Positions 1-64,000 of a stretch of DNA of 64,000 nt are shown here, in pieces (position 1 is the first letter of the stretch; every line of letters starts with the position of its first letter). The position numbers and the translations under genes are program-made. The DNA comes from Pedobacter sp. PAMC26386. GTDB taxonomy: Bacteria > Bacteroidota > Bacteroidia > Sphingobacteriales > Sphingobacteriaceae. The notes under the pieces are model-generated. The model was not told the origin of the DNA, searched no databases, and was given only the letters and a program-made list of their open reading frames with translations. The stretch spans positions 2,567,067 through 2,631,066 of the forward strand of contig CP060294.1 of assembly GCA_014302835.1 (NCBI GenBank). Reading direction: 5' to 3'.

Positions 1-137
1 TGAAATTCAGAAAAATTCTACATTAGATTTTCCAAAGCGGTGACATTACTTAATAATTTAATGATATAGAGATCATTATAAGACAAGACAAACCACTAAT
101 TAATTTAGTTAGATGAGGTATAACCTAAAATTTTACT

Positions 138-716
138 ATGTCAGTATATAGCATTTATAGTGATAAAGAGCTTCTTCTATTTCTAGAGAGTGATAGGAAT
201 GACAAACATGCTTATGCGGAAATATATATGCGGTATATGCCTGCTTTGCAGGTTCATGCTCTTCAAAAAATCAAATCGAAAGATGATGTAAATGATATTT
301 TGCACGAATTGTTCATAAAACTATGGGACAATCGCAAATTCTTAGAGGTAACTACTTCCCTCTCGGCTTATTTATACACTGCCGTAAAAAACAGGATCTT
401 AAATTATATTATCCGGGGCGATTTTGTAAAGGATTACATCAGTTCCATACAGGATTATATACAGCGTGGCGTACCAATTACCGAGCAACAGGTGATGTTA
501 AATGAGCTTCAATCCATTATCAATAAGGAAGTAAAAGCAATGCCCAAGCAAATGCGCCAGGTATTTGAATTGAGCAGGTTTGAGGAACTCAGCCACAAAG
601 AAATTGCTTTAAGACTACACATCACCGAGGGAACGGTTAAAGTCCATATCAATAATGCTCTAAAAATATTGAGGCCAAAAATCAAGTCTTTAATTATTGT
701 CATCCCCTTTTTCTAG
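138..716 (+). CDS. ECF RNA polymerase sigma factor, FecI-like
   Basis: A 192-residue sigma-70 family protein of the extracytoplasmic-function type. Region 2 spans about residues 24-94, where the DDVNDILHELFIKLW stretch is the typical core-binding and -10 recognition segment. Region 4 spans about 121-181 with a helix-turn-helix (LSHKEIALRLHITEGTVKVHI). It has only regions 2 and 4, the usual ECF length. It is followed by a FecR-like anti-sigma gene and a SusC gene carrying an STN domain, the arrangement in which substrate binding at the outer membrane is signalled through FecR to release the sigma factor. The likely role is to drive transcription of this SusC/SusD locus. The family call is firm; the regulon is inferred from position. 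Confidence 0.93.
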   Translation: MSVYSIYSDKELLLFLESDRNDKHAYAEIYMRYMPALQVHALQKIKSKDDVNDILHELFIKLWDNRKFLEVTTSLSAYLYTAVKNRILNYIIRGDFVKDYISSIQDYIQRGVPITEQQVMLNELQSIINKEVKAMPKQMRQVFELSRFEELSHKEIALRLHITEGTVKVHINNALKILRPKIKSLIIVIPFF

Positions 717-835
717 GGCAAAACATTTTTTTCATTTTTCTTTATACCCTAAACCATTTTCAACTGTCATATAATTAGAAAGCGGAGAATTAGAGTCTTG
801 TAAAATTGTTACAATACTCCTCTCAACTAATTAAC

Positions 836-2017
836 ATGGAAAATCAAGTTCAGGAACTAATAGTAAAATTTAGAAGCGACACTTTATCAGAAACGGAGAA
901 ACATCTTCTTGAAGATTGGTATGACCAATTGGGAGACTTCACCCAAATGGATTATACTTCGGAAAAACTGAAAGAAGACCGTGAAAAAATATGGGGAAAA
1001 TTACCTGGAAAAATCATTCCTAAAAAAATATGGCCGTATTTTCCTGAAGTTGCCATTATCATTTTCGTTTTAAGTGCTTATTTATATCGTGTCGGACATT
1101 CTGATAGGTCAGCTAAAAACGAGAGCCTTATCTCTCAGATCGCACCTGCAAGCAACAAAGCCATTTTAACTTTAGGTGACGGAACCAAGATCAGTTTAAC
1201 AAATGCAAAAAGTGGAACAGTTGCTGAACAGCTTGGTATAAGTATCTCCAAAACTGCAGACGGCCAATTGGTTTATACCGTTGCAGAGCCCAAACTGCGT
1301 GGGAACGACGTAAGTAGTCGTCATCCTAAACTTGTTTCAATATCTCAATTCAACACCATAGAAACGCCCAATGGAGGGCATTATCAAATAAATTTACCAG
1401 ATGGAACGAAAGTATGGCTCAACGCTGCCTCAAGCTTAATGTACCCGATATCCCTTAATTCCCTTAAAGAACGCAGGGTAAAGTTGAGCGGTGAAGCTTA
1501 CTTTCAAGTAAAGAAAAACAAAACAAAACCTTTCCGGGTGGAGACCGGAAAGCAGGAAGTAGAAGTTCTAGGTACGCATTTCAATATCAACAGTTACCAG
1601 GAGGAATCCGAAATTAAAACTACCCTATTAGAGGGATCTGTAAAAGTGCATTATGCAATGACTAACGGGGCCCAATCAACACAAAATCTTAGTGGGGAAA
1701 TCATTTTAAAACCCGGCCAGCAATCCAATTTAAAACAGAATGGTCAGTTGAAAATAGTTCAGACAGATACTGTTGGAGTTGTGGCCTGGAGAAACGGAAA
1801 ATTTCAGTTTGACGGCGAAGATTTAAAAACAGTCATGCGGATCATTTCAAGGTGGTATGATGTCCATGTTGTTTACGAAACTGAAGTCCCTAAAAATCTA
1901 ATTCTCCAGGGTTGGGTTTCAAGAAAAAGTAATTTAGGGTCTATACTTAAAATGATAGAAAATATAAGTAGTGTTCACTTTAAAGTAGAAGGAAGGAGAG
2001 TAACAGTTATGAATTAA
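836..2017 (+). CDS. FecR family anti-sigma factor
   Basis: Membrane-anchored regulator of the upstream ECF sigma factor. I take the ATG at 836 rather than the in-frame TTG at 806, because the family begins with a short cytoplasmic helical domain and ATG gives MENQVQELIVKF. One transmembrane segment lies near residues 65-80 (WPYFPEVAIIIFVLSAYL). The periplasmic FecR domain covers roughly 175-275 (IETPNGGHYQINLPDGTKVWLN, then a GEAYFQV motif). The last about 75 residues match the DUF4974 C-terminal domain common in Bacteroidota FecR proteins. It lies 119 bases after the sigma gene on the same strand. Family role: it holds the sigma factor until signalled by the N-terminal domain of the partner outer-membrane transporter. 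Confidence 0.92.
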   Translation: MENQVQELIVKFRSDTLSETEKHLLEDWYDQLGDFTQMDYTSEKLKEDREKIWGKLPGKIIPKKIWPYFPEVAIIIFVLSAYLYRVGHSDRSAKNESLISQIAPASNKAILTLGDGTKISLTNAKSGTVAEQLGISISKTADGQLVYTVAEPKLRGNDVSSRHPKLVSISQFNTIETPNGGHYQINLPDGTKVWLNAASSLMYPISLNSLKERRVKLSGEAYFQVKKNKTKPFRVETGKQEVEVLGTHFNINSYQEESEIKTTLLEGSVKVHYAMTNGAQSTQNLSGEIILKPGQQSNLKQNGQLKIVQTDTVGVVAWRNGKFQFDGEDLKTVMRIISRWYDVHVVYETEVPKNLILQGWVSRKSNLGSILKMIENISSVHFKVEGRRVTVMN

Positions 2018-2044
2018 ACAGGGCTATGCTGTTGTAACAAAAGA

Positions 2045-2075
2045 GTGCCAGAAGTGCGATCAACACCCCTGGCAG
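2045..2075 (+). promoter_or_regulatory. Possible leader hairpin upstream of SusC
   Basis: In the 157-base gap between fecR and susC, TGCCAG (2046-2051) can pair with CTGGCA (2069-2074). An inner GTG/CAC pair extends the stem around an internal loop. No T-tract follows, so it is not a terminator. It may be a structured leader or attenuation site for the SusC/SusD genes. This rests only on base pairing. Confidence 0.35.
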
Positions 2076-2174
2076 TGTTCGGCGTTACAGCGACAAATAA
2101 ATTTATCAGCTAACCATTACTTAGTGCATATAACCTTGTAAGTAAAGGCACTAGTAATTAAACCTAACTAACAA

Positions 2175-5100
2175 ATGTATAGAAATTTTACTACAAAAAA
2201 TGGTATAGGAAATCGCTATATCCATAAAATCCTGTTCATTATGCGCTTAACCACCGTACTTTTAATGACAGCCTTTATGCATGTCAGTGCAGCCTCATTC
2301 GCACAGCGCGTCACGCTTAAGGAAAACAATGCCACTTTGGTGAGTGTATTGCAAAAAATACAGCTGCAAAGCGGCTATGATCTGCTGTTTAATAAAAACA
2401 TTCTTAATAAATCGAAGTCTGTTAGTGTTTCTTTAAATCATGTAAGCGTCAAAGAAGCACTGATTGCTACACTTACAAACTTGCCTTTAACCTTTGAGAT
2501 CTCAGGGCAAACGATTACCATAAAAGAGAAAACGCTTTCTATTATGGATCGTGCTGTCAATTCATTTAAGGATATAAGTATAACCGGAAAAATACTCGAT
2601 GAAAACCGGCAACCTATTAAAGGAGCTACGGTTACAGAAAAAGGAACAAATAACCGTACAAAAACTAATGAGAATGGCGATTTTACCTTATTAAAAATAG
2701 GAACAAATGCTGTACTTCTAGTTACTTATGTTGGTTCTACCCCTTTAGAATATAAAATAACTGATGAAACTAAGAGTATTCTAATTGTTCTTACACCACT
2801 TACCACTAAACTAAGCGAAGTCAGTATAGTAAGTACGGGTTATCAGGAAATTCCAAAAGAACGGGCTACAGGTTCGTTTGAAAAAGTAGATAATGCCCTA
2901 TTTAACCGAAGCGTAACCACAAATGTGCTGGATAGGTTAGATGGGATAACAACCAGTATATTATTTAACAAACGAAGTGTTCAGGGAAAACAAAAGTATC
3001 CAAGCATAAGGGGAATTAGTTCATTATCTGGATCGGAAGGCCAAAATCCTTTAGTTGTTATAGATAACTTTCCTTATGATGGTGATGTAAATAACATCAA
3101 CCCCAATGATGTAGAAAGTATTAGTATTTTAAAGGATGCTGCAGCTGCTTCCATTTGGGGAACAAAGGCTGGCAATGGAGTAATTGTAATCACCACAAAA
3201 AAGGGAAAATTTGATCAGCCACTTAAGATCTCTTTAAACAGTAATGTTACGATTACTCAAAAACCAAATCTTTTCTATTTACCCGTTATTAAAAGCACCG
3301 ACTTCATTGATATTGAACAATATTTATTTAAAAATGGTGCCTTTGTTGGTTATGTAAATCAAATGTTTGGCAACCTAAGCCCCGTCGTCCAAATTTTGGA
3401 TCAGCAGGACAAAGGACAAATCTCCCCGACAGATGCGACCAACCAGATCAATGCTTTAAGGGGGGGTGATACCCGAACAGATTATATGAAATACTTATAT
3501 AGGAAGTCTGTTAACCAACAATATGCCCTTAATATTAGTGGAGGTAGTAAGCAAATAAGCTACTATTTATCTGGAGGTTTTGATAAGAACATGAATAGTC
3601 TGGTTACATCAGATAACAACCGTTTGTCATTTCGTTCAAATGTCACCATAAGACCAGTTAAAAATCTTGAAATCGAAACAGGAATTCAATATACTGAAAC
3701 CAAAGACAAAGAAATTGGAAGTCAATTTCCCATTGCTTATGGAAATTTGAATTATCTACGCCCATATATTAAACTTAAGGATGACAATGGTAATCCGCTT
3801 GAAGTTGATGCCAGCCCAATATATTTAATCAAAAGCTATAGAGATACCGTTGGTGGGGGACGTTTGTTGGATTGGCATTTCAGACCATTAGCCGAACTTA
3901 ATAAAAGCTCTAATACAACTACTTTAAGAGATGTATTATTAAATGTGGGTGCCAAATATAAAATCAACGGAATATTTAACGCATCTATTAAATATCAGTA
4001 TGAAAGAAATACTGGCCAAAATGTAGATTGGGAAGGCCTAGGGAGCTATTATACCCGAGACCAAATTAACTATTATTCAGATTGGACACCAGCAGTTGTA
4101 AAAAGAGCCATACCGATTGGAGATATTATCCAGACAACTAATTTAAACCAGGCATCCTATGATGCCAGAGCCCAACTGGATGCCAATAAAACATGGAATA
4201 CTATACATCAGCTAACTGCAATAGCAGGTGTTGAGATAAGACAGAACCATAATTGGTCTCAAGGTAATAGGGTTTATGGTTATAATGGAAATACTTTATC
4301 AACACAAGCAGTTGATTATGCTACACCGCAAGTGGTGTTAGCTGGAAATGATTCACCAGCTCTAATTCCAAGAAGCGATGATTTTATTGACCTCACCAAT
4401 AGATATACTTCAATTTTTGCCAATGCAGCTTACACTTTTAAAAGACGATATACCCTATCTGCTAGTATAAGAAAAGACGAAACTAATTTTTTTGGCGTTG
4501 AAAGCAACCAAAAAGGAACCCCATTGTGGTCTACTGGATTAGCTTGGGACATTTCTAAAGAATCATTTTATGATTCTGGATTATTGCCTTTTCTAAAGCT
4601 AAGAGCAACTTACGGGTATAATGGAAACGCTATACCAGGTCAATCACCCAGACCTGTAATTTCTTATATTAAATTTCCCAATCCTATTACCCAGCTAACT
4701 TACGCAAGTGTTCTAAATCCGCCAAATCCTGGCTTAAGATGGGAGAATGTAAGGGTTATTAATTTGGGCGTTGATTTTGCATTAAGAAACAATCGATTGT
4801 CAGGTAACATAGAATACTATGATAAACTTTCTACTGATGTGATTAGTACAATACCGACAGATCAAGGCTCAGGGGTTCTGACAGTAAAAAAAAATGCAGC
4901 AAACTTGCATGGCCGTGGGATTGATGTTAACCTAACCAGTTTTAATATACAAAGTCCTTCTTTTAGCTGGGTATCAAATTTACTATTTAGCCACAACCGA
5001 GTTATTGTTTCAAAATATTTGCTTCCCCCTAACTTACCGGATTTGGTAAACTACAACGGAACTGCAAATATTAATCCTGTACAAGGTCAGGATTTAAATG

Positions 5101-5723
5101 GACTGTATACGTTTAAGTGGGCCGGGCTAGATCCATTGACAGGAGACCCACAAGGTTATGTAAATGGAAAAATAAGTAAAGATTATAATGCATTAACCAA
5201 TCCTACATCAATTAATGACCTTGATTACCAAGGTTCAGCTACGCCAACCTATTACGGCGCCTTCAGAAATACATTTACTTATAAATCCTTTTCAATTTCA
5301 GCAAACATCCTTTATAAATTTGGCTATAAATTTAAAAAACCCGTACTTTCTTATACAGATCTTTATACAAATGGCTTTGCACAAACCGGATCTGATGAGT
5401 ATACAAATAGATGGCAAAAGCCAGGTGATGAAACTATCACTAATGTACCTTCTGTATCATATCCTGCTAATTCTTTAAGGGATCTCTTTTACAAAAATTC
5501 ATCGGCTACAATTGAAAACGCTGCAAATATAAGATTGCAGGATATAAATCTTAGTTATACAATTAACAGACCGAATATTTATTTTAAAAATCTCAGGCTA
5601 TATGCAAATATGAATAATCTAGGGATTATTTGGAAGGCTACAAAAACTAGTTATGACCCAGATTATGTTCTAAATATACCTAATCCCCGGAGCCTAACTT
5701 TTGGATTAAGTGCAAATTTTTAA
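2175..5723 (+). CDS. SusC/RagA-type TonB-dependent transporter with STN domain
   Basis: An outer-membrane TonB-dependent transporter of 1182 residues. After a long N-terminal signal region (to about residue 44, ending near SFAQ) there is a secretin/TonB short N-terminal (STN) domain at about 45-118, which in this family contacts a FecR protein. A carboxypeptidase-regulatory-like beta domain follows at about 133-205 (ITGKILDENRQPIKGATV). The plug contains the signature KDAAAASIWGTKAGNGVIVITTKKG, broken here as KDAAAASIWGTKAG and NGVIVITTKKG. The remainder is a beta-barrel ending in the aromatic F typical of outer-membrane proteins. The SusD gene begins immediately after the stop codon, so they form a pair. 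The STN domain fits regulation by the upstream sigma/FecR genes. The substrate cannot be told from sequence, as no glycoside hydrolase is attached. Confidence 0.95.
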   Translation: MYRNFTTKNGIGNRYIHKILFIMRLTTVLLMTAFMHVSAASFAQRVTLKENNATLVSVLQKIQLQSGYDLLFNKNILNKSKSVSVSLNHVSVKEALIATLTNLPLTFEISGQTITIKEKTLSIMDRAVNSFKDISITGKILDENRQPIKGATVTEKGTNNRTKTNENGDFTLLKIGTNAVLLVTYVGSTPLEYKITDETKSILIVLTPLTTKLSEVSIVSTGYQEIPKERATGSFEKVDNALFNRSVTTNVLDRLDGITTSILFNKRSVQGKQKYPSIRGISSLSGSEGQNPLVVIDNFPYDGDVNNINPNDVESISILKDAAAASIWGTKAGNGVIVITTKKGKFDQPLKISLNSNVTITQKPNLFYLPVIKSTDFIDIEQYLFKNGAFVGYVNQMFGNLSPVVQILDQQDKGQISPTDATNQINALRGGDTRTDYMKYLYRKSVNQQYALNISGGSKQISYYLSGGFDKNMNSLVTSDNNRLSFRSNVTIRPVKNLEIETGIQYTETKDKEIGSQFPIAYGNLNYLRPYIKLKDDNGNPLEVDASPIYLIKSYRDTVGGGRLLDWHFRPLAELNKSSNTTTLRDVLLNVGAKYKINGIFNASIKYQYERNTGQNVDWEGLGSYYTRDQINYYSDWTPAVVKRAIPIGDIIQTTNLNQASYDARAQLDANKTWNTIHQLTAIAGVEIRQNHNWSQGNRVYGYNGNTLSTQAVDYATPQVVLAGNDSPALIPRSDDFIDLTNRYTSIFANAAYTFKRRYTLSASIRKDETNFFGVESNQKGTPLWSTGLAWDISKESFYDSGLLPFLKLRATYGYNGNAIPGQSPRPVISYIKFPNPITQLTYASVLNPPNPGLRWENVRVINLGVDFALRNNRLSGNIEYYDKLSTDVISTIPTDQGSGVLTVKKNAANLHGRGIDVNLTSFNIQSPSFSWVSNLLFSHNRVIVSKYLLPPNLPDLVNYNGTANINPVQGQDLNGLYTFKWAGLDPLTGDPQGYVNGKISKDYNALTNPTSINDLDYQGSATPTYYGAFRNTFTYKSFSISANILYKFGYKFKKPVLSYTDLYTNGFAQTGSDEYTNRWQKPGDETITNVPSVSYPANSLRDLFYKNSSATIENAANIRLQDINLSYTINRPNIYFKNLRLYANMNNLGIIWKATKTSYDPDYVLNIPNPRSLTFGLSANF

Positions 5724-5744
5724 ATGAATTTAAAATTAGAACAG

Positions 5745-7136
5745 ATGAAATTATTTAAAATATTAATACCAATTCTGGTGCTGAGCACATTGCTCTGCTC
5801 TTGTAAGAAATACCTTGATCTGAAACCAGATCGGTCACTATATGTTCCGTCAAATTTAACAGATTGTCAGGCATTACTGGATGATTATACTAAGATGAAT
5901 AGTGGCTATCCTGCAGATGGAGAAGTCGCTTCTGACCACTATTATTTAACGGATGCCAGTTGGACAAGTTTATCAAATAAGGACAATAGAGACAATTATA
6001 TATGGACAATACAAGCTAATCATAGTGTTACTTCATGGGCCCAACCTTATGCGACCATATTTAATTCAAACCTGGTGTTACAGGTTCTGGACGGTATTAC
6101 ACCTAAATCTGATATTGAGTATAATACGATCAAAGGATCTGCTTTATTTTTTAGGGGATTTGCTTTGCATAGTATAGCTTCATTGTTTTGTAAACCTTAT
6201 GATGCAATTGCCTCAGCAAATGACCCTGGAGTTCCTACACGTTTAAGCCCCGATATTAACATTGTTTATGGTAGAGGAACAGTACAGCAAACATATAATC
6301 AAATTATACAGGATCTTAAAATGTCAGTTGATTTACTTCCGGCAACGAGTACGATTAAATCACGTCCAAATAAGGCCGCTGCTTATGCCGAACTTGCGCG
6401 GGTTTACTTGTCGATGAGGGATTATACAAATGCGGGTACCTACGCAGATTTATGCTTAAAGATAAATAGCCTCTTACTTAACTATTCCTCACTAAACGCA
6501 ACAGCAACTATTCCATTTACAAGATTTAATGATGAGGTAATCTTTTCATCTACTTTGACCAGCCCCAATTTCCCTCCATTGTCCCAAACTAATGCAAAAA
6601 TCGTAAGCACGCTATATTCTTCTTATCAATCCAATGACATCAGGAAACAGATCTTTTTTAAGACGAATACTGGGCCTAACTTGGGCACTTTTGCATTTAA
6701 AGGCAGTTATGATGGCTCGTCAACAATTTTATTTGGGGGGTTAGCAACAGATGAAATGTATCTGATTAGGTCAGAATGTTTTGCCAGAGCTGGTAAAACT
6801 ACTGAAGCGCTAAATGATTTGAATAATCTGTTAAAAACACGATGGAAAATTACCCTGGTAAATGGAGTTAATACGACCCCATACCCCAACTACACAGCCA
6901 GTAGCGCTGATGAAGCATTGGGGATAATCTTAAAAGAACGTGAAAAAGAATTAATTTTTAGAGGAATCAGATGGACCGATTTACGGCGTCTAAATAAGGA
7001 AAGTCGATTTGCCATAACATTAGCACGTACAATAAACGGAATTATCTATTCTTTACCACCTGATGATTCGCGGTATACCTTGCTAATCCCACAAAACGTA
7101 ATTAATAATACTGGTGTACCACAAAATGACAGATAA
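5745..7136 (+). CDS. SusD/RagB family outer-membrane lipoprotein
   Basis: Substrate-binding lipoprotein partner of the SusC gene before it. An ATG at 5724 abuts the SusC stop, but the in-frame ATG at 5745 gives a clean lipoprotein signal peptide (MKLFKILIPILVLSTLLCSC, lipobox LLCSC), so 5745 is preferred. The N-terminal CKKYLDLKPDRS motif, the TPR-like middle (AYAELARVYLSMRDYTNAG) and the C-terminal EREKELIFRGIRWTDLRRL motif are characteristic of RagB/SusD. At about 463 residues it is slightly short for the family. It probably caps the SusC barrel at the cell surface. Ligand unknown. Confidence 0.93.
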   Translation: MKLFKILIPILVLSTLLCSCKKYLDLKPDRSLYVPSNLTDCQALLDDYTKMNSGYPADGEVASDHYYLTDASWTSLSNKDNRDNYIWTIQANHSVTSWAQPYATIFNSNLVLQVLDGITPKSDIEYNTIKGSALFFRGFALHSIASLFCKPYDAIASANDPGVPTRLSPDINIVYGRGTVQQTYNQIIQDLKMSVDLLPATSTIKSRPNKAAAYAELARVYLSMRDYTNAGTYADLCLKINSLLLNYSSLNATATIPFTRFNDEVIFSSTLTSPNFPPLSQTNAKIVSTLYSSYQSNDIRKQIFFKTNTGPNLGTFAFKGSYDGSSTILFGGLATDEMYLIRSECFARAGKTTEALNDLNNLLKTRWKITLVNGVNTTPYPNYTASSADEALGIILKEREKELIFRGIRWTDLRRLNKESRFAITLARTINGIIYSLPPDDSRYTLLIPQNVINNTGVPQNDR

Positions 7137-7190
7137 ATTTCAATTCATTAAAAATCAACCCCAAGCAGTATTTCCAAATAAAAAATAATT

Positions 7191-8492
7191 ATGATAAAAT
7201 TTATTAAATGTTTATTCCTTCTGGTACCATTTGCTTTTATTGTAAATGCCCAACAAAAAACGGAATTTAGCAAACGACCGCAACCAGATCCGACAATCCG
7301 TAATCTTAATGTCGGCGATCAGGTTCCTAATGTTATTATCTCAAAAATCATTAGAAATGATAAATCCAATGCTAAGCTATCTGACTTTAAAGATCAATTA
7401 TTGATAATAGATTTTTGGGATACTTTCTGTGGAAGCTGCATAGACGCATTGCCCAGATTAGATACTCTGCAACAGCAATTTGGTAGCCGAATCAAAATAT
7501 TGCCTGTTAGTTATCAATCTGAAGCAGTAATGTCTGCCTTCTTTAAAAACAACAATTTTGTGAATAAAAGGAATGTTAAATTGCCTTGCGTAGTGGAAGA
7601 CAAGTTATTGGGATCATACTTTCCGTATAAACTTATTTCTCATGAGGTCTGGATTTATAAGGGAGTGGTTAAAGCTATTACGGGGACAGATTACATTACT
7701 GCAAAAAACATTCAAACTATCCTTGATGGAAAAACAGTGAAGTGGCCAGTAAAAAACGATATGGTTAATTTTGACCCCAAAAAGCCAATCTTTGCTCAAA
7801 CAGAGGCTGATCAGTATAATACTACAGGTCATTTTCTGAAATATTCAGGAATAACCGGCCATAGGGAAGGAATAGATTATAAAAAGGCAATTGTTTACGA
7901 CACATTGGCAACGGGTTATCGATCTGCATTTTACAATAAGTCAATTGTCCAGGCATTCACAATGATGACCTTTTTATTAAACCCAAAAACATTTATCCTA
8001 CACCCGGACAGGCTTATTTTAGAGGTGAAAGATAAGTCACGGTATGTTTATGAAAAGGAAAAAAAATTTCCCAGTGATTGGCTGAGTGAGCATGAAATTT
8101 GTTATGAAATGGTTTCAGCAAAACCAATGGATAAAAAGGAGAGATTGGAATACATTTATTCAGATTTACAACATCTATTAGGAGTAAATGCTCGCTGGGA
8201 AAAAAGGGATGTTAATTGTTTGGTTATAATCAAAAATAAGGAAGTAAATATTGATTCTTTGAACGCAACCAGAAAAACAGGAAAAAAGGTTATCGTAAGT
8301 GGTATTCCCGTGTTTTATCTGGATCAAAGCGAACAATACCCCCCAGGAATTGATGAAACTGGAATAAAGGGACAAATAGTAATTCAAGATTTTTCAAATC
8401 TCGATGGTTTAAAAAAACAATTGCAACTTTATGGTTGTGATATTATTGAAGCAAAAAGAAATATAGATGTGATGGTGATTACAGAAAAATAG
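7191..8492 (+). CDS. Secreted TlpA-like thioredoxin-fold protein with DUF3738-like C-terminus
   Basis: A 433-residue exported protein. A signal peptide covers about residues 1-20. A TlpA/AhpC-type thioredoxin domain follows at about 40-180 with the redox motif FWDTFCGSC (cysteines 80 and 83). The second half (about 200-433) is unlike thioredoxin. Its end, with DETGIKGQIVIQDF followed by a QLQLYGCDIIEAKRNIDVMVI segment (given here only in part), resembles the DUF3738/TIGR03435 pattern of a D-x-TGL-x-G core and a closing strand. The gene lies 54 bases after SusD and is the last of the co-directional set. It ends at a hairpin shared with the convergent MauE-like cluster. Role inferred: periplasmic thiol-disulfide exchange. 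The function of the C-terminal half is unknown. Confidence 0.82.
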   Translation: MIKFIKCLFLLVPFAFIVNAQQKTEFSKRPQPDPTIRNLNVGDQVPNVIISKIIRNDKSNAKLSDFKDQLLIIDFWDTFCGSCIDALPRLDTLQQQFGSRIKILPVSYQSEAVMSAFFKNNNFVNKRNVKLPCVVEDKLLGSYFPYKLISHEVWIYKGVVKAITGTDYITAKNIQTILDGKTVKWPVKNDMVNFDPKKPIFAQTEADQYNTTGHFLKYSGITGHREGIDYKKAIVYDTLATGYRSAFYNKSIVQAFTMMTFLLNPKTFILHPDRLILEVKDKSRYVYEKEKKFPSDWLSEHEICYEMVSAKPMDKKERLEYIYSDLQHLLGVNARWEKRDVNCLVIIKNKEVNIDSLNATRKTGKKVIVSGIPVFYLDQSEQYPPGIDETGIKGQIVIQDFSNLDGLKKQLQLYGCDIIEAKRNIDVMVITEK

Positions 8493-8516
8493 AATTGTGC
8501 TTAAACAATAAAAAAT

Positions 8517-8544
8517 ACACATTGGGGGCATACCCCCAATGTGT
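8517..8544. terminator. Bidirectional hairpin terminator
   Basis: A perfect 12-base inverted repeat, ACACATTGGGGG (8517-8528) and CCCCCAATGTGT (8533-8544), with a 4-base loop. It is flanked by an A-rich tract on the left, which becomes a T-tract on the minus strand, and by weaker T-richness on the right. It sits between the convergent TlpA-like gene and the last small cysteine gene. Confidence 0.82.
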
Positions 8545-8563
8545 TCATTTCTCAATTACAGGA

Positions 8564-8803
8564 TTAATTTGCACTCCTTAACAATACACGGGTTTGATCC
8601 GAATTTGTATTCAACGCCGTAACCATTTCTGATTTCAACTCGTCATCCAAACTTGGTTCATTAGGAATATCACTTTCATCTGCAAAAATTGCACAAATTT
8701 TACCTGTTCCTGGACAAGAAGGAGGAACTGTACCTACAGAGGTGTAACTTGAAGGACTATTTGGATCTGCTCCAAGAGTCCTGACATACCATGTAAACGC
8801 CAT
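8564..8803 (-). CDS. Small cysteine protein, third paralogue (79 aa)
   Basis: One of three tandem paralogues of unknown function. Shared features are an aromatic N-terminus, GAD (GADPNSP here), SYTSVG, a PPSCPGTGKICAIFA core with two cysteines in a C-PGTGKI-C arrangement, and a C-terminal ALNTNSDQTRVLLR segment. This copy lacks the extra N-terminal cysteine of the other two (GADPC, GADSC) and has a longer acidic stretch in the middle. No signal peptide or membrane segment is visible. It is the last gene of the minus-strand set led by the MauE/DoxX-like gene, and a duplicated leader lies just upstream. Conservation across three copies makes it a real gene. It may be a target or partner of the redox membrane protein, but that is inference. 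Confidence 0.75.
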   Translation of the reverse strand: MAFTWYVRTLGADPNSPSSYTSVGTVPPSCPGTGKICAIFADESDIPNEPSLDDELKSEMVTALNTNSDQTRVLLRSAN

Positions 8804-8821
8804 AGTTTTAAATTTAAAATG

Positions 8822-8892
8822 TTGCCTACTCTATTCAGGGTTTTGGGCATCCCCCTTGCCTACTCTTAGGATTTTCGGCATACTCCTTCGTG
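8822..8892 (-). repeat. Two adjacent leader repeats upstream of the third small gene
   Basis: Two degenerate copies, at 8822-8855 and 8856-8892, of a motif that reads on the plus strand TTGCCTACTC followed a few bases later by AGGATTTTCGGCA or AGGGTTTTGGGCA. The same motif precedes each of the other two small genes. It lies 19-90 bases upstream of the start codon, so it is in the leader or intergenic transcript. Confidence 0.75.
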
Positions 8893-8922
8893 TTTCGAAA
8901 TTTGAAATTTTTAATATTTTTA

Positions 8923-9147
8923 TTAATTATTGAAGCTTAACAAAACCCTCGTTTGATTATTATTTGTATCTAAGGCAGTTCTCATTTGAGCTTTTAAATC
9001 CTCATCAATAATGGGTTTACCGAACTCGTCGACCTCTGCATAGATCGCACAGATTTTCCCTTTACCAGGACAATTTGGAGGAGCAGATCCAACATTAATA
9101 TAACTTTCTGGAAAGCATGAATCAGCACCATGTACCTTAAAAACCAT
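8923..9147 (-). CDS. Small cysteine protein, second paralogue (74 aa)
   Basis: Middle member of the three-gene family. It has GADSCFPESY, then VGSAPPNCPGKGKICAIYA, then EVDEFGKPIID and ALDTNNNQTRVLL. It carries three cysteines, one in the N-terminal third and two in the CPGKGKIC core. The EVDEFG-PIID segment is almost identical to that of the first paralogue, so these two are the closest pair. No signal peptide is recognisable. It lacks the extra residues (YAWFLR-type) at its very start. I do not recognise the family by name, so function is unassigned. Confidence 0.75.
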   Translation of the reverse strand: MVFKVHGADSCFPESYINVGSAPPNCPGKGKICAIYAEVDEFGKPIIDEDLKAQMRTALDTNNNQTRVLLSFNN

Positions 9148-9202
9148 ACATAAGCCATAATTTAAGTGTTTTTATAAACTTAAAAAGCGTAAACTTTAAT
9201 TC

Positions 9203-9240
9203 TTGCCTACTCTGTTTCAGGATTTTCAGCAATTCCTTTA
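9203..9240 (-). repeat. Leader repeat upstream of the second small gene
   Basis: A third copy of the TTGCCTACTCTG...AGGATTTTC motif, 56 bases upstream of the second small gene. The A/T-rich sequence between the motif and the start codon also matches that of the first small gene over about 80 bases, so the gene was duplicated with its leader. A weaker fourth-like stretch lies near 9266-9300. Confidence 0.75.
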
Positions 9241-9350
9241 TTCTAAAAAAGGATTGAATTCTAGTTCCTCTCTACTTGAAACATATTTCGCTTACTCCAA
9301 AGTCACAAATATTTGAGAATAGGGTATTTAAAGTTTTAGCTGCTTCATCT

Positions 9351-9587
9351 TTAATTATTGGATCGAAGTAAGACTCTTGGCTGGTCAGATCTAGTGTTTA
9401 GGGCCGTGATCATCTCACTTTTTAAACCATAATCAATTATAGGTCTGCCGAACTCATCGACCTCTGCGTAAATAGCACATATTTTCCCCGTACCAGGGCA
9501 ACCTGGAGGCACGCCACCAACATTTGTATAACTATTTGGAAGACATGGATCAGCTCCATATATCCTTAAAAACCATGCATAACCCAT
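9351..9587 (-). CDS. Small cysteine protein, first paralogue (78 aa)
   Basis: First of the three tandem small genes after the MauE/DoxX-like gene. It reads MGYAWFLRIYGADPCLPNSY, then a VPPGCPGTGKICAIYA core, EVDEFGRPIID and ALNTRSDQPRVLLR. It has three cysteines, one in GADPC and two spaced by PGTGKI. The hydrophobic N-terminus is too short to be a convincing signal peptide. It is separated from the membrane gene by 163 bases containing the leader repeat. The strict conservation of C-PG-x-GKI-C, against free variation elsewhere, suggests a functional disulfide or metal site. The precise role is unknown. Confidence 0.76.
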   Translation of the reverse strand: MGYAWFLRIYGADPCLPNSYTNVGGVPPGCPGTGKICAIYAEVDEFGRPIIDYGLKSEMITALNTRSDQPRVLLRSNN

Positions 9588-9628
9588 AATTTTAGTGCTT
9601 TTATATTAAAAAGCTTAAATTTTAGTTT

Positions 9629-9666
9629 CTGCCTACTCTGTTAAAGGATTTTCGGCGTTTTCCTGG
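9629..9666 (-). repeat. Leader repeat upstream of the first small gene
   Basis: A copy of the repeated leader motif (CTGCCTACTCTGTTAAAGGA on the plus strand, continuing with TTTTCGGCG). It lies 42 bases before the start of the first small gene and marks the boundary of the duplicated unit. Confidence 0.75.
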
Positions 9667-9750
9667 TTTAACCTAACTGCTATATGCCCTGAAACATCCT
9701 TGTTGCGATGACTAATATTAAAAGGATACAACAACAGACACTAGTTCGTT

Positions 9751-10167
9751 TTATTTCAATCTATATTCTAAAAGCAGAACTCCAATTAGTGCAAGGGCAG
9801 AAAGGATAAGGTTCAATTTGAAATGTTTTCTCCAACCTATACGGGTAAATAACCCTCCACATGGACACGGATATTTATTGTATACATGAAACATAATTCC
9901 TCCGACATATACTGTAAAAGCTAGCATCATTATCAAAGTAGCATACATGCCAATTAAACGGGTTTTCTCAAAAATCAACAGACCAATTATACTAAGTTCA
10001 GTTATTGGAAGGAGCCAAGTAAGCAATTGAGCCATCCATTTAGGGATCGCCTGGCTTTCCATAACCTCTTTGAAATACCTGATATTTCGGAATTTGGGTA
10101 TTGACGCGTATGCCCATAATAAAATGAATAGCGCAATGATAATGTATGTTAAACCGGAGAGAATCAT
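9751..10167 (-). CDS. MauE/DoxX-like membrane redox protein
   Basis: A 138-residue integral membrane protein with about four hydrophobic helices (residues 3-20, 43-66, 71-95 and 117-135). A CPCGG motif sits in the loop before the last helix. This size, helix pattern and cysteine motif fit the MauE/DoxX redox-associated family, whose founding member helps form disulfides in methylamine dehydrogenase. No methylamine dehydrogenase genes are present here. It heads a minus-strand set with three small cysteine proteins, and the convergent neighbour is a secreted thioredoxin-like protein. It may supply oxidising or reducing equivalents to exported thiol proteins; this is inferred from context. Confidence 0.8.
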   Translation of the reverse strand: MILSGLTYIIIALFILLWAYASIPKFRNIRYFKEVMESQAIPKWMAQLLTWLLPITELSIIGLLIFEKTRLIGMYATLIMMLAFTVYVGGIMFHVYNKYPCPCGGLFTRIGWRKHFKLNLILSALALIGVLLLEYRLK

Positions 10168-10550
10168 AATTATTTCGTTTTGTTAGTACTAAGTTCGGCA
10201 GATTATTTACAGACTGCTAGGGTCAGATGTCTCAAAAGGAACATGTATAAACTATTATGAAACGAAATAATGATGGATACTAAACTGGCATCATTCAGAT
10301 GGACTTCACTTGGTTTAACGTTATCTGCTATAGGGGGAAATCTAAAAAACATGGGCGGCAGAAAAAATTCTACATAGCAGTAAGAATTATAATAAAAAAA
10401 CTTTTTGAAGATTTTTTTAATATTTTTATATCATTCCAAAATAGCATAAGATATTATAATGATCCCAATGATGGACAATACCTACTTCATAAATAAAAAT
10501 TCACACTATAGCTATTATTAAAATAGTTCTTAATCAATAGACAAAAACAT
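10168..10550. other. Gene-poor interval between divergent genes
   Basis: 383 bases, very A/T-rich in the second half. It should hold the promoters of the MauE-like gene (left) and the MaoC-like gene (right). Open frames inside (for example 10299-10496) lack recognisable similarity and have lysine-rich composition typical of chance frames. No clear hairpin or repeat was seen. Confidence 0.5.
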
Positions 10551-11009
10551 ATGTTAATAATCAATAATTTCGAAGAGTATAAATCGCATTTAGGTAAAGA
10601 ATTAGGCGTATCTGGTTGGCATAAAATTGATCAGGAACAGATTAATAAATTCGCCGACGCAACATTAGATCACCAATGGATTCATACTGATAAAGAAAAA
10701 GCGGAACGTGAAGGTCCATTTAAAGCGACCATCGCCCATGGATATTTAACGTTATCATTAATTCCATATTTATGGAAGCAGATTGCAGATGTTCGCAATA
10801 TTAAAATGGAAATTAATTACGGTATTGAGTCTTTTAAATTTGGTCAAGCAGTTTTGGTAGATAGTGAGGTACAGCTTAAGGCGAAACTCAATTCGATAAC
10901 AAATTTGAGAGGAACTACCAAAGTTATTATTGAAGCGAAACTTGTAATTAAAAATCAACCAAAGCCTGCTTATACTGGTGATGTGATATTCCTATATCAT
11001 TTTGTATAA
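10551..11009 (+). CDS. MaoC-like (R)-specific enoyl-CoA hydratase/dehydratase
   Basis: A 152-residue single hot-dog-fold protein of the MaoC/NodN type. The hydratase motif is seen as DATLDHQWIHTDKEKA followed by GPFKATIAHGYLTLSL. The Asp in ATLDHQW and the His in HTD are the usual catalytic dyad positions, and IAHGYLTLSL is the conserved substrate-tunnel helix. Length matches the family. It probably hydrates a trans-2-enoyl-CoA or a related thioester. It stands alone, with no fatty-acid genes beside it, so the substrate is open. Confidence 0.88.
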   Translation: MLIINNFEEYKSHLGKELGVSGWHKIDQEQINKFADATLDHQWIHTDKEKAEREGPFKATIAHGYLTLSLIPYLWKQIADVRNIKMEINYGIESFKFGQAVLVDSEVQLKAKLNSITNLRGTTKVIIEAKLVIKNQPKPAYTGDVIFLYHFV

Positions 11010-11246
11010 TCTGAGGTTTCCCTTCAAAAAGAATCTCAATCCTGCTACTTGATAAAGGAAAACGATATTGGATTAAATCCTGCTTTAATAAAAAAAAGTC
11101 ACCAAACGATTTAATGGTAACCTCCAAAAAAACTACGGAAAGAGCTCCACCCTATCCGTCAAATATATTAAGCTGAATGTTCTCCCATTGCTGATTTGGA
11201 GATAAAGATGGCCGATGTCCTAACAAATTTCAAACTTTTCGTAAAA
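11010..11246. other. Intergenic stretch, nothing recognised
   Basis: 237 bases between the MaoC-like gene (+) and the 3' end of the AraC gene (-). The plus strand has short reading stretches interrupted by stops, possibly remnant coding sequence. I could not match it to a family. Confidence 0.35.
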
Positions 11247-12140
11247 TCAGGAGGATTGAAGCAGTCTGTCTTCCTTGAATTGAGTGGGTGATACACCAGT
11301 TTGACTTTTGAAAAATTTGGTAAAGTTAGTGGGTTCTTCGAAGCCTAAATTATATCCCACTTCCTTCACACTCATAGATGCATGGATAAGCAAACGTTTA
11401 GTTTCGAGTATTATTTGTTCGTTAATTAGTTCTTTCGGAGATCTGCCGAGCACTGCCATTGATGCTATTTGAAGCTTTCGCTCACTAATAAATAATTTAT
11501 TGGCATAATATTTCACTTTAGTCTCTTTCCTAAATGCCTCCCGGATGAGTTTTTTATACTCAGTTACATATATGCGGTTCTGTGATAAGTAGTCGTATTT
11601 AGCACACTTATTATTGATTTCTATACACCTGCGTTCTGTAAAAAGTAAAAGATTCGATAAATAATTATGCAGAACAGGAGCTTGAAAATCATCATATGGC
11701 GTAGCCAGCTCAAGCTTCATTCTCTCTATCAACTCAATAATAATTTCCAACCAAGATTCATTAAAACTAATCTTGGTAACCGTATTGATATCATTGAATA
11801 TTTGGGCATTATCCAGAAAATGTATATCCTGCGGAGACTGATAAAGAAACTCCTTTGGAAACGCAAGCAAAAAACCATCATACATTTCGCTTTCGATAAA
11901 GTTATGCACCTGCCCTGGTGTAATTACAAGAATATCACCACGGTTAACTTCAATTTCCAGAAAATCAACCATATGCCTCGAGCTTCCTTTGTTTGTCAGA
12001 TGAATAATATAAAAATCAGTCCTATGAGGTCTTTTGAGAGCATCGCCTCCTCTAACCATTCTTTCGGAAATACTGATGATATGAAGCATTTGCCGGTTAT
12101 TGGTAACAGGTTTGAAGGGGTAGGAAATGATATGGGTCAT
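11247..12140 (-). CDS. AraC family transcriptional regulator
   Basis: A 297-residue activator-type regulator. The N-terminal half (about 20-140) is a cupin-like sensing domain (HMVDFLEIEVNRGDILVITP). The C-terminal about 100 residues hold the two helix-turn-helices, with the diagnostic end segment VGYNLGFEEPTNFTKFF followed by TGVSPTQFK. It is divergent from the SnoaL-like gene at 12375 and lies just beyond the end of the oxidative operon that starts at 19205. It may control either. Effector unknown. Confidence 0.92.
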   Translation of the reverse strand: MTHIISYPFKPVTNNRQMLHIISISERMVRGGDALKRPHRTDFYIIHLTNKGSSRHMVDFLEIEVNRGDILVITPGQVHNFIESEMYDGFLLAFPKEFLYQSPQDIHFLDNAQIFNDINTVTKISFNESWLEIIIELIERMKLELATPYDDFQAPVLHNYLSNLLLFTERRCIEINNKCAKYDYLSQNRIYVTEYKKLIREAFRKETKVKYYANKLFISERKLQIASMAVLGRSPKELINEQIILETKRLLIHASMSVKEVGYNLGFEEPTNFTKFFKSQTGVSPTQFKEDRLLQSS

Positions 12141-12322
12141 TTGGATAAAATAATTGCAGTTAATCTAACACCAAATATAAGAGGCATTTCTAACAATAGC
12201 AGTATATTTCCTGTTAACAAATTACATCCATTGATAAAGATAGAATTAATTATCTTATTCAATTTTTCGGTTTTGTATCAGTAATGAGCGCAAAAGGATA
12301 GGTAAGCCAATCAATAGCAATT

Positions 12323-12330
12323 TACCTTTG
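12323..12330 (+). promoter_or_regulatory. Candidate Bacteroidota -7 promoter element
   Basis: TACCTTTG matches the Bacteroidota -7 consensus TAnnTTTG, 45 bases before the SnoaL-like ATG. No convincing -33 TTTG was found at the right distance, so support is partial. Confidence 0.35.
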
Positions 12331-12374
12331 CCTATCAATAAACTCAGTATTAATTTTATAAAATATTAGAAATT

Positions 12375-12854
12375 ATGGAACTCAGTATTTCAGACAAATT
12401 TGCGATTTTCGAACAGCTATCATTACATCAATGTTATATAGATAACGATCCAAGTAGAACATCCGTTGAAAAATATCTTAGCCTTTATTGGCCAGAGGCA
12501 ACATTTACAGTACACGATTTAAGGTCGCAGACATTTACAGGCTTTGAAGGGTTAAAAAATTTATATGACTATGCACACAGTGTTTTTCCTATAAGCAAGT
12601 GGTCACACAGCATGGGATGGTTTGAAATTACCGGTATTAGCGAAACAAAAGCTTCTGTACAATGGAGATGGATAGTAAACTGGAAAGAGGATAAAGAAGG
12701 TGTTGTATCTACGGGTACGTATACTGATGTTTTTGAGAAAAGGAATGATAAATGGAAGCCGATTGAAAGAATTTCTGATATAGACCCTAACTGGCCGGGT
12801 CATCTTTTCCAGCCATTTGTTGATAAACAAGATCAGACATTTAAAGCTTCATAG
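12375..12854 (+). CDS. SnoaL-like / NTF2-fold protein
   Basis: A 159-residue cytoplasmic protein of the SnoaL-like (nuclear transport factor 2 fold) superfamily. Evidence is the N-terminal helix with tyrosine and aspartate (QCYIDNDPSRTSVEKYLSLYW), the EATFTVHD strand, the FEGLKNLYDYAHSVFP helix, and the closing strands TGTYTDVFEKRNDKWKPIER. Proteins of this fold include isomerases, cyclases and dehydratases, so no reaction can be assigned. Divergent from an AraC regulator. A terminator follows. Confidence 0.82.
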   Translation: MELSISDKFAIFEQLSLHQCYIDNDPSRTSVEKYLSLYWPEATFTVHDLRSQTFTGFEGLKNLYDYAHSVFPISKWSHSMGWFEITGISETKASVQWRWIVNWKEDKEGVVSTGTYTDVFEKRNDKWKPIERISDIDPNWPGHLFQPFVDKQDQTFKAS

Positions 12855-12893
12855 AATATTCCAAGTATTTGATGTGGATCAATTTAATGATTA

Positions 12894-12939
12894 ATCAACG
12901 GGTTAACTCATTTGCAGATTAGCCCGTTGATAGTTTTTA
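12894..12939 (+). terminator. Rho-independent terminator after SnoaL-like gene
   Basis: ATCAACGGGTTAA (12894-12906) pairs with TTAGCCCGTTGAT (12919-12931) with one G-T pair, followed by AGTTTTTAT. Confidence 0.8.
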
Positions 12940-12985
12940 TTTATTTAATACCGTCTTTTATAATTTGTATTTCGGATATAAAATT

Positions 12986-13418
12986 CTATTGTAAGTCTAT
13001 ATTTATGATTCCATTTTCCGAATCAAAATTTTCATAAAATCTTGGTAAAAGAAAATACGCTATGATCTGTGCACCAAATTGAGGGAATACAGTTCTAGCT
13101 GTATCCATAACATTCTTTCCTCCATGGCTGCCCGGTAAGGTCGTCATTAAAAACATTCTTAAATACTGTGGTATAACTTCTATTGTGTTCTGCAAGAGAA
13201 CAAATAATAAGATAACATGATTCTATCTCTTTTATAAATTTATGAGCTGCTTCAGGAAAACCTTTTTTCTCTTCATCTATAGAAAAAAGTGGCATCTCAA
13301 AATCATTCAAATCAATAAATCTAACCTCATGGTTAGTGAAATAATTGAGGCAGCATTTTACTAATTCCCGATTAATGGAAGAAGAAGAAGAACTTCCTGC
13401 AAAGGCAAATATTTTCAT
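12986..13418 (-). pseudogene. Broken NADPH-dependent FMN reductase
   Basis: The 5' part (ATG at 13418) encodes MKIFAFAGSSSSSSINRELV and later CSLAEHNRSYTTVFKNVF, the start and middle of an NAD(P)H-dependent FMN reductase/quinone reductase flavodoxin fold. After about 13140 the frame shifts. The other frame (12986-13195) continues with PGSHGGKNVMDTARTVFPQF and FYENFDSENGII, which is the C-terminal part of the same family. Roughly 20-25 residues expected between the pieces, around the second flavin loop, are missing. A deletion with frameshift is therefore likely and the protein should be inactive. It was probably the last gene of the operon that begins at 19205. Confidence 0.8.
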
Positions 13419-13554
13419 TGTTCTGGGTTTAATATTGTTGATTTTTGTATGAATTCGTTTCATATAACAAACATCGCGCACTTTATAAAATAAACATTGA
13501 AAGAGATCCTTCCTGTTAGCGGAAGAACCTCTTATATTTCTAATTAAAAGAAAC

Positions 13555-14325
13555 CTATATTGTAGCTGATATGATAACGTTCGCTACTTCCTTCGGGTGT
13601 GACATATATACAGCATGACAGCCTCCTTTAATCTCTGTTATTTTCGTTCCTGATCTTTTATACATTGTTCTCAGTATTAAAGGATTAATACTTTTATCAG
13701 CTGTAGGCACAATACCAAATGTCGGCTTAGTGTGCCATTCTGCTGCAGATAACGGTGTGGTAAAACATACAGCAGCTATTGGTTTTTGCGATTCTGCCAT
13801 GAATATAGCCTGTTCCTTGCTAAGATTTCCAGCAAATCCAGCATGGAATTTTTCTTTGTCATAATATAAAAAACCTTCTTTATCCGGTGGGAGAATACCA
13901 TTCTCTGGTAGAGCAGGTTGAGATGAAACCCATTTCCAGGCATCTTCACTTTTATCTGGCTGAAAAGCAGTCACATAAACCAGAGCAGCTACCTTCGAAT
14001 GATTACTCACCTCGGTAATCACAGCACCTCCCCAGGAATGTCCTACAAGAACGACTGATCCATCAATTTTATCCAAAGCTCTTCTTACAGTTGCGGCATC
14101 ATCCTGCAATGAAGTTAATGGAATTTGAGCAATAACAACATGGTATCCTTTCCTGATCAGAATATCATATACCCCTTTCCAACCTGATCCATCCACAAAT
14201 GCCCCATGTACGAGGATTATATTCCTAATTTTTGACATACTTTCTTTGCTCTGCGCAGTAATTTCAGAATAATTGAATAATAGGGCAATTGTTGCCAAAA
14301 ACACAGTAAATAATTTCTTTTTCAT
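13555..14325 (-). CDS. Exported alpha/beta hydrolase
   Basis: About 256 residues, using the ATG at 14325, which yields a signal peptide (MKKKLFTVFLATIALLFNYS, cleavage near TAQS). The upstream in-frame ATG at 14355 would bury it. The fold markers are the oxyanion loop HGAFVDGSGW, the nucleophile elbow GHSWGG (Ser about residue 97), and the C-terminal His in GGCHAVYMSHP. This matches the small esterase/hydrolase group with a short cap. It is 73 bases after the ABM gene in the oxidative operon, so it may hydrolyse an ester or lactone made there. Substrate unknown. Confidence 0.88.
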   Translation of the reverse strand: MKKKLFTVFLATIALLFNYSEITAQSKESMSKIRNIILVHGAFVDGSGWKGVYDILIRKGYHVVIAQIPLTSLQDDAATVRRALDKIDGSVVLVGHSWGGAVITEVSNHSKVAALVYVTAFQPDKSEDAWKWVSSQPALPENGILPPDKEGFLYYDKEKFHAGFAGNLSKEQAIFMAESQKPIAAVCFTTPLSAAEWHTKPTFGIVPTADKSINPLILRTMYKRSGTKITEIKGGCHAVYMSHPKEVANVIISATI

Positions 14326-14398
14326 ATTTTTTTTACATTTTATATTGTATTTCAACTACCAATCTTGAAAAATTGAGTAGCTTACTTGGGTTTCCTAA

Positions 14399-14953
14399 CT
14401 AAATTCCGTCTTTGTCTGGCATATTATAAATCCACTTTTTAAGTAACCATAATATAGCTGGTATAGCAATGTATACCATCAGCGTTGAGATTATAACAGA
14501 TACCGTTATACCGCTCAATAGGATTGATAAAAGATGAATATTAGCAAATAATACAGCCACTATTTTGGGTACAAATATGGTAAGCGGATATACAGCCAAA
14601 AATGATGCAATTACTTGTTTCCAGCCTGGAATCATTTTTTTGTTATCTGTTGCCTGAAACCAGAACTGATTGTTAATATGCAGCATCTCTTCTCTGCCCG
14701 AAATATGTTCTATAGATGCTTCGCTTAAAATCTGCCTGCGCTTGTCTGAATTAATCCACCCCTTTGCATTATACGATGTATTAAACCGTAGAACTACTGT
14801 ATGAAACTCTTCTCCATCTACTGGTGACAATTCGCTTCTATCTATAAAACCCTCTGCACTGTTAGTTGCTACAACCAATTTCTGATACCAAAGGTTCCTT
14901 TCAATATCATTGGTATTATTAAGCTTATATTTCACAATAAAGATGCTGATCAT
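14399..14953 (-). CDS. ABM-domain protein with C-terminal membrane segments
   Basis: 184 residues. The first about 100 form an antibiotic-biosynthesis-monooxygenase (ABM, dimeric alpha-beta barrel) domain, with the ISIFIVKYKL first strand and HTVVLRFNTSYNAKGWINS. Two or three hydrophobic helices follow (about residues 110-135 and 138-172). This ABM-plus-membrane architecture is widespread, but its reaction is not known to me. It begins 5 bases after the P450 stop codon, so the two are probably co-translated. A small-molecule monooxygenase or binding role is possible. Confidence 0.78.
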   Translation of the reverse strand: MISIFIVKYKLNNTNDIERNLWYQKLVVATNSAEGFIDRSELSPVDGEEFHTVVLRFNTSYNAKGWINSDKRRQILSEASIEHISGREEMLHINNQFWFQATDNKKMIPGWKQVIASFLAVYPLTIFVPKIVAVLFANIHLLSILLSGITVSVIISTLMVYIAIPAILWLLKKWIYNMPDKDGI

Positions 14954-14958
14954 TCCGC

Positions 14959-16068
14959 TTATCCCAATTGAACATTCATCGTAATAATATCTCTTGAAGT
15001 AATGTTAATGAACCAGTCTTCAGACACTATTTGCGATTCCGGAAAAAATTCATAAAAAATTTGATACGTAATTTTCGCTTCCATTTTTGCGAGATACCAA
15101 CCAATACAATGATGTATACCTTTGCTAAAAGAGAGATGATTTTTCAGCGGATCTTCTCCATTTTTCATATCATAATTTGCAGAAGCCAACATCACAATTA
15201 ATAAATCTCCTTTTTTTATTAAAGTATCAGATAACGCATAATCCTGATGACTATATCTTGGAAATGCACTATTAGCAGGGGAAGTTCGGGATAGTATTTC
15301 GTCCGCAAGATTATTGTGTGGTGCTATTTGCTTGTTTATCATTTGATAAAGCCCCTGACTAATTAAACTTGCTGTAGTTCCTGATCCAGCCATAAATAAA
15401 AGTAGACTCATACTCAAAACCTCTTCTTCAGAAAGATCAGCATTTAATAACACAGAAATGATATCATTGCCCTTAAGTCCCTTTTTTCTGGCTATAGCTT
15501 CACTTATGATTTGATGAAATGAGACTACATTTTTCAAATGATTTTCAGGATTTTCTTTTACCAATTGAAGAGAAATAGCATATTCAGGAAAATGTTCTTG
15601 CCATTCGAGGCCTAACATCTTTGAAATTACTTTTACCGGAACAAGGTAAGAAAGCTCTTTTGCCAGATCATGTACCTCTTCCTTTTTCCAATTGAATAGC
15701 ATACTTTTAATCTCTGCTGTAATAAATTCACGATAACTTTCCAGTACCTTTTTAGTAAAAAAACTTTCTAATGGGCCTCTCAATCTCTGATGCTGCGCAC
15801 CGTCTGTGGCTAATAAGTGTAAAGGTTTTGGAATTGCTTCAGAAAAAGGATTTTGTTGATATGATTGAGCGTCGGTAGCTGGTTCTACCTGGAATATGAT
15901 GTTTTTCGTAAGCACTTCTTCTACATCGGAACGCCTTGTTACTAACCATGCTTTAGTCCCATTTGGAAGTTCGTAGGGATACAGTCCTTTTTGCTTGCGT
16001 AACACTGACGAAATTTGTTCAGGGTCCGTTGCGAATACTTTTGAATTAAAATCTATAATGTCTATCAT
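14959..16068 (-). CDS. Cytochrome P450, atypical motifs
   Basis: 369 residues, somewhat short for a bacterial P450. The heme-binding loop is FSKGIHHCIG with the ligand cysteine at 321. The I-helix is FMAGSGTTASL, where the usual acidic residue before the Thr pair is Gly. In the K-helix segment ADEILSRTSP the canonical E-x-x-R spacing is not met; the Arg is shifted by one. The N-terminal PEQISSVLRKQKG and HLLATDGAQHQRLRGPLESFF segments are typical of soluble bacterial CYPs, and there is no membrane anchor. It lies between an aldehyde dehydrogenase and an ABM-domain gene. Redox partners are not in the cluster. The family is certain; whether it works as a classic monooxygenase is less so. Confidence 0.9.
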   Translation of the reverse strand: MIDIIDFNSKVFATDPEQISSVLRKQKGLYPYELPNGTKAWLVTRRSDVEEVLTKNIIFQVEPATDAQSYQQNPFSEAIPKPLHLLATDGAQHQRLRGPLESFFTKKVLESYREFITAEIKSMLFNWKKEEVHDLAKELSYLVPVKVISKMLGLEWQEHFPEYAISLQLVKENPENHLKNVVSFHQIISEAIARKKGLKGNDIISVLLNADLSEEEVLSMSLLLFMAGSGTTASLISQGLYQMINKQIAPHNNLADEILSRTSPANSAFPRYSHQDYALSDTLIKKGDLLIVMLASANYDMKNGEDPLKNHLSFSKGIHHCIGWYLAKMEAKITYQIFYEFFPESQIVSEDWFINITSRDIITMNVQLG

Positions 16069-16104
16069 CTTTTTCTTTGTAATTGAGAAATAATCCTATT
16101 TAAT

Positions 16105-17550
16105 CTACAATGTACCAGGCCTGTGAAAAACATGTTTATGCTCCAGAAAATCTTCTAATGAAGCTACTCCATTAAGCCTTCCAATTCCACTTAATTTATA
16201 TCCACCTTCTTCAAATTCGTCATTTACCTGTGCCCATTCATTAATCCATACAGTACCTGCTTCAAGCTCTCTGACTACTTTGAATGGAAGATCTACATCT
16301 TGACTCCATACTGATGCAGCGAGTCCATAAATGGACTCATTAGCAAGTTCTATCGCTTCTTCTGCTGTCTCAAAAACCTGAAGGGTTGCAATAGGGCCAA
16401 ATGTTTCATCCTGAACAATCGACATTTTATTATCATTCACCAGCAATAATGTTGGCCGATAAAAAGCGCCGGCAGCCAACGGGCCATTATCGATCTTCCC
16501 TCCTCTTACCAAAACCTTAGCACCTTCTGCAATTGCTTTCTCTACCACTTTATCTACACGATTCACATTTTCTTTGTCAATCATTGGTCCCATATCGCTT
16601 TCAGGATCAGAAGCCGGGCCTACTTTTACATTTTCTAATCTTTCAGACAATCTTCTAACAAGTTCATCCTTAATTCCTTTTTGCACCAGAATTCGGCTTC
16701 CCGTCATACAAAACTGACCAGCAAAAACAGTAATAGCCTTCTCCAAAATAGGTACTGCCACATCCAGATTTGCATCGTCAAAAACAAGCATAGGTGTTTT
16801 CCCGCCTAATTCAAATCCAAACTTCTTAAGCTGTGAGGCGCCGTTCCGCATTAATATTTTTCCAGTTTGAGTGCTACCAGTGTAAGAAACAGTTGGTACA
16901 TCAGGAGACTCCACTATGAAGGCCGCACCATCACTTCCACTTTCTGTAAACTGGTTGATTATGCCTTTCGGCAGGCTTTTTACAGACGCAAAAACTTCAT
17001 TTATTTTCGCATTGATTTGTGCAGTTTGTGCCGGCATTTTAATCACAACAGTACATCCCGCCGCTAATGCAGGTGCAAGAGAGCGGATCATTAAAATCAG
17101 AGGCGAATTCCAGGGAGCAATAATTCCCGCAACTCCAATGGCTTCTGTGAGTACCATACTATACGAACCAGGTTTAGTTTCTAAGGCACGACCTGTTTGT
17201 GTTAGTGCTTGAGCGGCATAATATCTTAGCTTAGGGGCTACCAAACTAAATTCAAATTCTGCTTCTCCTCTTACTTTCCCATTTTCTAAAGTAAGGATAT
17301 CCACCAATTGATTTTGATATACTTCAAACTGATTAGCCAGTTCATTTAAAACTTTGTAACGTAAATGACGATTAGTTTTCCAATCACTTTTTTTAAAAGC
17401 TTCTTTAGCAGCAGCTATAGCTAGTTCTGCTTCTATTTTCCCACCATCGGCATATTTTCCTATCACCAATCCGTTGGCAGGATTAAAACTGTCTTTGTGT
17501 TCGCCACTTTCTAGCCACTCTCCGTTAATCCAATTGAGTACTGTTTTCAT
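16105..17550 (-). CDS. NAD(P)-dependent aldehyde dehydrogenase
   Basis: 481 residues, the usual ALDH length. The catalytic Cys is C281 in GQFCMTGSR and the general base Glu is E247 in FELGGKTPML. The Rossmann cofactor loop is seen as SYTGSTQTGK, and the N-glycine loop is in APWNSPLIL. It oxidises an aldehyde to a carboxylate in the cytoplasm. It starts 32 bases after the GMC oxidoreductase stop, a natural alcohol-to-aldehyde-to-acid sequence of enzymes. The specific aldehyde is unknown. Confidence 0.95.
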   Translation of the reverse strand: MKTVLNWINGEWLESGEHKDSFNPANGLVIGKYADGGKIEAELAIAAAKEAFKKSDWKTNRHLRYKVLNELANQFEVYQNQLVDILTLENGKVRGEAEFEFSLVAPKLRYYAAQALTQTGRALETKPGSYSMVLTEAIGVAGIIAPWNSPLILMIRSLAPALAAGCTVVIKMPAQTAQINAKINEVFASVKSLPKGIINQFTESGSDGAAFIVESPDVPTVSYTGSTQTGKILMRNGASQLKKFGFELGGKTPMLVFDDANLDVAVPILEKAITVFAGQFCMTGSRILVQKGIKDELVRRLSERLENVKVGPASDPESDMGPMIDKENVNRVDKVVEKAIAEGAKVLVRGGKIDNGPLAAGAFYRPTLLLVNDNKMSIVQDETFGPIATLQVFETAEEAIELANESIYGLAASVWSQDVDLPFKVVRELEAGTVWINEWAQVNDEFEEGGYKLSGIGRLNGVASLEDFLEHKHVFHRPGTL

Positions 17551-17582
17551 TTTATATAGCGTTATTTTAAGTTTGAATAAGG

Positions 17583-19205
17583 TTACTTCCCTTCTTTAAT
17601 CTCTTCTGCAATTTTCTCAGCCATCATAATAACGGTTGGGTTTGGAGCAGCAGAAACAGCATCAGGAAATATAGAAGCATCTACCACACGCAATCCTTGT
17701 GTTTTATATACTTTGCCTGAAAAATTGACTACAGCATCTTTGCTATTTTCTTCTCCCATCGGAACTGTTGAAAATGGATGATGATAAGTGTCCAGAGACT
17801 TTTTCATTGATTCAATAATATCCTCGTCTTTGGTAATCTCATTTCCCGGATTAAGTTCCTGTGTTGTAAGGCTTTTAAATGGCTCTGTCTGACCTATTCT
17901 CCGGGCAATCTTCACACCTTCTAATAATCTTTTCTGATCTTCTTCTTCTGCCAGAAAATTTAAATCAATAACCGGGGATACTTTGGGGTCTTTACTTGCA
18001 ATAGTAAGGGTACCTGCTGATTTTGGGTTAGTTAACGCCACTGCCAAAACAAATCCTACTTTAGTCGGGCTTTGCTCATGTGGGAATAAATGAGTAGCTG
18101 TAATATGCAAGTCTAATTCACCCTCTTTTGCATAAGAAGATTTTGTCCACAATTTTGCTCCAATCACCGGTATTTGTCTCTCTACTTTTTCTGGGTCCAA
18201 AGCATAAGCGTTATAATAGAATGGATGATCATATAATTTTTTCCCAACAGGTAACTCTGCTACTAAAGGAATGTTCAATTCATCAAGATTCTCTTTTGGG
18301 CCTACTCCTGAACGCAATAGTATAGCAGGACTACCGTAGGTACCTGCCGAAAGGATGATTTCTTTACCTTTAAAAACACGTCCGTCGGCAATTAAAACCC
18401 CAATCGCCTTTTTGCCTTCAAATAAAACTTTATCCGTTAATGCATCACCAATGACCGTTAAGTTTTTTCTATTACGTACGTTTTCATCCAAATAAGCCAT
18501 TCCTGTATTGTATCTCACTCTATTGATGATATTCATGGGATAAGCACCAACACCATGTTGTTTGCTTGCATTGAAGTCTGAAATTTCAGTATACCCAATA
18601 CTTTCAGTAGCCTTCATAAACGCAAGCTGCAAAGGGCTGATTTCTTCTTTTGTCATTTGATGTATAGGAAATGGCCCGTTAGTGCCATGCCATTGCTGAT
18701 CTGCCACATTTGATACTTCCATTTTTTTGTAATAAGGCAATACATCGTCCCAGGTCCAACCTTGTAGTCGATGTTTTTTGGTCCAGCGATCAAAATCTGA
18801 TGGAAGAGATCGTACGGCAACAGCTCCGTTTACACTAGAACTTCCTCCCAAAACTTTTCCTCGAATAGCTCCAATAGACTTCTTAATATAACCTGGAGTA
18901 GACTGATAGCCCCATTCATAACGACTATCTCCATTTGCTCCCAATATATCACTGCTTGCTATAATATCGGGATAACCTTTCTTGTCGAATATAGACCCGG
19001 CTTCCAATATTAATACTTTTTTAGAAGGGTCTTCTGATAACCTGTTACCCAATACTGCTCCCGCAGATCCAGCACCTACTATTACATAATCGTAATTTAT
19101 GGTAGTAGCCATTGTTGTGTTTTTTGAATCCATTGTCTTGAAATTTTGTGCATTAATATTTCTAGAAAATAATGAGATGACTCCTGCTATAATTATATAC
19201 TTCAA
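17583..19205 (-). CDS. GMC family FAD-dependent alcohol oxidoreductase
   Basis: 540 residues. The FAD-binding GxGxxG is at residues 44-49 (VIVGAGSAGAVLGNRL). GMC signature 1 is GKVLGGSSSVNGAVAV and signature 2 is GTYGSPAILLRSGVGP. The C-terminal active-site region has YHHPFSTVPMG and VVDASIFPDAVSAAPNPT. An unusual about 40-residue N-terminal extension precedes the FAD domain and begins with a hydrophobic segment ending NINAQ, like a signal peptide. An internal ATG (MATTINYDY) would give a cytosolic form. It is first in the operon with ALDH and P450, so it probably oxidises an alcohol. Choline and other substrates cannot be told apart here. Confidence 0.93.
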   Translation of the reverse strand: MKYIIIAGVISLFSRNINAQNFKTMDSKNTTMATTINYDYVIVGAGSAGAVLGNRLSEDPSKKVLILEAGSIFDKKGYPDIIASSDILGANGDSRYEWGYQSTPGYIKKSIGAIRGKVLGGSSSVNGAVAVRSLPSDFDRWTKKHRLQGWTWDDVLPYYKKMEVSNVADQQWHGTNGPFPIHQMTKEEISPLQLAFMKATESIGYTEISDFNASKQHGVGAYPMNIINRVRYNTGMAYLDENVRNRKNLTVIGDALTDKVLFEGKKAIGVLIADGRVFKGKEIILSAGTYGSPAILLRSGVGPKENLDELNIPLVAELPVGKKLYDHPFYYNAYALDPEKVERQIPVIGAKLWTKSSYAKEGELDLHITATHLFPHEQSPTKVGFVLAVALTNPKSAGTLTIASKDPKVSPVIDLNFLAEEEDQKRLLEGVKIARRIGQTEPFKSLTTQELNPGNEITKDEDIIESMKKSLDTYHHPFSTVPMGEENSKDAVVNFSGKVYKTQGLRVVDASIFPDAVSAAPNPTVIMMAEKIAEEIKEGK

Positions 19206-19248
19206 AGCCTTGTATTTAAATTAACTCTTTACTTATTTTATTCTGATG

Positions 19249-19256
19249 CAAATTTA
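19249..19256 (-). promoter_or_regulatory. Candidate -7 element for the oxidative operon
   Basis: On the minus strand this reads TAAATTTG, matching TAnnTTTG, about 44 bases upstream of the GMC start codon. The -33 partner is not clear. Confidence 0.4.
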
Positions 19257-19327
19257 ATCTCTTACCTGTCCTGTAAAAAGGTAAAAACACGAACAAATCA
19301 TGGATATTTGCGAATAAACAAATAAAA

Positions 19328-19358
19328 AAAGCCCTGTCAATTAATTGAACAGGGCTTT
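19328..19358 (-). terminator. Orphan terminator upstream of the GMC gene
   Basis: AAAGCCCTGT (19328-19337) pairs with ACAGGGCTTT (19349-19358). On the minus strand it is followed by a run of seven T, a classical terminator. No intact minus-strand gene lies immediately to the right, where the insertion sequence begins at 19481. It may therefore belong to a gene lost by insertion and deletion. Confidence 0.75.
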
Positions 19359-19559
19359 ATAAATATTATAGATTTTAATGATTTTTCTGGTCTATCATGA
19401 ATTTAGAACTATAAAACAACTACACATTCAATATAGTTTGACGCTTCTTTAGCGAATATTTAAAATATTGATAACATAAGTGACCTCCCCCCAAAAAACC
19501 GGACTTTTGTAAAGTAGAGATTTTCGGTGTCAAAAAGATAAAATACTTAAATTGACATT

Positions 19560-19826
19560 ATGAAAAAATCAAAGTTTACCGAGGCGCAGATCACCTTCGC
19601 CCTGCGTCAATCCGAGACGGGTACACGTGTTGAAGAAATCTGTCGGCAGGTGGGTGTTTCGCAGGCCACATTTTTCAATTGGAAGAAAAAATACGGCGGT
19701 TTAGGAATTCCTGAATTAAGAAAATTAAGACAACTTGAAGAGGAAAATACTCAGCTCAAAAAGCTGGTTGCTGATCTAAGTTTGGATAAGCAAATGCTTC
19801 AGGATGTGATAAAAAAAAAGTTGTAA
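19560..19826 (+). CDS. IS3-family transposase orfA
   Basis: 88 residues. A helix-turn-helix of the HTH_Tnp_1 type (FTEAQITFALRQSETGTRVE, then ICRQVGVSQATFFNWKKKYG) is followed by a leucine-zipper-like coiled coil (LRQLEEENTQLKKLVADLSL) used for dimerisation. The gene ends over a run of nine A followed by G, a slippery site of the kind used for programmed -1 frameshifting into orfB. This copy could still be made, but its orfB is broken. Confidence 0.93.
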   Translation: MKKSKFTEAQITFALRQSETGTRVEEICRQVGVSQATFFNWKKKYGGLGIPELRKLRQLEEENTQLKKLVADLSLDKQMLQDVIKKKL

Positions 19827-20676
19827 AATCGCCCTATAAAAAAGAAATGGCAAGTTGGATGGTTAGTAATTACCGGATATCGGTACAAAGGGCCTGCCCC
19901 TGTGTACGGCTGCCAAAATCCATGTATTATTATATCCATCATCGCCGTGATGAAAGTTTACTTAAAATGCGGATAAATGAAATCGCCCAGACGCGTGTTA
20001 GGTATGGCTTTGAGCGGATTTTCGTTTTATTGCGGCGGGAAGGTTTTCTTGACAATCACAAAAGGATTTACCGGATTTATAAAGCCTGTGGATTGAACTT
20101 GCGTACCAAAGGCCCAGACGTAGCAGAAGTGCGGCACATCGTCTGGAACGGCTGGAGACTCAAGCAATAAATAAGGTGTGGAGCATGGATTTTGTGCAGG
20201 ATGCCTTATTCAATGGGGAGCGTTTCAGGATCTTAACTATAGTGGATAACTGTAGTAAAATATGCCATGGGTTGCTGGTTGGAAAATCACTCAAAGGGCC
20301 AGATGTCGTGGGTGAATTGACCAGGGTATGTCTGGTGGAAGGCTGCTTTCCTGAAAGAATTCAATGCGATAACGGGAGTGAATTTATATCCAGGGATGTA
20401 GACATGTGGGCATACCAGAACCAGGTAACCCTAGACTTCTCAAGACCTGGAAAACCTACTGATAATCCGTACGTTGAATCTTTTAATGGCAAATTCAGAG
20501 ATGAATGTTTATCGGTCAATTGGTTCCTTTCTCTGGAAGATGCCAGAGAAAAAATTGAGAATTTTAGATGGGAGTATAATCATTACAGACCGCATAGCAG
20601 CCTTAATGACCTGACTCCCAAAAAATTTGTTAACTTGCAGCTCAAAACACCGAAAACTCCACTTTTGACAGTCTGA
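19827..20676 (+). pseudogene. IS3-family transposase orfB, frameshifted
   Basis: Two pieces of one DDE integrase-type transposase. The first (to 20170) has SNYRISVQRACPCVRLPKSM and RYGFERIFVLLRREGF. The second (from 20176) has VWSMDFVQDALFNGERFR, the second Asp in CDNGSEFIS, and the Glu region NPYVESFNGKFRDECL. Between them a frame shifted by one reads RRSRSAAHRLERLETQ, the expected sequence, so a single base was lost near 20113-20118. The catalytic D-D-E residues survive, but on separate frames. Not functional unless rescued. Confidence 0.9.
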
Positions 20677-20698
20677 ATATCAGGGAGGAGGTCATAGA

Positions 20699-20745
20699 TT
20701 TGAATTCTCGTCTCCTAAACCAGTTCGAAAAAAGGGAGGGTTACA
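20699..20745 (-). repeat. Solitary 47-bp IS-type end, copy 1
   Basis: Read on the minus strand from 20745, it begins TGTAACCCTCCCTTTTTTCG and continues AACTGGTTTAGGAGACGAGA. Near-identical copies occur at 55629-55675 and 57171-57217. The TG start and inverted placement of the other two copies suggest a transposon terminal repeat. Here no cognate element is left. Confidence 0.75.
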
Positions 20746-20802
20746 ATTTCCTGTCTGATTTACTTAGTATAGGTATTTTCATGTAAATCTCTGAAGCAGT
20801 AT

Positions 20803-21189
20803 TCACATGTAAAACACATTAAATTTATGCCCGTCTGGGTCAGCAAATACTAAACCATAATATCCCTCTCCAAACTCTTTAGGTTTTGAAACGATTTTTC
20901 CACCTGCCCTTTGAACTTCTTTATCCCATTTGTTCACCTCATCTTTGCTTTCAGCTGAAAGGGTAAATATGACTTCATTTGCAACATGTGCGTCAGAAAT
21001 TTCAATCTCTACATTCGCTTTCAGCTTATCTTTTAAAAAGAAGTGCATTACAAAATTATCCACACCCATAAAAAAGCTTGTCAGGTCCTCAGACCTCCCG
21101 TTGGATTTAAATCCCAGTGTCGTATAAAATTTCGTTGTTCGGTCTAAATCACCTACGGTTAAATTTGACCATATCATTTTCGGATTCAT
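20803..21189 (-). CDS. VOC family (glyoxalase-like) protein
   Basis: 128 residues with two beta-alpha-beta-beta-beta modules. The N-terminal module begins MIWSNLTVGDLDRTTKFYTT and the C-terminal one ends GLVFADPDGHKFNVFYM, the usual VOC closing motif with its conserved metal-side residues. Such proteins include glyoxalases, dioxygenases and antibiotic-binding proteins. Monocistronic next to IS debris. Function unassigned beyond the superfamily. Confidence 0.87.
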   Translation of the reverse strand: MNPKMIWSNLTVGDLDRTTKFYTTLGFKSNGRSEDLTSFFMGVDNFVMHFFLKDKLKANVEIEISDAHVANEVIFTLSAESKDEVNKWDKEVQRAGGKIVSKPKEFGEGYYGLVFADPDGHKFNVFYM

Positions 21190-21534
21190 ATCTATATTTT
21201 TCAGTTAGAAACTCTTTCATAAAGTTAACACGTAACGGCGAAACATTTGCGGTGCATAAGCGACATTTAAACGGGTAGTTTAAGACATTTTTTTTACGAA
21301 GATATACAAATGAGGATGATCGAAACAACCGTTAGTGGTGAGTGGATAATTCGTTTCGGGTCAAAGTGATCACTCCTGTTAGCTGCTTTGGGGTAATTCG
21401 CAACGGTAATCGTTGTTTTTAAATGAGCATCATTACCCATTACCTGCCCCAAATTGTCATGTGTATATGTAATGTTTTAATTAAACTGCCATTCTTATGG
21501 ATCTAAACTGATAAATATTTCCTTTAGTTGTTTT
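21190..21534. other. Gene-free interval
   Basis: 345 bases upstream of the VOC gene and downstream of the peptidase gene (both minus strand). It contains the 10-base palindrome AGTGATCACT (21365-21374) inside a GTCAAAGTGATCACTCC context, which faintly recalls IS21-type ends. No coding sequence was recognised. Confidence 0.4.
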
Positions 21535-23208
21535 CTACCTGGTGCTCATCCATTTATATGCACTGGCCGACGTTGAACGAGGATGGTAGGTAATTGGGAT
21601 GATTTTGCTGTTTCTTTTTACATAAATGGTTAAAGGTTTTGAATAACTTCTGTACAATGGAATAAGATCTACAGCATTGTTGATAATATCGCCTTCTTTT
21701 AATCCAGCTTTTGCAGCTGGAGAGTCGCCTCTCAGATTTTTAATCTGCTCCCCTACTTTAATAGACTTAGGATAATCAAAACCCAAATCAAAAAACCTGG
21801 CTTTAACAGCTTCTCTTTTAAATTTCTCGCCGAAAGCATTATCTCCCGGAATCAGTAAATTACCGGATAGCATGCTTTCGTAATCTGTTAATGCCCATTC
21901 CCCAGCCTCTTTCTTCAATAAGTTTGCCCAAGAATCTGAAGTGATTGGTTCTCCGCGATTTTTCATAGAATTCAATGTATTAACTAACGAGAGTACAGTC
22001 ACTTTCGCCTTGTGCTGTCTTAATTTACCCTCAAGATCAGCAAAATACATTGATCCCCTGCAATAAGGCGTAGTCCAGGCATTGGTACCTAACCACATAA
22101 TTTCTGGTATTTTTTTGTTTGGTGTACTCCTCAACTTATTAGTATAATATTCAGCCGCTTGGCCATTTATCACCTCAAGATATTTTTTTTCGCCAATCAA
22201 ATGTCCATCGTATAATAATTTTACTGAAAGATAGTCGGCAATACCTTCTATATACCAATCTGTCAATCCATCAGGACTAACAAGGTCTGACACAAACACA
22301 TGTATCATTTCATGAGCAGATAATATTTTTACATCTTCATCATTCATTGACATTTGTTTGGGAAGGTACATAAGAAACGATCCATTCGTGGCTCTGCCAC
22401 TTGACATGGGATTCCCATGATAAGACCTAAAAAAATAATAAAACGGTGAAGTGGGTGAACCATTCAAGTTATCCCTTATTGTTTTATATGCCATTTCATA
22501 CCAACCTGCCGAAGCATTCAATTCATTATTTACGTCCTGCCCAAGTCCGTACATCCTAAAGCCCGTATTAATTTTATTGTTTGCATAGGAATACAGACTA
22601 CCTGCTAGAAATTGTGTCTCAAAAAGATCGATTACGGATGTTTGGAATGAAATATTTTTTCCAAAACCCTGGCTGCAAACAGCCTCTTGGCCATCGTTTA
22701 ACGTCCAATGGAGGTTAATAGTAATTTTTTTTGAGTGATCAGGAAATAACAAAAAACTGCCGATTGCTCCCGATAGTCCATCTCCCGCAGCCTGTAGGTC
22801 CTTTACAGGTCCACTTTTCAACGCAATTCTGGGGGCTAATGGTACATAATACGAAACCGTCAGCGGTCCATTCTGTGCCCGTGATGCACTCCACTTAACA
22901 TAGTCAGAACTATTTGATTTATCACTAGTCTGAAGTTTAAGGGGAAATGCTCCTAACCTATCTCTCACCTGCAAGCTGGAAACAGTATCACTACTTCTTT
23001 GCAATGGATACATTTTATCATACAAAAACATTAATCTCCCTGTGCTATTGCTAAAAGTTTCAGACAAGGTGTATGTTACATCAATTCCTATAGGATTAAC
23101 TCCATTCGCATACCTAAATTTAAGGTTTATTTCAGCCGATTGGCTATAGCCTTGTTGTATACCTAGCAACAGGAAAATACTAATAATAGCAGAACGCAGA
23201 GATTTCAT
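21535..23208 (-). CDS. Secreted M61-like metallopeptidase with PDZ domain
   Basis: About 557 residues using the ATG at 23208, which gives the signal peptide MKSLRSAIISIFLLLGIQQG (cleavage near GYSQ). The zinc motif is HEMIHVF (H299, E300, H303), with the downstream Glu in WYIEGIADYLS. This is the gluzincin pattern of glycyl aminopeptidase (M61) relatives. A PDZ domain occupies roughly the last 90 residues (IKNLRGDSPAAKAGLKEGDI). An N-terminal beta domain of about 200 residues precedes the protease domain, as in M61. Probably a periplasmic or surface peptidase. Monocistronic. Confidence 0.85.
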   Translation of the reverse strand: MKSLRSAIISIFLLLGIQQGYSQSAEINLKFRYANGVNPIGIDVTYTLSETFSNSTGRLMFLYDKMYPLQRSSDTVSSLQVRDRLGAFPLKLQTSDKSNSSDYVKWSASRAQNGPLTVSYYVPLAPRIALKSGPVKDLQAAGDGLSGAIGSFLLFPDHSKKITINLHWTLNDGQEAVCSQGFGKNISFQTSVIDLFETQFLAGSLYSYANNKINTGFRMYGLGQDVNNELNASAGWYEMAYKTIRDNLNGSPTSPFYYFFRSYHGNPMSSGRATNGSFLMYLPKQMSMNDEDVKILSAHEMIHVFVSDLVSPDGLTDWYIEGIADYLSVKLLYDGHLIGEKKYLEVINGQAAEYYTNKLRSTPNKKIPEIMWLGTNAWTTPYCRGSMYFADLEGKLRQHKAKVTVLSLVNTLNSMKNRGEPITSDSWANLLKKEAGEWALTDYESMLSGNLLIPGDNAFGEKFKREAVKARFFDLGFDYPKSIKVGEQIKNLRGDSPAAKAGLKEGDIINNAVDLIPLYRSYSKPLTIYVKRNSKIIPITYHPRSTSASAYKWMSTR

Positions 23209-23423
23209 CATTATTAATTTATAGTTTTCAAAAAAGCTCCTGATTGAGAACTTCAAATATACGTGTAACCTTCTATTCAAAGTACAGAAATACAGGCCTT
23301 AAATATAATCTTTTGATAATACAATACTATTCTGCAGATTTACGTATTTCTCTTTCAATCTATATTCCGACTTTTCCATAGAAATTTTCATTACCAGCTT
23401 TAGTTTCCAGTAAGCTATGTGCT

Positions 23424-23636
23424 TTACCTCTCTCCGACAATAAGGTTTTGAGGCTTATCATTATCAACCAATGTAACTACCTGCCCCATCTGACTGAGTA
23501 TCTTCCCGCTATCAGATAGTGTATTCCCCCCTATGGTATCAATTATTATATCAACTCCTTTATGATCTGTTAATTGTTGAATAGCATCGATGTAATTTTC
23601 GTTTTTGTAGTAAATAACATAATCAGCACCTATATT
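23424..23636 (-). pseudogene. Fragment of a zinc-binding/quinone oxidoreductase
   Basis: In one open minus-strand frame this encodes NIGADYVIYYKNENYIDAIQ, then DHKGVDIIIDTIGGNTLSDS and GQVVTLVDNDKPQNL. That is the cofactor-binding half of a medium-chain quinone oxidoreductase. A stop closes the frame at 23424, another stop lies just upstream of the Asn, and a few related codons in other frames extend to about 23365 and 23700. No start or catalytic domain remains. A dead remnant. Confidence 0.78.
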
Positions 23637-23715
23637 AGTTTACACCACTTCATCCCTCATGGGTTTACAACACCAGTAATTGCTATTAATTCAACTCTAT
23701 GTAAAGTCTGGAAAT

Positions 23716-23769
23716 GATATAACGTTTACGTAGTGATTGAAGAATCAACCTCTACGTAAACGTTATATC
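23716..23769. repeat. Perfect 18-bp inverted repeat
   Basis: GATATAACGTTTACGTAG (23716-23733) and its exact complement CTACGTAAACGTTATATC (23752-23769) are separated by 18 bases. It lies 51 bases downstream of the GH32 stop. There is no T-tract on either side, so it is not a standard terminator. It could be a dimeric regulator site, a mobile-element scar or a transcript 3' hairpin. Confidence 0.8.
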
Positions 23770-23819
23770 AGAACAATTCCTGACAGCACCAAAAAAAACA
23801 ATCTACTTAATTATTGTTT

Positions 23820-25349
23820 TCATAACTTATCTCCTGTCCAGATACTTTTCAAAGGTGTGTATTTCACCTCTTTCAATAAACTTCCATTTTTAGCTTTAAA
23901 ACGAATAATATCCATAGGCTTATACGGAAAAAACACATCTGTCATTACGGTTAACCCTTCATCAGTAAAGAGCTCGGCAGAAGCTACATCAATAAATAAT
24001 GAAATATCCATTTTTTTACCCCTTGCAATTCTAGGTGCGTAATGAATCTTTGAGAAATTCTCATCGAAAGAAACCATTCCGGATTTTGACCTGTCAATAA
24101 AATAACTATTTTTCTTTTCATCATAACCAACCAGCAATTTATCTCCATGATCATTCTCTACAGAAATTGTAAAAGACTTTAGCTCATCACTTTTGATTTC
24201 CAGCTTAAAAGGACTATGCAGTTTGATACCATTCATCAAATCATTATCTCCTTTTATAGCTACATTGGTTTTAACGACAGGCTTCAAAGCAATCTTTTCC
24301 AGCTCTTTAACAGGCATTGAAGCCAATAGAATTTCATTATTCACTTTCTGCAATTTCAATTCACGGGGAAGCGTAGTTGCTCCTCTCCAGGTAGATGTAG
24401 GCACTTTATTAGCATACAACCAATTGTTCATCCATCCAATAAACACTTTCCTCTCCCCTGTATTTGACCAGGTAATACCTGCATAATCATCGGCACCATA
24501 GTCTATCCACCTTGTTTGAGTGTTAACTGGTGTAAAATCCTTACCGTTAAAATCACCTATAAAATATTGGCCTCCTGAACCACCGTTTGGAGCGCCGGGA
24601 TTAATATTCACAATCAGCACCCAATAGGTTTTCCCATTCAGTTTCAAAGGAAATAAATCCGGGCATTCCCACACTCCGCCATGCGCACCTGTATGTTCAC
24701 CAAACTCACTTTCCTTGCTCCAATTCTTTAAATCCGTAGAAGAATAAAATGTGACCCTGTCTTTGGTAGCAAGTGTCATAATCCATTTTTTACCAGCCTC
24801 ATACCACATTACTTTAGGATCACGGAAATCCGTGATCCCAGGATTATGCAATACTGGATTACCCTCATATTTCGTCCAGCTCTTTCCTTCATCCAGACTG
24901 TACGCTAAACTCTGATTTTGAAAATCTTTTCTTTTTTCTTGCTCCCCATCTACATTGTGGTGTGTAAAAATCGCTACTAAAGGTATTTTACCATCTTTCC
25001 CGAACCCTGAAGTATTGTGGTAATCTACCACCGCACTACCAGAAAAAATATAGCCTAAGTTGTCTGGGTATAAAGCAACAGGAAGACGCTCCCAATGTAC
25101 CAGGTCGATACTTGTAGCATGGGCCCAGTGCATAGGGCCCCATTCATTCCCTCCGGGGAAATATTGATAAAAAAGATGATATTTCCCGTTATAATAAACC
25201 ATTCCGTTCGGATCATTCATCCAATGGGCTTCTGGAGAAAAATGAATTTGAGGACGGTATTTTTCTGTGTTTAGTCGTTCTGTCTGCCCTTTTACTTCAT
25301 GATCAATGATCATACATAACAACAGAAGTCCAATTATTTTCTTTTTCAT
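23820..25349 (-). CDS. Glycoside hydrolase family 32, fructan beta-fructosidase/levanase
   Basis: 509 residues with a signal peptide (about residues 1-21). The GH32 catalytic triad is visible: the nucleophile Asp46 in WMNDPNGM, the transition-state Asp in FRDPKVMWY, and the acid/base Glu in WECPDLF. A five-bladed propeller with WERLPVAL and YSGSAV-like (FSGSAVVDY) strands precedes the C-terminal beta-sandwich. It cleaves terminal or internal beta-fructosyl bonds. Whether the preferred fructan is levan, inulin or sucrose cannot be told. It is the last gene of the MFS-kinase-SusC-SusD-GH32 operon. Confidence 0.94.
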   Translation of the reverse strand: MKKKIIGLLLLCMIIDHEVKGQTERLNTEKYRPQIHFSPEAHWMNDPNGMVYYNGKYHLFYQYFPGGNEWGPMHWAHATSIDLVHWERLPVALYPDNLGYIFSGSAVVDYHNTSGFGKDGKIPLVAIFTHHNVDGEQEKRKDFQNQSLAYSLDEGKSWTKYEGNPVLHNPGITDFRDPKVMWYEAGKKWIMTLATKDRVTFYSSTDLKNWSKESEFGEHTGAHGGVWECPDLFPLKLNGKTYWVLIVNINPGAPNGGSGGQYFIGDFNGKDFTPVNTQTRWIDYGADDYAGITWSNTGERKVFIGWMNNWLYANKVPTSTWRGATTLPRELKLQKVNNEILLASMPVKELEKIALKPVVKTNVAIKGDNDLMNGIKLHSPFKLEIKSDELKSFTISVENDHGDKLLVGYDEKKNSYFIDRSKSGMVSFDENFSKIHYAPRIARGKKMDISLFIDVASAELFTDEGLTVMTDVFFPYKPMDIIRFKAKNGSLLKEVKYTPLKSIWTGDKL

Positions 25350-25409
25350 GAGTGTAAATTTGTTTTTTTACTGGTTTGATCAATTATAAATCTTTAGTCA
25401 TCATTAAAA

Positions 25410-27128
25410 CTACCATCCTGCATTTTGTTTATATAATCCTTTGCTAAAATTAATCTGGTTCAAAGGAATGGGTAAATATTCGTCCCGGTTCTTTTGAAAA
25501 AAAGCATCCTGAAGATGGGGTTTTCTTGTTTTTTCAATTGTAAAATAACTATTCATATAATCTGCTGCAATACCCCAGCGAACCAGGTCAAAGAAACGGT
25601 ATCCTTCCATCGCAAATTCCAGACGACGTTCAAATCTTAATGCCTGACGGGCAAAGTCTGCAGACCACAGGCAGTTAATACCGGGTTTATAAATATCAAT
25701 TTTATAATTTGAAGTGGTACTTCCATTGGCTTGTTTTAATAATGATTCACTACTTACGGCACGCTGACGGACCTGATTAATTAAAGGTAAAGCTTCCATT
25801 GACCTGCCTAATTCAATCAGGGCTTCAGCTTTAAATAACAGCACATCGGCATAACGGATAATAGCCCAGTTTTTTCCGCTTGACATAAAAGGTGGAAACT
25901 TTTTAAAGGCAGGATCATCAGGTAAAACTGTTTCTTTCATACTCAGGTGCGGGCCATAAATCTGTGGTGCCCGTGCCCAGGAAGTTTGAAAGATAAATGC
26001 TGGTCTATATTTATAAGGATGGCCTGGAATTGCAACGGTGTGATCCATTCGGGGATCAAAAGAATTGGTTTGATAATCGGCAGCAGGCTCTACATCATTG
26101 CTATTAAAGGTGGTTATCATTGGTAAACCCGTATTATCCGTTTTAAATGCATTGATCAGGTTATTACTTGGCACATGGAAACCGCAGCAACCGTATTCCT
26201 GGTTCATTGGATAATTCAGTTCGTGACCAAAATCTGCCCGTCCTTGTGGCGTACCATCATTTATAGAGTATTGTATAGCAAACACAGACTCTTTACTATT
26301 TTCAAACTGTGATAAAAAGTTATTTGCAAAATCTGCACTTAATGCGTACGATCCGGAGTTGATGACTTCATCACACAAACTATTCACCTGAATCAGTTTG
26401 GGCTGATCAATGCCACCTACGTTATTACTCCCATCCTGAGTATAAGCATGGTATAATAAGGTTTTAGCTAAGTAAGTTTTTGCAGCAAATTTATTAGCTC
26501 TGCCAATCTCAGCTTGCAGAGGTGGCAAGTTAGCTGCCGCGAAACTGAAATCATCTTCAATTTTTGTCCATAAAGCATCGTCTGTTAAAGCACGATTAGA
26601 AATGGTTGAATAGTTCTCTTTAGCTATAGTTTCATCGATATATGGCACATACTTAAATAATATTTTTAAAAGAAAATAAAAATGTCCTCTTAGAAATCTT
26701 AATTCTCCCTGCCTGATTGTTTTATTTGGAAAGTCGGCAGTTGATATTGCATTTACCCGGGCCAGGGCATCATTAGCCCTTCCAATTGCTAAATAAAGAC
26801 GGAACCAAAGGGCATCTGTAGGTCCATAATCAACACGGTTCAATGAAAAAGTTTCATAACCATGGAATTCATTGATATCTCCCGGACCATCTCCTCCTTT
26901 ATAAGCATCACCACTCCTGATACTGCCATAAGGCCACATACTGCTATAAGGAGTCATATACTCATCATTTCCCAATGCTGAATAAGCTGCGATAACCATT
27001 TTATCAACATTGGCAGGGGTATTCAGGTCGCTACTCGCTGCTGTACCCTGTGGGATAGTGTCCAATGATTTTTTGCAGGACAATAAGCAAACACATATTA
27101 ATGCTGCTATATATATTTTATGATTCAT
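25410..27128 (-). CDS. SusD/RagB family lipoprotein of the fructan locus
   Basis: 572 residues. The lipoprotein signal MNHKIYIAALICVCLLSCKK has its lipobox at LLSC. The family features are CKKSLDTIPQG, TPR-like NDALARVNAIS and GELRFLRGHFYFLL, and the C-terminal RFERRLEFAMEGYRFFDLVR. It forms the surface lid on the preceding SusC barrel (11-base gap). By position it binds fructo-oligosaccharides released from fructan. Confidence 0.95.
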   Translation of the reverse strand: MNHKIYIAALICVCLLSCKKSLDTIPQGTAASSDLNTPANVDKMVIAAYSALGNDEYMTPYSSMWPYGSIRSGDAYKGGDGPGDINEFHGYETFSLNRVDYGPTDALWFRLYLAIGRANDALARVNAISTADFPNKTIRQGELRFLRGHFYFLLKILFKYVPYIDETIAKENYSTISNRALTDDALWTKIEDDFSFAAANLPPLQAEIGRANKFAAKTYLAKTLLYHAYTQDGSNNVGGIDQPKLIQVNSLCDEVINSGSYALSADFANNFLSQFENSKESVFAIQYSINDGTPQGRADFGHELNYPMNQEYGCCGFHVPSNNLINAFKTDNTGLPMITTFNSNDVEPAADYQTNSFDPRMDHTVAIPGHPYKYRPAFIFQTSWARAPQIYGPHLSMKETVLPDDPAFKKFPPFMSSGKNWAIIRYADVLLFKAEALIELGRSMEALPLINQVRQRAVSSESLLKQANGSTTSNYKIDIYKPGINCLWSADFARQALRFERRLEFAMEGYRFFDLVRWGIAADYMNSYFTIEKTRKPHLQDAFFQKNRDEYLPIPLNQINFSKGLYKQNAGW

Positions 27129-27139
27129 GTCTGTACTAA

Positions 27140-30100
27140 TTAAAATGAAAAATTAATTCCCATTGTGCCTATTACTGGAATAGGATAAACATTTGAAGGA
27201 TTTTCCGGATCAGTTGCAGTATATGACTTACTTTTAACAGTAAACAAGTTACTGGCTTGCAGGTAGACCCTTGCGGTTTTAATATTTAAATGTTTGAGTG
27301 CATTTTTAAGATTATAGCCAAGCTGGATATTTCTTAATTTCAGATAAGACCCGTTCTCAATAAAATAGGTGGAGACCCGGCCTTCATTATTCCGGTCAAC
27401 AGTTGTTAATGCAGGAATGGTTGAGTTTGGATTTTGTGGCGTCCAGCCACCTAGGGTTCTGGTTCCCCAGTTTGCGCCTGGAGCTATAGATGAAAAATCG
27501 GTTAACCCTTTATAGGTGTTATATACCTGTCCGCCCTGAACACCCTGAAAAAAGAAAACCAAATCAAATTGCTTATAACTGATAGTTGTATTTAGTCCAT
27601 AAGTAAAGTCTGGGTCTGTCGAGCCCAAAAACTCCTGATCCTTACTGTCAATAATTCCATCTCCGTTCAGGTCTTTATACCTGAGTCTGCCTAACCCTTT
27701 TCCTGGTTGTGCTGGTGAATTATCAACCTGACTCTGAGAAGTAAATAAACCGTCAGCAACATAACCGTACATAGAATTAACAGATTTGCCAAGAATAGTT
27801 TGATCGGTTCCATTGCCTGGATAAGATGCGATAGCGTCTGGAGGCAGACTGGTGATTTTACTCCGGTATGCCGCAATATTACCTGTCAGGGAAAAGGAAA
27901 GATCCTGTGATACCTTGCCACTATAATTTAATAAAAACTCATATCCTGTATTACGTACCGATGCAGCATTGATTGTACGATTGCCTGACTCACCTAAAAC
28001 CCCAAGATAAGCTGGTGTGAGCAGGATATCTTTTGTATTTTTAATAAAGTAGTCAGCAGATCCTGTTATGGTATTATTAAATAAACCAAAGTCCAGACCA
28101 AAATTAGATTGAGAAGTAGTTTCCCATTTTAAGTTATCGTTACCTTGCTGTATTTGTGTAAAACCTGAAGGCAGCTGACCAGTACCTGCACCACCTATAT
28201 CATATGCAGAACCGGTTTCATAACCGAAAATATGATTTACACCGTAAATAGCAGAATAAAGCGTGTATGGAGCATAATAAGGACTAGCCTGATTTCCAGT
28301 TTGACCATAAGAGTATCTTAATTTCAGATCGGATATTGCTTTAATATTATCCTTTATAAACCCTTCTTCACTTAAACGCCAGCCTAAAGAAATTGCAGGA
28401 AATACGCCATATCTTTGGTTAGCACCAAACCTGGAAGAACCATCTCTTCTTATGGTAACAGAGGCCAGGTATTTATCATCGTAAGAATAATTAGCTTTTC
28501 CAAAAAAAGAGAGCAATCCATATGTCGCTCCTGACCCACCATTATCTATATTTGTTGATCCTGAACTTAAATAGGCATAGTTAATATTCTCCAGGCCAAC
28601 CCCCTGTCTTGTTCCGTAAAAACTCTGGTTAATATACCTGACCTCTTCCTGACCAGCTAATAAATCTAATTTGCTTTTACCTTTTTTCAGGTTATAAGTT
28701 AATGTATTGGTAAATATCCAGTTGCCTTCGTAATTAGAATTCTGATTGACAAGATTTGTTGGATCTGACAAGAAACCTGAAACGTATGATTTCCTTAAAG
28801 TACGGGAATAGTTCCCACTGTAATCAGCAGAAAGACTGGTTCTGAAGTTTAATCCTTTGATAATATTTACTTCAGCATATACATTACCTAAAATCCGTGC
28901 AAAGTTGTTCTTATTTTGTTTGTTATCTTCTATCAGCCTGACCGGGTTCTGCCTGTCGGCCATTCCGGGTGCGGGCCCACCCCATCCTATACCATCTACG
29001 GTATGAATAGGTACAACAGGTTCTTCAATCTGAGCTAAAGAAGTCACGTCACCAGTAGGAATCAATACATCCTTCATATAGGTACCAGTAAAGGTTTCCC
29101 CTATCTTCAGCCGGTTCTTGAAGAAGTTGTATTCCGAATTAAAGCGGGCGGTCATCTTTTGATTATGTGTTTCTTTAATCACCCCTTTGTTATCATAATA
29201 ACTTACAGAGAACAATGAATTACCTTTCTCATTTCCATTAGCTACAGACAGGTTGTAAGATTGAATGACTGAAGTCTGAGCTATCTCATTAAACCAATTT
29301 GTATTGGCCGGTTTCATGGTCTTGGCCGCATCAAGGTATTCTGGCAAAATCAAGTTGTTAAGTACCGGATTATTGAAATCCTTGTTCCAGTTGTATTGGT
29401 AGGTTTGATTGGTATTTGGATCAAGTTTATCATTTACTGCCGCCCGCCAGTAGGCTTCACCGCGTTGCTGTGCATTTAATGTATTCAACTTGGAAGTGTA
29501 AAATTGAAGTGAAACAGATGCATCAAAATTGATACTGCTAAACCCGGCTTTTGCTTTTTTTGTGGTCACGATGATTACACCAGCAGCTGCACGGGAACCA
29601 TAGATGGAGGCTGAAGCTGCATCTTTTAAGATCTGTATGGATTCAATATCACTTTGATTAATCTCCTGCAGACCTCTTTGTGTCTGGACACCATCGATGA
29701 TATACAACGGGTCATTACCCGGTAATCCTGCTAACGGAAGGGTTGTATTTCCACGTACTCTCACAGCTGCACCTCCACCTGGCGAACCATCTGAGGTAAT
29801 AAATAGCCCAGGAACCCTTCCTTGAAGTGCTTTTATCGGGTTACCAACTGGAATATCTTTGATCTCTGCTACATTCACCACTGCGACTGCGCCAGTAATG
29901 TCTTTTTTGCGTTCTTTCTGATATCCTGTAACAACAACTTCATTAAGATTTGTCGCAGTGATATCGAGCTGTACATTTACCTCATTATCTTTTCCTATGG
30001 GTATGGTAACAGTTTGTGCCCCCATATAGATAAATTTAATAATTTGACCGCTCTTACCCTGAATGACAAATTTGCCTTTCGCATTTGTGACCACAGTTTG

Positions 30101-30244
30101 ATCGGTTCCTGCTATATTAACAGTGACCCCATCCAGTGGATTAGTAGTTTTATCTGTTACAATACCAGAAATGGTGCGGGACTGCGCAAGCCCCTGCAAT
30201 GTCGCTGCCAATAAAAGGCAGCAAAATAGTAGTATTCGTTTCAT
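27140..30244 (-). CDS. SusC/RagA TonB-dependent transporter of the fructan locus
   Basis: 1034 residues. Signal peptide to about residue 20, then a carboxypeptidase-regulatory-like domain (ISGIVTDKTTNPLDGVTVNI), the plug with QILKDAASASIYGSRAAAGV and IIVTTKK, and a barrel ending in F. There is no STN domain, unlike the SusC at 2175. This fits control by the hybrid two-component protein rather than a sigma/FecR pair. Imports oligosaccharides with the SusD encoded next. Confidence 0.95.
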   Translation of the reverse strand: MKRILLFCCLLLAATLQGLAQSRTISGIVTDKTTNPLDGVTVNIAGTDQTVVTNAKGKFVIQGKSGQIIKFIYMGAQTVTIPIGKDNEVNVQLDITATNLNEVVVTGYQKERKKDITGAVAVVNVAEIKDIPVGNPIKALQGRVPGLFITSDGSPGGGAAVRVRGNTTLPLAGLPGNDPLYIIDGVQTQRGLQEINQSDIESIQILKDAASASIYGSRAAAGVIIVTTKKAKAGFSSINFDASVSLQFYTSKLNTLNAQQRGEAYWRAAVNDKLDPNTNQTYQYNWNKDFNNPVLNNLILPEYLDAAKTMKPANTNWFNEIAQTSVIQSYNLSVANGNEKGNSLFSVSYYDNKGVIKETHNQKMTARFNSEYNFFKNRLKIGETFTGTYMKDVLIPTGDVTSLAQIEEPVVPIHTVDGIGWGGPAPGMADRQNPVRLIEDNKQNKNNFARILGNVYAEVNIIKGLNFRTSLSADYSGNYSRTLRKSYVSGFLSDPTNLVNQNSNYEGNWIFTNTLTYNLKKGKSKLDLLAGQEEVRYINQSFYGTRQGVGLENINYAYLSSGSTNIDNGGSGATYGLLSFFGKANYSYDDKYLASVTIRRDGSSRFGANQRYGVFPAISLGWRLSEEGFIKDNIKAISDLKLRYSYGQTGNQASPYYAPYTLYSAIYGVNHIFGYETGSAYDIGGAGTGQLPSGFTQIQQGNDNLKWETTSQSNFGLDFGLFNNTITGSADYFIKNTKDILLTPAYLGVLGESGNRTINAASVRNTGYEFLLNYSGKVSQDLSFSLTGNIAAYRSKITSLPPDAIASYPGNGTDQTILGKSVNSMYGYVADGLFTSQSQVDNSPAQPGKGLGRLRYKDLNGDGIIDSKDQEFLGSTDPDFTYGLNTTISYKQFDLVFFFQGVQGGQVYNTYKGLTDFSSIAPGANWGTRTLGGWTPQNPNSTIPALTTVDRNNEGRVSTYFIENGSYLKLRNIQLGYNLKNALKHLNIKTARVYLQASNLFTVKSKSYTATDPENPSNVYPIPVIGTMGINFSF

Positions 30245-30289
30245 ACATTTTGGTTATTTGGTTGTGTTTAAATTTTAATTGACTAGTCT

Positions 30290-31222
30290 TCAGACCAGCT
30301 GACCGTCATTCATACCCATTTTTCTCTTCCAGATAAACCTGTCCAGATCAAATTTGGAATACTGCGGACAAGCCCCGGTTTGAGAGGTAATAAATGCTCC
30401 CATAGCCACTGCATAATCTAAAGTATCTTCTACGTGCTCGTTTGTTAATTTCATAGCTAAAAAAGCTGCAAGGAAAGAGTCCCCGCTTCCTACTGTATCT
30501 GCAACATTTACAGGATATGCCGGATAGTCATAACTATAGGACCTGGTATGGTAAGTGGCTCCCTGACTCCCTTTGGTAATTAGAATTTCCTTGATTTCAA
30601 AACGTTCAAAAAGCAGCTCCACACAATCAGTTTCTATTAGACACCTGTGATCATACCATTGCGCAATCAGATTCAATTCATTGGCGTTAACCTTAACCAG
30701 ATCGCAATGCTGCAAAAGTTCAGTAACCAGCTCAGGAGTATAATGAGGCTCCCTTATATTGATGTCAAATACGCGATACTGAGCATAATCCAGCATTTTT
30801 AATAAGGTTTCTCTTGAATGCAGGTTCCGTGAACCCAGGCTACCAAAAATCAAGGCAGCTGCGCTACCCAGTAATGCTTGATATGCTGGTTCCCAGTTAA
30901 TATAATCCCAGGCTACCGGGTAAACTATATCATAAGTAACTTCATGGTTCTCACCAACTCTGGCTAATACCTCACTGGTTGGATATGTTTTATTTCCCTG
31001 AATATGAACCGTAGACAGCCCTATTCCTTTTAAAAAGTCCAGTAGTTTTTCTCCAGCAGTATCTTTTCCTATACTACTAATCAAATGGGTGTTAATCCCC
31101 AGTTTATGCAAGTGATAAGCAACATTCATTGGTGCACCTCCTGGCCTTTTGCCAGAGGGCAATACATCCCACAGGATTTCACCAAAACATATAATTGTTT
31201 GCGTAGAACAAGTATTTTTCAT
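30290..31222 (-). CDS. PfkB-family carbohydrate kinase, likely fructokinase
   Basis: 310 residues of the ribokinase/PfkB fold. N-terminal signature CFGEILWDVLPSGKRPGGAP, with GGAPMNVAYHLHKLG binding the sugar. C-terminal signature DTVGSGDSFLAAFLA with the catalytic base Asp248. It phosphorylates a free sugar with ATP. The GEILWD start and the adjacent MFS porter and GH32 make fructose the probable substrate. 10 bases after the porter gene, 45 before SusC. Confidence 0.9.
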   Translation of the reverse strand: MKNTCSTQTIICFGEILWDVLPSGKRPGGAPMNVAYHLHKLGINTHLISSIGKDTAGEKLLDFLKGIGLSTVHIQGNKTYPTSEVLARVGENHEVTYDIVYPVAWDYINWEPAYQALLGSAAALIFGSLGSRNLHSRETLLKMLDYAQYRVFDINIREPHYTPELVTELLQHCDLVKVNANELNLIAQWYDHRCLIETDCVELLFERFEIKEILITKGSQGATYHTRSYSYDYPAYPVNVADTVGSGDSFLAAFLAMKLTNEHVEDTLDYAVAMGAFITSQTGACPQYSKFDLDRFIWKRKMGMNDGQLV

Positions 31223-31232
31223 GTCCGGTTTT

Positions 31233-32567
31233 TTAATGCATGATTAAATTAGATCCGATTTGCTCTAAAGATTCTCCTTTTGTCTCCGGCATCAAACGCC
31301 ATACAAAAATCAACTGCAAGACCATCATACTGGCAAAAAAGAAGAAGGTAGTGGCCCCTCCAAATGTCTCAGCCAGATACGGAAAACAAAAAGCAATTAT
31401 AGCAGCCATTATCCAATGCGTAGAACTACCAAGTGTCTGTCCTTTAGCACGAAGTTGGTTTGGAAAGATTTCTGAGATAAATACCCAGATGACCGCCCCT
31501 TGAGAAAAAGCGAAAAACGCTATGAATAACATCATGTAAGCAGGGATTGCAAAACCGCTCATATTTCCAGAATAGAAAGTATAGCCAACCATAAATAATG
31601 AAACGATTAACCCAACCGACCCAATTAGCATGAGTACCCTTCTACCAACCTTGTCTATAAAGTTGATTGCAATCAGGGTAAAGATAAAATTGATCAATCC
31701 GATCCCAACTGTAGACAATAAGGATGAATGTGCACCCAAACCCGCCATTTCAAAAATTCTTGGTGCATAATAGATAATGGCATTAATTCCGGAAACCTGG
31801 TTAAAGAAAGCAAATAACATAGCCAGAATCACTGGTCTTTTATATTTCGCAGAAAAGAGCTTTTCTTTTTGCCCTCCTGAACCTGAAAGATCCCGACCTG
31901 ATTTTTGAATGGCAAGCAATTCTTCTTCACAGTTCAAAGGGTTAATGATCCTTAAAATTTCTAATGCTTTTTCCATTGCCCCCCTTTTAAGGATCAGCCA
32001 TCTTGGACTCTCAGGAATAAACCTGATCAAGACCAGAAAAATAAATGAAGGGAAGGCCTGTACCCCTAGCATCCAGCGCCATGAGGCTTCACCTCCCTGG
32101 CTAATCAGGTAATTGGATAAATAGGAAATCAGAATACCCAGAACTACATTAAACTGGAACAAGCCTACTAAACGACCGCGTCTATTAGCTGGCGAGACCT
32201 CAGAAATGTAAATTGGTGCGGTTACGGAAGAAATCCCAACACCCAGTCCACCTAACAACCGGAAAATTAAAAACACATACCAGTTATCGGCAAAAGCAGT
32301 ACCCAGAGAGGAAAGCAAGTAAGCGATGGCTACAAAGTACAGTGTGTTTTTACGACCAAAGCGATCAGAAGGACGTGAACCAACTAAAGATCCAATCACG
32401 GTACCAATTAAAGCTATAGAAATAGTGAGGCCATGTTCAAAAACCGAGAGATGCCAGAACTGTTGGATGGATTTTTCAGCACCAGAGATTACTGCGGTAT
32501 CGAATCCAAATAAAAAGCCACCAAGGGCCACGACCATGGACCAGACCATTACAGAATGTTTTTTCAT
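31233..32567 (-). CDS. MFS sugar porter, likely fructose
   Basis: 444 residues with 12 transmembrane helices. The sugar-porter signatures are SDRFGRKNTL between TM2 and TM3, RGRLVGLFQFNVVLG, PESPRWL at the end of TM6, GRRVLM in the second half, and PETKG at the C-terminus. It moves a monosaccharide across the inner membrane, probably by proton symport as in XylE/GalP relatives. First gene of the fructan operon. Fructose is inferred from the kinase and GH32 neighbours. Confidence 0.92.
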   Translation of the reverse strand: MKKHSVMVWSMVVALGGFLFGFDTAVISGAEKSIQQFWHLSVFEHGLTISIALIGTVIGSLVGSRPSDRFGRKNTLYFVAIAYLLSSLGTAFADNWYVFLIFRLLGGLGVGISSVTAPIYISEVSPANRRGRLVGLFQFNVVLGILISYLSNYLISQGGEASWRWMLGVQAFPSFIFLVLIRFIPESPRWLILKRGAMEKALEILRIINPLNCEEELLAIQKSGRDLSGSGGQKEKLFSAKYKRPVILAMLFAFFNQVSGINAIIYYAPRIFEMAGLGAHSSLLSTVGIGLINFIFTLIAINFIDKVGRRVLMLIGSVGLIVSLFMVGYTFYSGNMSGFAIPAYMMLFIAFFAFSQGAVIWVFISEIFPNQLRAKGQTLGSSTHWIMAAIIAFCFPYLAETFGGATTFFFFASMMVLQLIFVWRLMPETKGESLEQIGSNLIMH

Positions 32568-32924
32568 ACAGGGGTTTATATATTGGTTAAGGATTGCAAA
32601 GTAGAGCTATTGGCTCTTGAAGAACATGGTTATTGTTTCAAATGCATTAAATTTTGAACAAAACATCAACATGCTTTAAATCAGTAGCTTATTTTTATTT
32701 GAAAAATAAAAACAGCCCAAACTTTCAATTTTAAAACATAAACATTACAATTTTGATACACGGATCTGTTTCTGATCAAAGAATTTGCCTAAGGCATTTT
32801 AAGGAATTTTTTATTTTTTCATATCTTTAAAGATAGTACCCGACAAAAAAACTAATCTTTACCAAATAGCCAATCTTTGATACCAAACATATTTATTGAG
32901 ATCAAAAGGTTAGCCCACCTGTAT
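32568..32924. other. Divergent control region of the fructan locus
   Basis: About 357 bases between the operon's first gene (-) and the regulator gene (+). A/T-rich with several A/T runs. It should hold both promoters and the binding site of the AraC-type domain. I found no perfect TAnnTTTG element and no convincing palindrome. Confidence 0.55.
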
Positions 32925-35684
32925 ATGTCTTTTTCCTCTTATCTCAAGTTTATCTTATTATTCCTGTTCAGCGGTATTATACTGGGTTGCAGTGAAAAAA
33001 AACAAGATCCTGTATACATAATTGGCTTTTCACAATGTGTGGGTTCTGATCTATGGCGTAAAACTATGCTCGAAGAGATGAAAATGGAATTATCATTGCA
33101 TCCTGGGGCAAAATTGATCTATACTGATGCCAACAATAACAGTAAAAAACAAATTGCTCAGGTTAAGCAAATGCTGGAACAAGGCGTTGATATGCTTATT
33201 ATCTCACCCAATGAAGCAAACCCGCTCACTCCCATTGTAGACCAAATCTATAATAAGGGTATACCGGTAATTGTTATTGATCGTAAAATCTCTTCTGGTT
33301 CTTATACAGCATATGTCGGCGCAGACAACTACCAAATAGGTAAAATGGCTGGCGAATACGCTGGGACAATGCTCAAAGGTAAAGGTAATCTCTTAGAAAT
33401 CATGGGGCTTCCCGGCTCTTCTCCTACGATTGAAAGACAGAAAGGCTTCATGGATGGGTTAAAAAAATATCCTGACTTACAAATCAAAACCGAAATTTAC
33501 GGCGACTGGCTGAAAGAAAATGCAAAGAAACAGTTACTAAAAGCTGGCTCAGTTTTAACTCATACTGATGTTATTTTTGCACATAATGATATGATGGCAT
33601 CCGGAGCAAGGGAGGTCTTAAATCAGCTAAAATCAACCCGCTCTATCAGAATTATAGGTATAGACGCATTACCTGGTACTGGCGGTGGTCTTGAAATGGT
33701 AGCCAACCAGGTTCTTGATGCTAGTGTACTCTATCCTACTGGCGGTAAAGAAGCTATTCAGACTGCCTTTAAGATCTTGAATAAAGAAGCTTTTTCGAAG
33801 GAGAATATCCTGCAATCTTTGGTAATTGACGCTACTAATGTGCAGCTGATGAAATTACAATGGAATAAGATCAGCAGTCAGCAAAAAGACATTGAACGGC
33901 AGCAAAATTTACTGGAAGAACAAAAATCTTTGTTTAATAACCAGCAAACTGTGTTAAACGTTACAGTCATCACACTTGTACTGGCCGTGGTATTTGGTGG
34001 CCTTGCTTTTTACTTTTTACTGGAAAACCGCAAGAGCAATAAGAACCTGGAAGCAAACAACCAGGAAATATTAAAGCAACGTAACCAGCTGATTGAAATG
34101 TCGGCCAAAGCGGAAATTGCAACTGAGGCCAAGCTCAATTTCTTTACTAATATGTCACACGAATTCCGGACGCCATTGACTCTTATTCTTTCCCCCCTCG
34201 AAGACCTGCTGCAAAATGAGAAATTAAAAGTAACAGCCGGAAAGAATCTGAAACTGATTCATAAAAATGTATTCAGATTGCTGAGACTAATTAACCAATT
34301 GATTGAATATCGAAAGATTGAGCATGATAAAATGAAGATCAATGCGTCTCCGAATAACCTGATAGAGTTTATCACGGATATTCTGGAAAGTTTTCAGCAC
34401 AATGCGAAAAAACGCAATATTGATCTTCGTCTGATCACTAAAGAACAGAATTTAATCATCTGGTTTGATGCGAATATGCTGGATAAAGTAATTTTCAATC
34501 TGCTGTCAAACGCATTAAAATTTACCAGTACAAATGGGATGATTCATATTTCCATAAGAAAAGAGGATCAAAATGTATATGTAGACGTAAAAGACAACGG
34601 AAGTGGAATGACTGCTGAAGAAGAGGATCATGTGTTTGAGCGTTTCTATCAATCCGGGATCAATGCAGCAAAAGGTTCGGGACTAGGATTATCCCTTTCC
34701 AAAGAACTAATGCACCTGCACCATGGAGATATTGAGGTACACAGCCAAAAATGGCAGGGCACTACTTTTTCTTTAAAACTTCTTATCGGCGAAACGCACT
34801 TTACTGAACTGGAGAAAAAGAAAGAGGCTCTGGATAAAGAAGAGCTTTATGAACAGGCCAGGATCTATACAACAGACCTTGATGAACCGGTAGAAATACA
34901 AACAAAAGATTCTTTCAGCCCATTTAAAGATCAATCGATACTCATCATTGAAGATAATACTGATCTACTGAATTACCTGAGTCATAAATTTAGTGACCGA
35001 TACGAGGTATTTACTGCAAATAACGGCAGCAGTGGTATAACAGCTGCTTATGAACAAGTTCCGGATCTGATCATCTCTGATGTGATTTTACCAGGAATGC
35101 CAGGTACTGAATTAACTAACAAACTTAAATCTGATGTCAGAACTTCTCATATTCCAATCATTTTATTGACGGCTAAAAGTAGTGTAGAACAACAAATACA
35201 GGGAATAGAAAGTATGGCAGATGCTTATGTTGTCAAGCCCTTTAATTTTGATTATCTACTGGCTTGTGTGAACAGCCTGCTCAAAAACCGGGTGCTATTA
35301 AAGGCACATTACACCAGTGACATCAGCTCTTCTGCTAAACTTCCTATTTCTAAAACACTTGATAAGAAGTTTATCAATGACTTTTCTGGTATTGTGGAAC
35401 AGAATCTTGGAAATGAAAATTTCAGTGTAGATGATCTTGCAAGGGCTATTGGTGTATCCAGAGTGCAACTTTATCGAAAAGTAAAGGTCTTACTGGACTG
35501 CAACATTACTGATTACATCTTAAATCGCAGGCTAAAGAAGGCTCAATATCTTTTAATTAATGAGAATTATTCCATTTCAGAGATCACTTATATGGTTGGA
35601 TTTTCTACTCCAAACTACTTCTCAACAGTGTTTAAAGCAAAATATGGATGTAAACCAAGTGATTACAAGAAGAACAGGGCATAA
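32925..35684 (+). CDS. Hybrid two-component regulator with periplasmic sugar-binding sensor
   Basis: 919 residues from the ATG at 32925, which gives a signal/lipobox-like segment ending IILGC. The in-frame TTG at 32877 is less likely. Order of domains: a LacI/ribose-binding-protein-like periplasmic domain (about 25-300, IIGFSQCVGSDLWRKTMLEE, VDMLIISPNEA, VIVIDRK), one transmembrane helix near 345-370, HisKA with the phospho-His in MSHEFRTPLTL (about 412), HATPase (DNGSGMT, GSGLGLSL), a receiver (LIIEDN about 673, DVILPGMPG, KPFN), and a C-terminal AraC DNA-binding domain (about 825-919). This is the architecture of the Bacteroides fructan regulator BT1754, known to bind fructose. It probably activates the divergent operon. 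Confidence 0.93.
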   Translation: MSFSSYLKFILLFLFSGIILGCSEKKQDPVYIIGFSQCVGSDLWRKTMLEEMKMELSLHPGAKLIYTDANNNSKKQIAQVKQMLEQGVDMLIISPNEANPLTPIVDQIYNKGIPVIVIDRKISSGSYTAYVGADNYQIGKMAGEYAGTMLKGKGNLLEIMGLPGSSPTIERQKGFMDGLKKYPDLQIKTEIYGDWLKENAKKQLLKAGSVLTHTDVIFAHNDMMASGAREVLNQLKSTRSIRIIGIDALPGTGGGLEMVANQVLDASVLYPTGGKEAIQTAFKILNKEAFSKENILQSLVIDATNVQLMKLQWNKISSQQKDIERQQNLLEEQKSLFNNQQTVLNVTVITLVLAVVFGGLAFYFLLENRKSNKNLEANNQEILKQRNQLIEMSAKAEIATEAKLNFFTNMSHEFRTPLTLILSPLEDLLQNEKLKVTAGKNLKLIHKNVFRLLRLINQLIEYRKIEHDKMKINASPNNLIEFITDILESFQHNAKKRNIDLRLITKEQNLIIWFDANMLDKVIFNLLSNALKFTSTNGMIHISIRKEDQNVYVDVKDNGSGMTAEEEDHVFERFYQSGINAAKGSGLGLSLSKELMHLHHGDIEVHSQKWQGTTFSLKLLIGETHFTELEKKKEALDKEELYEQARIYTTDLDEPVEIQTKDSFSPFKDQSILIIEDNTDLLNYLSHKFSDRYEVFTANNGSSGITAAYEQVPDLIISDVILPGMPGTELTNKLKSDVRTSHIPIILLTAKSSVEQQIQGIESMADAYVVKPFNFDYLLACVNSLLKNRVLLKAHYTSDISSSAKLPISKTLDKKFINDFSGIVEQNLGNENFSVDDLARAIGVSRVQLYRKVKVLLDCNITDYILNRRLKKAQYLLINENYSISEITYMVGFSTPNYFSTVFKAKYGCKPSDYKKNRA

Positions 35685-35809
35685 TATATCATTTGATGAT
35701 TTGGCTCCGACAGACAAAAAGATAATGGCCTAACATTGAATCTTTACTTTTACATCCTGAAATACCTTGTTGATGACTTACCTTGTAATTAGCCGCTTAG
35801 CGAAATATG

Positions 35810-36232
35810 TTATGGTTCAACAGGAGTAGTATGTGTATAACTTGCTCTGGAATCTTTAAATTGAACAATGTTATTGGCAATCCATAACCAAAGTGGGGTT
35901 ACCTGTTCCAATAAACCAATACCGAGATTGGTTAATGCATATTCAACTCTTGGAGGTACTTCAGGATAAACACTTCTGGATACTAACCCATCCCGCTCCA
36001 ATTCACGGAGACATTTAGTTAACATTTTCTGACTGATACCATTGATGTGGTTTTGTAATGCAGAGAATCTCATATGCCCATCGATACCCAAGGCATGTAT
36101 GATAAATAATGACCATTTATTTCCAACATGGTTTAATATGTCACTTTTCACATTATCATGATCTTTGTTTAAAACCTTACAGATATCGTCCCAGGCTTTT
36201 ACAAGCTTCTCATCGGTAACAAGTTTTTCCAT
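35810..36232 (-). CDS. HxlR family transcriptional regulator
   Basis: 140 residues with the HxlR winged helix: GNKWSLFIIHALG, MRFSALQNHINGISQKMLTK, LRELERDGLVSR and PEVPPRVEYALTNLG. Members respond to electrophiles or small effectors and usually regulate an adjacent oxidoreductase. Here it is divergent from the NmrA-like reductase at 36587, its likely target. Confidence 0.92.
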   Translation of the reverse strand: MEKLVTDEKLVKAWDDICKVLNKDHDNVKSDILNHVGNKWSLFIIHALGIDGHMRFSALQNHINGISQKMLTKCLRELERDGLVSRSVYPEVPPRVEYALTNLGIGLLEQVTPLWLWIANNIVQFKDSRASYTHTTPVEP

Positions 36233-36586
36233 GTCTTTATTTTTATAATGTATCTGACATCCAGCCCTATCTATATCAAATCAACAAGTCATATTAACGG
36301 AAATCAATCTGTAGATTGTGGGCGCAAAAAATCTAAGCGACAGTCCATTACCCAATTTCATCATAATATAGCTGGTCAATAAAAAATTGATAAGTATTTG
36401 TAATGTAAAATAAAAATTCCTGTGAAAATTTAATAAACTTATAATCAATAAACTAACCTGCAGGTAACTTACAAACCAAAAGGTGCCTTATCTTTCCTGA
36501 GATATAGCTATTCTAAATTTGTCCAAACAAAAACGCCGTTAGTGCAACTAATTATACAAAGAACGTCATTTTGGAAAATATATTTA
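36233..36586. other. Divergent intergenic region HxlR / NmrA-like
   Basis: 354 bases. TAAATTTG at 36514-36521 matches the TAnnTTTG promoter element on the plus strand, 66 bases before the reductase ATG. Otherwise A/T-rich with nothing else recognised. Confidence 0.45.
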
Positions 36587-37519
36587 ATGGATATGGAAAA
36601 TAAATCAATCCTAATTTTAGGAGCTGGAGAACTGGGCATGCCCGTAATCCGCAATATAGCGCAAGAGTCAAAAAAACGTAATAATGTCAAAGTCACCGTA
36701 TTGCTTCGTGGTACAACAATCGAATCCGACGATGAAGAAAAAAAAAGAAATGTCGATGAAATCAGGTCACTCGGAGCATCTTTACTCGCCGCTGATCTCT
36801 CCGCCCCATCTTCAGATTTGATATCTATTTTCAAAAACTTTGATGTTGTCATTTCATGTACTGGATATGGTAGTGGAGCAGGCGGATTTCAATTAAAACT
36901 TGCCACTGCAGTACTTGATGCTGGAGTAAAGCGTTACTTCCCATGGCAATTTGGTGTAGACTTTGAGGTTATTGGTCGTGGTAGTGCACAAGACTTATTC
37001 GATGAACAGCTCGACGTACGTAAGCTTCTCAGATCACAGAACAATACAGAATGGGTCATTATTTCAACAGGTATGTTTACCAGCTATCTCTTCGAAAAAT
37101 CGTTTGGTTTGGTAGATTTTGATAAAAAAACCGTAAATGCATTGGGTAGTCCAGATACTACCGTAACCGTTACCACACCAGAGGACATCGGCAATCTGAC
37201 TGCAGCAATCTTTTTTGCAGAACCACAAATAAAAAATACTATAGTTTATATCAGTGGGGATACCATTACTTATGGACAATTTGCTGATGTAATAGATTCA
37301 TTATCGGGAGAGAAATTTGAGCGTACGGTCTCTGATGTTGACGAGTTGAAAAATGATTTAAAAAATGACCCGACAAATTTTGTAAAAAAATACAGATCTA
37401 TTTTTGGAGATGGCCGTGGTGTATCCTGGGAGCTTCAGAAAACTTTCAGCTTTCAAAATTCGATTGAAACTACGTCTGCAAAACAATGGGCGGAAAATAA
37501 TATTGAATGGAATAAATAA
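36587..37519 (+). CDS. NmrA-like NAD(P)-dependent reductase (aromatic alcohol reductase type)
   Basis: About 310 residues. MDMENK at 36587 (or MENK at 36593) is the likely start, as the Rossmann strand follows directly (SILILGAGELGMPVIRNIAQ, an atypical GxGxxG). The middle has VVISCTGYGSGAGGFQ and FPWQFGVDFEVIGRG, the latter close to the isoflavone/aromatic alcohol reductase group. A C-terminal substrate domain ends in NIEWNK. It reduces an unknown small molecule with NADPH, or senses the cofactor as NmrA does. Paired with the divergent HxlR gene. Confidence 0.85.
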   Translation: MDMENKSILILGAGELGMPVIRNIAQESKKRNNVKVTVLLRGTTIESDDEEKKRNVDEIRSLGASLLAADLSAPSSDLISIFKNFDVVISCTGYGSGAGGFQLKLATAVLDAGVKRYFPWQFGVDFEVIGRGSAQDLFDEQLDVRKLLRSQNNTEWVIISTGMFTSYLFEKSFGLVDFDKKTVNALGSPDTTVTVTTPEDIGNLTAAIFFAEPQIKNTIVYISGDTITYGQFADVIDSLSGEKFERTVSDVDELKNDLKNDPTNFVKKYRSIFGDGRGVSWELQKTFSFQNSIETTSAKQWAENNIEWNK

Positions 37520-37610
37520 TTCCACTTAATGGGCAACAGAGATGTCTTAGGTACTGTGGTTATATAACCAGTGTTTTTGAATATGACTCATACAGTACCT
37601 ATGGCTTTTC

Positions 37611-37826
37611 TCATTTCTTCAAAAGCTTTTGTTCCATCATACGGGTAGCACGAGTAAATATCATAGTTTCAGAAAGACCTTGCGATTCTAGTTCTGATTC
37701 AAAAACCACCTTCGTATTATTTCTGTCAAAAGAAAATATCCCTTCAAAAGTATCCTGGCTATTTGAATATGAAAAGAGTGAGCCAAAAATATGAAGAACG
37801 TTAGGAAATAAAGGATTATGTCGCAT
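37611..37826 (-). pseudogene. Possible C-terminal fragment of an SRPBCC-type protein
   Basis: 71 residues with a C-terminal pattern TFEGIFSFDRNNTKVVFESE followed by a charged helix, which resembles the last strands and helix of SRPBCC/polyketide-cyclase-like proteins. The N-terminal two thirds of such a protein are absent. The frame begins exactly where a truncated peptidase starts on the other strand, so both look like halves of genes joined at a rearrangement. The family call is weak. Confidence 0.4.
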
Positions 37827-37845
37827 ATTTAAATACCAAGGTCTC

Positions 37846-38347
37846 CTATATACAAAACATATCGCCTACAACTCTTTATCTACGTGTTCCTGATTTTAAT
37901 CTTTCACAAAGAAAAAAGATTGACAGCATAATGCAAGCCAATGACGCTTTGATTACTTCTACACCCAATCTTATAATTGATATTAGAAATAATGGCGGTG
38001 GCGCAGATGCTTCTTATAAAAAAATCATCCCCTACCCGAGTAATGTCGCCATCATGATCAATGAAAATAATGCAAGCATTGCCGAACAATTTTTACTAGA
38101 AGCCAAACAGAGTAAAAAGGTAAAACTATTTGGTGCTAATACTTTTGGTGCTTTGGATATCTCTAATATGGCATTTGTTATGTCTCCCTGTAAAGAATTT
38201 GAATTAGGATATTCCCTATCCGAAAGTTTTAGAATTCCAGATTTCATGATAGATAACGTTGGATTACAACCAGATTATTATATTGACAAAAGTATCCCTC
38301 AATACAAATGGATTAATTTTGTACAACAAATTTTGGAGAACCATTAA
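37846..38347 (+). pseudogene. Truncated S41 family peptidase (C-terminal part)
   Basis: A plus-strand frame without a start codon begins around 37846 with NISPTTLYLRVPDFNLSQRK and continues through NLIIDIRNNGGGADASYKKI, the catalytic-domain core of S41 (tail-specific) proteases. It ends with the fold's last strands (VGLQPDYYID). The serine region sits in NENNASIAEQFLLEA. The N-terminal half, with the signal peptide and the lead-in domain, is missing. A shorter frame from the ATG at 37931 could be translated, but would lack the first part of the fold. Confidence 0.82.
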
Positions 38348-38435
38348 ACTCAAAACCATTATAATCAGTCCTAACTCTTTTTAATCATTACTCATATTTA
38401 AGCGCATGAGCGGAGGTATTCAATTTAGCCGTAAC

Positions 38436-38545
38436 TTAATCGTTTTGGTTATAAAATTTATTTAAATCAGACTTCAAAACATAGCTAAACTTGCCGTCTC
38501 GATGTTTAGGGATATTATTACGTTTCGGAAGATCCCACCAACGCT
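38436..38545 (-). pseudogene. C-terminal relic of an island-type HTH protein
   Basis: The end of a minus-strand frame reads DLPKRNNIPKHRDGKFSYVL followed by KSDLNKFYNQND. It matches the last about 35 residues of the zinc-ribbon/HTH protein at 58067-58632 (LIKRNNVNKFQNGW, YTYVLKSDLHSIFNQN). The downstream DNA, with TAACTTAATCGTTTTGGTTA, also matches that at 58064 on. The rest of the gene and its integrase are absent. It marks an old integration or a rearranged end. Confidence 0.72.
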
Positions 38546-38696
38546 CTCTCAGAAAAATTAAGCGCCTCTTAAGTCTCTGAGATGGAATAGCAGAGCTTAG
38601 GATGTGGATTCTTTTCATTTACAAGACATTAAGAAATGTATCCTAAAAGATATATTTTATTTTACTGTTTAATTATATCTTTATTAAAAAAACCAA

Positions 38697-39830
38697 ATGA
38701 AGAAAACCAAACTACTCTTTCTATCCTTATTTATTGCAAATTTCAGTTACGCACAAAACACACTATTAGATAGTTTAATCCAAAAAAACTATACTACTTT
38801 TCAAAAAGACAATAATAATTCTTTTACAGGTAAAGGCTGGACGACCTTACAGGAGCAAATGACCAACAGTAATTCTGTTGTAGTTGGTGAATATCATTTT
38901 CGAAATGAAATTCCTTACTTTATGAACGCCACCATCAACAGCATTAATTTTGACAACTATTTCCTGGAAGTGGATCCGTATCTCGTAAAAATATTAGAAG
39001 AAAAAATCAACACCTTATCTCCTCCAGCACTAAAGCAATTCATCGCTGACTATGGTCACAATTCTAATTTTTCATTTTTAAGTCAGGAGGTAGAATTTGA
39101 TTTTTTCAAAAATACCCTTAAGCACCATATAAAACCTTACGGAATTGAGCAAATCAATATATTCTCGGATCGGGTCATCATTTCTGAATTGAGTAAACAC
39201 TCCAAAAATGCTAAAGCAAAGGAGATTTATAAACAAATGATGGATGATTCCAAGGCTTTTGACCGGAAAAAAGACACCGAATTCTATTTATTGACGGAAG
39301 ATTTTTTAACAAAACTAAACACATTGGCTGCCCTAAATTTATCCGCTAATGAAAAAGAGCAGCTGGAAGCGCTAAAATCAAGCAGGGAATTATATTTAAA
39401 TCGAAAACACAAATTAAGGGTTCAATTATTAAAACACTTAGTGCTTCAAAAACTGCCTGAATGGGAGAACAAAAAGAATCTTTTCAAATTTGGTGCGGGC
39501 CATACCCCTAAAGGCGAGAGCTTATTGCAAGTATATGATATCGGCAACCTGATTTCCAATATTGAAGATGGACATTACAGGAAATCATTACACCTGATGA
39601 TCATGGGAAAAGATGAAGGTAAGACACTGGCAAATTTAGAGCAATATAAACCATTTTTAACAGTGATAAAAGATGACCAGTGGTATAGTTACGATTTAAG
39701 ACCTTTACAGGAAGCCATTTTAAAAAAGAAATTAAAAATAGACGATATAGGGCTGGAAAGAATTATCAAAGGCAATGACTATTTAATCTACGTTCCTAAC
39801 TTAACTGAGATGAAAAACTTTGGCGAATAA
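38697..39830 (+). CDS. Secreted Tiki/EreA-like protein of unknown function
   Basis: 377 residues with a clear signal peptide (MKKTKLLFLSLFIANFSYAQ). The strand-loop VVVGEYHFRNE (residues 61-71) and a later KFGAGHTPKGESLL resemble the paired GE-x-H and G-x-GH-x-x motifs of the EreA/ChaN/Tiki hydrolase-like superfamily, where Glu and His line the active site. Between them is a mostly helical insertion of about 150 residues (NTLKHHIKPYG, NLSANEKEQLEALK). No neighbours share an operon. Function is unknown; enzyme activity is a suggestion from these motifs only. Confidence 0.65.
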   Translation: MKKTKLLFLSLFIANFSYAQNTLLDSLIQKNYTTFQKDNNNSFTGKGWTTLQEQMTNSNSVVVGEYHFRNEIPYFMNATINSINFDNYFLEVDPYLVKILEEKINTLSPPALKQFIADYGHNSNFSFLSQEVEFDFFKNTLKHHIKPYGIEQINIFSDRVIISELSKHSKNAKAKEIYKQMMDDSKAFDRKKDTEFYLLTEDFLTKLNTLAALNLSANEKEQLEALKSSRELYLNRKHKLRVQLLKHLVLQKLPEWENKKNLFKFGAGHTPKGESLLQVYDIGNLISNIEDGHYRKSLHLMIMGKDEGKTLANLEQYKPFLTVIKDDQWYSYDLRPLQEAILKKKLKIDDIGLERIIKGNDYLIYVPNLTEMKNFGE

Positions 39831-39847
39831 GTCCATGGGAAATCTAC

Positions 39848-39883
39848 AAAGCCGGCTATTTGAAAAATAGCCGGCTTTTTTAA
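39848..39883 (+). terminator. Rho-independent terminator
   Basis: AAAGCCGGCTATTT (39848-39861) pairs perfectly with AAATAGCCGGCTTT (39865-39878) around a 3-base loop, followed by TTTAA. It ends the Tiki/EreA-like gene. Confidence 0.9.
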
Positions 39884-40038
39884 TAGCTATCAATTTTTCT
39901 CATGTATAAGTAAGTCACTTGTTATCAGGGCATACCTTTATTTGCGCCGAACAAAAAGTATTGGAGAGAAAGAGAGATAAGAATAAACTAATAAAAAAAA
40001 ATTCATTAGTTTGTTTTGGTGATCGATATAGTCTTGTT

Positions 40039-41583
40039 TTACTTCAATTCCAAAACAGCAATTGAAAATGGTGGAAGTTTAATTTTCAATTTTCCTCCCT
40101 TCAAAACCGCTCCATTAAAAACAACTGGCTTAACGTAAGCCGGGTTCTCAAAGGTGTTATGATCATCTATTCCAGGAGAAGTTAAAATCCTTCCAGAAAC
40201 GGAATTATATTGTTGTCCGGTAATATCAATTTCAATCATCTCATCTTTACTTTTATTGATGTTTACTACAGAAACGTGAGTTAATCCCATTGCATCTTTT
40301 GAGGCCGACACAGAAACCGACGGCAATTTGTCATTTCCAAAAATATAATCATCAGTTTTCACTTCTACTGGAATTAAGGTTGCATTCTGATGTACTTTAT
40401 ACATTTCCATTACATGGTAGGTAGGAGAAAGCAGCATTTTTTCTTTATTTGTCAAAATAACTGCCTGCAATACATTTACACATTGTGCTAAATTGGCGAT
40501 TTTAACACGATCACTATGGTTGTTAAAAATGTTTAGTGTAGTACCAGCAATCATTGCATCCCTCATGGTATTCTGCTGATATAAAAATCCTGGATTTGTT
40601 CCTGTTTCCACATCAAACCATCCACCCCATTCATCAACGACCAGACCTACTTTTTTACCAGGATCATATTTGTCCATGATTGCTGTATGTTTTGTGATGA
40701 GTTCATCCATACGTAAAGCTGTTTTCATGGTCTCAAAATACTGCTGTTCAGTAAATCCGGTTGCCGGACCTTTTTTATCCCAGGCCGGAAATGAATAATG
40801 ATGTAATGCAATACCATTCATCATATTCAGAGGTATTCCTTTCATGAGTGTCTCTGTCCAATGATAATCATCAACATTAGCCCCTGAAGCAATTTTAAAT
40901 AAGTTATGGCCTTCCATAAATGTTGCATATTTGCGGTATTCCCCAACATAATATTCTGGCGTCATATTGCCACCACAACCCCAGGCTTCATTACCTACTC
41001 CCCAGAATTTAACATCCCAGGGTTTTTCCTGGCCATTCTTTACGCGCAAGTCAGACATCGGGCTCTTACCTTCAAAGTTTACATACTGTACCCAATCAGA
41101 TAATTCCTGCACTGTACCACTTCCTGTATTTCCAGCCAGATAAGGTTCAGTACCCAATAGTTTACACATATTGAGAAAATCATGAGTTCCAAAACTATTA
41201 TCCTCAGTTACACCTCCCCACATTGTATTCACGACTGATGGTCGCTTATCCTTAGGCCCTATTCCATCCTTCCAGTGATAACGGTCTGCAAAACACCCTC
41301 CCGGCCACCTTAGATTAGGAATATTCAGATTTTTTAACGCTGCAATAATATCATTCCTTACCCCTGCTGTATTGGGAATACTGGAGTTCTCACCTACATA
41401 AAATCCATCATAAATACAGCGGCCCAAATGTTCTGCAAAATGTCCGTAAATGTGTTTACTAATTTGACCAGAGGGTTTATCTGCTCTAAGAGTTATAGTA
41501 GTTTGCTGCGCCATCAGCAGCTGATAATTTCCAGTAAAAAACAGGAACAGCGAGAGTGTTTGAATTAGATTTCTTTTGAACAT
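40039..41583 (-). CDS. Alpha-L-arabinofuranosidase, GH51
   Basis: 514 residues with a signal peptide (cleavage near LLMAQQ). The GH51 clan-A motifs are present: RWPGGCFADRYHWKDGIGP, the acid/base Glu199 in GVGNEAWGCGG, and the nucleophile Glu318 in VVDEWGGWF. A C-terminal beta-sandwich ends the protein. It removes terminal arabinofuranosyl groups from arabinan or arabinoxylan. It follows the fucose-type operon on the same strand after 154 bases and may be transcribed separately. A lone arabinosidase with no other arabinan enzymes in the window. Confidence 0.94.
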   Translation of the reverse strand: MFKRNLIQTLSLFLFFTGNYQLLMAQQTTITLRADKPSGQISKHIYGHFAEHLGRCIYDGFYVGENSSIPNTAGVRNDIIAALKNLNIPNLRWPGGCFADRYHWKDGIGPKDKRPSVVNTMWGGVTEDNSFGTHDFLNMCKLLGTEPYLAGNTGSGTVQELSDWVQYVNFEGKSPMSDLRVKNGQEKPWDVKFWGVGNEAWGCGGNMTPEYYVGEYRKYATFMEGHNLFKIASGANVDDYHWTETLMKGIPLNMMNGIALHHYSFPAWDKKGPATGFTEQQYFETMKTALRMDELITKHTAIMDKYDPGKKVGLVVDEWGGWFDVETGTNPGFLYQQNTMRDAMIAGTTLNIFNNHSDRVKIANLAQCVNVLQAVILTNKEKMLLSPTYHVMEMYKVHQNATLIPVEVKTDDYIFGNDKLPSVSVSASKDAMGLTHVSVVNINKSKDEMIEIDITGQQYNSVSGRILTSPGIDDHNTFENPAYVKPVVFNGAVLKGGKLKIKLPPFSIAVLELK

Positions 41584-41737
41584 GGTAATAAAATTTATAT
41601 TCGGAATTTATGTGTTTTTTATTCTGCCCAAACGACAGGGGCACGTAATCAGTTCTACGGTTAACTATAAAAATTACTTTTGAACTAAAATGTTATTTTT
41701 TTGCAGTATTGCATCTCCTTTATCCGAAGATTATTTT

Positions 41738-42757
41738 TTACTCATCAAAACAGATTAATGCCTTTATTAGTGACTCCTTTGCATGGAGCAACTGATCAAA
41801 TTTTCCCTTAACCTGATCAAAAGGGACATAATGTGTAACAAGTTCTAATGGTTTAATAAGATTTTTACTGATACAATCGATCACATTTTCAAAATCTACT
41901 GGCAAGGCATTTCTACTGCTCATCAGCATAGCTTCTCTTTTATGAAACTCTGGATGTAAAATCTGAATGACACCTTTCTGAAGTCCTATCATAATAAATT
42001 TTCCACTATGAGCCAAAAACCGGAAAGCATCATTAATTGCATTTAAGTTTCCAGTACAATCAATCACAACTTTAACCATGTCTCCCCCGGTAATTTCTTT
42101 TATCTGCTCCAATGGATCGGCTTTTAGCGGATTAATGGTATATTTCACATCAAACTGATCCCTGCAAAAAGCTAATCTGTTATCGTTTACATCAATAACA
42201 ATAACTTCACCGCCGTTAATTCTTGAAAATGCCATAGCACCAAGGCCAATTGGTCCTGCACCAAGTACAAGTACTGTATCTCCCTTTTTAATCTGTGCCA
42301 ATCCAACACCATGTGCACTAATGGCCAGTGGTTCAACCAGTGCTAATTCATCTAATGTGAGTCCCTTCCCGGCAACCACCGCCGATGCAGGAACAGAAAT
42401 ATATTCCTGCATGGCACCATCAATATGAACACCAAAAACTTTTATACTAACGCAACAGTTTGTCTTACCACTACGGCATGCAATACAGGTTCCGCATGAA
42501 AAATAGGGGCTTATGGTAACAAAATCTCCCGGTTTAAATTCGCATCCGTCATCAGACTTCACAACTTCTGCCGCAATTTCATGTCCTAGAATTCTTGGAT
42601 ATTCAAAAAATGGCTGCGTTCCTTCAAAGGCATGATAATCGGTACCACAAATACCCAATCTTTTCATCTTGAGCAGAACCATATTCTCTCTGGCTGATGG
42701 AATATCTTTATTTATATAGCTAAATTCGCCCGGCGTTTTACATATTAATGCTTTCAT
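41738..42757 (-). CDS. Zinc-dependent medium-chain alcohol/sugar dehydrogenase
   Basis: 339 residues from ATG 42757 (MKALICKTPGEF), 2 bases after the preceding stop. An in-frame upstream ATG overlaps that gene and is unlikely. The catalytic-zinc region is RLGICGTDYHAFEG and GHEIAAEV, and structural-zinc cysteines are in CGTCIACRSGKTNC. The cofactor loop VLVLGAGPIGLGAMAFSR is followed by VIVIDVNDNR, the Asp favouring NAD. It belongs to the sorbitol/threonine-dehydrogenase branch. In the operon with a fucosidase, mutarotase and aldo/keto reductase it may oxidise a fucose-derived acid or polyol; the exact step is not decidable. Confidence 0.9.
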   Translation of the reverse strand: MKALICKTPGEFSYINKDIPSARENMVLLKMKRLGICGTDYHAFEGTQPFFEYPRILGHEIAAEVVKSDDGCEFKPGDFVTISPYFSCGTCIACRSGKTNCCVSIKVFGVHIDGAMQEYISVPASAVVAGKGLTLDELALVEPLAISAHGVGLAQIKKGDTVLVLGAGPIGLGAMAFSRINGGEVIVIDVNDNRLAFCRDQFDVKYTINPLKADPLEQIKEITGGDMVKVVIDCTGNLNAINDAFRFLAHSGKFIMIGLQKGVIQILHPEFHKREAMLMSSRNALPVDFENVIDCISKNLIKPLELVTHYVPFDQVKGKFDQLLHAKESLIKALICFDE

Positions 42758-42759
42758 AT

Positions 42760-43803
42760 TCAATTTAAAATTTCGATCAGTCCCTGGTCTTGCATTTCCT
42801 CCCAAAATTCGATAGGTATTTCTTTCTGGGCCAGCGCAACATTCGCGGATACCTTTTCTGGTCTAGAGGTATTCAAGGCTATACTTTTCACTCCTGCGAA
42901 ATGAAAAGAGAAATTGAAACAGGCTTCGGCAGGAAGGATATTAAAACGGTCACACACCGCAAAAAATTTTCTTCTCCAATCCAACAGCGCTTTTCCTGAA
43001 GTACTATTGGCATCCACTGCCCGATAATTATAAAAATCACCACCAGTCAAAAAGCCTCCGTTGAATATTGCCGAATTAATAACATTGATATTTTTTTGAT
43101 CCAGATCATCTATAAATGCTACCAGCTCTTGCGGATGCGACTTTATGGTTAAGCTGTTGGCAATCATTATCCAGTCAAGATTAATATCGGATGCGATTCG
43201 CTGGATTACTTTCCAATCCTTTGCACCTACCCCAACTGAGGCTACCAAACCAGCAGACTTTAGCTCTCCTAATGCCCTGTAAGCATCAAGGATATGCTGA
43301 TACCGAGCCTCAAAATCTGATTTGTCGTAGCTAGCTGACAAATATTCGTCCGGATCGTGTATAGATACGGCTTGTGCCCGGTAGTTGCCAAGCAGGCTGT
43401 TGCCCTGTTCAAAACACTTTAATATGCCATCATAACTGATCATCTGTACAGCCTCATGTTGGATATCTTTCCAAATATCAACTTCAAAAGTGGGTTGGGG
43501 AGTTAAAAGTTCTGTTCTGTACCAGCCCAGTTTATTACTGATCATGACTTGCTGTGGATCAACATTTAAATCAGTTAAACACTGGCCTAAGGATTCGAGC
43601 GCGAGCCCGGCCCCATACTTGCCTGCAGTATCAAAAAATGCAATAGGATCAGCTGATGTCACACATTCATTTACAATGTCCAGCTTAACCGCATAATCAA
43701 TGGCATGATAAAGGTTTCCCAGGCTACTGGTTCCAAAAATAACTGGAGGCAGCTCATGCACCAGTTGCACATCATAACTATCTTTATTCAATATATCCAT
43801 CAT
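42760..43803 (-). CDS. Aldo/keto reductase, L-fucose / D-threo-aldose 1-dehydrogenase type
   Basis: 347 residues from ATG 43803, whose ATGA overlaps the stop of the mutarotase gene, indicating coupled translation. The AKR fold is shown by VIFGTSSLGNLY, AIFFDTAGKYG-like (PIAFFDTAGKYGAGLALESL) and the downstream strands SVGVGAKDWKVI and WIMIANSLT. The tetrad Asp and Tyr lie in DTAGKYG and a conserved Lys follows in ISNKLGWY. The family includes D-threo-aldose dehydrogenase, which oxidises L-fucose to its lactone. The neighbours support that substrate. Confidence 0.88.
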   Translation of the reverse strand: MMDILNKDSYDVQLVHELPPVIFGTSSLGNLYHAIDYAVKLDIVNECVTSADPIAFFDTAGKYGAGLALESLGQCLTDLNVDPQQVMISNKLGWYRTELLTPQPTFEVDIWKDIQHEAVQMISYDGILKCFEQGNSLLGNYRAQAVSIHDPDEYLSASYDKSDFEARYQHILDAYRALGELKSAGLVASVGVGAKDWKVIQRIASDINLDWIMIANSLTIKSHPQELVAFIDDLDQKNINVINSAIFNGGFLTGGDFYNYRAVDANSTSGKALLDWRRKFFAVCDRFNILPAEACFNFSFHFAGVKSIALNTSRPEKVSANVALAQKEIPIEFWEEMQDQGLIEILN

Positions 43804-44141
43804 CCTAAAGCATTTAGCTGGAAGATATTTTTCATCAGCAACCACTTTTCTCCGGGTTTTGCAAGAGGCAATGCCTGCTGATATTTCCACATCAATTCTT
43901 CCCATTCTTCTACTGATGGATTGGAAGTATCCATAAGTGCTTTTTTTTCAAAACTAAAATCATCACGGGTTTCCATAATCATAAATAACCGGTTAGAGAT
44001 CCGATATATTTCCATCCCCAGGATCCCGGATTCAATGATACTCAATTTAATCTCTGGCCAAACGTTAACATGATAATCTTCATATTCTGCAATTAGTTTT
44101 TGATCATCTACCAGGTCCAGGGCGAGACAATCTCTCTTCAT
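43800..44141 (-). CDS. L-rhamnose/L-fucose mutarotase (RhaM family)
   Basis: 113 residues of the RhaM/DUF718 dimeric alpha-beta barrel: LALDLVDDQKLIAEYEDYH, NVWPEIKLSIIESGILGMEI and YRISNRLFMIMET. His, Tyr and Trp in EDYHVNVWPE and KYQQAL are the usual active-site positions. It interconverts anomers of a 6-deoxyhexose. With a GH29 fucosidase upstream, L-fucose is the probable sugar. Starts 30 bases after GH29 and overlaps the next gene by ATGA. Confidence 0.9.
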   Translation of the reverse strand: MKRDCLALDLVDDQKLIAEYEDYHVNVWPEIKLSIIESGILGMEIYRISNRLFMIMETRDDFSFEKKALMDTSNPSVEEWEELMWKYQQALPLAKPGEKWLLMKNIFQLNALG

Positions 44142-44170
44142 ATTTTATAAAGTTATCAGCGTATAAGTCC

Positions 44171-45688
44171 TTATTTTTTAAGTTCTATTTTAAATCCAGT
44201 TACCTGCGAGGCTGGGGCATTTGTAATTTTTTTTATAATCAGCGAACCGTCATGCTGCTCCCAATTCAACTTTTGCTTACTGCCAAGCAGCGTAACAGCG
44301 CTTATGGGTTTATCTAAGTATTTCGATTTCCGTCCCAGTAAATGCATTTCAATATCTCCCTGAGGAGTGCTGAGACAAAATGCAAAAAGATCATTTCCCT
44401 TAGTGGTGTACCGGATATCTCCTGACTGATAGGCACCCGTATCAGATAACCCGCCGAAGTCGCCTTTTTTCTGGTTTGATTTAATGGTAGAAGGTCCTTC
44501 GCCATATATTTTCCAGGGTCTTGTAGCATAAATCCCTTCTCCATTCAATTTGGTCCACTCTCCTATTTGTGTTACAATTTTTATCACATCCGGTTCCAGA
44601 TCACCTTCAGGAGTCTGCACCACATTGATTAACAGATTACCATTTTTACTCACAATATCTACCAAAAGCTGCGCAATTTCATTTGCACTTTTGTACCTCT
44701 GTCCCGTTCTGTAATACCAGTCTCCTATAGAGGTGTCAGTTTGCCATGGAAACGGGCTGATCGTATCCAAAACCCCACGTTCTACATCCTGAGCCCATTT
44801 CCCCTCAGATGGCTCCTTCGGGGTATATACAGCTTCCAGTTTACCATTGTTTTTAGCTATATCCTCATTGTAGTAATGGGCCACCATTGTACGTCCAACA
44901 TCACCAAAAGGAAGGTGACTATCTGAATAAAGCAGATCAGGGTGATAATTATCGATCAGTTCGGTAACATTTTCCAACCACTGTTTATACCACCCTGTAT
45001 TGTTTGTGATCCATTCCTTAACGTTGCTTGAGTCGGCAGGCAGATGATAAAGGTCTGAATATTGAGGATCCTGTCCATCATAAGGAACACCAGCAAATTG
45101 TCCTGTTTTATCGGCCCCATGGCTAGGTTGAAACCAGTTGAAACTAGCAGCCAAATGCTCAGAAACTCCGAAGCGAAGGCCCTCTTTTTTTGCCGCCGCC
45201 TGCCATAAACCAACAACATCTTTATGTGGCCCCATATTTACCGAGTTCCACTTATGGATTTTAGAATTCCATAAAAAGAACATATCATGATGTGAGCCCA
45301 TACTTACAAAATATTTTGCCCCGGCTTTCTTATAAAGAGCCATCAACTGTTCTGGATTCCATTTTTCTGCTTTCCATAATGGAATAATCTCTTTATACCC
45401 AAACTTGGATGGTGTTCCATAATGTGCTACATGATATTTATTTTGATCACTCCCCTGTATATACATATTCCTGGCATACCAATCGCCCTGTCTGGGAACA
45501 GCCTGCGGACCCCAATGTGACCAGATACCAAATTTCGCATCCCGGAACCAGTCAGGATATTGATACTTTTTTAAAGATTCATCATTGGGCGTAAATTTCC
45601 CCGGTTCAACCGTACTTTCCTTTTGCTGTGCCTGGACACTCACCAACATAGAAAATGTCGCAATAATTGCAATTACTTTTTTTTTCAT
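44171..45688 (-). CDS. Alpha-L-fucosidase, GH29
   Basis: 505 residues from ATG 45688, which begins a signal peptide (MKKKVIAIIATFSMLVSVQA). The in-frame ATG at 45754 would precede it by 22 residues. GH29 features: YPDWFRDAKFGIWSHWGPQ near the N-terminus, YVAHYGTPSKFGYKE-like segment, MGSHHDMFFLWNS, and the nucleophile candidate Asp256 in PDLLYSDSHLPFG. A C-terminal beta-sandwich ends the protein. It releases L-fucose outside the cytoplasm. First gene of the operon, divergent from AraC. Confidence 0.94.
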   Translation of the reverse strand: MKKKVIAIIATFSMLVSVQAQQKESTVEPGKFTPNDESLKKYQYPDWFRDAKFGIWSHWGPQAVPRQGDWYARNMYIQGSDQNKYHVAHYGTPSKFGYKEIIPLWKAEKWNPEQLMALYKKAGAKYFVSMGSHHDMFFLWNSKIHKWNSVNMGPHKDVVGLWQAAAKKEGLRFGVSEHLAASFNWFQPSHGADKTGQFAGVPYDGQDPQYSDLYHLPADSSNVKEWITNNTGWYKQWLENVTELIDNYHPDLLYSDSHLPFGDVGRTMVAHYYNEDIAKNNGKLEAVYTPKEPSEGKWAQDVERGVLDTISPFPWQTDTSIGDWYYRTGQRYKSANEIAQLLVDIVSKNGNLLINVVQTPEGDLEPDVIKIVTQIGEWTKLNGEGIYATRPWKIYGEGPSTIKSNQKKGDFGGLSDTGAYQSGDIRYTTKGNDLFAFCLSTPQGDIEMHLLGRKSKYLDKPISAVTLLGSKQKLNWEQHDGSLIIKKITNAPASQVTGFKIELKK

Positions 45689-45804
45689 ATCGGATTTATT
45701 GCATGATATATCAGAAATATGAACTGCAGAACGCAGAGGAGCTCTCGTTTTCATATGATTAAATATTTGGTTATTATTACCAAAAATAGATATCTCATCC
45801 GATC

Positions 45805-45812
45805 TAAATTTG
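45805..45812 (+). promoter_or_regulatory. Candidate -7 element for the AraC gene
   Basis: TAAATTTG matches TAnnTTTG 44 bases before the AraC ATG. On the opposite strand TATTTTTG at 45781-45788 could serve the fucosidase operon. Neither has a well-placed -33 motif. Confidence 0.35.
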
Positions 45813-45855
45813 AATAAAACAGACTATTTATTGTAAAAATCCGACATTTCAAAAA

Positions 45856-46743
45856 ATGATTAAAAGAGTCTTACAGAATACTTTTTCCTTGCTTAACGTA
45901 GATTACGTAAAACTTTCCTCCAAATGGAATTACCGGAATGTAATTAGTCCATATTACCGCATATATTATATCGACGGTGGTTCGGGCGAGATATCCGATC
46001 AATTGCATTCTTTGCAGCTCGAACCTGGCTATCTTTACATCATCCCCAGTTTCACTTTATGCAACCTACAATGCAACAACTATTTAAGTCAATATTTCGT
46101 TCAGTTTTTTGAGGAATCAGTAGATGGGACTTCACTTTTTGCGCGAAGCCGAATAGTTTCAAAGATCAAAGCTACAACGGCAGACATTGATCTTTTTAAG
46201 CGGTTACTCGAAATTAATCCCGGTCGTGGGATCAATCGTTCTGATGATCCTAAAGTCTACGAAAAAAATATTTTTTACAAAGAGTACCAGGAATTAAATA
46301 ACCGCCAGAGTTTAGCTTGTTATCTGCAAACACAGGGAATATTGCTTCAATTGGTTGGCCGATTACTATATTCCCAATTACATCTAAGACAAGAGGCTCA
46401 TCAAACTCCCGTTAAGATAGCTGAAACGGTAAGCTACATCTTGGTTAATTTACACCAGGAACTATCTGTAAAAGCGCTTGCATCCCGTGTAAATCAGCAT
46501 CCAGATTACTTCTCCCGTCTATTCAAAACTTTCACAGGAGAACGCCCAGTTACCTATATACTTGGAAAACGGATAGAGCGGGCACAATATTTATTAGCTA
46601 CAAGCCGGTTTACCGCATCAGAAATTGCCGCCCAAACTGGTTTTGATAATCTTTCCTACTTTTCGAAATCATTCAAAAAACTAACAGGGATGTCACCAGG
46701 TGCGTATAAAAAACAGGTTTACAGAGTAGGTTTTACTTTGTAA
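45856..46743 (+). CDS. AraC family regulator of the fucose-type operon
   Basis: 295 residues. An N-terminal cupin-like domain (IYYIDGGSGEISDQL, LEPGYLYIIPSFT) is followed by a C-terminal double HTH (LSVKALASRVNQHPDYFSRL, FKTFTGERPVTY, IAAQTGFDNLSYFSKSFKK). It is divergent from the GH29 gene, with 167 bases between the start codons, so it probably controls that operon in response to a sugar. Confidence 0.92.
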   Translation: MIKRVLQNTFSLLNVDYVKLSSKWNYRNVISPYYRIYYIDGGSGEISDQLHSLQLEPGYLYIIPSFTLCNLQCNNYLSQYFVQFFEESVDGTSLFARSRIVSKIKATTADIDLFKRLLEINPGRGINRSDDPKVYEKNIFYKEYQELNNRQSLACYLQTQGILLQLVGRLLYSQLHLRQEAHQTPVKIAETVSYILVNLHQELSVKALASRVNQHPDYFSRLFKTFTGERPVTYILGKRIERAQYLLATSRFTASEIAAQTGFDNLSYFSKSFKKLTGMSPGAYKKQVYRVGFTL

Positions 46744-46767
46744 GACCTAGAACAAACTATTAAACCT

Positions 46768-47050
46768 TGGGCTACAGAGCCTCGTTTTGGTGGTTTTTGT
46801 TCCTTCTTATTATCCCACTGGCACCTTTTTCCCGCTTAAATCATCGGTAGTTATCTCTCCTTTTTTAGGGTGATTAAGGAGAATTAAGGGTGAAACACTG
46901 CGCTTAAGGAACAAATGCGCAAAAAACTGTGACAACTACCTAAGAATCCGGACAAAACAAACATACATAACCTGTTAATGATTAGACGATTACTATTCAT
47001 TATTCAACTTAATTATGCGTAATTACACAGAGCTATTTCCCGACACAACA
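46768..47050 (-). repeat. Duplicated island end: HTH-gene relic, leader and second mnmE tail
   Basis: Collinear with 58539-58968. On the minus strand 47050-47033 reads as the last codons of mnmE in a diverged form (Cys-Cys-Val-Gly-Lys-stop, against Phe-Cys-Ile-Gly-Lys-stop in the intact gene). Then comes a leader of about 220 bases sharing a 27-base identical block (46834-46860 with 58681-58707). Last comes a relic of the zinc-ribbon coding region (TKTRLCSPRFN). The copy is shorter by two deletions. It fits the former right attachment region of an earlier element. Confidence 0.8.
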
Positions 47051-47141
47051 AACACAAACACCTGTAATTCAACGCATTAAAACAATAAAGAAACAAATAA
47101 GAAACAGACATTTGTCATGTAAAAGACTACGCTTGTTGTGG

Positions 47142-47184
47142 AAAACTCGTTTCTATTTTTGCTAAAAATAGAAGCGAGTTTTTA
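47142..47184. terminator. Hairpin terminator
   Basis: AAAACTCGTTTCTATTTTT (47142-47160) pairs with AAAAATAGAAGCGAGTTTT (47164-47182), one G-T pair, 3-base loop, followed by T on the plus strand and preceded by A-rich DNA. It lies between convergent genes. Confidence 0.75.
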
Positions 47185-47288
47185 TGGAGAGAAAATCAAT
47201 CCGATGAAATATTGACTATCATTAATGCAAAAAAGCTAATTCATTTTTTATAATTCGGACATAATGCACTGATCCCAAAAATCCAGAC

Positions 47289-48281
47289 CTATCTTTCTAT
47301 ATCATTATCAAGGTCAAATCTTATTCTATCTTGTTCTATTAATTCTTTCAGCTCATCTTCATTCGGCAGGTATAAACGATACTTACTTGCAAATAATTTT
47401 TCATTTTCTGCTAGAATGGAATATTTAACAATTGTTTCATCTTTCTCTGTGCAAAGTATCATGCCAATGGTTGGATTGTCATCCTCACCTTTCTTCAAAT
47501 CATTATACATCCTGACATACATATCCATCTGTCCAATTGCACCATGAGTTAGTTCATCAGTTTTCAGATCAATCAGCACAAAGCACTTCAAGTAATAGTT
47601 GTAAAAAACCAAATCAATAAAAAAGTCAGAAGTATCAGTAACAATATGTTGTTGTCTTGCTACAAAAGCAAACCCCTTTCCCAATTCCATTAAAAATTGC
47701 TGTAGGTGATTAATCAATGCTGTTTCTATTTTATTTTCTGATGTCTTTACATCTATAGGCAAGCCCAAAAATTCAAATATATAAGGATCTTTTATTAATT
47801 GTTCAGCTCTAGGAGCTTCTTGCCTACTCGTATCTAATACCCGACCAATATACTGTGATGCGATATTGCGTTGTAAGGTACGTGTATTCCAACCTGCTTC
47901 AACTGCATACATCACATATTGATTTCTCAGAGTTTCTGTTTCTAAACGACTTATAATTCTATAATGCGTCCAACTTAATTCGTGACGCACTGCGTCACGT
48001 TTTGGAAAGGCTAAATAAAACTGTCGAATATTTCTTAAGTTACTTTCATCAAAACCTTTTCCAAATTCCAGTGTAAGCAGTTGAGCCAAGTTTTTTAATA
48101 CAGCTTTTCCATATGCAGCCTTAGCATTACCATCCTGCTCATCTTCAACAATAAGATGTCCAATTTGCCAGTACATTTCTAATAAAATGGCATTGCTACT
48201 CTGATATGCCTTTTGCTTTGCATGAGTTACAATTTCAGTAATTTGCTTAAAAAGAGTACTCGGTTTTTCTATTTCACCCAT
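47289..48281 (-). CDS. PDDEXK nuclease-domain protein (DUF1016/YhcG type)
   Basis: 330 residues. The N-terminal half (about 1-150) is the DUF1016 helical domain (EMYWQIGHLIVE, GKGFDESNLRNIRQFYLAF, LSWTHYRIISRLE). The C-terminal half has the PD-(D/E)xK core, read as FFIDLVFYNYYLKCFVLIDL followed by KT, giving D-x(14)-D-x-K, then GAIGQMDMYVRMYND. Members occur in mobile islands and near restriction systems and are thought to be nucleases, but their role is poorly known. First cargo gene inside the island. Confidence 0.88.
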   Translation of the reverse strand: MGEIEKPSTLFKQITEIVTHAKQKAYQSSNAILLEMYWQIGHLIVEDEQDGNAKAAYGKAVLKNLAQLLTLEFGKGFDESNLRNIRQFYLAFPKRDAVRHELSWTHYRIISRLETETLRNQYVMYAVEAGWNTRTLQRNIASQYIGRVLDTSRQEAPRAEQLIKDPYIFEFLGLPIDVKTSENKIETALINHLQQFLMELGKGFAFVARQQHIVTDTSDFFIDLVFYNYYLKCFVLIDLKTDELTHGAIGQMDMYVRMYNDLKKGEDDNPTIGMILCTEKDETIVKYSILAENEKLFASKYRLYLPNEDELKELIEQDRIRFDLDNDIER

Positions 48282-48490
48282 GCTGAAGTAATTTCATCTA
48301 GTCAAAATTACAGAGAATAACTTTAATAAACCACACAGATAACTGCCCCTATTTTTTCTAATTTTCAGCGGTCTGTTTTTTTTGGTAGGGAGGTCAAAGT
48401 CACGAATTTTCGCATCTTATACAGTTCGATTTTCAGGAAGGGTTACAGTAAAGCTAAATACAATGTTGTAACCATTATCATTATTCGTAG

Positions 48491-48559
48491 AATACCTCGA
48501 GGCTTGCCTCGGGGTCAGAGCGGAAAGTATTTGAAAACGAAGAGTTTTCAAATACTTTC
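48491..48559. repeat. Two hairpins at an IS200/IS605-type left end
   Basis: A short hairpin, CCTCGAGG...CCTCGGGG (48495-48514), is followed by a perfect 16-base inverted repeat, GAAAGTATTTGAAAAC (48523-48538) and GTTTTCAAATACTTTC (48544-48559), with a 5-base loop. Subterminal hairpins are the recognition sites of Y1 transposases, and a Y1 transposase remnant starts at 48565. Confidence 0.6.
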
Positions 48560-48564
48560 GTTGT

Positions 48565-48786
48565 ATGGATGAGCATATTTATAAACGTCACAATAAGACG
48601 CTCTTACTTTACCACTTGGTATTTCCACTGAAATATCGACGAGGTGCTCTTAATGTTTCATCAGGAGAGTCGTTGAAAAATATTTGTATTGAAGTTACCG
48701 AGCTTTACGAGATTCAGTTTTTGGAAATAGGCTATGAATCGGATCATGTTTTTCAATTCATTTTTTTTAAAGTAGCAAACACTTGA
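48565..48786 (+). pseudogene. IS200/IS605 TnpA transposase fragment
   Basis: 73 residues. HNKTLLLYHLVFPLKYRRGA matches the start of IS200-type TnpA, followed by LKNICIEVTELYEIQFLEIG and a DHVFQFIFF segment where the family has the HUH His pair (DHVHFL). The second His is missing, and the chain ends before the catalytic Tyr helix. An inactive remnant. Confidence 0.78.
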
Positions 48787-49075
48787 TAATATATAATCTT
48801 GGCACCACAAACTTATCTATTTTTATCAATAATGTATTAGAAACTCAGGTTCGTTTAGATGACAGTTAATAAGGCATGTGAGAAGATTCACCTTTACAAA
48901 ACGTGAATACCTTTTTTAATACCATTAAGTGTAGCCTATGATAAACTTTTGGTAATAACGATAAATCTAATACAATTGTGTGTATTTATTAAAAAGTGTT
49001 ATTGAAACTGATGTTGGCTTTAGCAACCCTAACTGGCTTAATCACCAATATCAGTTTCATTTAACGATTCAATTG

Positions 49076-49699
49076 TTAGGATTTCTTCTCTATAACAAAA
49101 GCTTTCAGTTCTGCAATTTTCCCATTTTCAAAGCGCCAGACATCGCAATAATCATAGTGGTTATAGGTTCCATTTGCAGCCTTCAGGGTGATTTCACCTG
49201 TCACTGTTACATAGTTACCTTCTTCAATGGTCTTTTCGACGGTAAATACGGGCGGTTCCAAATAGAATTCTTTCATATACGCTCGTACTTTATCTCTACC
49301 CTCAAGGATACGTTCGCCTACAAAAACCCATTTGGTATCCTGTGTACAGTAGACTAGAAAACTTTCATAGTTTCCCTTTTTAACGAATTCGTTGGCTTGG
49401 TGTAATATTGTTGCGTTTTTCATTTTTATTCGTTTTTTAATGTGAATCGATTCAGCTTTGCTTGAATCTGATGTGCTTGCATATAATTCTATTGGTAAGT
49501 GATCTACGTTATAAATTACCTTCCCAACATTGGAGTTATAAAGATCAATGGTTCGTATTTCGTCATCCCAGTTCCTCATCTTTTGAGGATTTATAACAGG
49601 CTGAAATGTGTTTTGATTAGGAAGGTAACTTATCGGTTGTGCTATGATTTCGAAACCAACTGACAGTAAAATGGATGTTGTTAATGTTAGTTTTTTCAC
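49076..49699 (-). CDS. SnoaL-like / NTF2-fold protein with secreted-type extension
   Basis: 207 residues. The C-terminal 115 (from MKNATILHQANEFVKKG, in-frame ATG at 49423) form a complete NTF2-like SnoaL domain (WVFVGERILEGRDKVRAYMK, GEITLKAANGTYNHYDYCDV, IAELKAFVIE). The N-terminal 92 residues begin with a signal peptide (MKKLTLTTSILLSVGFEIIA) and are otherwise unassigned. Either the whole frame is one exported two-part protein, or the SnoaL gene starts at 49423 behind a fused leader. 23 bases after the dehydrogenase gene, so probably co-transcribed with it. Confidence 0.75.
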   Translation of the reverse strand: MKKLTLTTSILLSVGFEIIAQPISYLPNQNTFQPVINPQKMRNWDDEIRTIDLYNSNVGKVIYNVDHLPIELYASTSDSSKAESIHIKKRIKMKNATILHQANEFVKKGNYESFLVYCTQDTKWVFVGERILEGRDKVRAYMKEFYLEPPVFTVEKTIEEGNYVTVTGEITLKAANGTYNHYDYCDVWRFENGKIAELKAFVIEKKS

Positions 49700-49722
49700 G
49701 TTATTATTTTAATGATTAAGTT

Positions 49723-50736
49723 CTACAAACTTTCCAGGGTTTCTTCAATTATTTCGATTCCAAATTCTTTTAATCGCTTGCTGATATCATGAGTGGAGAT
49801 AATAGTTTCTGGAAGATACAAACCCCCAATCTTTTGTTCAGATTGTCCATTGAGGCCCAATAACTTTTCGGTGATTAAATATACACCCACAGCTGTGAGA
49901 TGGGAATTTCCTTTTGGGCCGGATACGATCGTACTTAGTTTTCTTTTTTCGCCGGATAGTAGAGTGCCATCAATAGTAATGTATAAATCATGGGAAGCAT
50001 CCATACCCTTACTAGTCCCTATAGACTTCCCGATAATAAAGTCGAACCGAATATTTTTCGCACTCGTAAAAGCGGCGATACTAGGAACATCCAGCGTACT
50101 GATCGGATAACCTATTGCTGATAAATGATTGTGCAGATCAATAGTTCTAGGGTTTTCTTTTGCTTGTAATGACAGCCAATTTCCCCCTTTGCGAATAAGC
50201 GCCTCACCAACAAAACCACTAACTTCGTTTGCAACTAGCGGACCTACGCTGTCCTTTGGGTCATATAACCCTGCAAGTTCGATAGTTTCTATCTGACTGA
50301 ACTTGTCCGCTTGTTGCTTGACCATAAGGGTTAATAGTCCCGCTTGCCAATGACCTGCGTATACAATAGGCGCAACAATCGTTTTGTGAAGGCCCAAAAA
50401 TGCTGTTGGAGAAATTTGATCCGCTAATTCGCTTACAGCAATACATGCAATACCATTTAAGATAGCAGTTTCCCTTAATATATTACTGTGGTCATCCACC
50501 GCTGATATAATCAGGTCAATTTTCTTAAATTCACTCAGATTGAAGCCTTCTTCGAGATTGATATAGGCTGTTTCTGAATGATTTAATTCCTTAGCTAAAG
50601 ATATTCCATTTTGCGGATTTCTACCAGCAAGAATAAGTTCGATATGCTTATCAGCTTGTCTGATTAGTCTGGCGATGTTACTTCCAACCATTCCATAACC
50701 GCCCACAATTAAGATTCGTTTTGTATGTGTTTCCAT
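49723..50736 (-). CDS. NAD(P)-binding oxidoreductase, saccharopine-dehydrogenase-like
   Basis: 337 residues. The Rossmann loop is ILIVGGYGMVGSNIARLI, followed by LILAGRNPQNG, where the Arg favours NADPH. The next strand is DLIISAVDD, then GIACIAVSELADQ. This is the N-terminal pattern of the saccharopine dehydrogenase/trans-acting enoyl reductase group. The C-terminal half is unspecific. Divergent from an HxlR regulator at 51003, which probably controls it. Substrate unknown. Confidence 0.83.
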   Translation of the reverse strand: METHTKRILIVGGYGMVGSNIARLIRQADKHIELILAGRNPQNGISLAKELNHSETAYINLEEGFNLSEFKKIDLIISAVDDHSNILRETAILNGIACIAVSELADQISPTAFLGLHKTIVAPIVYAGHWQAGLLTLMVKQQADKFSQIETIELAGLYDPKDSVGPLVANEVSGFVGEALIRKGGNWLSLQAKENPRTIDLHNHLSAIGYPISTLDVPSIAAFTSAKNIRFDFIIGKSIGTSKGMDASHDLYITIDGTLLSGEKRKLSTIVSGPKGNSHLTAVGVYLITEKLLGLNGQSEQKIGGLYLPETIISTHDISKRLKEFGIEIIEETLESL

Positions 50737-51002
50737 ATTAAAATTTTCAAATTATATAAATTACATTTTGCAATTCATTTTAAGGGTGAAATCACTCACA
50801 ACTCATCGATGAATGCCAAATATGATCTTACACTAATACCTATGTTGCCTTCAGGGACGTTTTATCACATACTAAGTAGAGCTCCACAATTATTAAAGTT
50901 TTCATATTTCAATGATTAAGCTTATTTAGGACAAAGTTAAGGTTGTATATAAACTTTTGTATATTGCATGCCAATTGTTAGGTACTATAAATATTGTAAG
51001 TA

Positions 51003-51365
51003 ATGAGCGAGATCAAGCAATCATCAACCAACTTCTCAAATAAACTTGCGCTGAGCGATGAATGTTCGGAAGCATATGCCTCAAATATCATCGGCGGGCA
51101 ATGGACATTGGTAATATGTTCGTGGTTATTAAGTGGTAAACTTAGATTTGGAGAACTAAAGAAGAAATTACCCGGTATTACTGAAAGGATGTTGACCTTA
51201 CAACTGCGTAAGCTCGAAGAGAATAGAATTATAAGCCGAACTGTTTATGCAGAAGTACCGCCACGTGTAGAATATGAGGTGACAGAAATTGGATACGCAT
51301 TGAAGTCAGTTATCACGGAATTAGAAGTTTGGGGCACAAGCCACAAAAAATTGATCGGTGAGTAA
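51003..51365 (+). CDS. HxlR family transcriptional regulator
   Basis: 120 residues with IIGGQWTLVICSWLLSGKLR, FGELKKKLPGITERMLTLQL, LEENRIISRTVYAEVPPRVE and YEVTEIGYALKSV. Divergent from the saccharopine-dehydrogenase-like gene, a second HxlR/oxidoreductase pair like that at 35810-37519. Confidence 0.93.
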   Translation: MSEIKQSSTNFSNKLALSDECSEAYASNIIGGQWTLVICSWLLSGKLRFGELKKKLPGITERMLTLQLRKLEENRIISRTVYAEVPPRVEYEVTEIGYALKSVITELEVWGTSHKKLIGE

Positions 51366-51725
51366 CCTTAAATTCCTGCTGTTACGTAAGGTAAATGGCT
51401 AATCATCTCTCATTATTCCCTCGTTTTTCAATAATTAAGCTGGACCTAATACTAATACACTTTAAAAAATCAAACCTATCCCCATTAACGTTGGGATATC
51501 TTTTATCTTTTAGTTGATTATCATAAACTCATTCCATTATTCAAATCAAAATTTTAGTTTTTGATGATGAGTTTTTGATAATTTGTATTACAGAACAGCG
51601 CTGTTAATTGTTGTCTGATTAACCACGCTTAAAGAGAAACCCTTCGTGAACAAGGCAACGTAAGGTAGCCACTTCGACATACATGCGTTGCCTTGTTTGC
51701 GTTTTGAAAGCCAAACTGGAAAACC
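51366..51725. other. Gene-free interval with a 12-bp inverted repeat
   Basis: 360 bases. AACAAGGCAACG (51649-51660) and CGTTGCCTTGTT (51686-51697) are exact complements separated by 25 bases, 29 bases before the XRE-type start. This could be an operator, a leader hairpin or an element scar. Otherwise nothing recognised. Confidence 0.55.
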
Positions 51726-52093
51726 AATGCCTATTTCCTATCCTGAAAATCCAGTATCGATTGGTGATCATATAAGAAAGAAAAGAATGGAACTCAAGCT
51801 GTTTCAAAAAGAGGTGGCAAGGATTTGTGGAGTTACTGAAGACTGCATTACAAATTGAAAAAAAAAACAGGAGCATTCCTCAAATCCAATTTTTTCCGCA
51901 TATTATAAATTTTTTGGGTTACCGGCCATTTGAGGTTGATTTAACTACTCTTTCAGGAAGACTCAAAGCACGTAGGCATATTAATGGGCTTAGCCAAAAA
52001 CAACTTGGAAAAATCCTAGGAATCGATGGAGCTACAGTTTGCAGCTGGGAATTAGAAGAAAACCAACCACATAAGGCAATATTGGAAAAGCTA
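51726..52093 (+). pseudogene. XRE-type HTH regulator, frameshifted
   Basis: The frame from ATG 51726 encodes NPVSIGDHIRKKRMELKLFQ, KEVARICGVTEDCITN, then a TGA. The next frame goes on with NRSIPQIQFFPHIINFLGY, LSGRLKARRHINGLSQKQLG, and ILGIDGATVCSWELEENQPH. The expected Trp-Glu after ITN, as in other XRE proteins of this two-repeat type, is lost at a run of ten A (51858-51867), consistent with a two-base deletion. The 3' end runs into a 54-bp palindrome at 52094. Probably inactive. Confidence 0.78.
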
Positions 52094-52147
52094 GACATAA
52101 TGTCGAATCTCATTATTCCACGGAATAATGAGATTCGACATTATGTC
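52094..52147. repeat. Perfect 54-bp palindrome (26-bp arms)
   Basis: The left arm at 52094-52119 begins GACATAATGTCGAATCTCAT and ends TATTCC. The right arm at 52122-52147 is its exact reverse complement, with only 2 bases between. It sits exactly between the broken XRE gene and a transposase fragment. Confidence 0.9.
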
Positions 52148-52374
52148 AGGGAAGTTTGACTCAATACTATGGTTTAAGAAAAATAGGCGTATTAGGTATA
52201 GCCGGTGCCCCTAAAGTCATGCTGATGGCGGCAATTGCCTTCAATTTGAAAAAATACCTGAAAAAAGGAGCAAGAAAGCGTTCTTGCACTTTTTTTAAAG
52301 CCATTATGGGCACCTTACAGCAGTACTTACTCGCATTTTCCGCTAACCCAGTTAATCAGTACCAGTTCTCCTAA
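52148..52374 (+). pseudogene. C-terminal fragment of a transposase (IS1182/IS5-like)
   Basis: The frame reads GSLTQYYGLRKIGVLGIAGA, PKVMLMAAIAFNLKKYLKKG, which matches the conserved C-terminal end of DDE transposases common in Bacteroidota (YGLRK...A-K-MLMAA-AFNLKKYL). The catalytic domain is absent. It starts directly after the 54-bp palindrome. Confidence 0.7.
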
Positions 52375-52557
52375 TGGCTGAATAAATGATCTAATGAATA
52401 AACGTCTCAGAAAACATACCCCTTCTGCAACGGCCACTACCGTTTTTTGATAAAAGTAAATTCTTTAAGCATTCATAAAGATTATTTAAAATTGTAGTTC
52501 GATTAACGCAAGACCTACTAATAGGAACTATATCTATTTATTTACGAAGTGTTAAAA

Positions 52558-53469
52558 TCAATTTCTGAAATAGGTCGGCGTAGCGTGAGCTTGTCTCCGA
52601 AAAAAGTGGTTAAAGTGAGAGACGTCTTTAAACCCTAGGTTGTAAGCAATTTCAGACACGCTCCAGTTTGTATGCTTCAGTAGAATAATGGATTCCTTCA
52701 AAATACGCTCAAACAAAATCGCGCTTGTAGACTTACCAGTCTTCTCTTTTATGATTCTATTTAAATAATTTACATGAACATTAAGGGCTTCAGCAAAATC
52801 ACTCACTGTGCGAAGGTGTTTGTGGCGGGCGGTCTCGACTGGAAACTGTCGATCTAACAATTCGTTAAATACTTTGTATAATCGCTCTTTTGAAGAGAGG
52901 GCATGATGCCTTTCCGTAGCCACCTGCAAAGTGTTTGCATAATGCATTAGTTCGTTGAGGTAATTCCTGATTAGATCATCTTTTAATGAATAATCAGATC
53001 GTTCCTGTCGTTCAATTTTCGAGAAGATAGACTTTACTTCTTCTTCCTGTTTTGTATCAAGCAAAAAAAGGGGTTTGGATTCGTTATTGAATAAGGGGGT
53101 GTGCCTAATCCCTTGATTAAAATAAGTGTCATAATAGAGTTCAGTGAAGATCATATAGCCAGCATTTTCTTCTTCCTTTAATTGTTCTATGGTATAAGGA
53201 ACCCAGGGACTAAAAAAGGAGAGCGCGCAACCAAAGACTTTTATGCTCTCATCACCATAATGCACAATATACTCACCCCGCAATAAACTAACCTTAAAGT
53301 AATCTCTTCTTCTGTAAGTAATCGGATTTCCAGATAAGCAATCGGCAGAACTAAACAAACGGAAAGGCTTGTGCGGCTTTGGGTCGTGGTTGGACAGAAG
53401 TCTTAAGTTTTCAAAGTCTTCCAGCTTTTCACTTTTATAGATCAATTTATTTGTTTTATCCTGTTTCAT
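52558..53469 (-). CDS. AraC family transcriptional regulator
   Basis: 303 residues. The N-terminal part is a variable sensing domain (FKVSLLRGEYIVHYGDES, LSFFSPWVPYTIEQLK). The C-terminal HTH has LRTVSDFAEALNVHVNYLNR, KSTSAILFERILKESIILLK and YNLGFKDVSHFNHFFRRQ. It follows two SDR genes on the same strand after a 75-base gap, so it is probably linked to them in regulation. Confidence 0.92.
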   Translation of the reverse strand: MKQDKTNKLIYKSEKLEDFENLRLLSNHDPKPHKPFRLFSSADCLSGNPITYRRRDYFKVSLLRGEYIVHYGDESIKVFGCALSFFSPWVPYTIEQLKEEENAGYMIFTELYYDTYFNQGIRHTPLFNNESKPLFLLDTKQEEEVKSIFSKIERQERSDYSLKDDLIRNYLNELMHYANTLQVATERHHALSSKERLYKVFNELLDRQFPVETARHKHLRTVSDFAEALNVHVNYLNRIIKEKTGKSTSAILFERILKESIILLKHTNWSVSEIAYNLGFKDVSHFNHFFRRQAHATPTYFRN

Positions 53470-53544
53470 TATGACACCGATGTTTTGGAGTGTTAAAGCT
53501 GATTAAAATTTATGCAGCTTTAACACTTATAAAAGTAAAAAAAA

Positions 53545-54297
53545 TTATGCTCCGGTTGCTTGGTTGACCATTAATAACGCCTCTTCGGGCGAGCGAAGAT
53601 AAGTCTGGTAGATCTCCTCAGAAAGTCCGGGGCGAATCTCATATTCCTGATTTTCTATTCCTATGATCAAACGCTCAATAACTGAGCTGGCTGATACCTT
53701 AAGATCAGATTTAACAGCCTTCGAAAAAGGAGAATCGACCAATGGCGCCATCAGTTCGTAAAGCTTGATTGGAGATTTTTTTCTTTGCAACACCAACCTC
53801 AATCCTAAAATGTAATTGTGCAACGCCGCCTTTGTGGCACTATAGGTTGGATGAGATAGGTCTGGTGCAAATGCCACTCCTGAGGTGGTTATAATAAATG
53901 CGGCATCTTCTTTAAGCTCAAGTAGCGGCGCCAAGTGATGCGTTAAATATACGGCAGGGTGAAAATTGGTCAACATTTCATTTATACTTGCCACGTATGC
54001 CTGGCTATTATCAAGCAATGCATAATTTGTAGCCATACCTGCGTTGAGAAAAACAAGATTTAAATCCTGAAAGTTTAGCTTTATGTTTTCCACCAAAGAG
54101 TGTAATTGATCCAGTTGGGAAAGATCACAAGCGATATAAGAGGCATTTTTTAATTGCTCAGCTTCTTTCTTTAGTCTTGCTTCATTTCGTGCAACCATTA
54201 CCACCTGGCTGCCCTGTTCTGAAAACCATTTTGCTGCCTCGAGGCCCATTCCGGTGCCTGCTCCAGTAATAAGTACAGTGCTTTCTTTGAAATTCAT
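53545..54297 (-). CDS. Short-chain dehydrogenase/reductase
   Basis: 250 residues. Cofactor loop VLITGAGTGMGLEAAKWF, then VVMVARNEARLKKEA and FLNAGMA (the family NAG motif). The catalytic region is ITTSGVAFAPDLSHPTYSAT followed by K, giving Ser, Tyr and Lys. NADPH-type from the Arg after the second strand. 2 bases after the upstream SDR stop, so one operon. Substrate unknown. Confidence 0.93.
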   Translation of the reverse strand: MNFKESTVLITGAGTGMGLEAAKWFSEQGSQVVMVARNEARLKKEAEQLKNASYIACDLSQLDQLHSLVENIKLNFQDLNLVFLNAGMATNYALLDNSQAYVASINEMLTNFHPAVYLTHHLAPLLELKEDAAFIITTSGVAFAPDLSHPTYSATKAALHNYILGLRLVLQRKKSPIKLYELMAPLVDSPFSKAVKSDLKVSASSVIERLIIGIENQEYEIRPGLSEEIYQTYLRSPEEALLMVNQATGA

Positions 54298-54299
54298 AA

Positions 54300-55127
54300 C
54301 TATTTTTTTGTGTTTAAATATTCCGGAATGAACCTCTCACGCATATAATCTACATAAGCCTGATCGTCACCATCTTGCATTTTTCCTATATACAGTTCCG
54401 AATCTTTGCCCGCCTGATATCTCAATTGATCAGTATCATCCGTTGCCGCAATAAAAATGGTTTCTGCTATCTCTTCGGGCTGGGAAGCCATTGTATCGTA
54501 CTTAGCCCAATTTCCTAAACCGATATTTACAAATTGCTCGTATTCGGGAATTTCGCCCGCCGTCACTACAGCTGCACCAACAAATTTTGTCGCTGTTGAT
54601 CCTGGCTCTACAATTTTAGTTTTTATTCCAAAGGGAATCAATTCATAGGCAATGGCCTCGGTCAGTCCTTCGAGTGAAAATTTTGTTGCATGATAGATGC
54701 TGCAGGTTGGAAAAGTAACTCTTCCGCCTTGCGAAGTAATGTTGATTATTGTTCCTGAACGTTGTGTTCTGAAGTAGGGAAGAATAGCCCTCAAAACACG
54801 CATGGAACCAAAAACGTTGGTGTCAAATATTTTATTCACCTGATCTTCTGTCGCAAGCTCAAACACGCCAAATATTGCAGCTCCGGCATTGTTCACCACT
54901 GCATCAATTTTTCCGAATTTATTGATCCCAGAGACTATAGCTTCGGCAATAGTCTCTGGTTTCTGAACATCCAAAGCAACGACAAGAACATTATCTAATT
55001 GGTTTAACTCTGTTTCTTTTTCTGGCGCACGCATAGTAGCGATTACATTCCAACCTTCGTTGTTGAATTTTAGCACCGCGGCTCTTCCTATTCCTGAGGA
55101 TGTACCGGTAATTAATACTGTTTTCAT
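54300..55127 (-). CDS. Short-chain dehydrogenase/reductase
   Basis: 275 residues. Cofactor loop VLITGTSSGIGRAAVLKF, VIATMRAPEK, VVNNAGAAIFG, and catalytic ITSQGGRVTFPTCSIYHATK with Ser, Tyr and Lys in place. Its start overlaps the stop of the ABM gene by ATGA at 55124-55127, so translation is coupled. Classic SDR length with a longer C-terminus. Substrate unknown. Confidence 0.94.
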   Translation of the reverse strand: MKTVLITGTSSGIGRAAVLKFNNEGWNVIATMRAPEKETELNQLDNVLVVALDVQKPETIAEAIVSGINKFGKIDAVVNNAGAAIFGVFELATEDQVNKIFDTNVFGSMRVLRAILPYFRTQRSGTIINITSQGGRVTFPTCSIYHATKFSLEGLTEAIAYELIPFGIKTKIVEPGSTATKFVGAAVVTAGEIPEYEQFVNIGLGNWAKYDTMASQPEEIAETIFIAATDDTDQLRYQAGKDSELYIGKMQDGDDQAYVDYMRERFIPEYLNTKK

Positions 55128-55423
55128 TTTACTTGATTTAGAGTTTGAAGAATAATATTATTCAATTCGTTCTTTAGAAGACCTACCGCCACTGCCGCAT
55201 AGCCTTTCCTTTCTACCAGTTCAGCATGATTTTGTAAATCCTTTTCGGATGCCCATTTTTCAATAATGTAATAGGTAAAAGGAATATTGTTTGCACTTAG
55301 CACTTCGTAAGCGATACGGCCTGACTCCCTAGGAGTTTCTTCCAAAAGCTTCTGGAAAATATCTACCAATTCAGCTGCAGAACGCTCGTCCTTTGGTTGA
55401 AATTTTGTGATTACTGTAACCAT
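55124..55423 (-). CDS. Putative quinol monooxygenase (ABM domain)
   Basis: 99 residues, a single ABM domain of the YgiN type: VTVITKFQPKDERSAAELVD, ESGRIAYEVLSANNIPFTYY, IIEKWASEKDLQNHAE. Such proteins act as cofactor-free monooxygenases or small-molecule-binding dimers. First gene of the ABM-SDR-SDR operon. Confidence 0.88.
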   Translation of the reverse strand: MVTVITKFQPKDERSAAELVDIFQKLLEETPRESGRIAYEVLSANNIPFTYYIIEKWASEKDLQNHAELVERKGYAAVAVGLLKNELNNIILQTLNQVK

Positions 55424-55628
55424 AATTATACTTCTTGATTATTATGGTACAAAGTTACCATGGCATTCAATGCGACAATTGTTCAATGCACACTAAAGAT
55501 TGTCTGATTCAAACTTTAATCAATGAAGTGGAGTTAAATGGACGCGATTATTGAATACACATTGTGTTAAAACCAAATAGTCCTCGTAGTGTAAGCTTAA
55601 GATGTTTGTCTACATCCAAGACAGATGG

Positions 55629-55675
55629 TGTAACCCTCCCCTTTTTCGAACTGGTTTAGGTGGCGAGAATTTATC
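55629..55675 (+). repeat. 47-bp IS-type end, copy 2
   Basis: Starts TGTAACCCTCCCCTTTTTCG and continues AACTGGTTTAGGTGGCGAGA. It differs from the other copies at a handful of positions. With the copy at 57171-57217 it forms an inverted pair around about 1.5 kb holding a SnoaL-like gene. Confidence 0.78.
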
Positions 55676-55763
55676 AAGCAGCGCCCATCGTTTTCGAATA
55701 CATTGATACTTGGTATAACCGTAAAAGATTACATTCTTCCCTGAGAAATTTGGAAGAAATTTA
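55665..55763 (+). pseudogene. Remnant of IS3-family orfB (C-terminal end)
   Basis: The plus-strand frame reads IVFEYIDTWYNRKRLHSSLR followed by NLEEI and a stop. This is the closing motif of IS3-type integrase-like transposases (YI-x-WYN-x-KR-HS-L). Only the last about 33 codons remain, directly after the 47-bp end. Confidence 0.8.
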
Positions 55764-55920
55764 AACAAACAAAATATTTCAGCTTAACAGAATGTCTACT
55801 TTATTGTCGCAATTCCATTCGATACTTGCCCCTAAAAATGGACGATAATTTAACCTAACAGTATGATTAATGAATGTATACGTTTTTAAGTCAATTACTT
55901 TTAAAAATAGCTTTCAAATC

Positions 55921-55950
55921 AAAAGGATGATACATAAATATCATCCTTTT
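55921..55950. terminator. Hairpin terminator
   Basis: AAAGGATGATA (55921-55931) pairs with TATCATCCTTT (55938-55948), then TTTTT on the plus strand. It also lies downstream of the minus-strand SnoaL-like gene at 56066. Confidence 0.75.
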
Positions 55951-56065
55951 TACCATTTTCAGTGAGGTAATCATAAATTTGTTTTAAATAAAAATCGATT
56001 TTTTCACAAAAAACTCATTTGATTTACTGCTATACTTTAATCTTTCTCATCACTAACTTACCCTC

Positions 56066-56605
56066 CTATTTGAGAAGATCAGGCCCGAAAGGCGGAGTCC
56101 AAGCACCTGAGGGTAATCCTATTTGACGAAAAAGATTAGCTAGATTATAGTAGTCGGAGACGTGTTGAATCTTCCCATTTTTTAACTCGAATACAGAAAC
56201 AGCCGACACTTCAAATGATCGTCCCGTTCCCTCGATCGGCCCAATATGTTTGGGTAAACCGTGGAAAACCCATCGAACTGTCGCACGATCTCCACTTTGG
56301 AATGCGTCTAATATTTCTACACGCGCATCTGGTATACTTTCCACTGTGAGTTTCACCCACTGTGAAATTTTTTCATGTCCAGACCACGAAGCTTGAAATG
56401 CATAATCATCGTAGATTCCATCCTCTGTAAATAAGGCCGACATCTCTTTGCCGCTTCCATCATTCCATGCCTTTGCCCATGCTAAAATGATGCCTGGCGT
56501 GGGAACCGAACTAGGCGTTTGTGCAACGGTTGCACTTTTCATGAGAACAATACACCCGATAATTAATAATGTCCTAAATAGGTACTTTTTAGTTGTCCTG
56601 AACAT
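56066..56605 (-). CDS. Exported SnoaL-like / ester-cyclase-type protein
   Basis: 179 residues from ATG 56605 (MFRTTKKYLFRTLLIIGCIV), which gives a signal peptide ending near TVAQT. The ATG at 56635 adds ten residues. The SnoaL core is seen in GIILAWAKAWNDGSGKEMSA, LFTEDGIYDDYAF, KISQWVKLTVESIPDARVEI and VFELKNGKIQHVSDYYNLAN, a common polyketide-cyclase/limonene-hydrolase-like scaffold. Reaction unknown. It lies between two inverted 47-bp IS-type ends and may be a passenger gene. Confidence 0.85.
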   Translation of the reverse strand: MFRTTKKYLFRTLLIIGCIVLMKSATVAQTPSSVPTPGIILAWAKAWNDGSGKEMSALFTEDGIYDDYAFQASWSGHEKISQWVKLTVESIPDARVEILDAFQSGDRATVRWVFHGLPKHIGPIEGTGRSFEVSAVSVFELKNGKIQHVSDYYNLANLFRQIGLPSGAWTPPFGPDLLK

Positions 56606-56635
56606 AACCTCAACTGTTTTTGTTGTGTTTTCCAT

Positions 56636-57133
56636 TTTATGTTTATTTATTTGTATTTTATTTAAAATTACACTGTAAACTAGCCTTAAATACTAGCATT
56701 TAAATCAGTAATAGAATTTATTCTCATAATATACCTACTACGTTGCTTTTCATTTCTCAAAAGTGATGTCGCTTTTACGACATTCTCCTCAATTTGTTGT
56801 CAAAAGTTGATCGCATCGACTCATAATAATCAAATAAAACTTGTAGCAATTGCCTTCAAGTAAATTTGTAAAAAAGTAGTGCATTATCATTTATTTAGTA
56901 AATGTTCAATTTAAAGCTATATAATTATTTTTGTAAAAATTTTTTCTCAGACAATATCTAACTTTGCTAGAAATGTTAATTAAAAATCGGTTAAGCTTGT
57001 CAATATTTAATATGAGTACAATTCCAAACTCCGCACCATTACAGTTGGTTCCTGACAAATCTTGGAGATATAATTTATCCATTTTTATTATTTGAATTTT
57101 ATTTATAGTGTAAAAGAGAGATTTTTTTTTCTA
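56636..57133. other. A/T-rich gene-free interval
   Basis: About 500 bases between the SnoaL-like gene and the truncated integrase, inside the pair of 47-bp ends. A short plus-strand frame near 57012 (MSTIPNSAPLQLVPDKSWRY) stops after 27 codons and could be the start of a lost gene. Nothing else recognised. Confidence 0.4.
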
Positions 57134-57170
57134 TCAAAATTGTAAGAAAACGAAAATTAGCAGATTTCTT

Positions 57171-57217
57171 ATTGAATTCTTGTCTCCTAAACCAATTCGA
57201 AAAAAGGGAGGGTTACA
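57171..57217 (-). repeat. 47-bp IS-type end, copy 3, ending inside the integrase
   Basis: On the minus strand from 57217 it begins TGTAACCCTCCCTTTTTTCG, then AATTGGTTTAGGAGACAAGA. The integrase reading frame loses similarity to its family exactly at this boundary, so the element end replaced the 3' part of that gene. Confidence 0.8.
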
Positions 57218-58063
57218 CTTTCCTCTTTCCCTCATAAAAGCTACGGCTTGGTCAGAGATCGGCAAAATTTCTGCACTTTCTGTCTTTTCTTGTGAGAATT
57301 GCAAATGATATTCTCCTGGTTTACCTCGGACTTCTGACCATTTCAGACTTTGAACATCTGAAAAGCGTAATCCTGTAAGTCCAGAGAACAGCGATGCTCT
57401 TTTCATTAGCGTCGAACTGGATAGGGTATCGAAAAATAATTGCAATTCTTCCAGAGTAAGGCGTTCACGATGAGTTTCTTTGGGGCTGATTGGCTTAACA
57501 AGAGCGTGAAGATCCTGACTGATGTATCCCTTTTTATAAGCGATCCGAAGAACAGTCCTAAACTTAGCATAGTAACTAACTGCTGAGTTTCTTTGAATCG
57601 GTCTTCCCCACCTGCTAATCCCTGGCCCACTTAGCAAATAATTTTTAAAGTCTTCACATAAAAAACCAGTGACTTCTGTAAACCTAAGATCATGCCCGGC
57701 AAAGGCAATGAAATACCTTAAACCCATTGCCCAGTTATCGGAGTCTGATTTTTGTTTTTTCCGGGCTTCTACTTTAAAAAAATCAATGAAACCAGAATCT
57801 CTCATAGCGTCGGATAGAAAGCCGTATTTGCGATTTTGAATATCCAGCTGTCTTTGACTACATACAGTACGGGCAAGTATCATTGTTTCCTTATTGTGCT
57901 CCCGCTCCCATTGATCAGCTGGGCTATCAAAGATATGTAGTTTGAGCGTTTCAAAACACTTTAGATTTCCATTAATTGGGTTCTTTAGAGGTGGGTAATA
58001 GTCTAAAATCAGACTATGTCTGTTTTTAGTAATAGCTTTTTTGCGCAGGGTGACTTAAGACAT
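57171..58063 (-). pseudogene. Tyrosine recombinase/integrase, truncated and nonsense-mutated
   Basis: The ancestral start is ATG 58063, 3 bases after the HTH stop. It reads Met-Ser-stop, then VTLRKKAITKNRHSLILDYY, the usual N-terminal arm-binding domain, so codon 3 has become TAA. The frame then runs through the SAM-like core domain (WAMGLRYFIAFAGHDLRFTE) to the catalytic domain (SLFSGLTGLRFSDVQSLKWS, with the first catalytic Arg in TGLRFSD). It stops matching after LPISDQAVAFMRERGK at 57217. The H-x-x-R and Tyr motifs are missing. Doubly inactivated. Confidence 0.88.
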
Positions 58064-58066
58064 AAC

Positions 58067-58632
58067 TTAACGGTTTTGGTTAAAAATGCTGTGGAGGTCA
58101 GATTTCAGGACATAGGTGTACCAGCCATTTTGAAATTTGTTGACGTTGTTTCTTTTGATTAGATCATAAAGGGCTTTTTCGGAACAGTTGAATTGATCTT
58201 GTGCCTCTGCCATTTTATAACAATATTTTGGATGAGGGTTCTTTTTGGGTTTCTCTCTTGCTGGGACTTCAAATTGCGGTTGTTCAAATATTTTATCAAT
58301 TTCTGTTCTTTTAATAATGGTTTTTCTGCTACTGAGCCTCACTGCTTTAATTTTACCACTTTGAAGTATGTTATATAAGGTTTTCGTACAGAGTCCCAAG
58401 AGCTGTGCAGCTTGTTTAATGGTTAAGAACTCTACTAAGACTGGATGGTTTATGATTGAGGTTAGATTTTCTTTAACCTGCACATCAGATCTTTGATCTT
58501 TGAATTACGGATCTTCTGTTTAGCATATCTACCATTGCATCTTGGGCTGCAGAACCTCGTTACAGTTGTTTTCGCCCTGAACGGTTTTCCGCAGTATTCA
58601 CATATTCTTTGGATGTTGATGTTTGAACTCAT
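58067..58632 (-). pseudogene. Zinc-ribbon/helix-turn-helix protein of an integrative element, frameshifted
   Basis: The frame from ATG 58632 gives [40 protein letters not shown] (four Cys in a C-x2-C, C-x3-C zinc-ribbon pattern). The second frame, from about 58490 to 58067, carries an excisionase-like HTH (LTIKQAAQLLGLCTKTLYNI, GKIKAVRLSSRKTIIKRTEI) and a second HTH-like repeat (AQDQFNCSEKALYDLIKRNN). One frame change near 58483-58495 joins them. Proteins of this layout usually precede integrases, as here. If the frameshift is real, the HTH part could still start at GTG 58483. Confidence 0.8.
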
Positions 58633-58968
58633 TGCCTTATTTTCTGTTCTTTCTCATTATCCTGCTGACACCTTTTTCTAGCTTAAATCATCGGTAGTTA
58701 TCTCTCCCTTAATTCGCCCTTTTTAGGGTAGTTAAGGAAAGATAAGAGGAATTAAGGGTAATTAAGTGCCATTAAGCGCAATGTTTTACCCTGTGTTTTT
58801 TTGAGGGTAAAATTTTGCGCTTGAGGAACAAATGTGTAAAAAACTACGGCAATTATCCAAGAATTTGGACAAAAGAAATACACATAACTTATTAACAATA
58901 AGCTACTTACTATTAATTATTTAACTTGGTTATTCGTAATTATACAAGGTTACTTTCCGATACAAAAC
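58539..58968 (-). repeat. mnmE-proximal island end: leader and attachment region
   Basis: The longer copy of the repeat at 46768-47050. It holds the zinc-ribbon coding end, about 310 bases of A/T-rich leader with several TTAAGG/CCTTAA-like blocks (58707-58830), and the last codons of mnmE (58950-58967). The leader probably contains the promoter of the HTH and integrase genes and the recombinase binding sites. Confidence 0.78.
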
Positions 58969-60320
58969 TTACTAAATATATTTTCCAGCAAATCATCCGT
59001 AGTAACCTTTCCAGTAATCTCCCCTAAATAATAAAGCGCCTGTTTAATATCAATCGCCAAAAAATCAGAAGTAACTGGGTTAACCAACCCTTGTGAAACA
59101 CTGTTCAATGACTCCTGTGTTTTCCTCAGCGCTTCCACATGCCTGATATTCGTAACCATTGTATGGTTCTCCGACAGCTTATCCCCTATGACAGTCTCAT
59201 ATAACAACTCCTTCAACTCTTCAACATTCTGGTTTTCCTTCGCAGAAATCCCGATAAACCTGATATCAGAAGGCAAATTCAATTCCTTTAACCTATCACT
59301 AAAAGACAAATCAATCTTATTAGCAACAGCAATAAAAGCTAATCCCGGCTTATACAATCTTGCAATGTCCTCTTTAATTTCCTTTGCAGTCAGGTTAAGG
59401 ACATCGAACAAATAAACCAAAACAGCAGACTGGCTAATCTTCAGCATCGTCTTCTCTACTCCAATCGCCTCAATAGTGTCTGTAGCTTCACGTATGCCTG
59501 CAGTATCAATTAATCTAAAGTTGATACCATTGATATTTAAAACCTCCTCTATCGTGTCCCTTGTCGTTCCAGCGATCTCACTTACAATTGCCCTATCCTC
59601 ATTTAACAACGCGTTCAGCAGTGTAGATTTACCCGCATTTGGTCTTCCAGCAATAACCGTATTAATCCCTTCTTTAATCACGTTTCCTAATTCAAAAGAA
59701 CGGATCAGTTTATTTAATACTACAGTAATCTTATTAATCAGTTCCTGTAACTGATCTCTGTTCGCAAACTCAACATCCTCTTCAGAAAAATCGAGTTCCA
59801 ATTCAATCATTGAAGCAAAATGGATCAGCTGTTCACGTAACACATTCAGTTCAGTACTAAAACCACCGCGTAACTGGTTCATCGCAACACTATGCGCAGC
59901 CTGCGAATCCGAAGAAATCAGATCAGCCACAGCTTCTGCCTGAGATAAATCCATTGCCCCATTTAAAAATGCCCTTAGCGTAAATTCTCCTGGTTTAGCA
60001 GCCGATGCACCTTTTTTTATCAACAAATTTATAATCTGCTGAATGATATAATTTGACCCATGGCAAGAGATCTCTACCACGTTTTCTTTAGTATAAGACT
60101 TAGGGCCTATGAACAAACTAACTACCACTTCATCAATCACCATGTCGCCATCTTTGATCAATCCAAAATGCAGGGTATGTGTAGGTTGACTTAACAGATC
60201 CTTTCCGCTAAACACGGAATTTGCAATCGCAATAGCATCTTTCCCAGATAAACGGATTACGCCAATGGCACCCGCTCCAGGTGGGGTTGATAAAGCTACT
60301 ATTGTTTCATTTGTAATCAT
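58950..60320 (-). CDS. mnmE: tRNA uridine-5-carboxymethylaminomethyl modification GTPase MnmE
   Basis: 456 residues, the usual length. An N-terminal tetrahydrofolate-binding domain (ETIVALSTPPGAGAIGVIRL) is followed by a helical domain with an inserted G domain: P-loop GRPNAGKST, switch AGTTRDTIEE, DTAG, and NKID. The C-terminal FCIGK holds the catalytic cysteine. With MnmG it makes the cmnm5 modification at the wobble uridine. Core gene. Its 3' end is the attachment site of the adjacent island, and the coding end is intact. Confidence 0.98.
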   Translation of the reverse strand: MITNETIVALSTPPGAGAIGVIRLSGKDAIAIANSVFSGKDLLSQPTHTLHFGLIKDGDMVIDEVVVSLFIGPKSYTKENVVEISCHGSNYIIQQIINLLIKKGASAAKPGEFTLRAFLNGAMDLSQAEAVADLISSDSQAAHSVAMNQLRGGFSTELNVLREQLIHFASMIELELDFSEEDVEFANRDQLQELINKITVVLNKLIRSFELGNVIKEGINTVIAGRPNAGKSTLLNALLNEDRAIVSEIAGTTRDTIEEVLNINGINFRLIDTAGIREATDTIEAIGVEKTMLKISQSAVLVYLFDVLNLTAKEIKEDIARLYKPGLAFIAVANKIDLSFSDRLKELNLPSDIRFIGISAKENQNVEELKELLYETVIGDKLSENHTMVTNIRHVEALRKTQESLNSVSQGLVNPVTSDFLAIDIKQALYYLGEITGKVTTDDLLENIFSKFCIGK

Positions 60321-60416
60321 AACGGACAGAACTTAGATTTAAGATTGCGCAAAAATACCCAAACATTTCCTATCTTTTCATGTTTAACCCTTGAAAATTA
60401 ACATTTACATTACAAT

Positions 60417-61538
60417 ATGAAAGAATTACCCCTCACCGTCAAGCGGTCTATCGAGTTACTTGGTTTAATGCTGATCGGTGCGTTATTTGTGGTCGCTAGT
60501 GATATTATCATGCCAGTTATCATGGCATTCTTCATTAGTATCATGCTTTTACCAGTCTATCGTTTTCTAAGAAAATATAAAATCCCTGAAATCATAGCTA
60601 TCGTTTTCCCTATTTTGTTAGTGGTAATTTTTATAGGGCTCATTGCCTGGTTTTTTACCGCACAGGTTGGAAACCTCGTTTCAGACTTTCCTGAAATCAA
60701 GAAAAACGTAGCACAGCATCTAAAATCCCTTAGCCAATGGATAAGCAGTGTGAGCCACTATTCCCCTACTGAACAGCTTACTTTTATTAATAAAAAGAGT
60801 AATGACCTGTTAAATATGGCCGGAGGAATGGCAAGTGGAGCAGCAGTAACCTTAAGTTCCTTATTTGTATTTGTCGGCTTGCTGCCTATCTACATTTACC
60901 TGATGCTTTTCTATAAAGACATCCTGTTACGTTTCGTATTTATGTGGTTCAAAACGACAGATCATCCGAAAGTTAAAGATGCTATTTATGAAACTGAATC
61001 AATTATCAAAAATTACCTTATCGGGTTACTGATACAAATCACTTACATGACCATCCTTTTAGGTGGATTATTAATGCTTTTTGGTATTCAGCATGCCCTA
61101 TTAATTGGAATTATCTTTGCCATTCTGAACCTGATCCCTTACGTAGGCGCATTAATTGGAAACATAATCGGCGTATTATTAACCGTAACTGCTTCCACCT
61201 CTCTTGCACCAGTAGTCACAGTTTTAGCCGTAATTGCAGCAGTTCAGTTCTTAGATAACAATATCCTGATGCCAAGAATTGTAGGTTCAAAAGTTAAGAT
61301 AAATGCTCTGATGGCGATTTTAGGTGTAGTAGTTGGCGGAAGTATTGCCGGAGTTTCGGGGATGTTCCTTGCCATGCCACTCATTGCAGTACTTAAAGTT
61401 ATTTTCGACAGAACAGAATCGTTCAAACAATGGGGCGTTCTTTTTGGAGATGAAAGACCTGCAAAAAGCCCGATGACTTTCCCTGGTTTCAGACGCAAAT
61501 CGAACGTAAAACTAACATCAGGGACGCAAAAAGATTAA
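60417..61538 (+). CDS. AI-2E family transporter (PerM/YdiK type)
   Basis: 373 residues with about eight transmembrane helices in the AI-2E layout: paired N-terminal helices, a soluble region (VSDFPEIKKNVAQHLKSLSQ), then GLLPIYIYLMLFY, IIKNYLIGLLIQITYM and the conserved end LDNNILMPRIVGSKVKIN. Members export or exchange unknown small molecules; the autoinducer role applies only to some. Divergent from mnmE, followed by a terminator. Confidence 0.9.
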   Translation: MKELPLTVKRSIELLGLMLIGALFVVASDIIMPVIMAFFISIMLLPVYRFLRKYKIPEIIAIVFPILLVVIFIGLIAWFFTAQVGNLVSDFPEIKKNVAQHLKSLSQWISSVSHYSPTEQLTFINKKSNDLLNMAGGMASGAAVTLSSLFVFVGLLPIYIYLMLFYKDILLRFVFMWFKTTDHPKVKDAIYETESIIKNYLIGLLIQITYMTILLGGLLMLFGIQHALLIGIIFAILNLIPYVGALIGNIIGVLLTVTASTSLAPVVTVLAVIAAVQFLDNNILMPRIVGSKVKINALMAILGVVVGGSIAGVSGMFLAMPLIAVLKVIFDRTESFKQWGVLFGDERPAKSPMTFPGFRRKSNVKLTSGTQKD

Positions 61539-61586
61539 AATAGAAATACGAAAGATTAAAATTTGTTGCTTAAATTTTAAATACGA

Positions 61587-61620
61587 GAAACCCCGGTACA
61601 CCATGACCGGGGTTTTCTTT
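61587..61620 (+). terminator. Rho-independent terminator
   Basis: AAACCCCGGT (61588-61597) pairs with ACCGGGGTTT (61606-61615), followed by TCTTTT, after the AI-2E family gene. Confidence 0.88.
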
Positions 61621-61660
61621 TGATCAGAACGACCTATTTATCAAAAGACTTGCGGATCTT

Positions 61661-63004
61661 TTAGCTTATTGAAGGAAAAGAGATCCCCTTAATCTTTCTA
61701 AACATCTCTACCGCATAAATATCAGTCATACCAGAAACAAAATCCAGCACACAAAGTATCTTTGTATAATCGTCAGCCTCTTTAGTCTTGAATTGATTTG
61801 GAATCAGCTCCACCAGTTTTTTATGATATTTTGATTCATTGTTCAAATAAGCCGGGATGAATTCTTCCAGCAAACCGCCCATTACTTTATAGCCGGCAAC
61901 CTCTATCTGGACAACAGAAGAATAATTATAGATCTTTTTGATCGAGATACGCTCGATATACTTCATCACAGACAAGAAAGGCTCCTGTATAGCATCCATC
62001 AGACTTAAATTAAAGTCACCATTAAGAATAGCTTCCTGGTTATCATAGAACACCTGAGAACATTGCCCAATTAAAGTATTAATTGATTTTGCGCGCATTA
62101 ATGTAATCTTCGCATCATCATCTTCCATTTCTGCTAAACGTGCAGGCAATTTAACATCATTACATAGCGGCAGAAGTAAACTTTCAACCTCTTCGTAAGA
62201 AAGGATTTTCAAACGATGAGCATCTTCCAGATCGATGATATTATAACAAATATCGTCAGCCGCTTCAACCAGGTAAACCAGCGGATGGCGCTTATAGATC
62301 AAGGGTTCGTCCTGAACCTTGATCAGCCCCATTTCTTCCGCTATTTTTCTAAAGCCACTCTCTTCAGCCTGAAAAAAGCCATATTTCTTCGTATAAATAT
62401 TTGTTTTATCATGTCCTGCAACAGCAGCACAAGGGTACTTTGCGATAGAAGCCAGAGTCGCATACGTCAATGCGAAACCTCCAGTTCCCTTTCCCGCAAA
62501 AGAATGCGTCAATATCCGTAATGCATTAGCATTTCCTTCAAAATTGATCAGATCCTCCCATTGAGCCTCACTTACCCTGTCCTTATATACTTTTCCATCA
62601 CCAGTAGTAAAATAATGAGAGATAGCAGATTCACCGGAATGCCCGAAAGCCGGGTTTCCCAGATCATGCGCAAGACAGGCCGAAGCGATAATATTACCAA
62701 CCTCAACAAGCAGCGGACAAGACTCATCTATATCCGGGTTAGTTTCTTTGATCCTGTTATAAAAAATAGTTCCCAGCGACCTTCCTACACTAGCCACCTC
62801 TAAACTATGCGTCAGCCTGTTATGAACAAACACACTTCCCGGCAAAGGGAATACCTGTGTTTTATTCTGTAATCTCCTGAATGGAGATGAAAAGATAATT
62901 CTATCATAATCACGTTGAAATTCAGACCTTGCTTCTTTTCCATTTGCAACAAAACGATCTTCATTTCCCCAGCGCTTAGAAGACAATAATTTTTTCCAAT
63001 TCAT
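61661..63004 (-). CDS. dgt: Deoxyguanosinetriphosphate triphosphohydrolase (dGTPase)
   Basis: 447 residues. The HD-domain metal residues are in VHNRLTHSLEVASVGR and CLAHDLGNPAFGHSGE, with the N-terminal SSPFRRLQNKTQVFP motif of dGTPases. Hydrolyses dGTP, and often other dNTPs in this branch, to the nucleoside and tripolyphosphate. Length fits. Core gene next to argS. Confidence 0.95.
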   Translation of the reverse strand: MNWKKLLSSKRWGNEDRFVANGKEARSEFQRDYDRIIFSSPFRRLQNKTQVFPLPGSVFVHNRLTHSLEVASVGRSLGTIFYNRIKETNPDIDESCPLLVEVGNIIASACLAHDLGNPAFGHSGESAISHYFTTGDGKVYKDRVSEAQWEDLINFEGNANALRILTHSFAGKGTGGFALTYATLASIAKYPCAAVAGHDKTNIYTKKYGFFQAEESGFRKIAEEMGLIKVQDEPLIYKRHPLVYLVEAADDICYNIIDLEDAHRLKILSYEEVESLLLPLCNDVKLPARLAEMEDDDAKITLMRAKSINTLIGQCSQVFYDNQEAILNGDFNLSLMDAIQEPFLSVMKYIERISIKKIYNYSSVVQIEVAGYKVMGGLLEEFIPAYLNNESKYHKKLVELIPNQFKTKEADDYTKILCVLDFVSGMTDIYAVEMFRKIKGISFPSIS

Positions 63005-63057
63005 AAATTGATCAAATGATTAGGCACAATAATACAGTAAATTAAACCACAATAAAA

Positions 63058-63084
63058 AGAGGTGCCGTTGTTAAAAGCACCTCT
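63058..63084 (-). terminator. Terminator of argS
   Basis: AGAGGTGC (63058-63065) and GCACCTCT (63077-63084) form a stem that is followed on the minus strand by TTTTTATT. It lies 50 bases past the argS stop. Confidence 0.82.
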
Positions 63085-63133
63085 ATTATTCTTTCAATTC
63101 CAAATGGAATCATTTTTTGACAAAAAAAAGGTT

Positions 63134-64000
63134 TTACATTCTCTCTGGAACTTCAATTCCTAAAATACGCATACCCGATTTAAGAATATTTGCAGTCACC
63201 CAGCTCAGATTTAATCTATGTTGTTTAATCGCTTCATCTTCTTCCTTCACGATTGGCGGAATCTCATGATAAAACTTATTAAACATCTTAGCAACCTCAT
63301 AAATATAGTTCGCTAAAGTAGCAGGACTAAATGCTTTAGCAGAAGAAGCAATTTCAGCAGGATATCTTGATAACAAGATGATCATTTCCAGTTCAGTTGC
63401 AGATAAAACTATATCCTTATCCACATGCTGACCTTTTTTATAATCCGCTTTGCTTAACAGCGATTTAATCCTTGCATGCGTATATTGAATAAACGGACCT
63501 GTATTGCCCTGGAAGTCGATAGACTCAGCAGGATCAAATAACAAACGTTTCTTAGGCTCAACCTTCAGCAAGAAGTATTTCAACGCCCCCATTCCAATTT
63601 TATAGTAAAGACTTTCTTTCTCTTCCTCACTGAAATGATCTACTTTACCCAGTGCTTCAGTTTTCTGCTTAGCAGTAGCGATCATTTCCGCTATCAGATC
63701 ATCCGCATCAACCACAGTACCTTCACGTGATTTCATTTTACCACTAGGCAGATCTACCATTCCATAAGATAAATGATATAATCCTTTAGCCCAGCTCTTA
63801 CCTAACTTATCTAAAATCAGGAACAGAACCTTAAAGTGATAATCCTGCTCATTACCTACCACATAAATAGACTCATCCATTTTGAAATCATCATATTTCA
63901 TTTGTGCAGTACCCAGATCCTGAGTGATATAAACAGAAGTTCCATCCGCACGAAGTACTAATTTCTGATCCAGTCCATCCTCAGTAAGATCGATCCAGAC
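63134..64000 (-). CDS. argS: Arginyl-tRNA synthetase, 3' part (runs off the window)
   Basis: 289 codons reach the right edge without a start. The frame from 64000 reads VWIDLTEDGLDQKLVLRADG, then TSVYITQDLGTAQMKYDDF, with YVVGNEQDYHFKVLF. This is the class I Rossmann half, and GKMKSREGTVV is the position of the KMSK loop. The C-terminal DALR anticodon-binding helical domain ends the protein (SRYPAEIASSAKAFSPATLA, FNKFYHEIPPI, ILGIEVPERM). Charges tRNA-Arg. The remaining N-terminal half, with the HIGH motif, is outside. Confidence 0.97.
   Translation of the reverse strand, partial: VWIDLTEDGLDQKLVLRADGTSVYITQDLGTAQMKYDDFKMDESIYVVGNEQDYHFKVLFLILDKLGKSWAKGLYHLSYGMVDLPSGKMKSREGTVVDADDLIAEMIATAKQKTEALGKVDHFSEEEKESLYYKIGMGALKYFLLKVEPKKRLLFDPAESIDFQGNTGPFIQYTHARIKSLLSKADYKKGQHVDKDIVLSATELEMIILLSRYPAEIASSAKAFSPATLANYIYEVAKMFNKFYHEIPPIVKEEDEAIKQHRLNLSWVTANILKSGMRILGIEVPERM

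Follow-up and report, generated by a model that had tools for sequence, protein, structure and literature searches.

The question raised by this locus is what three small cysteine proteins, encoded in tandem behind a MauE-like membrane protein in Pedobacter sp. PAMC26386, are for, and with which of the surrounding genes they belong. The window, by which we mean the whole stretch of DNA that was analysed, is 64,000 nucleotides of contig CP060294.1, and positions refer to it unless a contig is named. The original prediction treated the four genes as a small redox module in which the membrane protein sets the redox state of the small proteins. The array consists of the following features.

9751-10167, minus strand: MauE-like four-helix membrane protein with CPCGG, 138 aa (PF07291, E 5.5e-26, 91.8 bits against a cut-off of 27)
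9351-9587, minus strand: small cysteine protein, copy 1 (ORF, 78 aa, no signal peptide; family profile E 7.7e-21)
9180-9230, minus strand: 5′ flank of copy 2, duplicated along with the gene (partners at 9606-9656 and, shorter, at 8808-8844)
8923-9147, minus strand: small cysteine protein, copy 2 (ORF, 74 aa via an internal start; family profile E 1.3e-16)
8564-8803, minus strand: small cysteine protein, copy 3 (ORF, 79 aa, no signal peptide; family profile E 5.7e-22)

The ORF list of the window placed all four ORFs on the minus strand at these positions, in the order MauE-like gene, copy 1, copy 2 and copy 3. Coordinates, ORFs and alignment agreed with the predicted set of three paralogues of 74-79 residues with a conserved cysteine core and C-terminal motif, and the PF07291 score, far over its cut-off, upheld the MauE-like assignment of the membrane protein. 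Copies 2 and 3 were each 65% identical to copy 1; the core (CPGxGKICAI) was invariant and the tail (QxRVLL) was common to all three. The proteins have two or three cysteines each, of which C30 and C37 are invariant across the copies. Since dN/dS was 0.19 between copies 1 and 2 and 0.16 between copies 2 and 3 (synonymous sites were saturated between copies 1 and 3), the small ORFs are more than chance ORFs and are real genes under purifying selection. Copy 2 differs from copy 1 by a 1-nt deletion just after the start, so that the start equivalent to that of copy 1 (9158) leads into the wrong frame and the 74-aa reading depends on the ATG at 9147; this copy may be decaying, or may be using the new start. 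A structure prediction for the small protein, made with few sequences as input, was of low confidence (mean pLDDT 56.6).

The duplicated unit takes in the 5′ flank besides the gene. The 51 nt preceding copies 1 and 2 were 84% identical, and a shorter version precedes copy 3, giving a 37-nt flank family in three copies at 73-76% identity. A genome scan allowing up to two mismatches found the flank motif in the array only, and the idea that the copies are separated by a regulatory or mobile repeat of genome-wide distribution was therefore rejected. A phage or plasmid origin was not supported, as copy 1 had no match in phage and plasmid collections. When copy 1 was used to search the 4.8-Mb single-contig genome at E up to 10, the matches were the three array copies only. 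The wider family profile added one more distant member in the same genome (C1:1082542-1082766; locus L099), which is without the cysteine motif searched for below and is adjoined by glycosyltransferase genes.

On the far side of the MauE-like gene (10.5-20.2 kb) lie genes for MaoC, AraC, SnoaL-like, FMN reductase, hydrolase, P450, aldehyde dehydrogenase and GMC oxidoreductase proteins, which look unrelated to the array. On the other side, a plus-strand run of genes (138-8492) meets copy 3 tail to tail across a hairpin.

138-716, plus strand: ECF-type sigma factor (Pfam Sigma70_r4_2, E 7.1e-15; Sigma70_r2, E 2.4e-8)
806-2017, plus strand: FecR-type anti-sigma factor (Pfam FecR, E 6e-22; FecR_C, E 5.8e-19)
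2175-5723, plus strand: SusC-type TonB-dependent receptor with an N-terminal STN-like domain (Pfam Plug, E 2e-12)
5724-7136, plus strand: SusD-type lid protein (Pfam SusD-like_3, E 2.9e-37; SusD_RagB, E 1.8e-10)
7191-8492, plus strand: TlpA-like thioredoxin-fold protein (CGSC) with a C-terminal extension (AhpC-TSA, E 9.7e-9; Thioredoxin, E 1.6e-6)
8517-8544, no strand assigned: hairpin between the convergent genes (12 pairs, 7 of them G-C), terminator-like on both strands

The SusC and SusD matches fall in adjacent ORFs, as expected of a SusCD-type transport operon. Among the features of a TonB-dependent transducer, the sigma factor and FecR protein were both found, and the STN match on SusC had an E-value of 5.8e-6 but, at 26.5 bits, stayed below its cut-off of 28.4. 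The last 213 residues of the TlpA-like protein matched no Pfam family up to E 10, and a structure prediction from few sequences (mean pLDDT 45.1) left the extension unmodelled. The terminator-like call at the hairpin is weak alone because the scan returned 4 such sites against 2.3 expected.

The small proteins appear to be covered by no named family. The three window proteins had no match to DUF6520 (PF20130) up to E 1, only DUF5302 (copy 2, E 0.29) in Pfam as a whole, and nothing in NCBIfam. When 33 family members were compared with Pfam, seven families were hit by one member each, the best being DUF6520 (E 0.0007, 20.4 bits, against a cut-off of 25.4). A set of 45 members found no match in PHROGs, and in NCBIfam it hit three families with one member each at E 0.007 or worse, which we take as chance. 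Profile searches of PDB sequences gave nothing better than E 0.54. Membership in a named family was rejected on these Pfam, NCBIfam, PHROGs and PDB-sequence searches, none of which gave a convincing match. Profile comparison aligned the leaderless proteins with close leader-bearing ones at 99.5% across 72 columns, which is nearly the full length of a leaderless protein, and the window proteins are thus leaderless versions of an exported, leader-bearing two-cysteine domain. The leader-bearing set in turn matched a DUF6520-like set at 96.9%, partly via the shared leader. These leader-bearing intermediates scored 15.5-20.4 bits against DUF6520, below the cut-off of 25.4. Because the leaderless and DUF6520-like sets compared directly gave only 4.5%, filing the window proteins as DUF6520 is not justified.

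Relatives are restricted in their distribution. Copy 1 had a match at E up to 1 in 19 of 59 genomes (its own, 35 of the same genus and 23 of the same class); these matches were mostly weak, and several occurred in runs. A 33-member profile (E up to 0.001) found matches in 69 of 301 genomes of the taxonomic family, and a 45-member profile (E 0.0001) found them in 3 of 296 genomes spanning the phylum, namely the genome itself, one of the same family and one of another family in the same class. The protein family is thus nearly confined to the source genome's own taxonomic family; one relative, in Sphingobacterium yanglingense, came from a single-pattern scan of named genomes. For comparison of neighbourhoods, 56 sources were scanned (the window and 55 stretches, of which L082 came from the scan of named genomes), and two of them (L050 and L051), taken for MauE genes, held no member and were dropped, which left 54 loci with 138 members (E up to 0.01). 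The loci were picked as best hits, with the window proteins part of the search profile, and are not a random sample; nor are they independent, because some genomes contribute several.

Most members start close to a W-F/Y motif that marks the beginning of the mature domain. A C-x6-C or C-x7-C motif was present in 118 of the 138 and one member had a spacing of 9; the motif was absent from the remaining 19, a few of which still have two cysteines. A leader was flagged in four members by a crude hydrophobicity rule, and a fifth, in L108, was missed by the rule and read by eye, so that 133 of 138 were scored as leaderless. No hydrophobic in-frame extension was found upstream of the members so scored. 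The window proteins likewise start at the mature domain, with neither a signal peptide nor a hydrophobic in-frame extension upstream.

Across the 54 loci, the steadier partner of the small genes is the SusC-SusD-TlpA operon, a larger unit than the pairing with MauE. The nearest SusC, SusD or TlpA gene was convergent at a distance of 32-179 bp (median 62.5) in 34 loci, with TlpA as the tail-to-tail neighbour in 29 of these and SusD in 5. Among the other loci the nearest such gene was convergent but farther off in seven and on the same strand in three, and in ten there was no SusC, SusD or TlpA gene in the fetched stretch. A hairpin run of at least 7 pairs was present in all 34 short convergent gaps, a count taken without a shuffle control. 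The leader-bearing members of L098, L107, L108 and L122 occupy the same convergent slot, 50-87 bp from SusD. Other recurrent neighbours were family 2 glycosyltransferases (11 loci, with a GT10-like gene at 8 of these), an S8 protease (6 loci, including 4 glycosyltransferase loci), and CRP-like (weak matches) and AraC-like regulators. No export gene was found within the recurrent neighbour clusters that gave an identification.

The genes of this unit also diverge together. Where all four genes were present (28 loci), the small protein's pairwise distances correlated with those of SusC (r 0.79), TlpA (0.76) and SusD (0.75), compared with 0.90 between SusC and SusD and 0.87 between TlpA and SusC, and the small protein and SusD agreed on the nearest relative in 13 of 28 loci. 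These correlated distances fit inheritance as a unit and are no demonstration of binding.

The small gene could also be approached from the other members of the unit. A search centred on TlpA returned 30 loci, of which 20 were not evaluable, SusC or SusD being next in line; a small convergent gene was present in 8 of the 10 evaluable loci (4 leaderless, 4 with a leader) and in 2 there was none. The Pedobacter genome itself has three SusCD operons with this TlpA type (E up to 1e-6). Each is met tail to tail by a small two-cysteine gene, or in the window by three, and at the other two operons the small protein, unlike the three in the window, carries a signal peptide. One of those two operons is faced by a DUF6520 protein that scores over the cut-off and has MauE as well as a CRP-like regulator (a weak match) upstream of it, and the other by a leader-bearing 109-aa protein 56 bp from SusD.

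From the side of MauE, a small leader-bearing ORF with at least two cysteines lay directly downstream in 19 of the 23 loci examined in the taxonomic family, a convergent SusD or TlpA gene lay within the 1.5-kb flank in 16, and both features were present in 14. The 23 come from 30 loci returned, each the best match of a genome and not every match; the long fused forms (L151-L153, L155-L157) and L031 (own genome, handled as L050) were excluded, and in L147 a small gene missed by the leader rule was visible by eye. The third MauE of the genome (L051) had no small partner in view. For DUF6520, 6 of 7 matches in 61 genomes of the family lay directly beside a MauE match by coordinates, and in a phylum sample that included the own genome a MauE homologue was present in 19 of 22 loci (1.5-kb flanks) and SusD in 4. 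In three DUF6520 relatives that were checked (L202, L203 and L214), MauE was part of a longer protein.

These counts divide the original proposal of a MauE plus small cysteine protein module. As a recurrent pair it held, in 19 of 23 MauE loci and 19 of 22 DUF6520 loci, but for homologues of the window proteins it was not upheld as stated: a MauE homologue was found within the fetched stretch in only 9 of the 54 small-protein loci, so that the homologues sit mostly away from MauE, which the prediction had named as evidence against itself. MauE as the defining partner of the leaderless branch was accordingly rejected. By type of locus, MauE was present, among leaderless loci without family 2 glycosyltransferases, at 6 of the 14 with several copies and at none of the 24 with one copy; it was also present in 2 of 11 glycosyltransferase loci and in 1 of 5 leader-bearing loci. 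The difference between multi- and single-copy loci gave a Fisher p of 0.001, for a contrast picked post hoc and uncorrected for relatedness. In leaderless loci without family 2 glycosyltransferases, MauE was therefore seen at tandem arrays only, and its link to this branch is real but optional. Taken as a whole, the locus is one instance of a recurrent module, in which a dedicated SusC-SusD(-TlpA) operon is met tail to tail by the gene for a small protein, and MauE often lies directly upstream of that gene.

Several described systems resemble parts of this arrangement. DUF6520 proteins are small cysteine proteins near MauE, one in the same genome occupies the tail-to-tail slot beside SusC-SusD with MauE directly upstream, and their cysteine pair is conserved in the window proteins too (C30, C37). 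They differ in that the DUF6520 proteins found here have a leader, whereas the window proteins lack one and give no match to the DUF6520 model, and the homology between the two runs via the leader-bearing intermediates. Peptide uptake by SusCD/RagAB shares the SusC and SusD families and a TonB-type plug, but here the operon is linked with a small gene of the cell's own; RagAB has been implicated in protein uptake (PMC11817032). The MauE of methylamine utilisation shares the PF07291 match and CPCGG, but no methylamine dehydrogenase gene was among the neighbours scanned; a genome search for the light chain gave no match, and its control was equally silent, so that this search is no proof of absence. 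According to PMC7794033, MauE is speculated to help form disulfides in methylamine dehydrogenase, and the decRiPPter Streptomyces RiPP candidates combine a mauE homologue with a small cysteine-rich protein; their precursors have at least eight cysteines, in contrast to two or three in the window proteins. Among the open-licence papers listed, none describes a SusCD-TlpA/MauE/small-protein module in its title and abstract, and none naming DUF6520 was found. The layout looks like an undescribed protein-plus-receptor module, and the window array is a leaderless, tandem variant of a module known, from the searches made, only as DUF6520 beside MauE.

What could such a protein do beside its own receptor genes? 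The reading we favour, tentatively and at somewhat less than even confidence, is that the small protein is a ligand or cargo of its own SusCD transducer, with its disulfide handled by TlpA and MauE. We infer this from the recurrent slot, the exported relatives found in that slot, the thioredoxin-type partners and the transducer-type receptor. The correlated divergence with SusC also speaks for it, and precedents exist in RagAB (PMC11817032) and in Bacteroidota MNIO peptide clusters, for which frequent co-occurrence with SusCD is described (PMC12636315). The small protein would be made by the cell and reach the surface or the medium, where SusCD would bind it or take it back, possibly together with something carried, in the manner of a hemophore. 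The periplasmic step, forming or exchanging the C-x6-C disulfide, would fall to TlpA, joined by MauE at loci that have it. Binding by SusCD may feed back on transcription, because SusC has an STN-like domain and the sigma factor and FecR genes precede it. A more specific form of this idea, in which small two-cysteine proteins, often diversified as leaderless tandem arrays, are recognised by a dedicated tail-to-tail SusCD transducer as a self-encoded protein-ligand system for private recognition or scavenging, we regard as doubtful. Several observations count against the ligand reading in general. The great majority of members (133 of 138) are leaderless, and no export gene turned up in the neighbour clusters that gave an identification; a correlation of distances is expected for any linked genes, and small protein and SusD agree on the nearest relative in only 13 of 28 loci; the loci are top profile hits and no random sample; 2 of the 10 evaluable TlpA loci are without a small gene and 10 of the 54 loci are without SusC, SusD or TlpA in the stretch; and SusCD pairs are common in these bacteria, many of them with sugar substrates.

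An alternative that we consider somewhat unlikely is that the small proteins are precursors of a ribosomal natural product, such as a bacteriocin or another secreted peptide, that matures by forming disulfides and is glycosylated in relatives, with SusCD as the producer's receptor or an unrelated neighbour. The tandem, diversified copies are of the kind it would predict, as are the glycosyltransferase loci with their GT10-like genes and the S8 proteases that partly coincide with them. It also has precedents in the mauE-containing Streptomyces candidates noted above (PMC7794033) and in Bacteroidota MNIO peptide clusters, which are said to co-occur frequently with SusCD (PMC12636315). The sequence around the array is less accommodating: the ten proteins past MauE (10.5-20.2 kb) include no dedicated peptide-modifying enzyme class, and among the proteins at 138-20170 no RiPP modification enzyme of a known class was recognised, although a P450 and other oxidoreductases are present. 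Nor was an immunity or export gene recognised, and by eye there is no sharp boundary between leader and core, the conserved columns being spread over most of the length.

The redox reading, which takes up the original prediction and makes the small proteins thiol carriers or folding substrates, reduced or oxidised by TlpA and MauE for SusCD assembly or stress defence, is in our view improbable. The MauE and DUF6520 pairings speak for it, as do TlpA in the tail-to-tail position at 29 of 54 loci and the cysteine spacing shared by most members, yet leaderless forms predominate, the motif is missing from 19 members (a few with two cysteines all the same), and 45 of the 54 loci have no MauE in the fetched stretch. 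The MauE-like protein, like other proteins of the MauE/DoxX/VKOR type, is expected to face the periplasm, and would reach the window proteins only if these leave the cytoplasm, because they have no signal peptide. The leaderless state, with no export route visible, is the main weakness of both the redox and the ligand readings. It speaks for a further reading, that the leaderless copies have shifted to a new cytoplasmic role, for example control of the convergent operon, and the want of any hydrophobic in-frame extension and the CRP-like (weakly matching) and AraC-like regulators nearby are compatible with this. Such a shift is nevertheless very improbable, given that a disulfide-type cysteine pair is kept in most members and that 8 loci with leaderless members, including 2 glycosyltransferase loci, still have MauE.

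The proposal that the small protein is a ligand or cargo of SusCD has consequences beyond this locus. SusCD pairs are mostly regarded as food importers. Should many of them be accompanied by a small protein of the same cell's making, part of their large unassigned repertoire may serve signalling, scavenging or self-recognition. The pairing offers a direct handle on this, as a candidate ligand is encoded 32-179 bases from the receptor operon in 34 of 54 loci. The leaderless arrays, finally, pose a question of protein export, and if the ligand system is true they would imply an unrecognised export route in Sphingobacteriaceae.

Genes for family 2 glycosyltransferases accompany the small two-cysteine proteins in 11 of the 54 loci that hold members of the family (L038, L041, L043, L046, L047, L048, L083, L089, L090, L091, and L099), and one of these, L038, encodes 12 members. 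A GT10-like gene was also present in eight of the 11 loci and an S8 subtilase gene in four. This arrangement suggests that the small proteins encoded there are glycosylated.

A small-protein paralogue with the N-terminal motif MPWY(Q/K).I(N/D)N was repeatedly found in the glycosyltransferase clusters. It mostly lacks the cysteine pair; the version in L048 keeps it. Two examples are:
L099, 8480-8770: the sole occurrence in the strain's own genome
L038, 5829-6119: one example among others

Genes for CRP-like regulators, a label judged partly by eye for the four below, were repeatedly seen immediately upstream of MauE or small-protein genes:
L050, 8020-8625: cNMP-binding match under the cut-off
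L082, 6819-7406: cNMP-binding match under the cut-off
L095, 8907-9518: no cNMP-binding match
L097, 8537-9136: cNMP-binding match under the cut-off

Within the strain's own genome, two adjacent genes that by eye resemble an IS21-type transposase pair (L170, 11637-13954) are located close to the third SusCD operon that has a small-protein gene. In the window, the reading frame of small-protein copy 2 (8923-9158) is altered close to its start, and this may be a decaying copy.

Outside Sphingobacteriaceae, the MauE near DUF6520 in L202, L203, and L214 forms a portion of a 418-478-aa protein, the long remainder of which had no match above the cut-off in a Pfam scan. Within the family, one genome (G077) yielded 16 MauE matches at E-values up to 1e-15 and 17 TlpA matches at E-values up to 1e-20; the module is greatly expanded in this genome.
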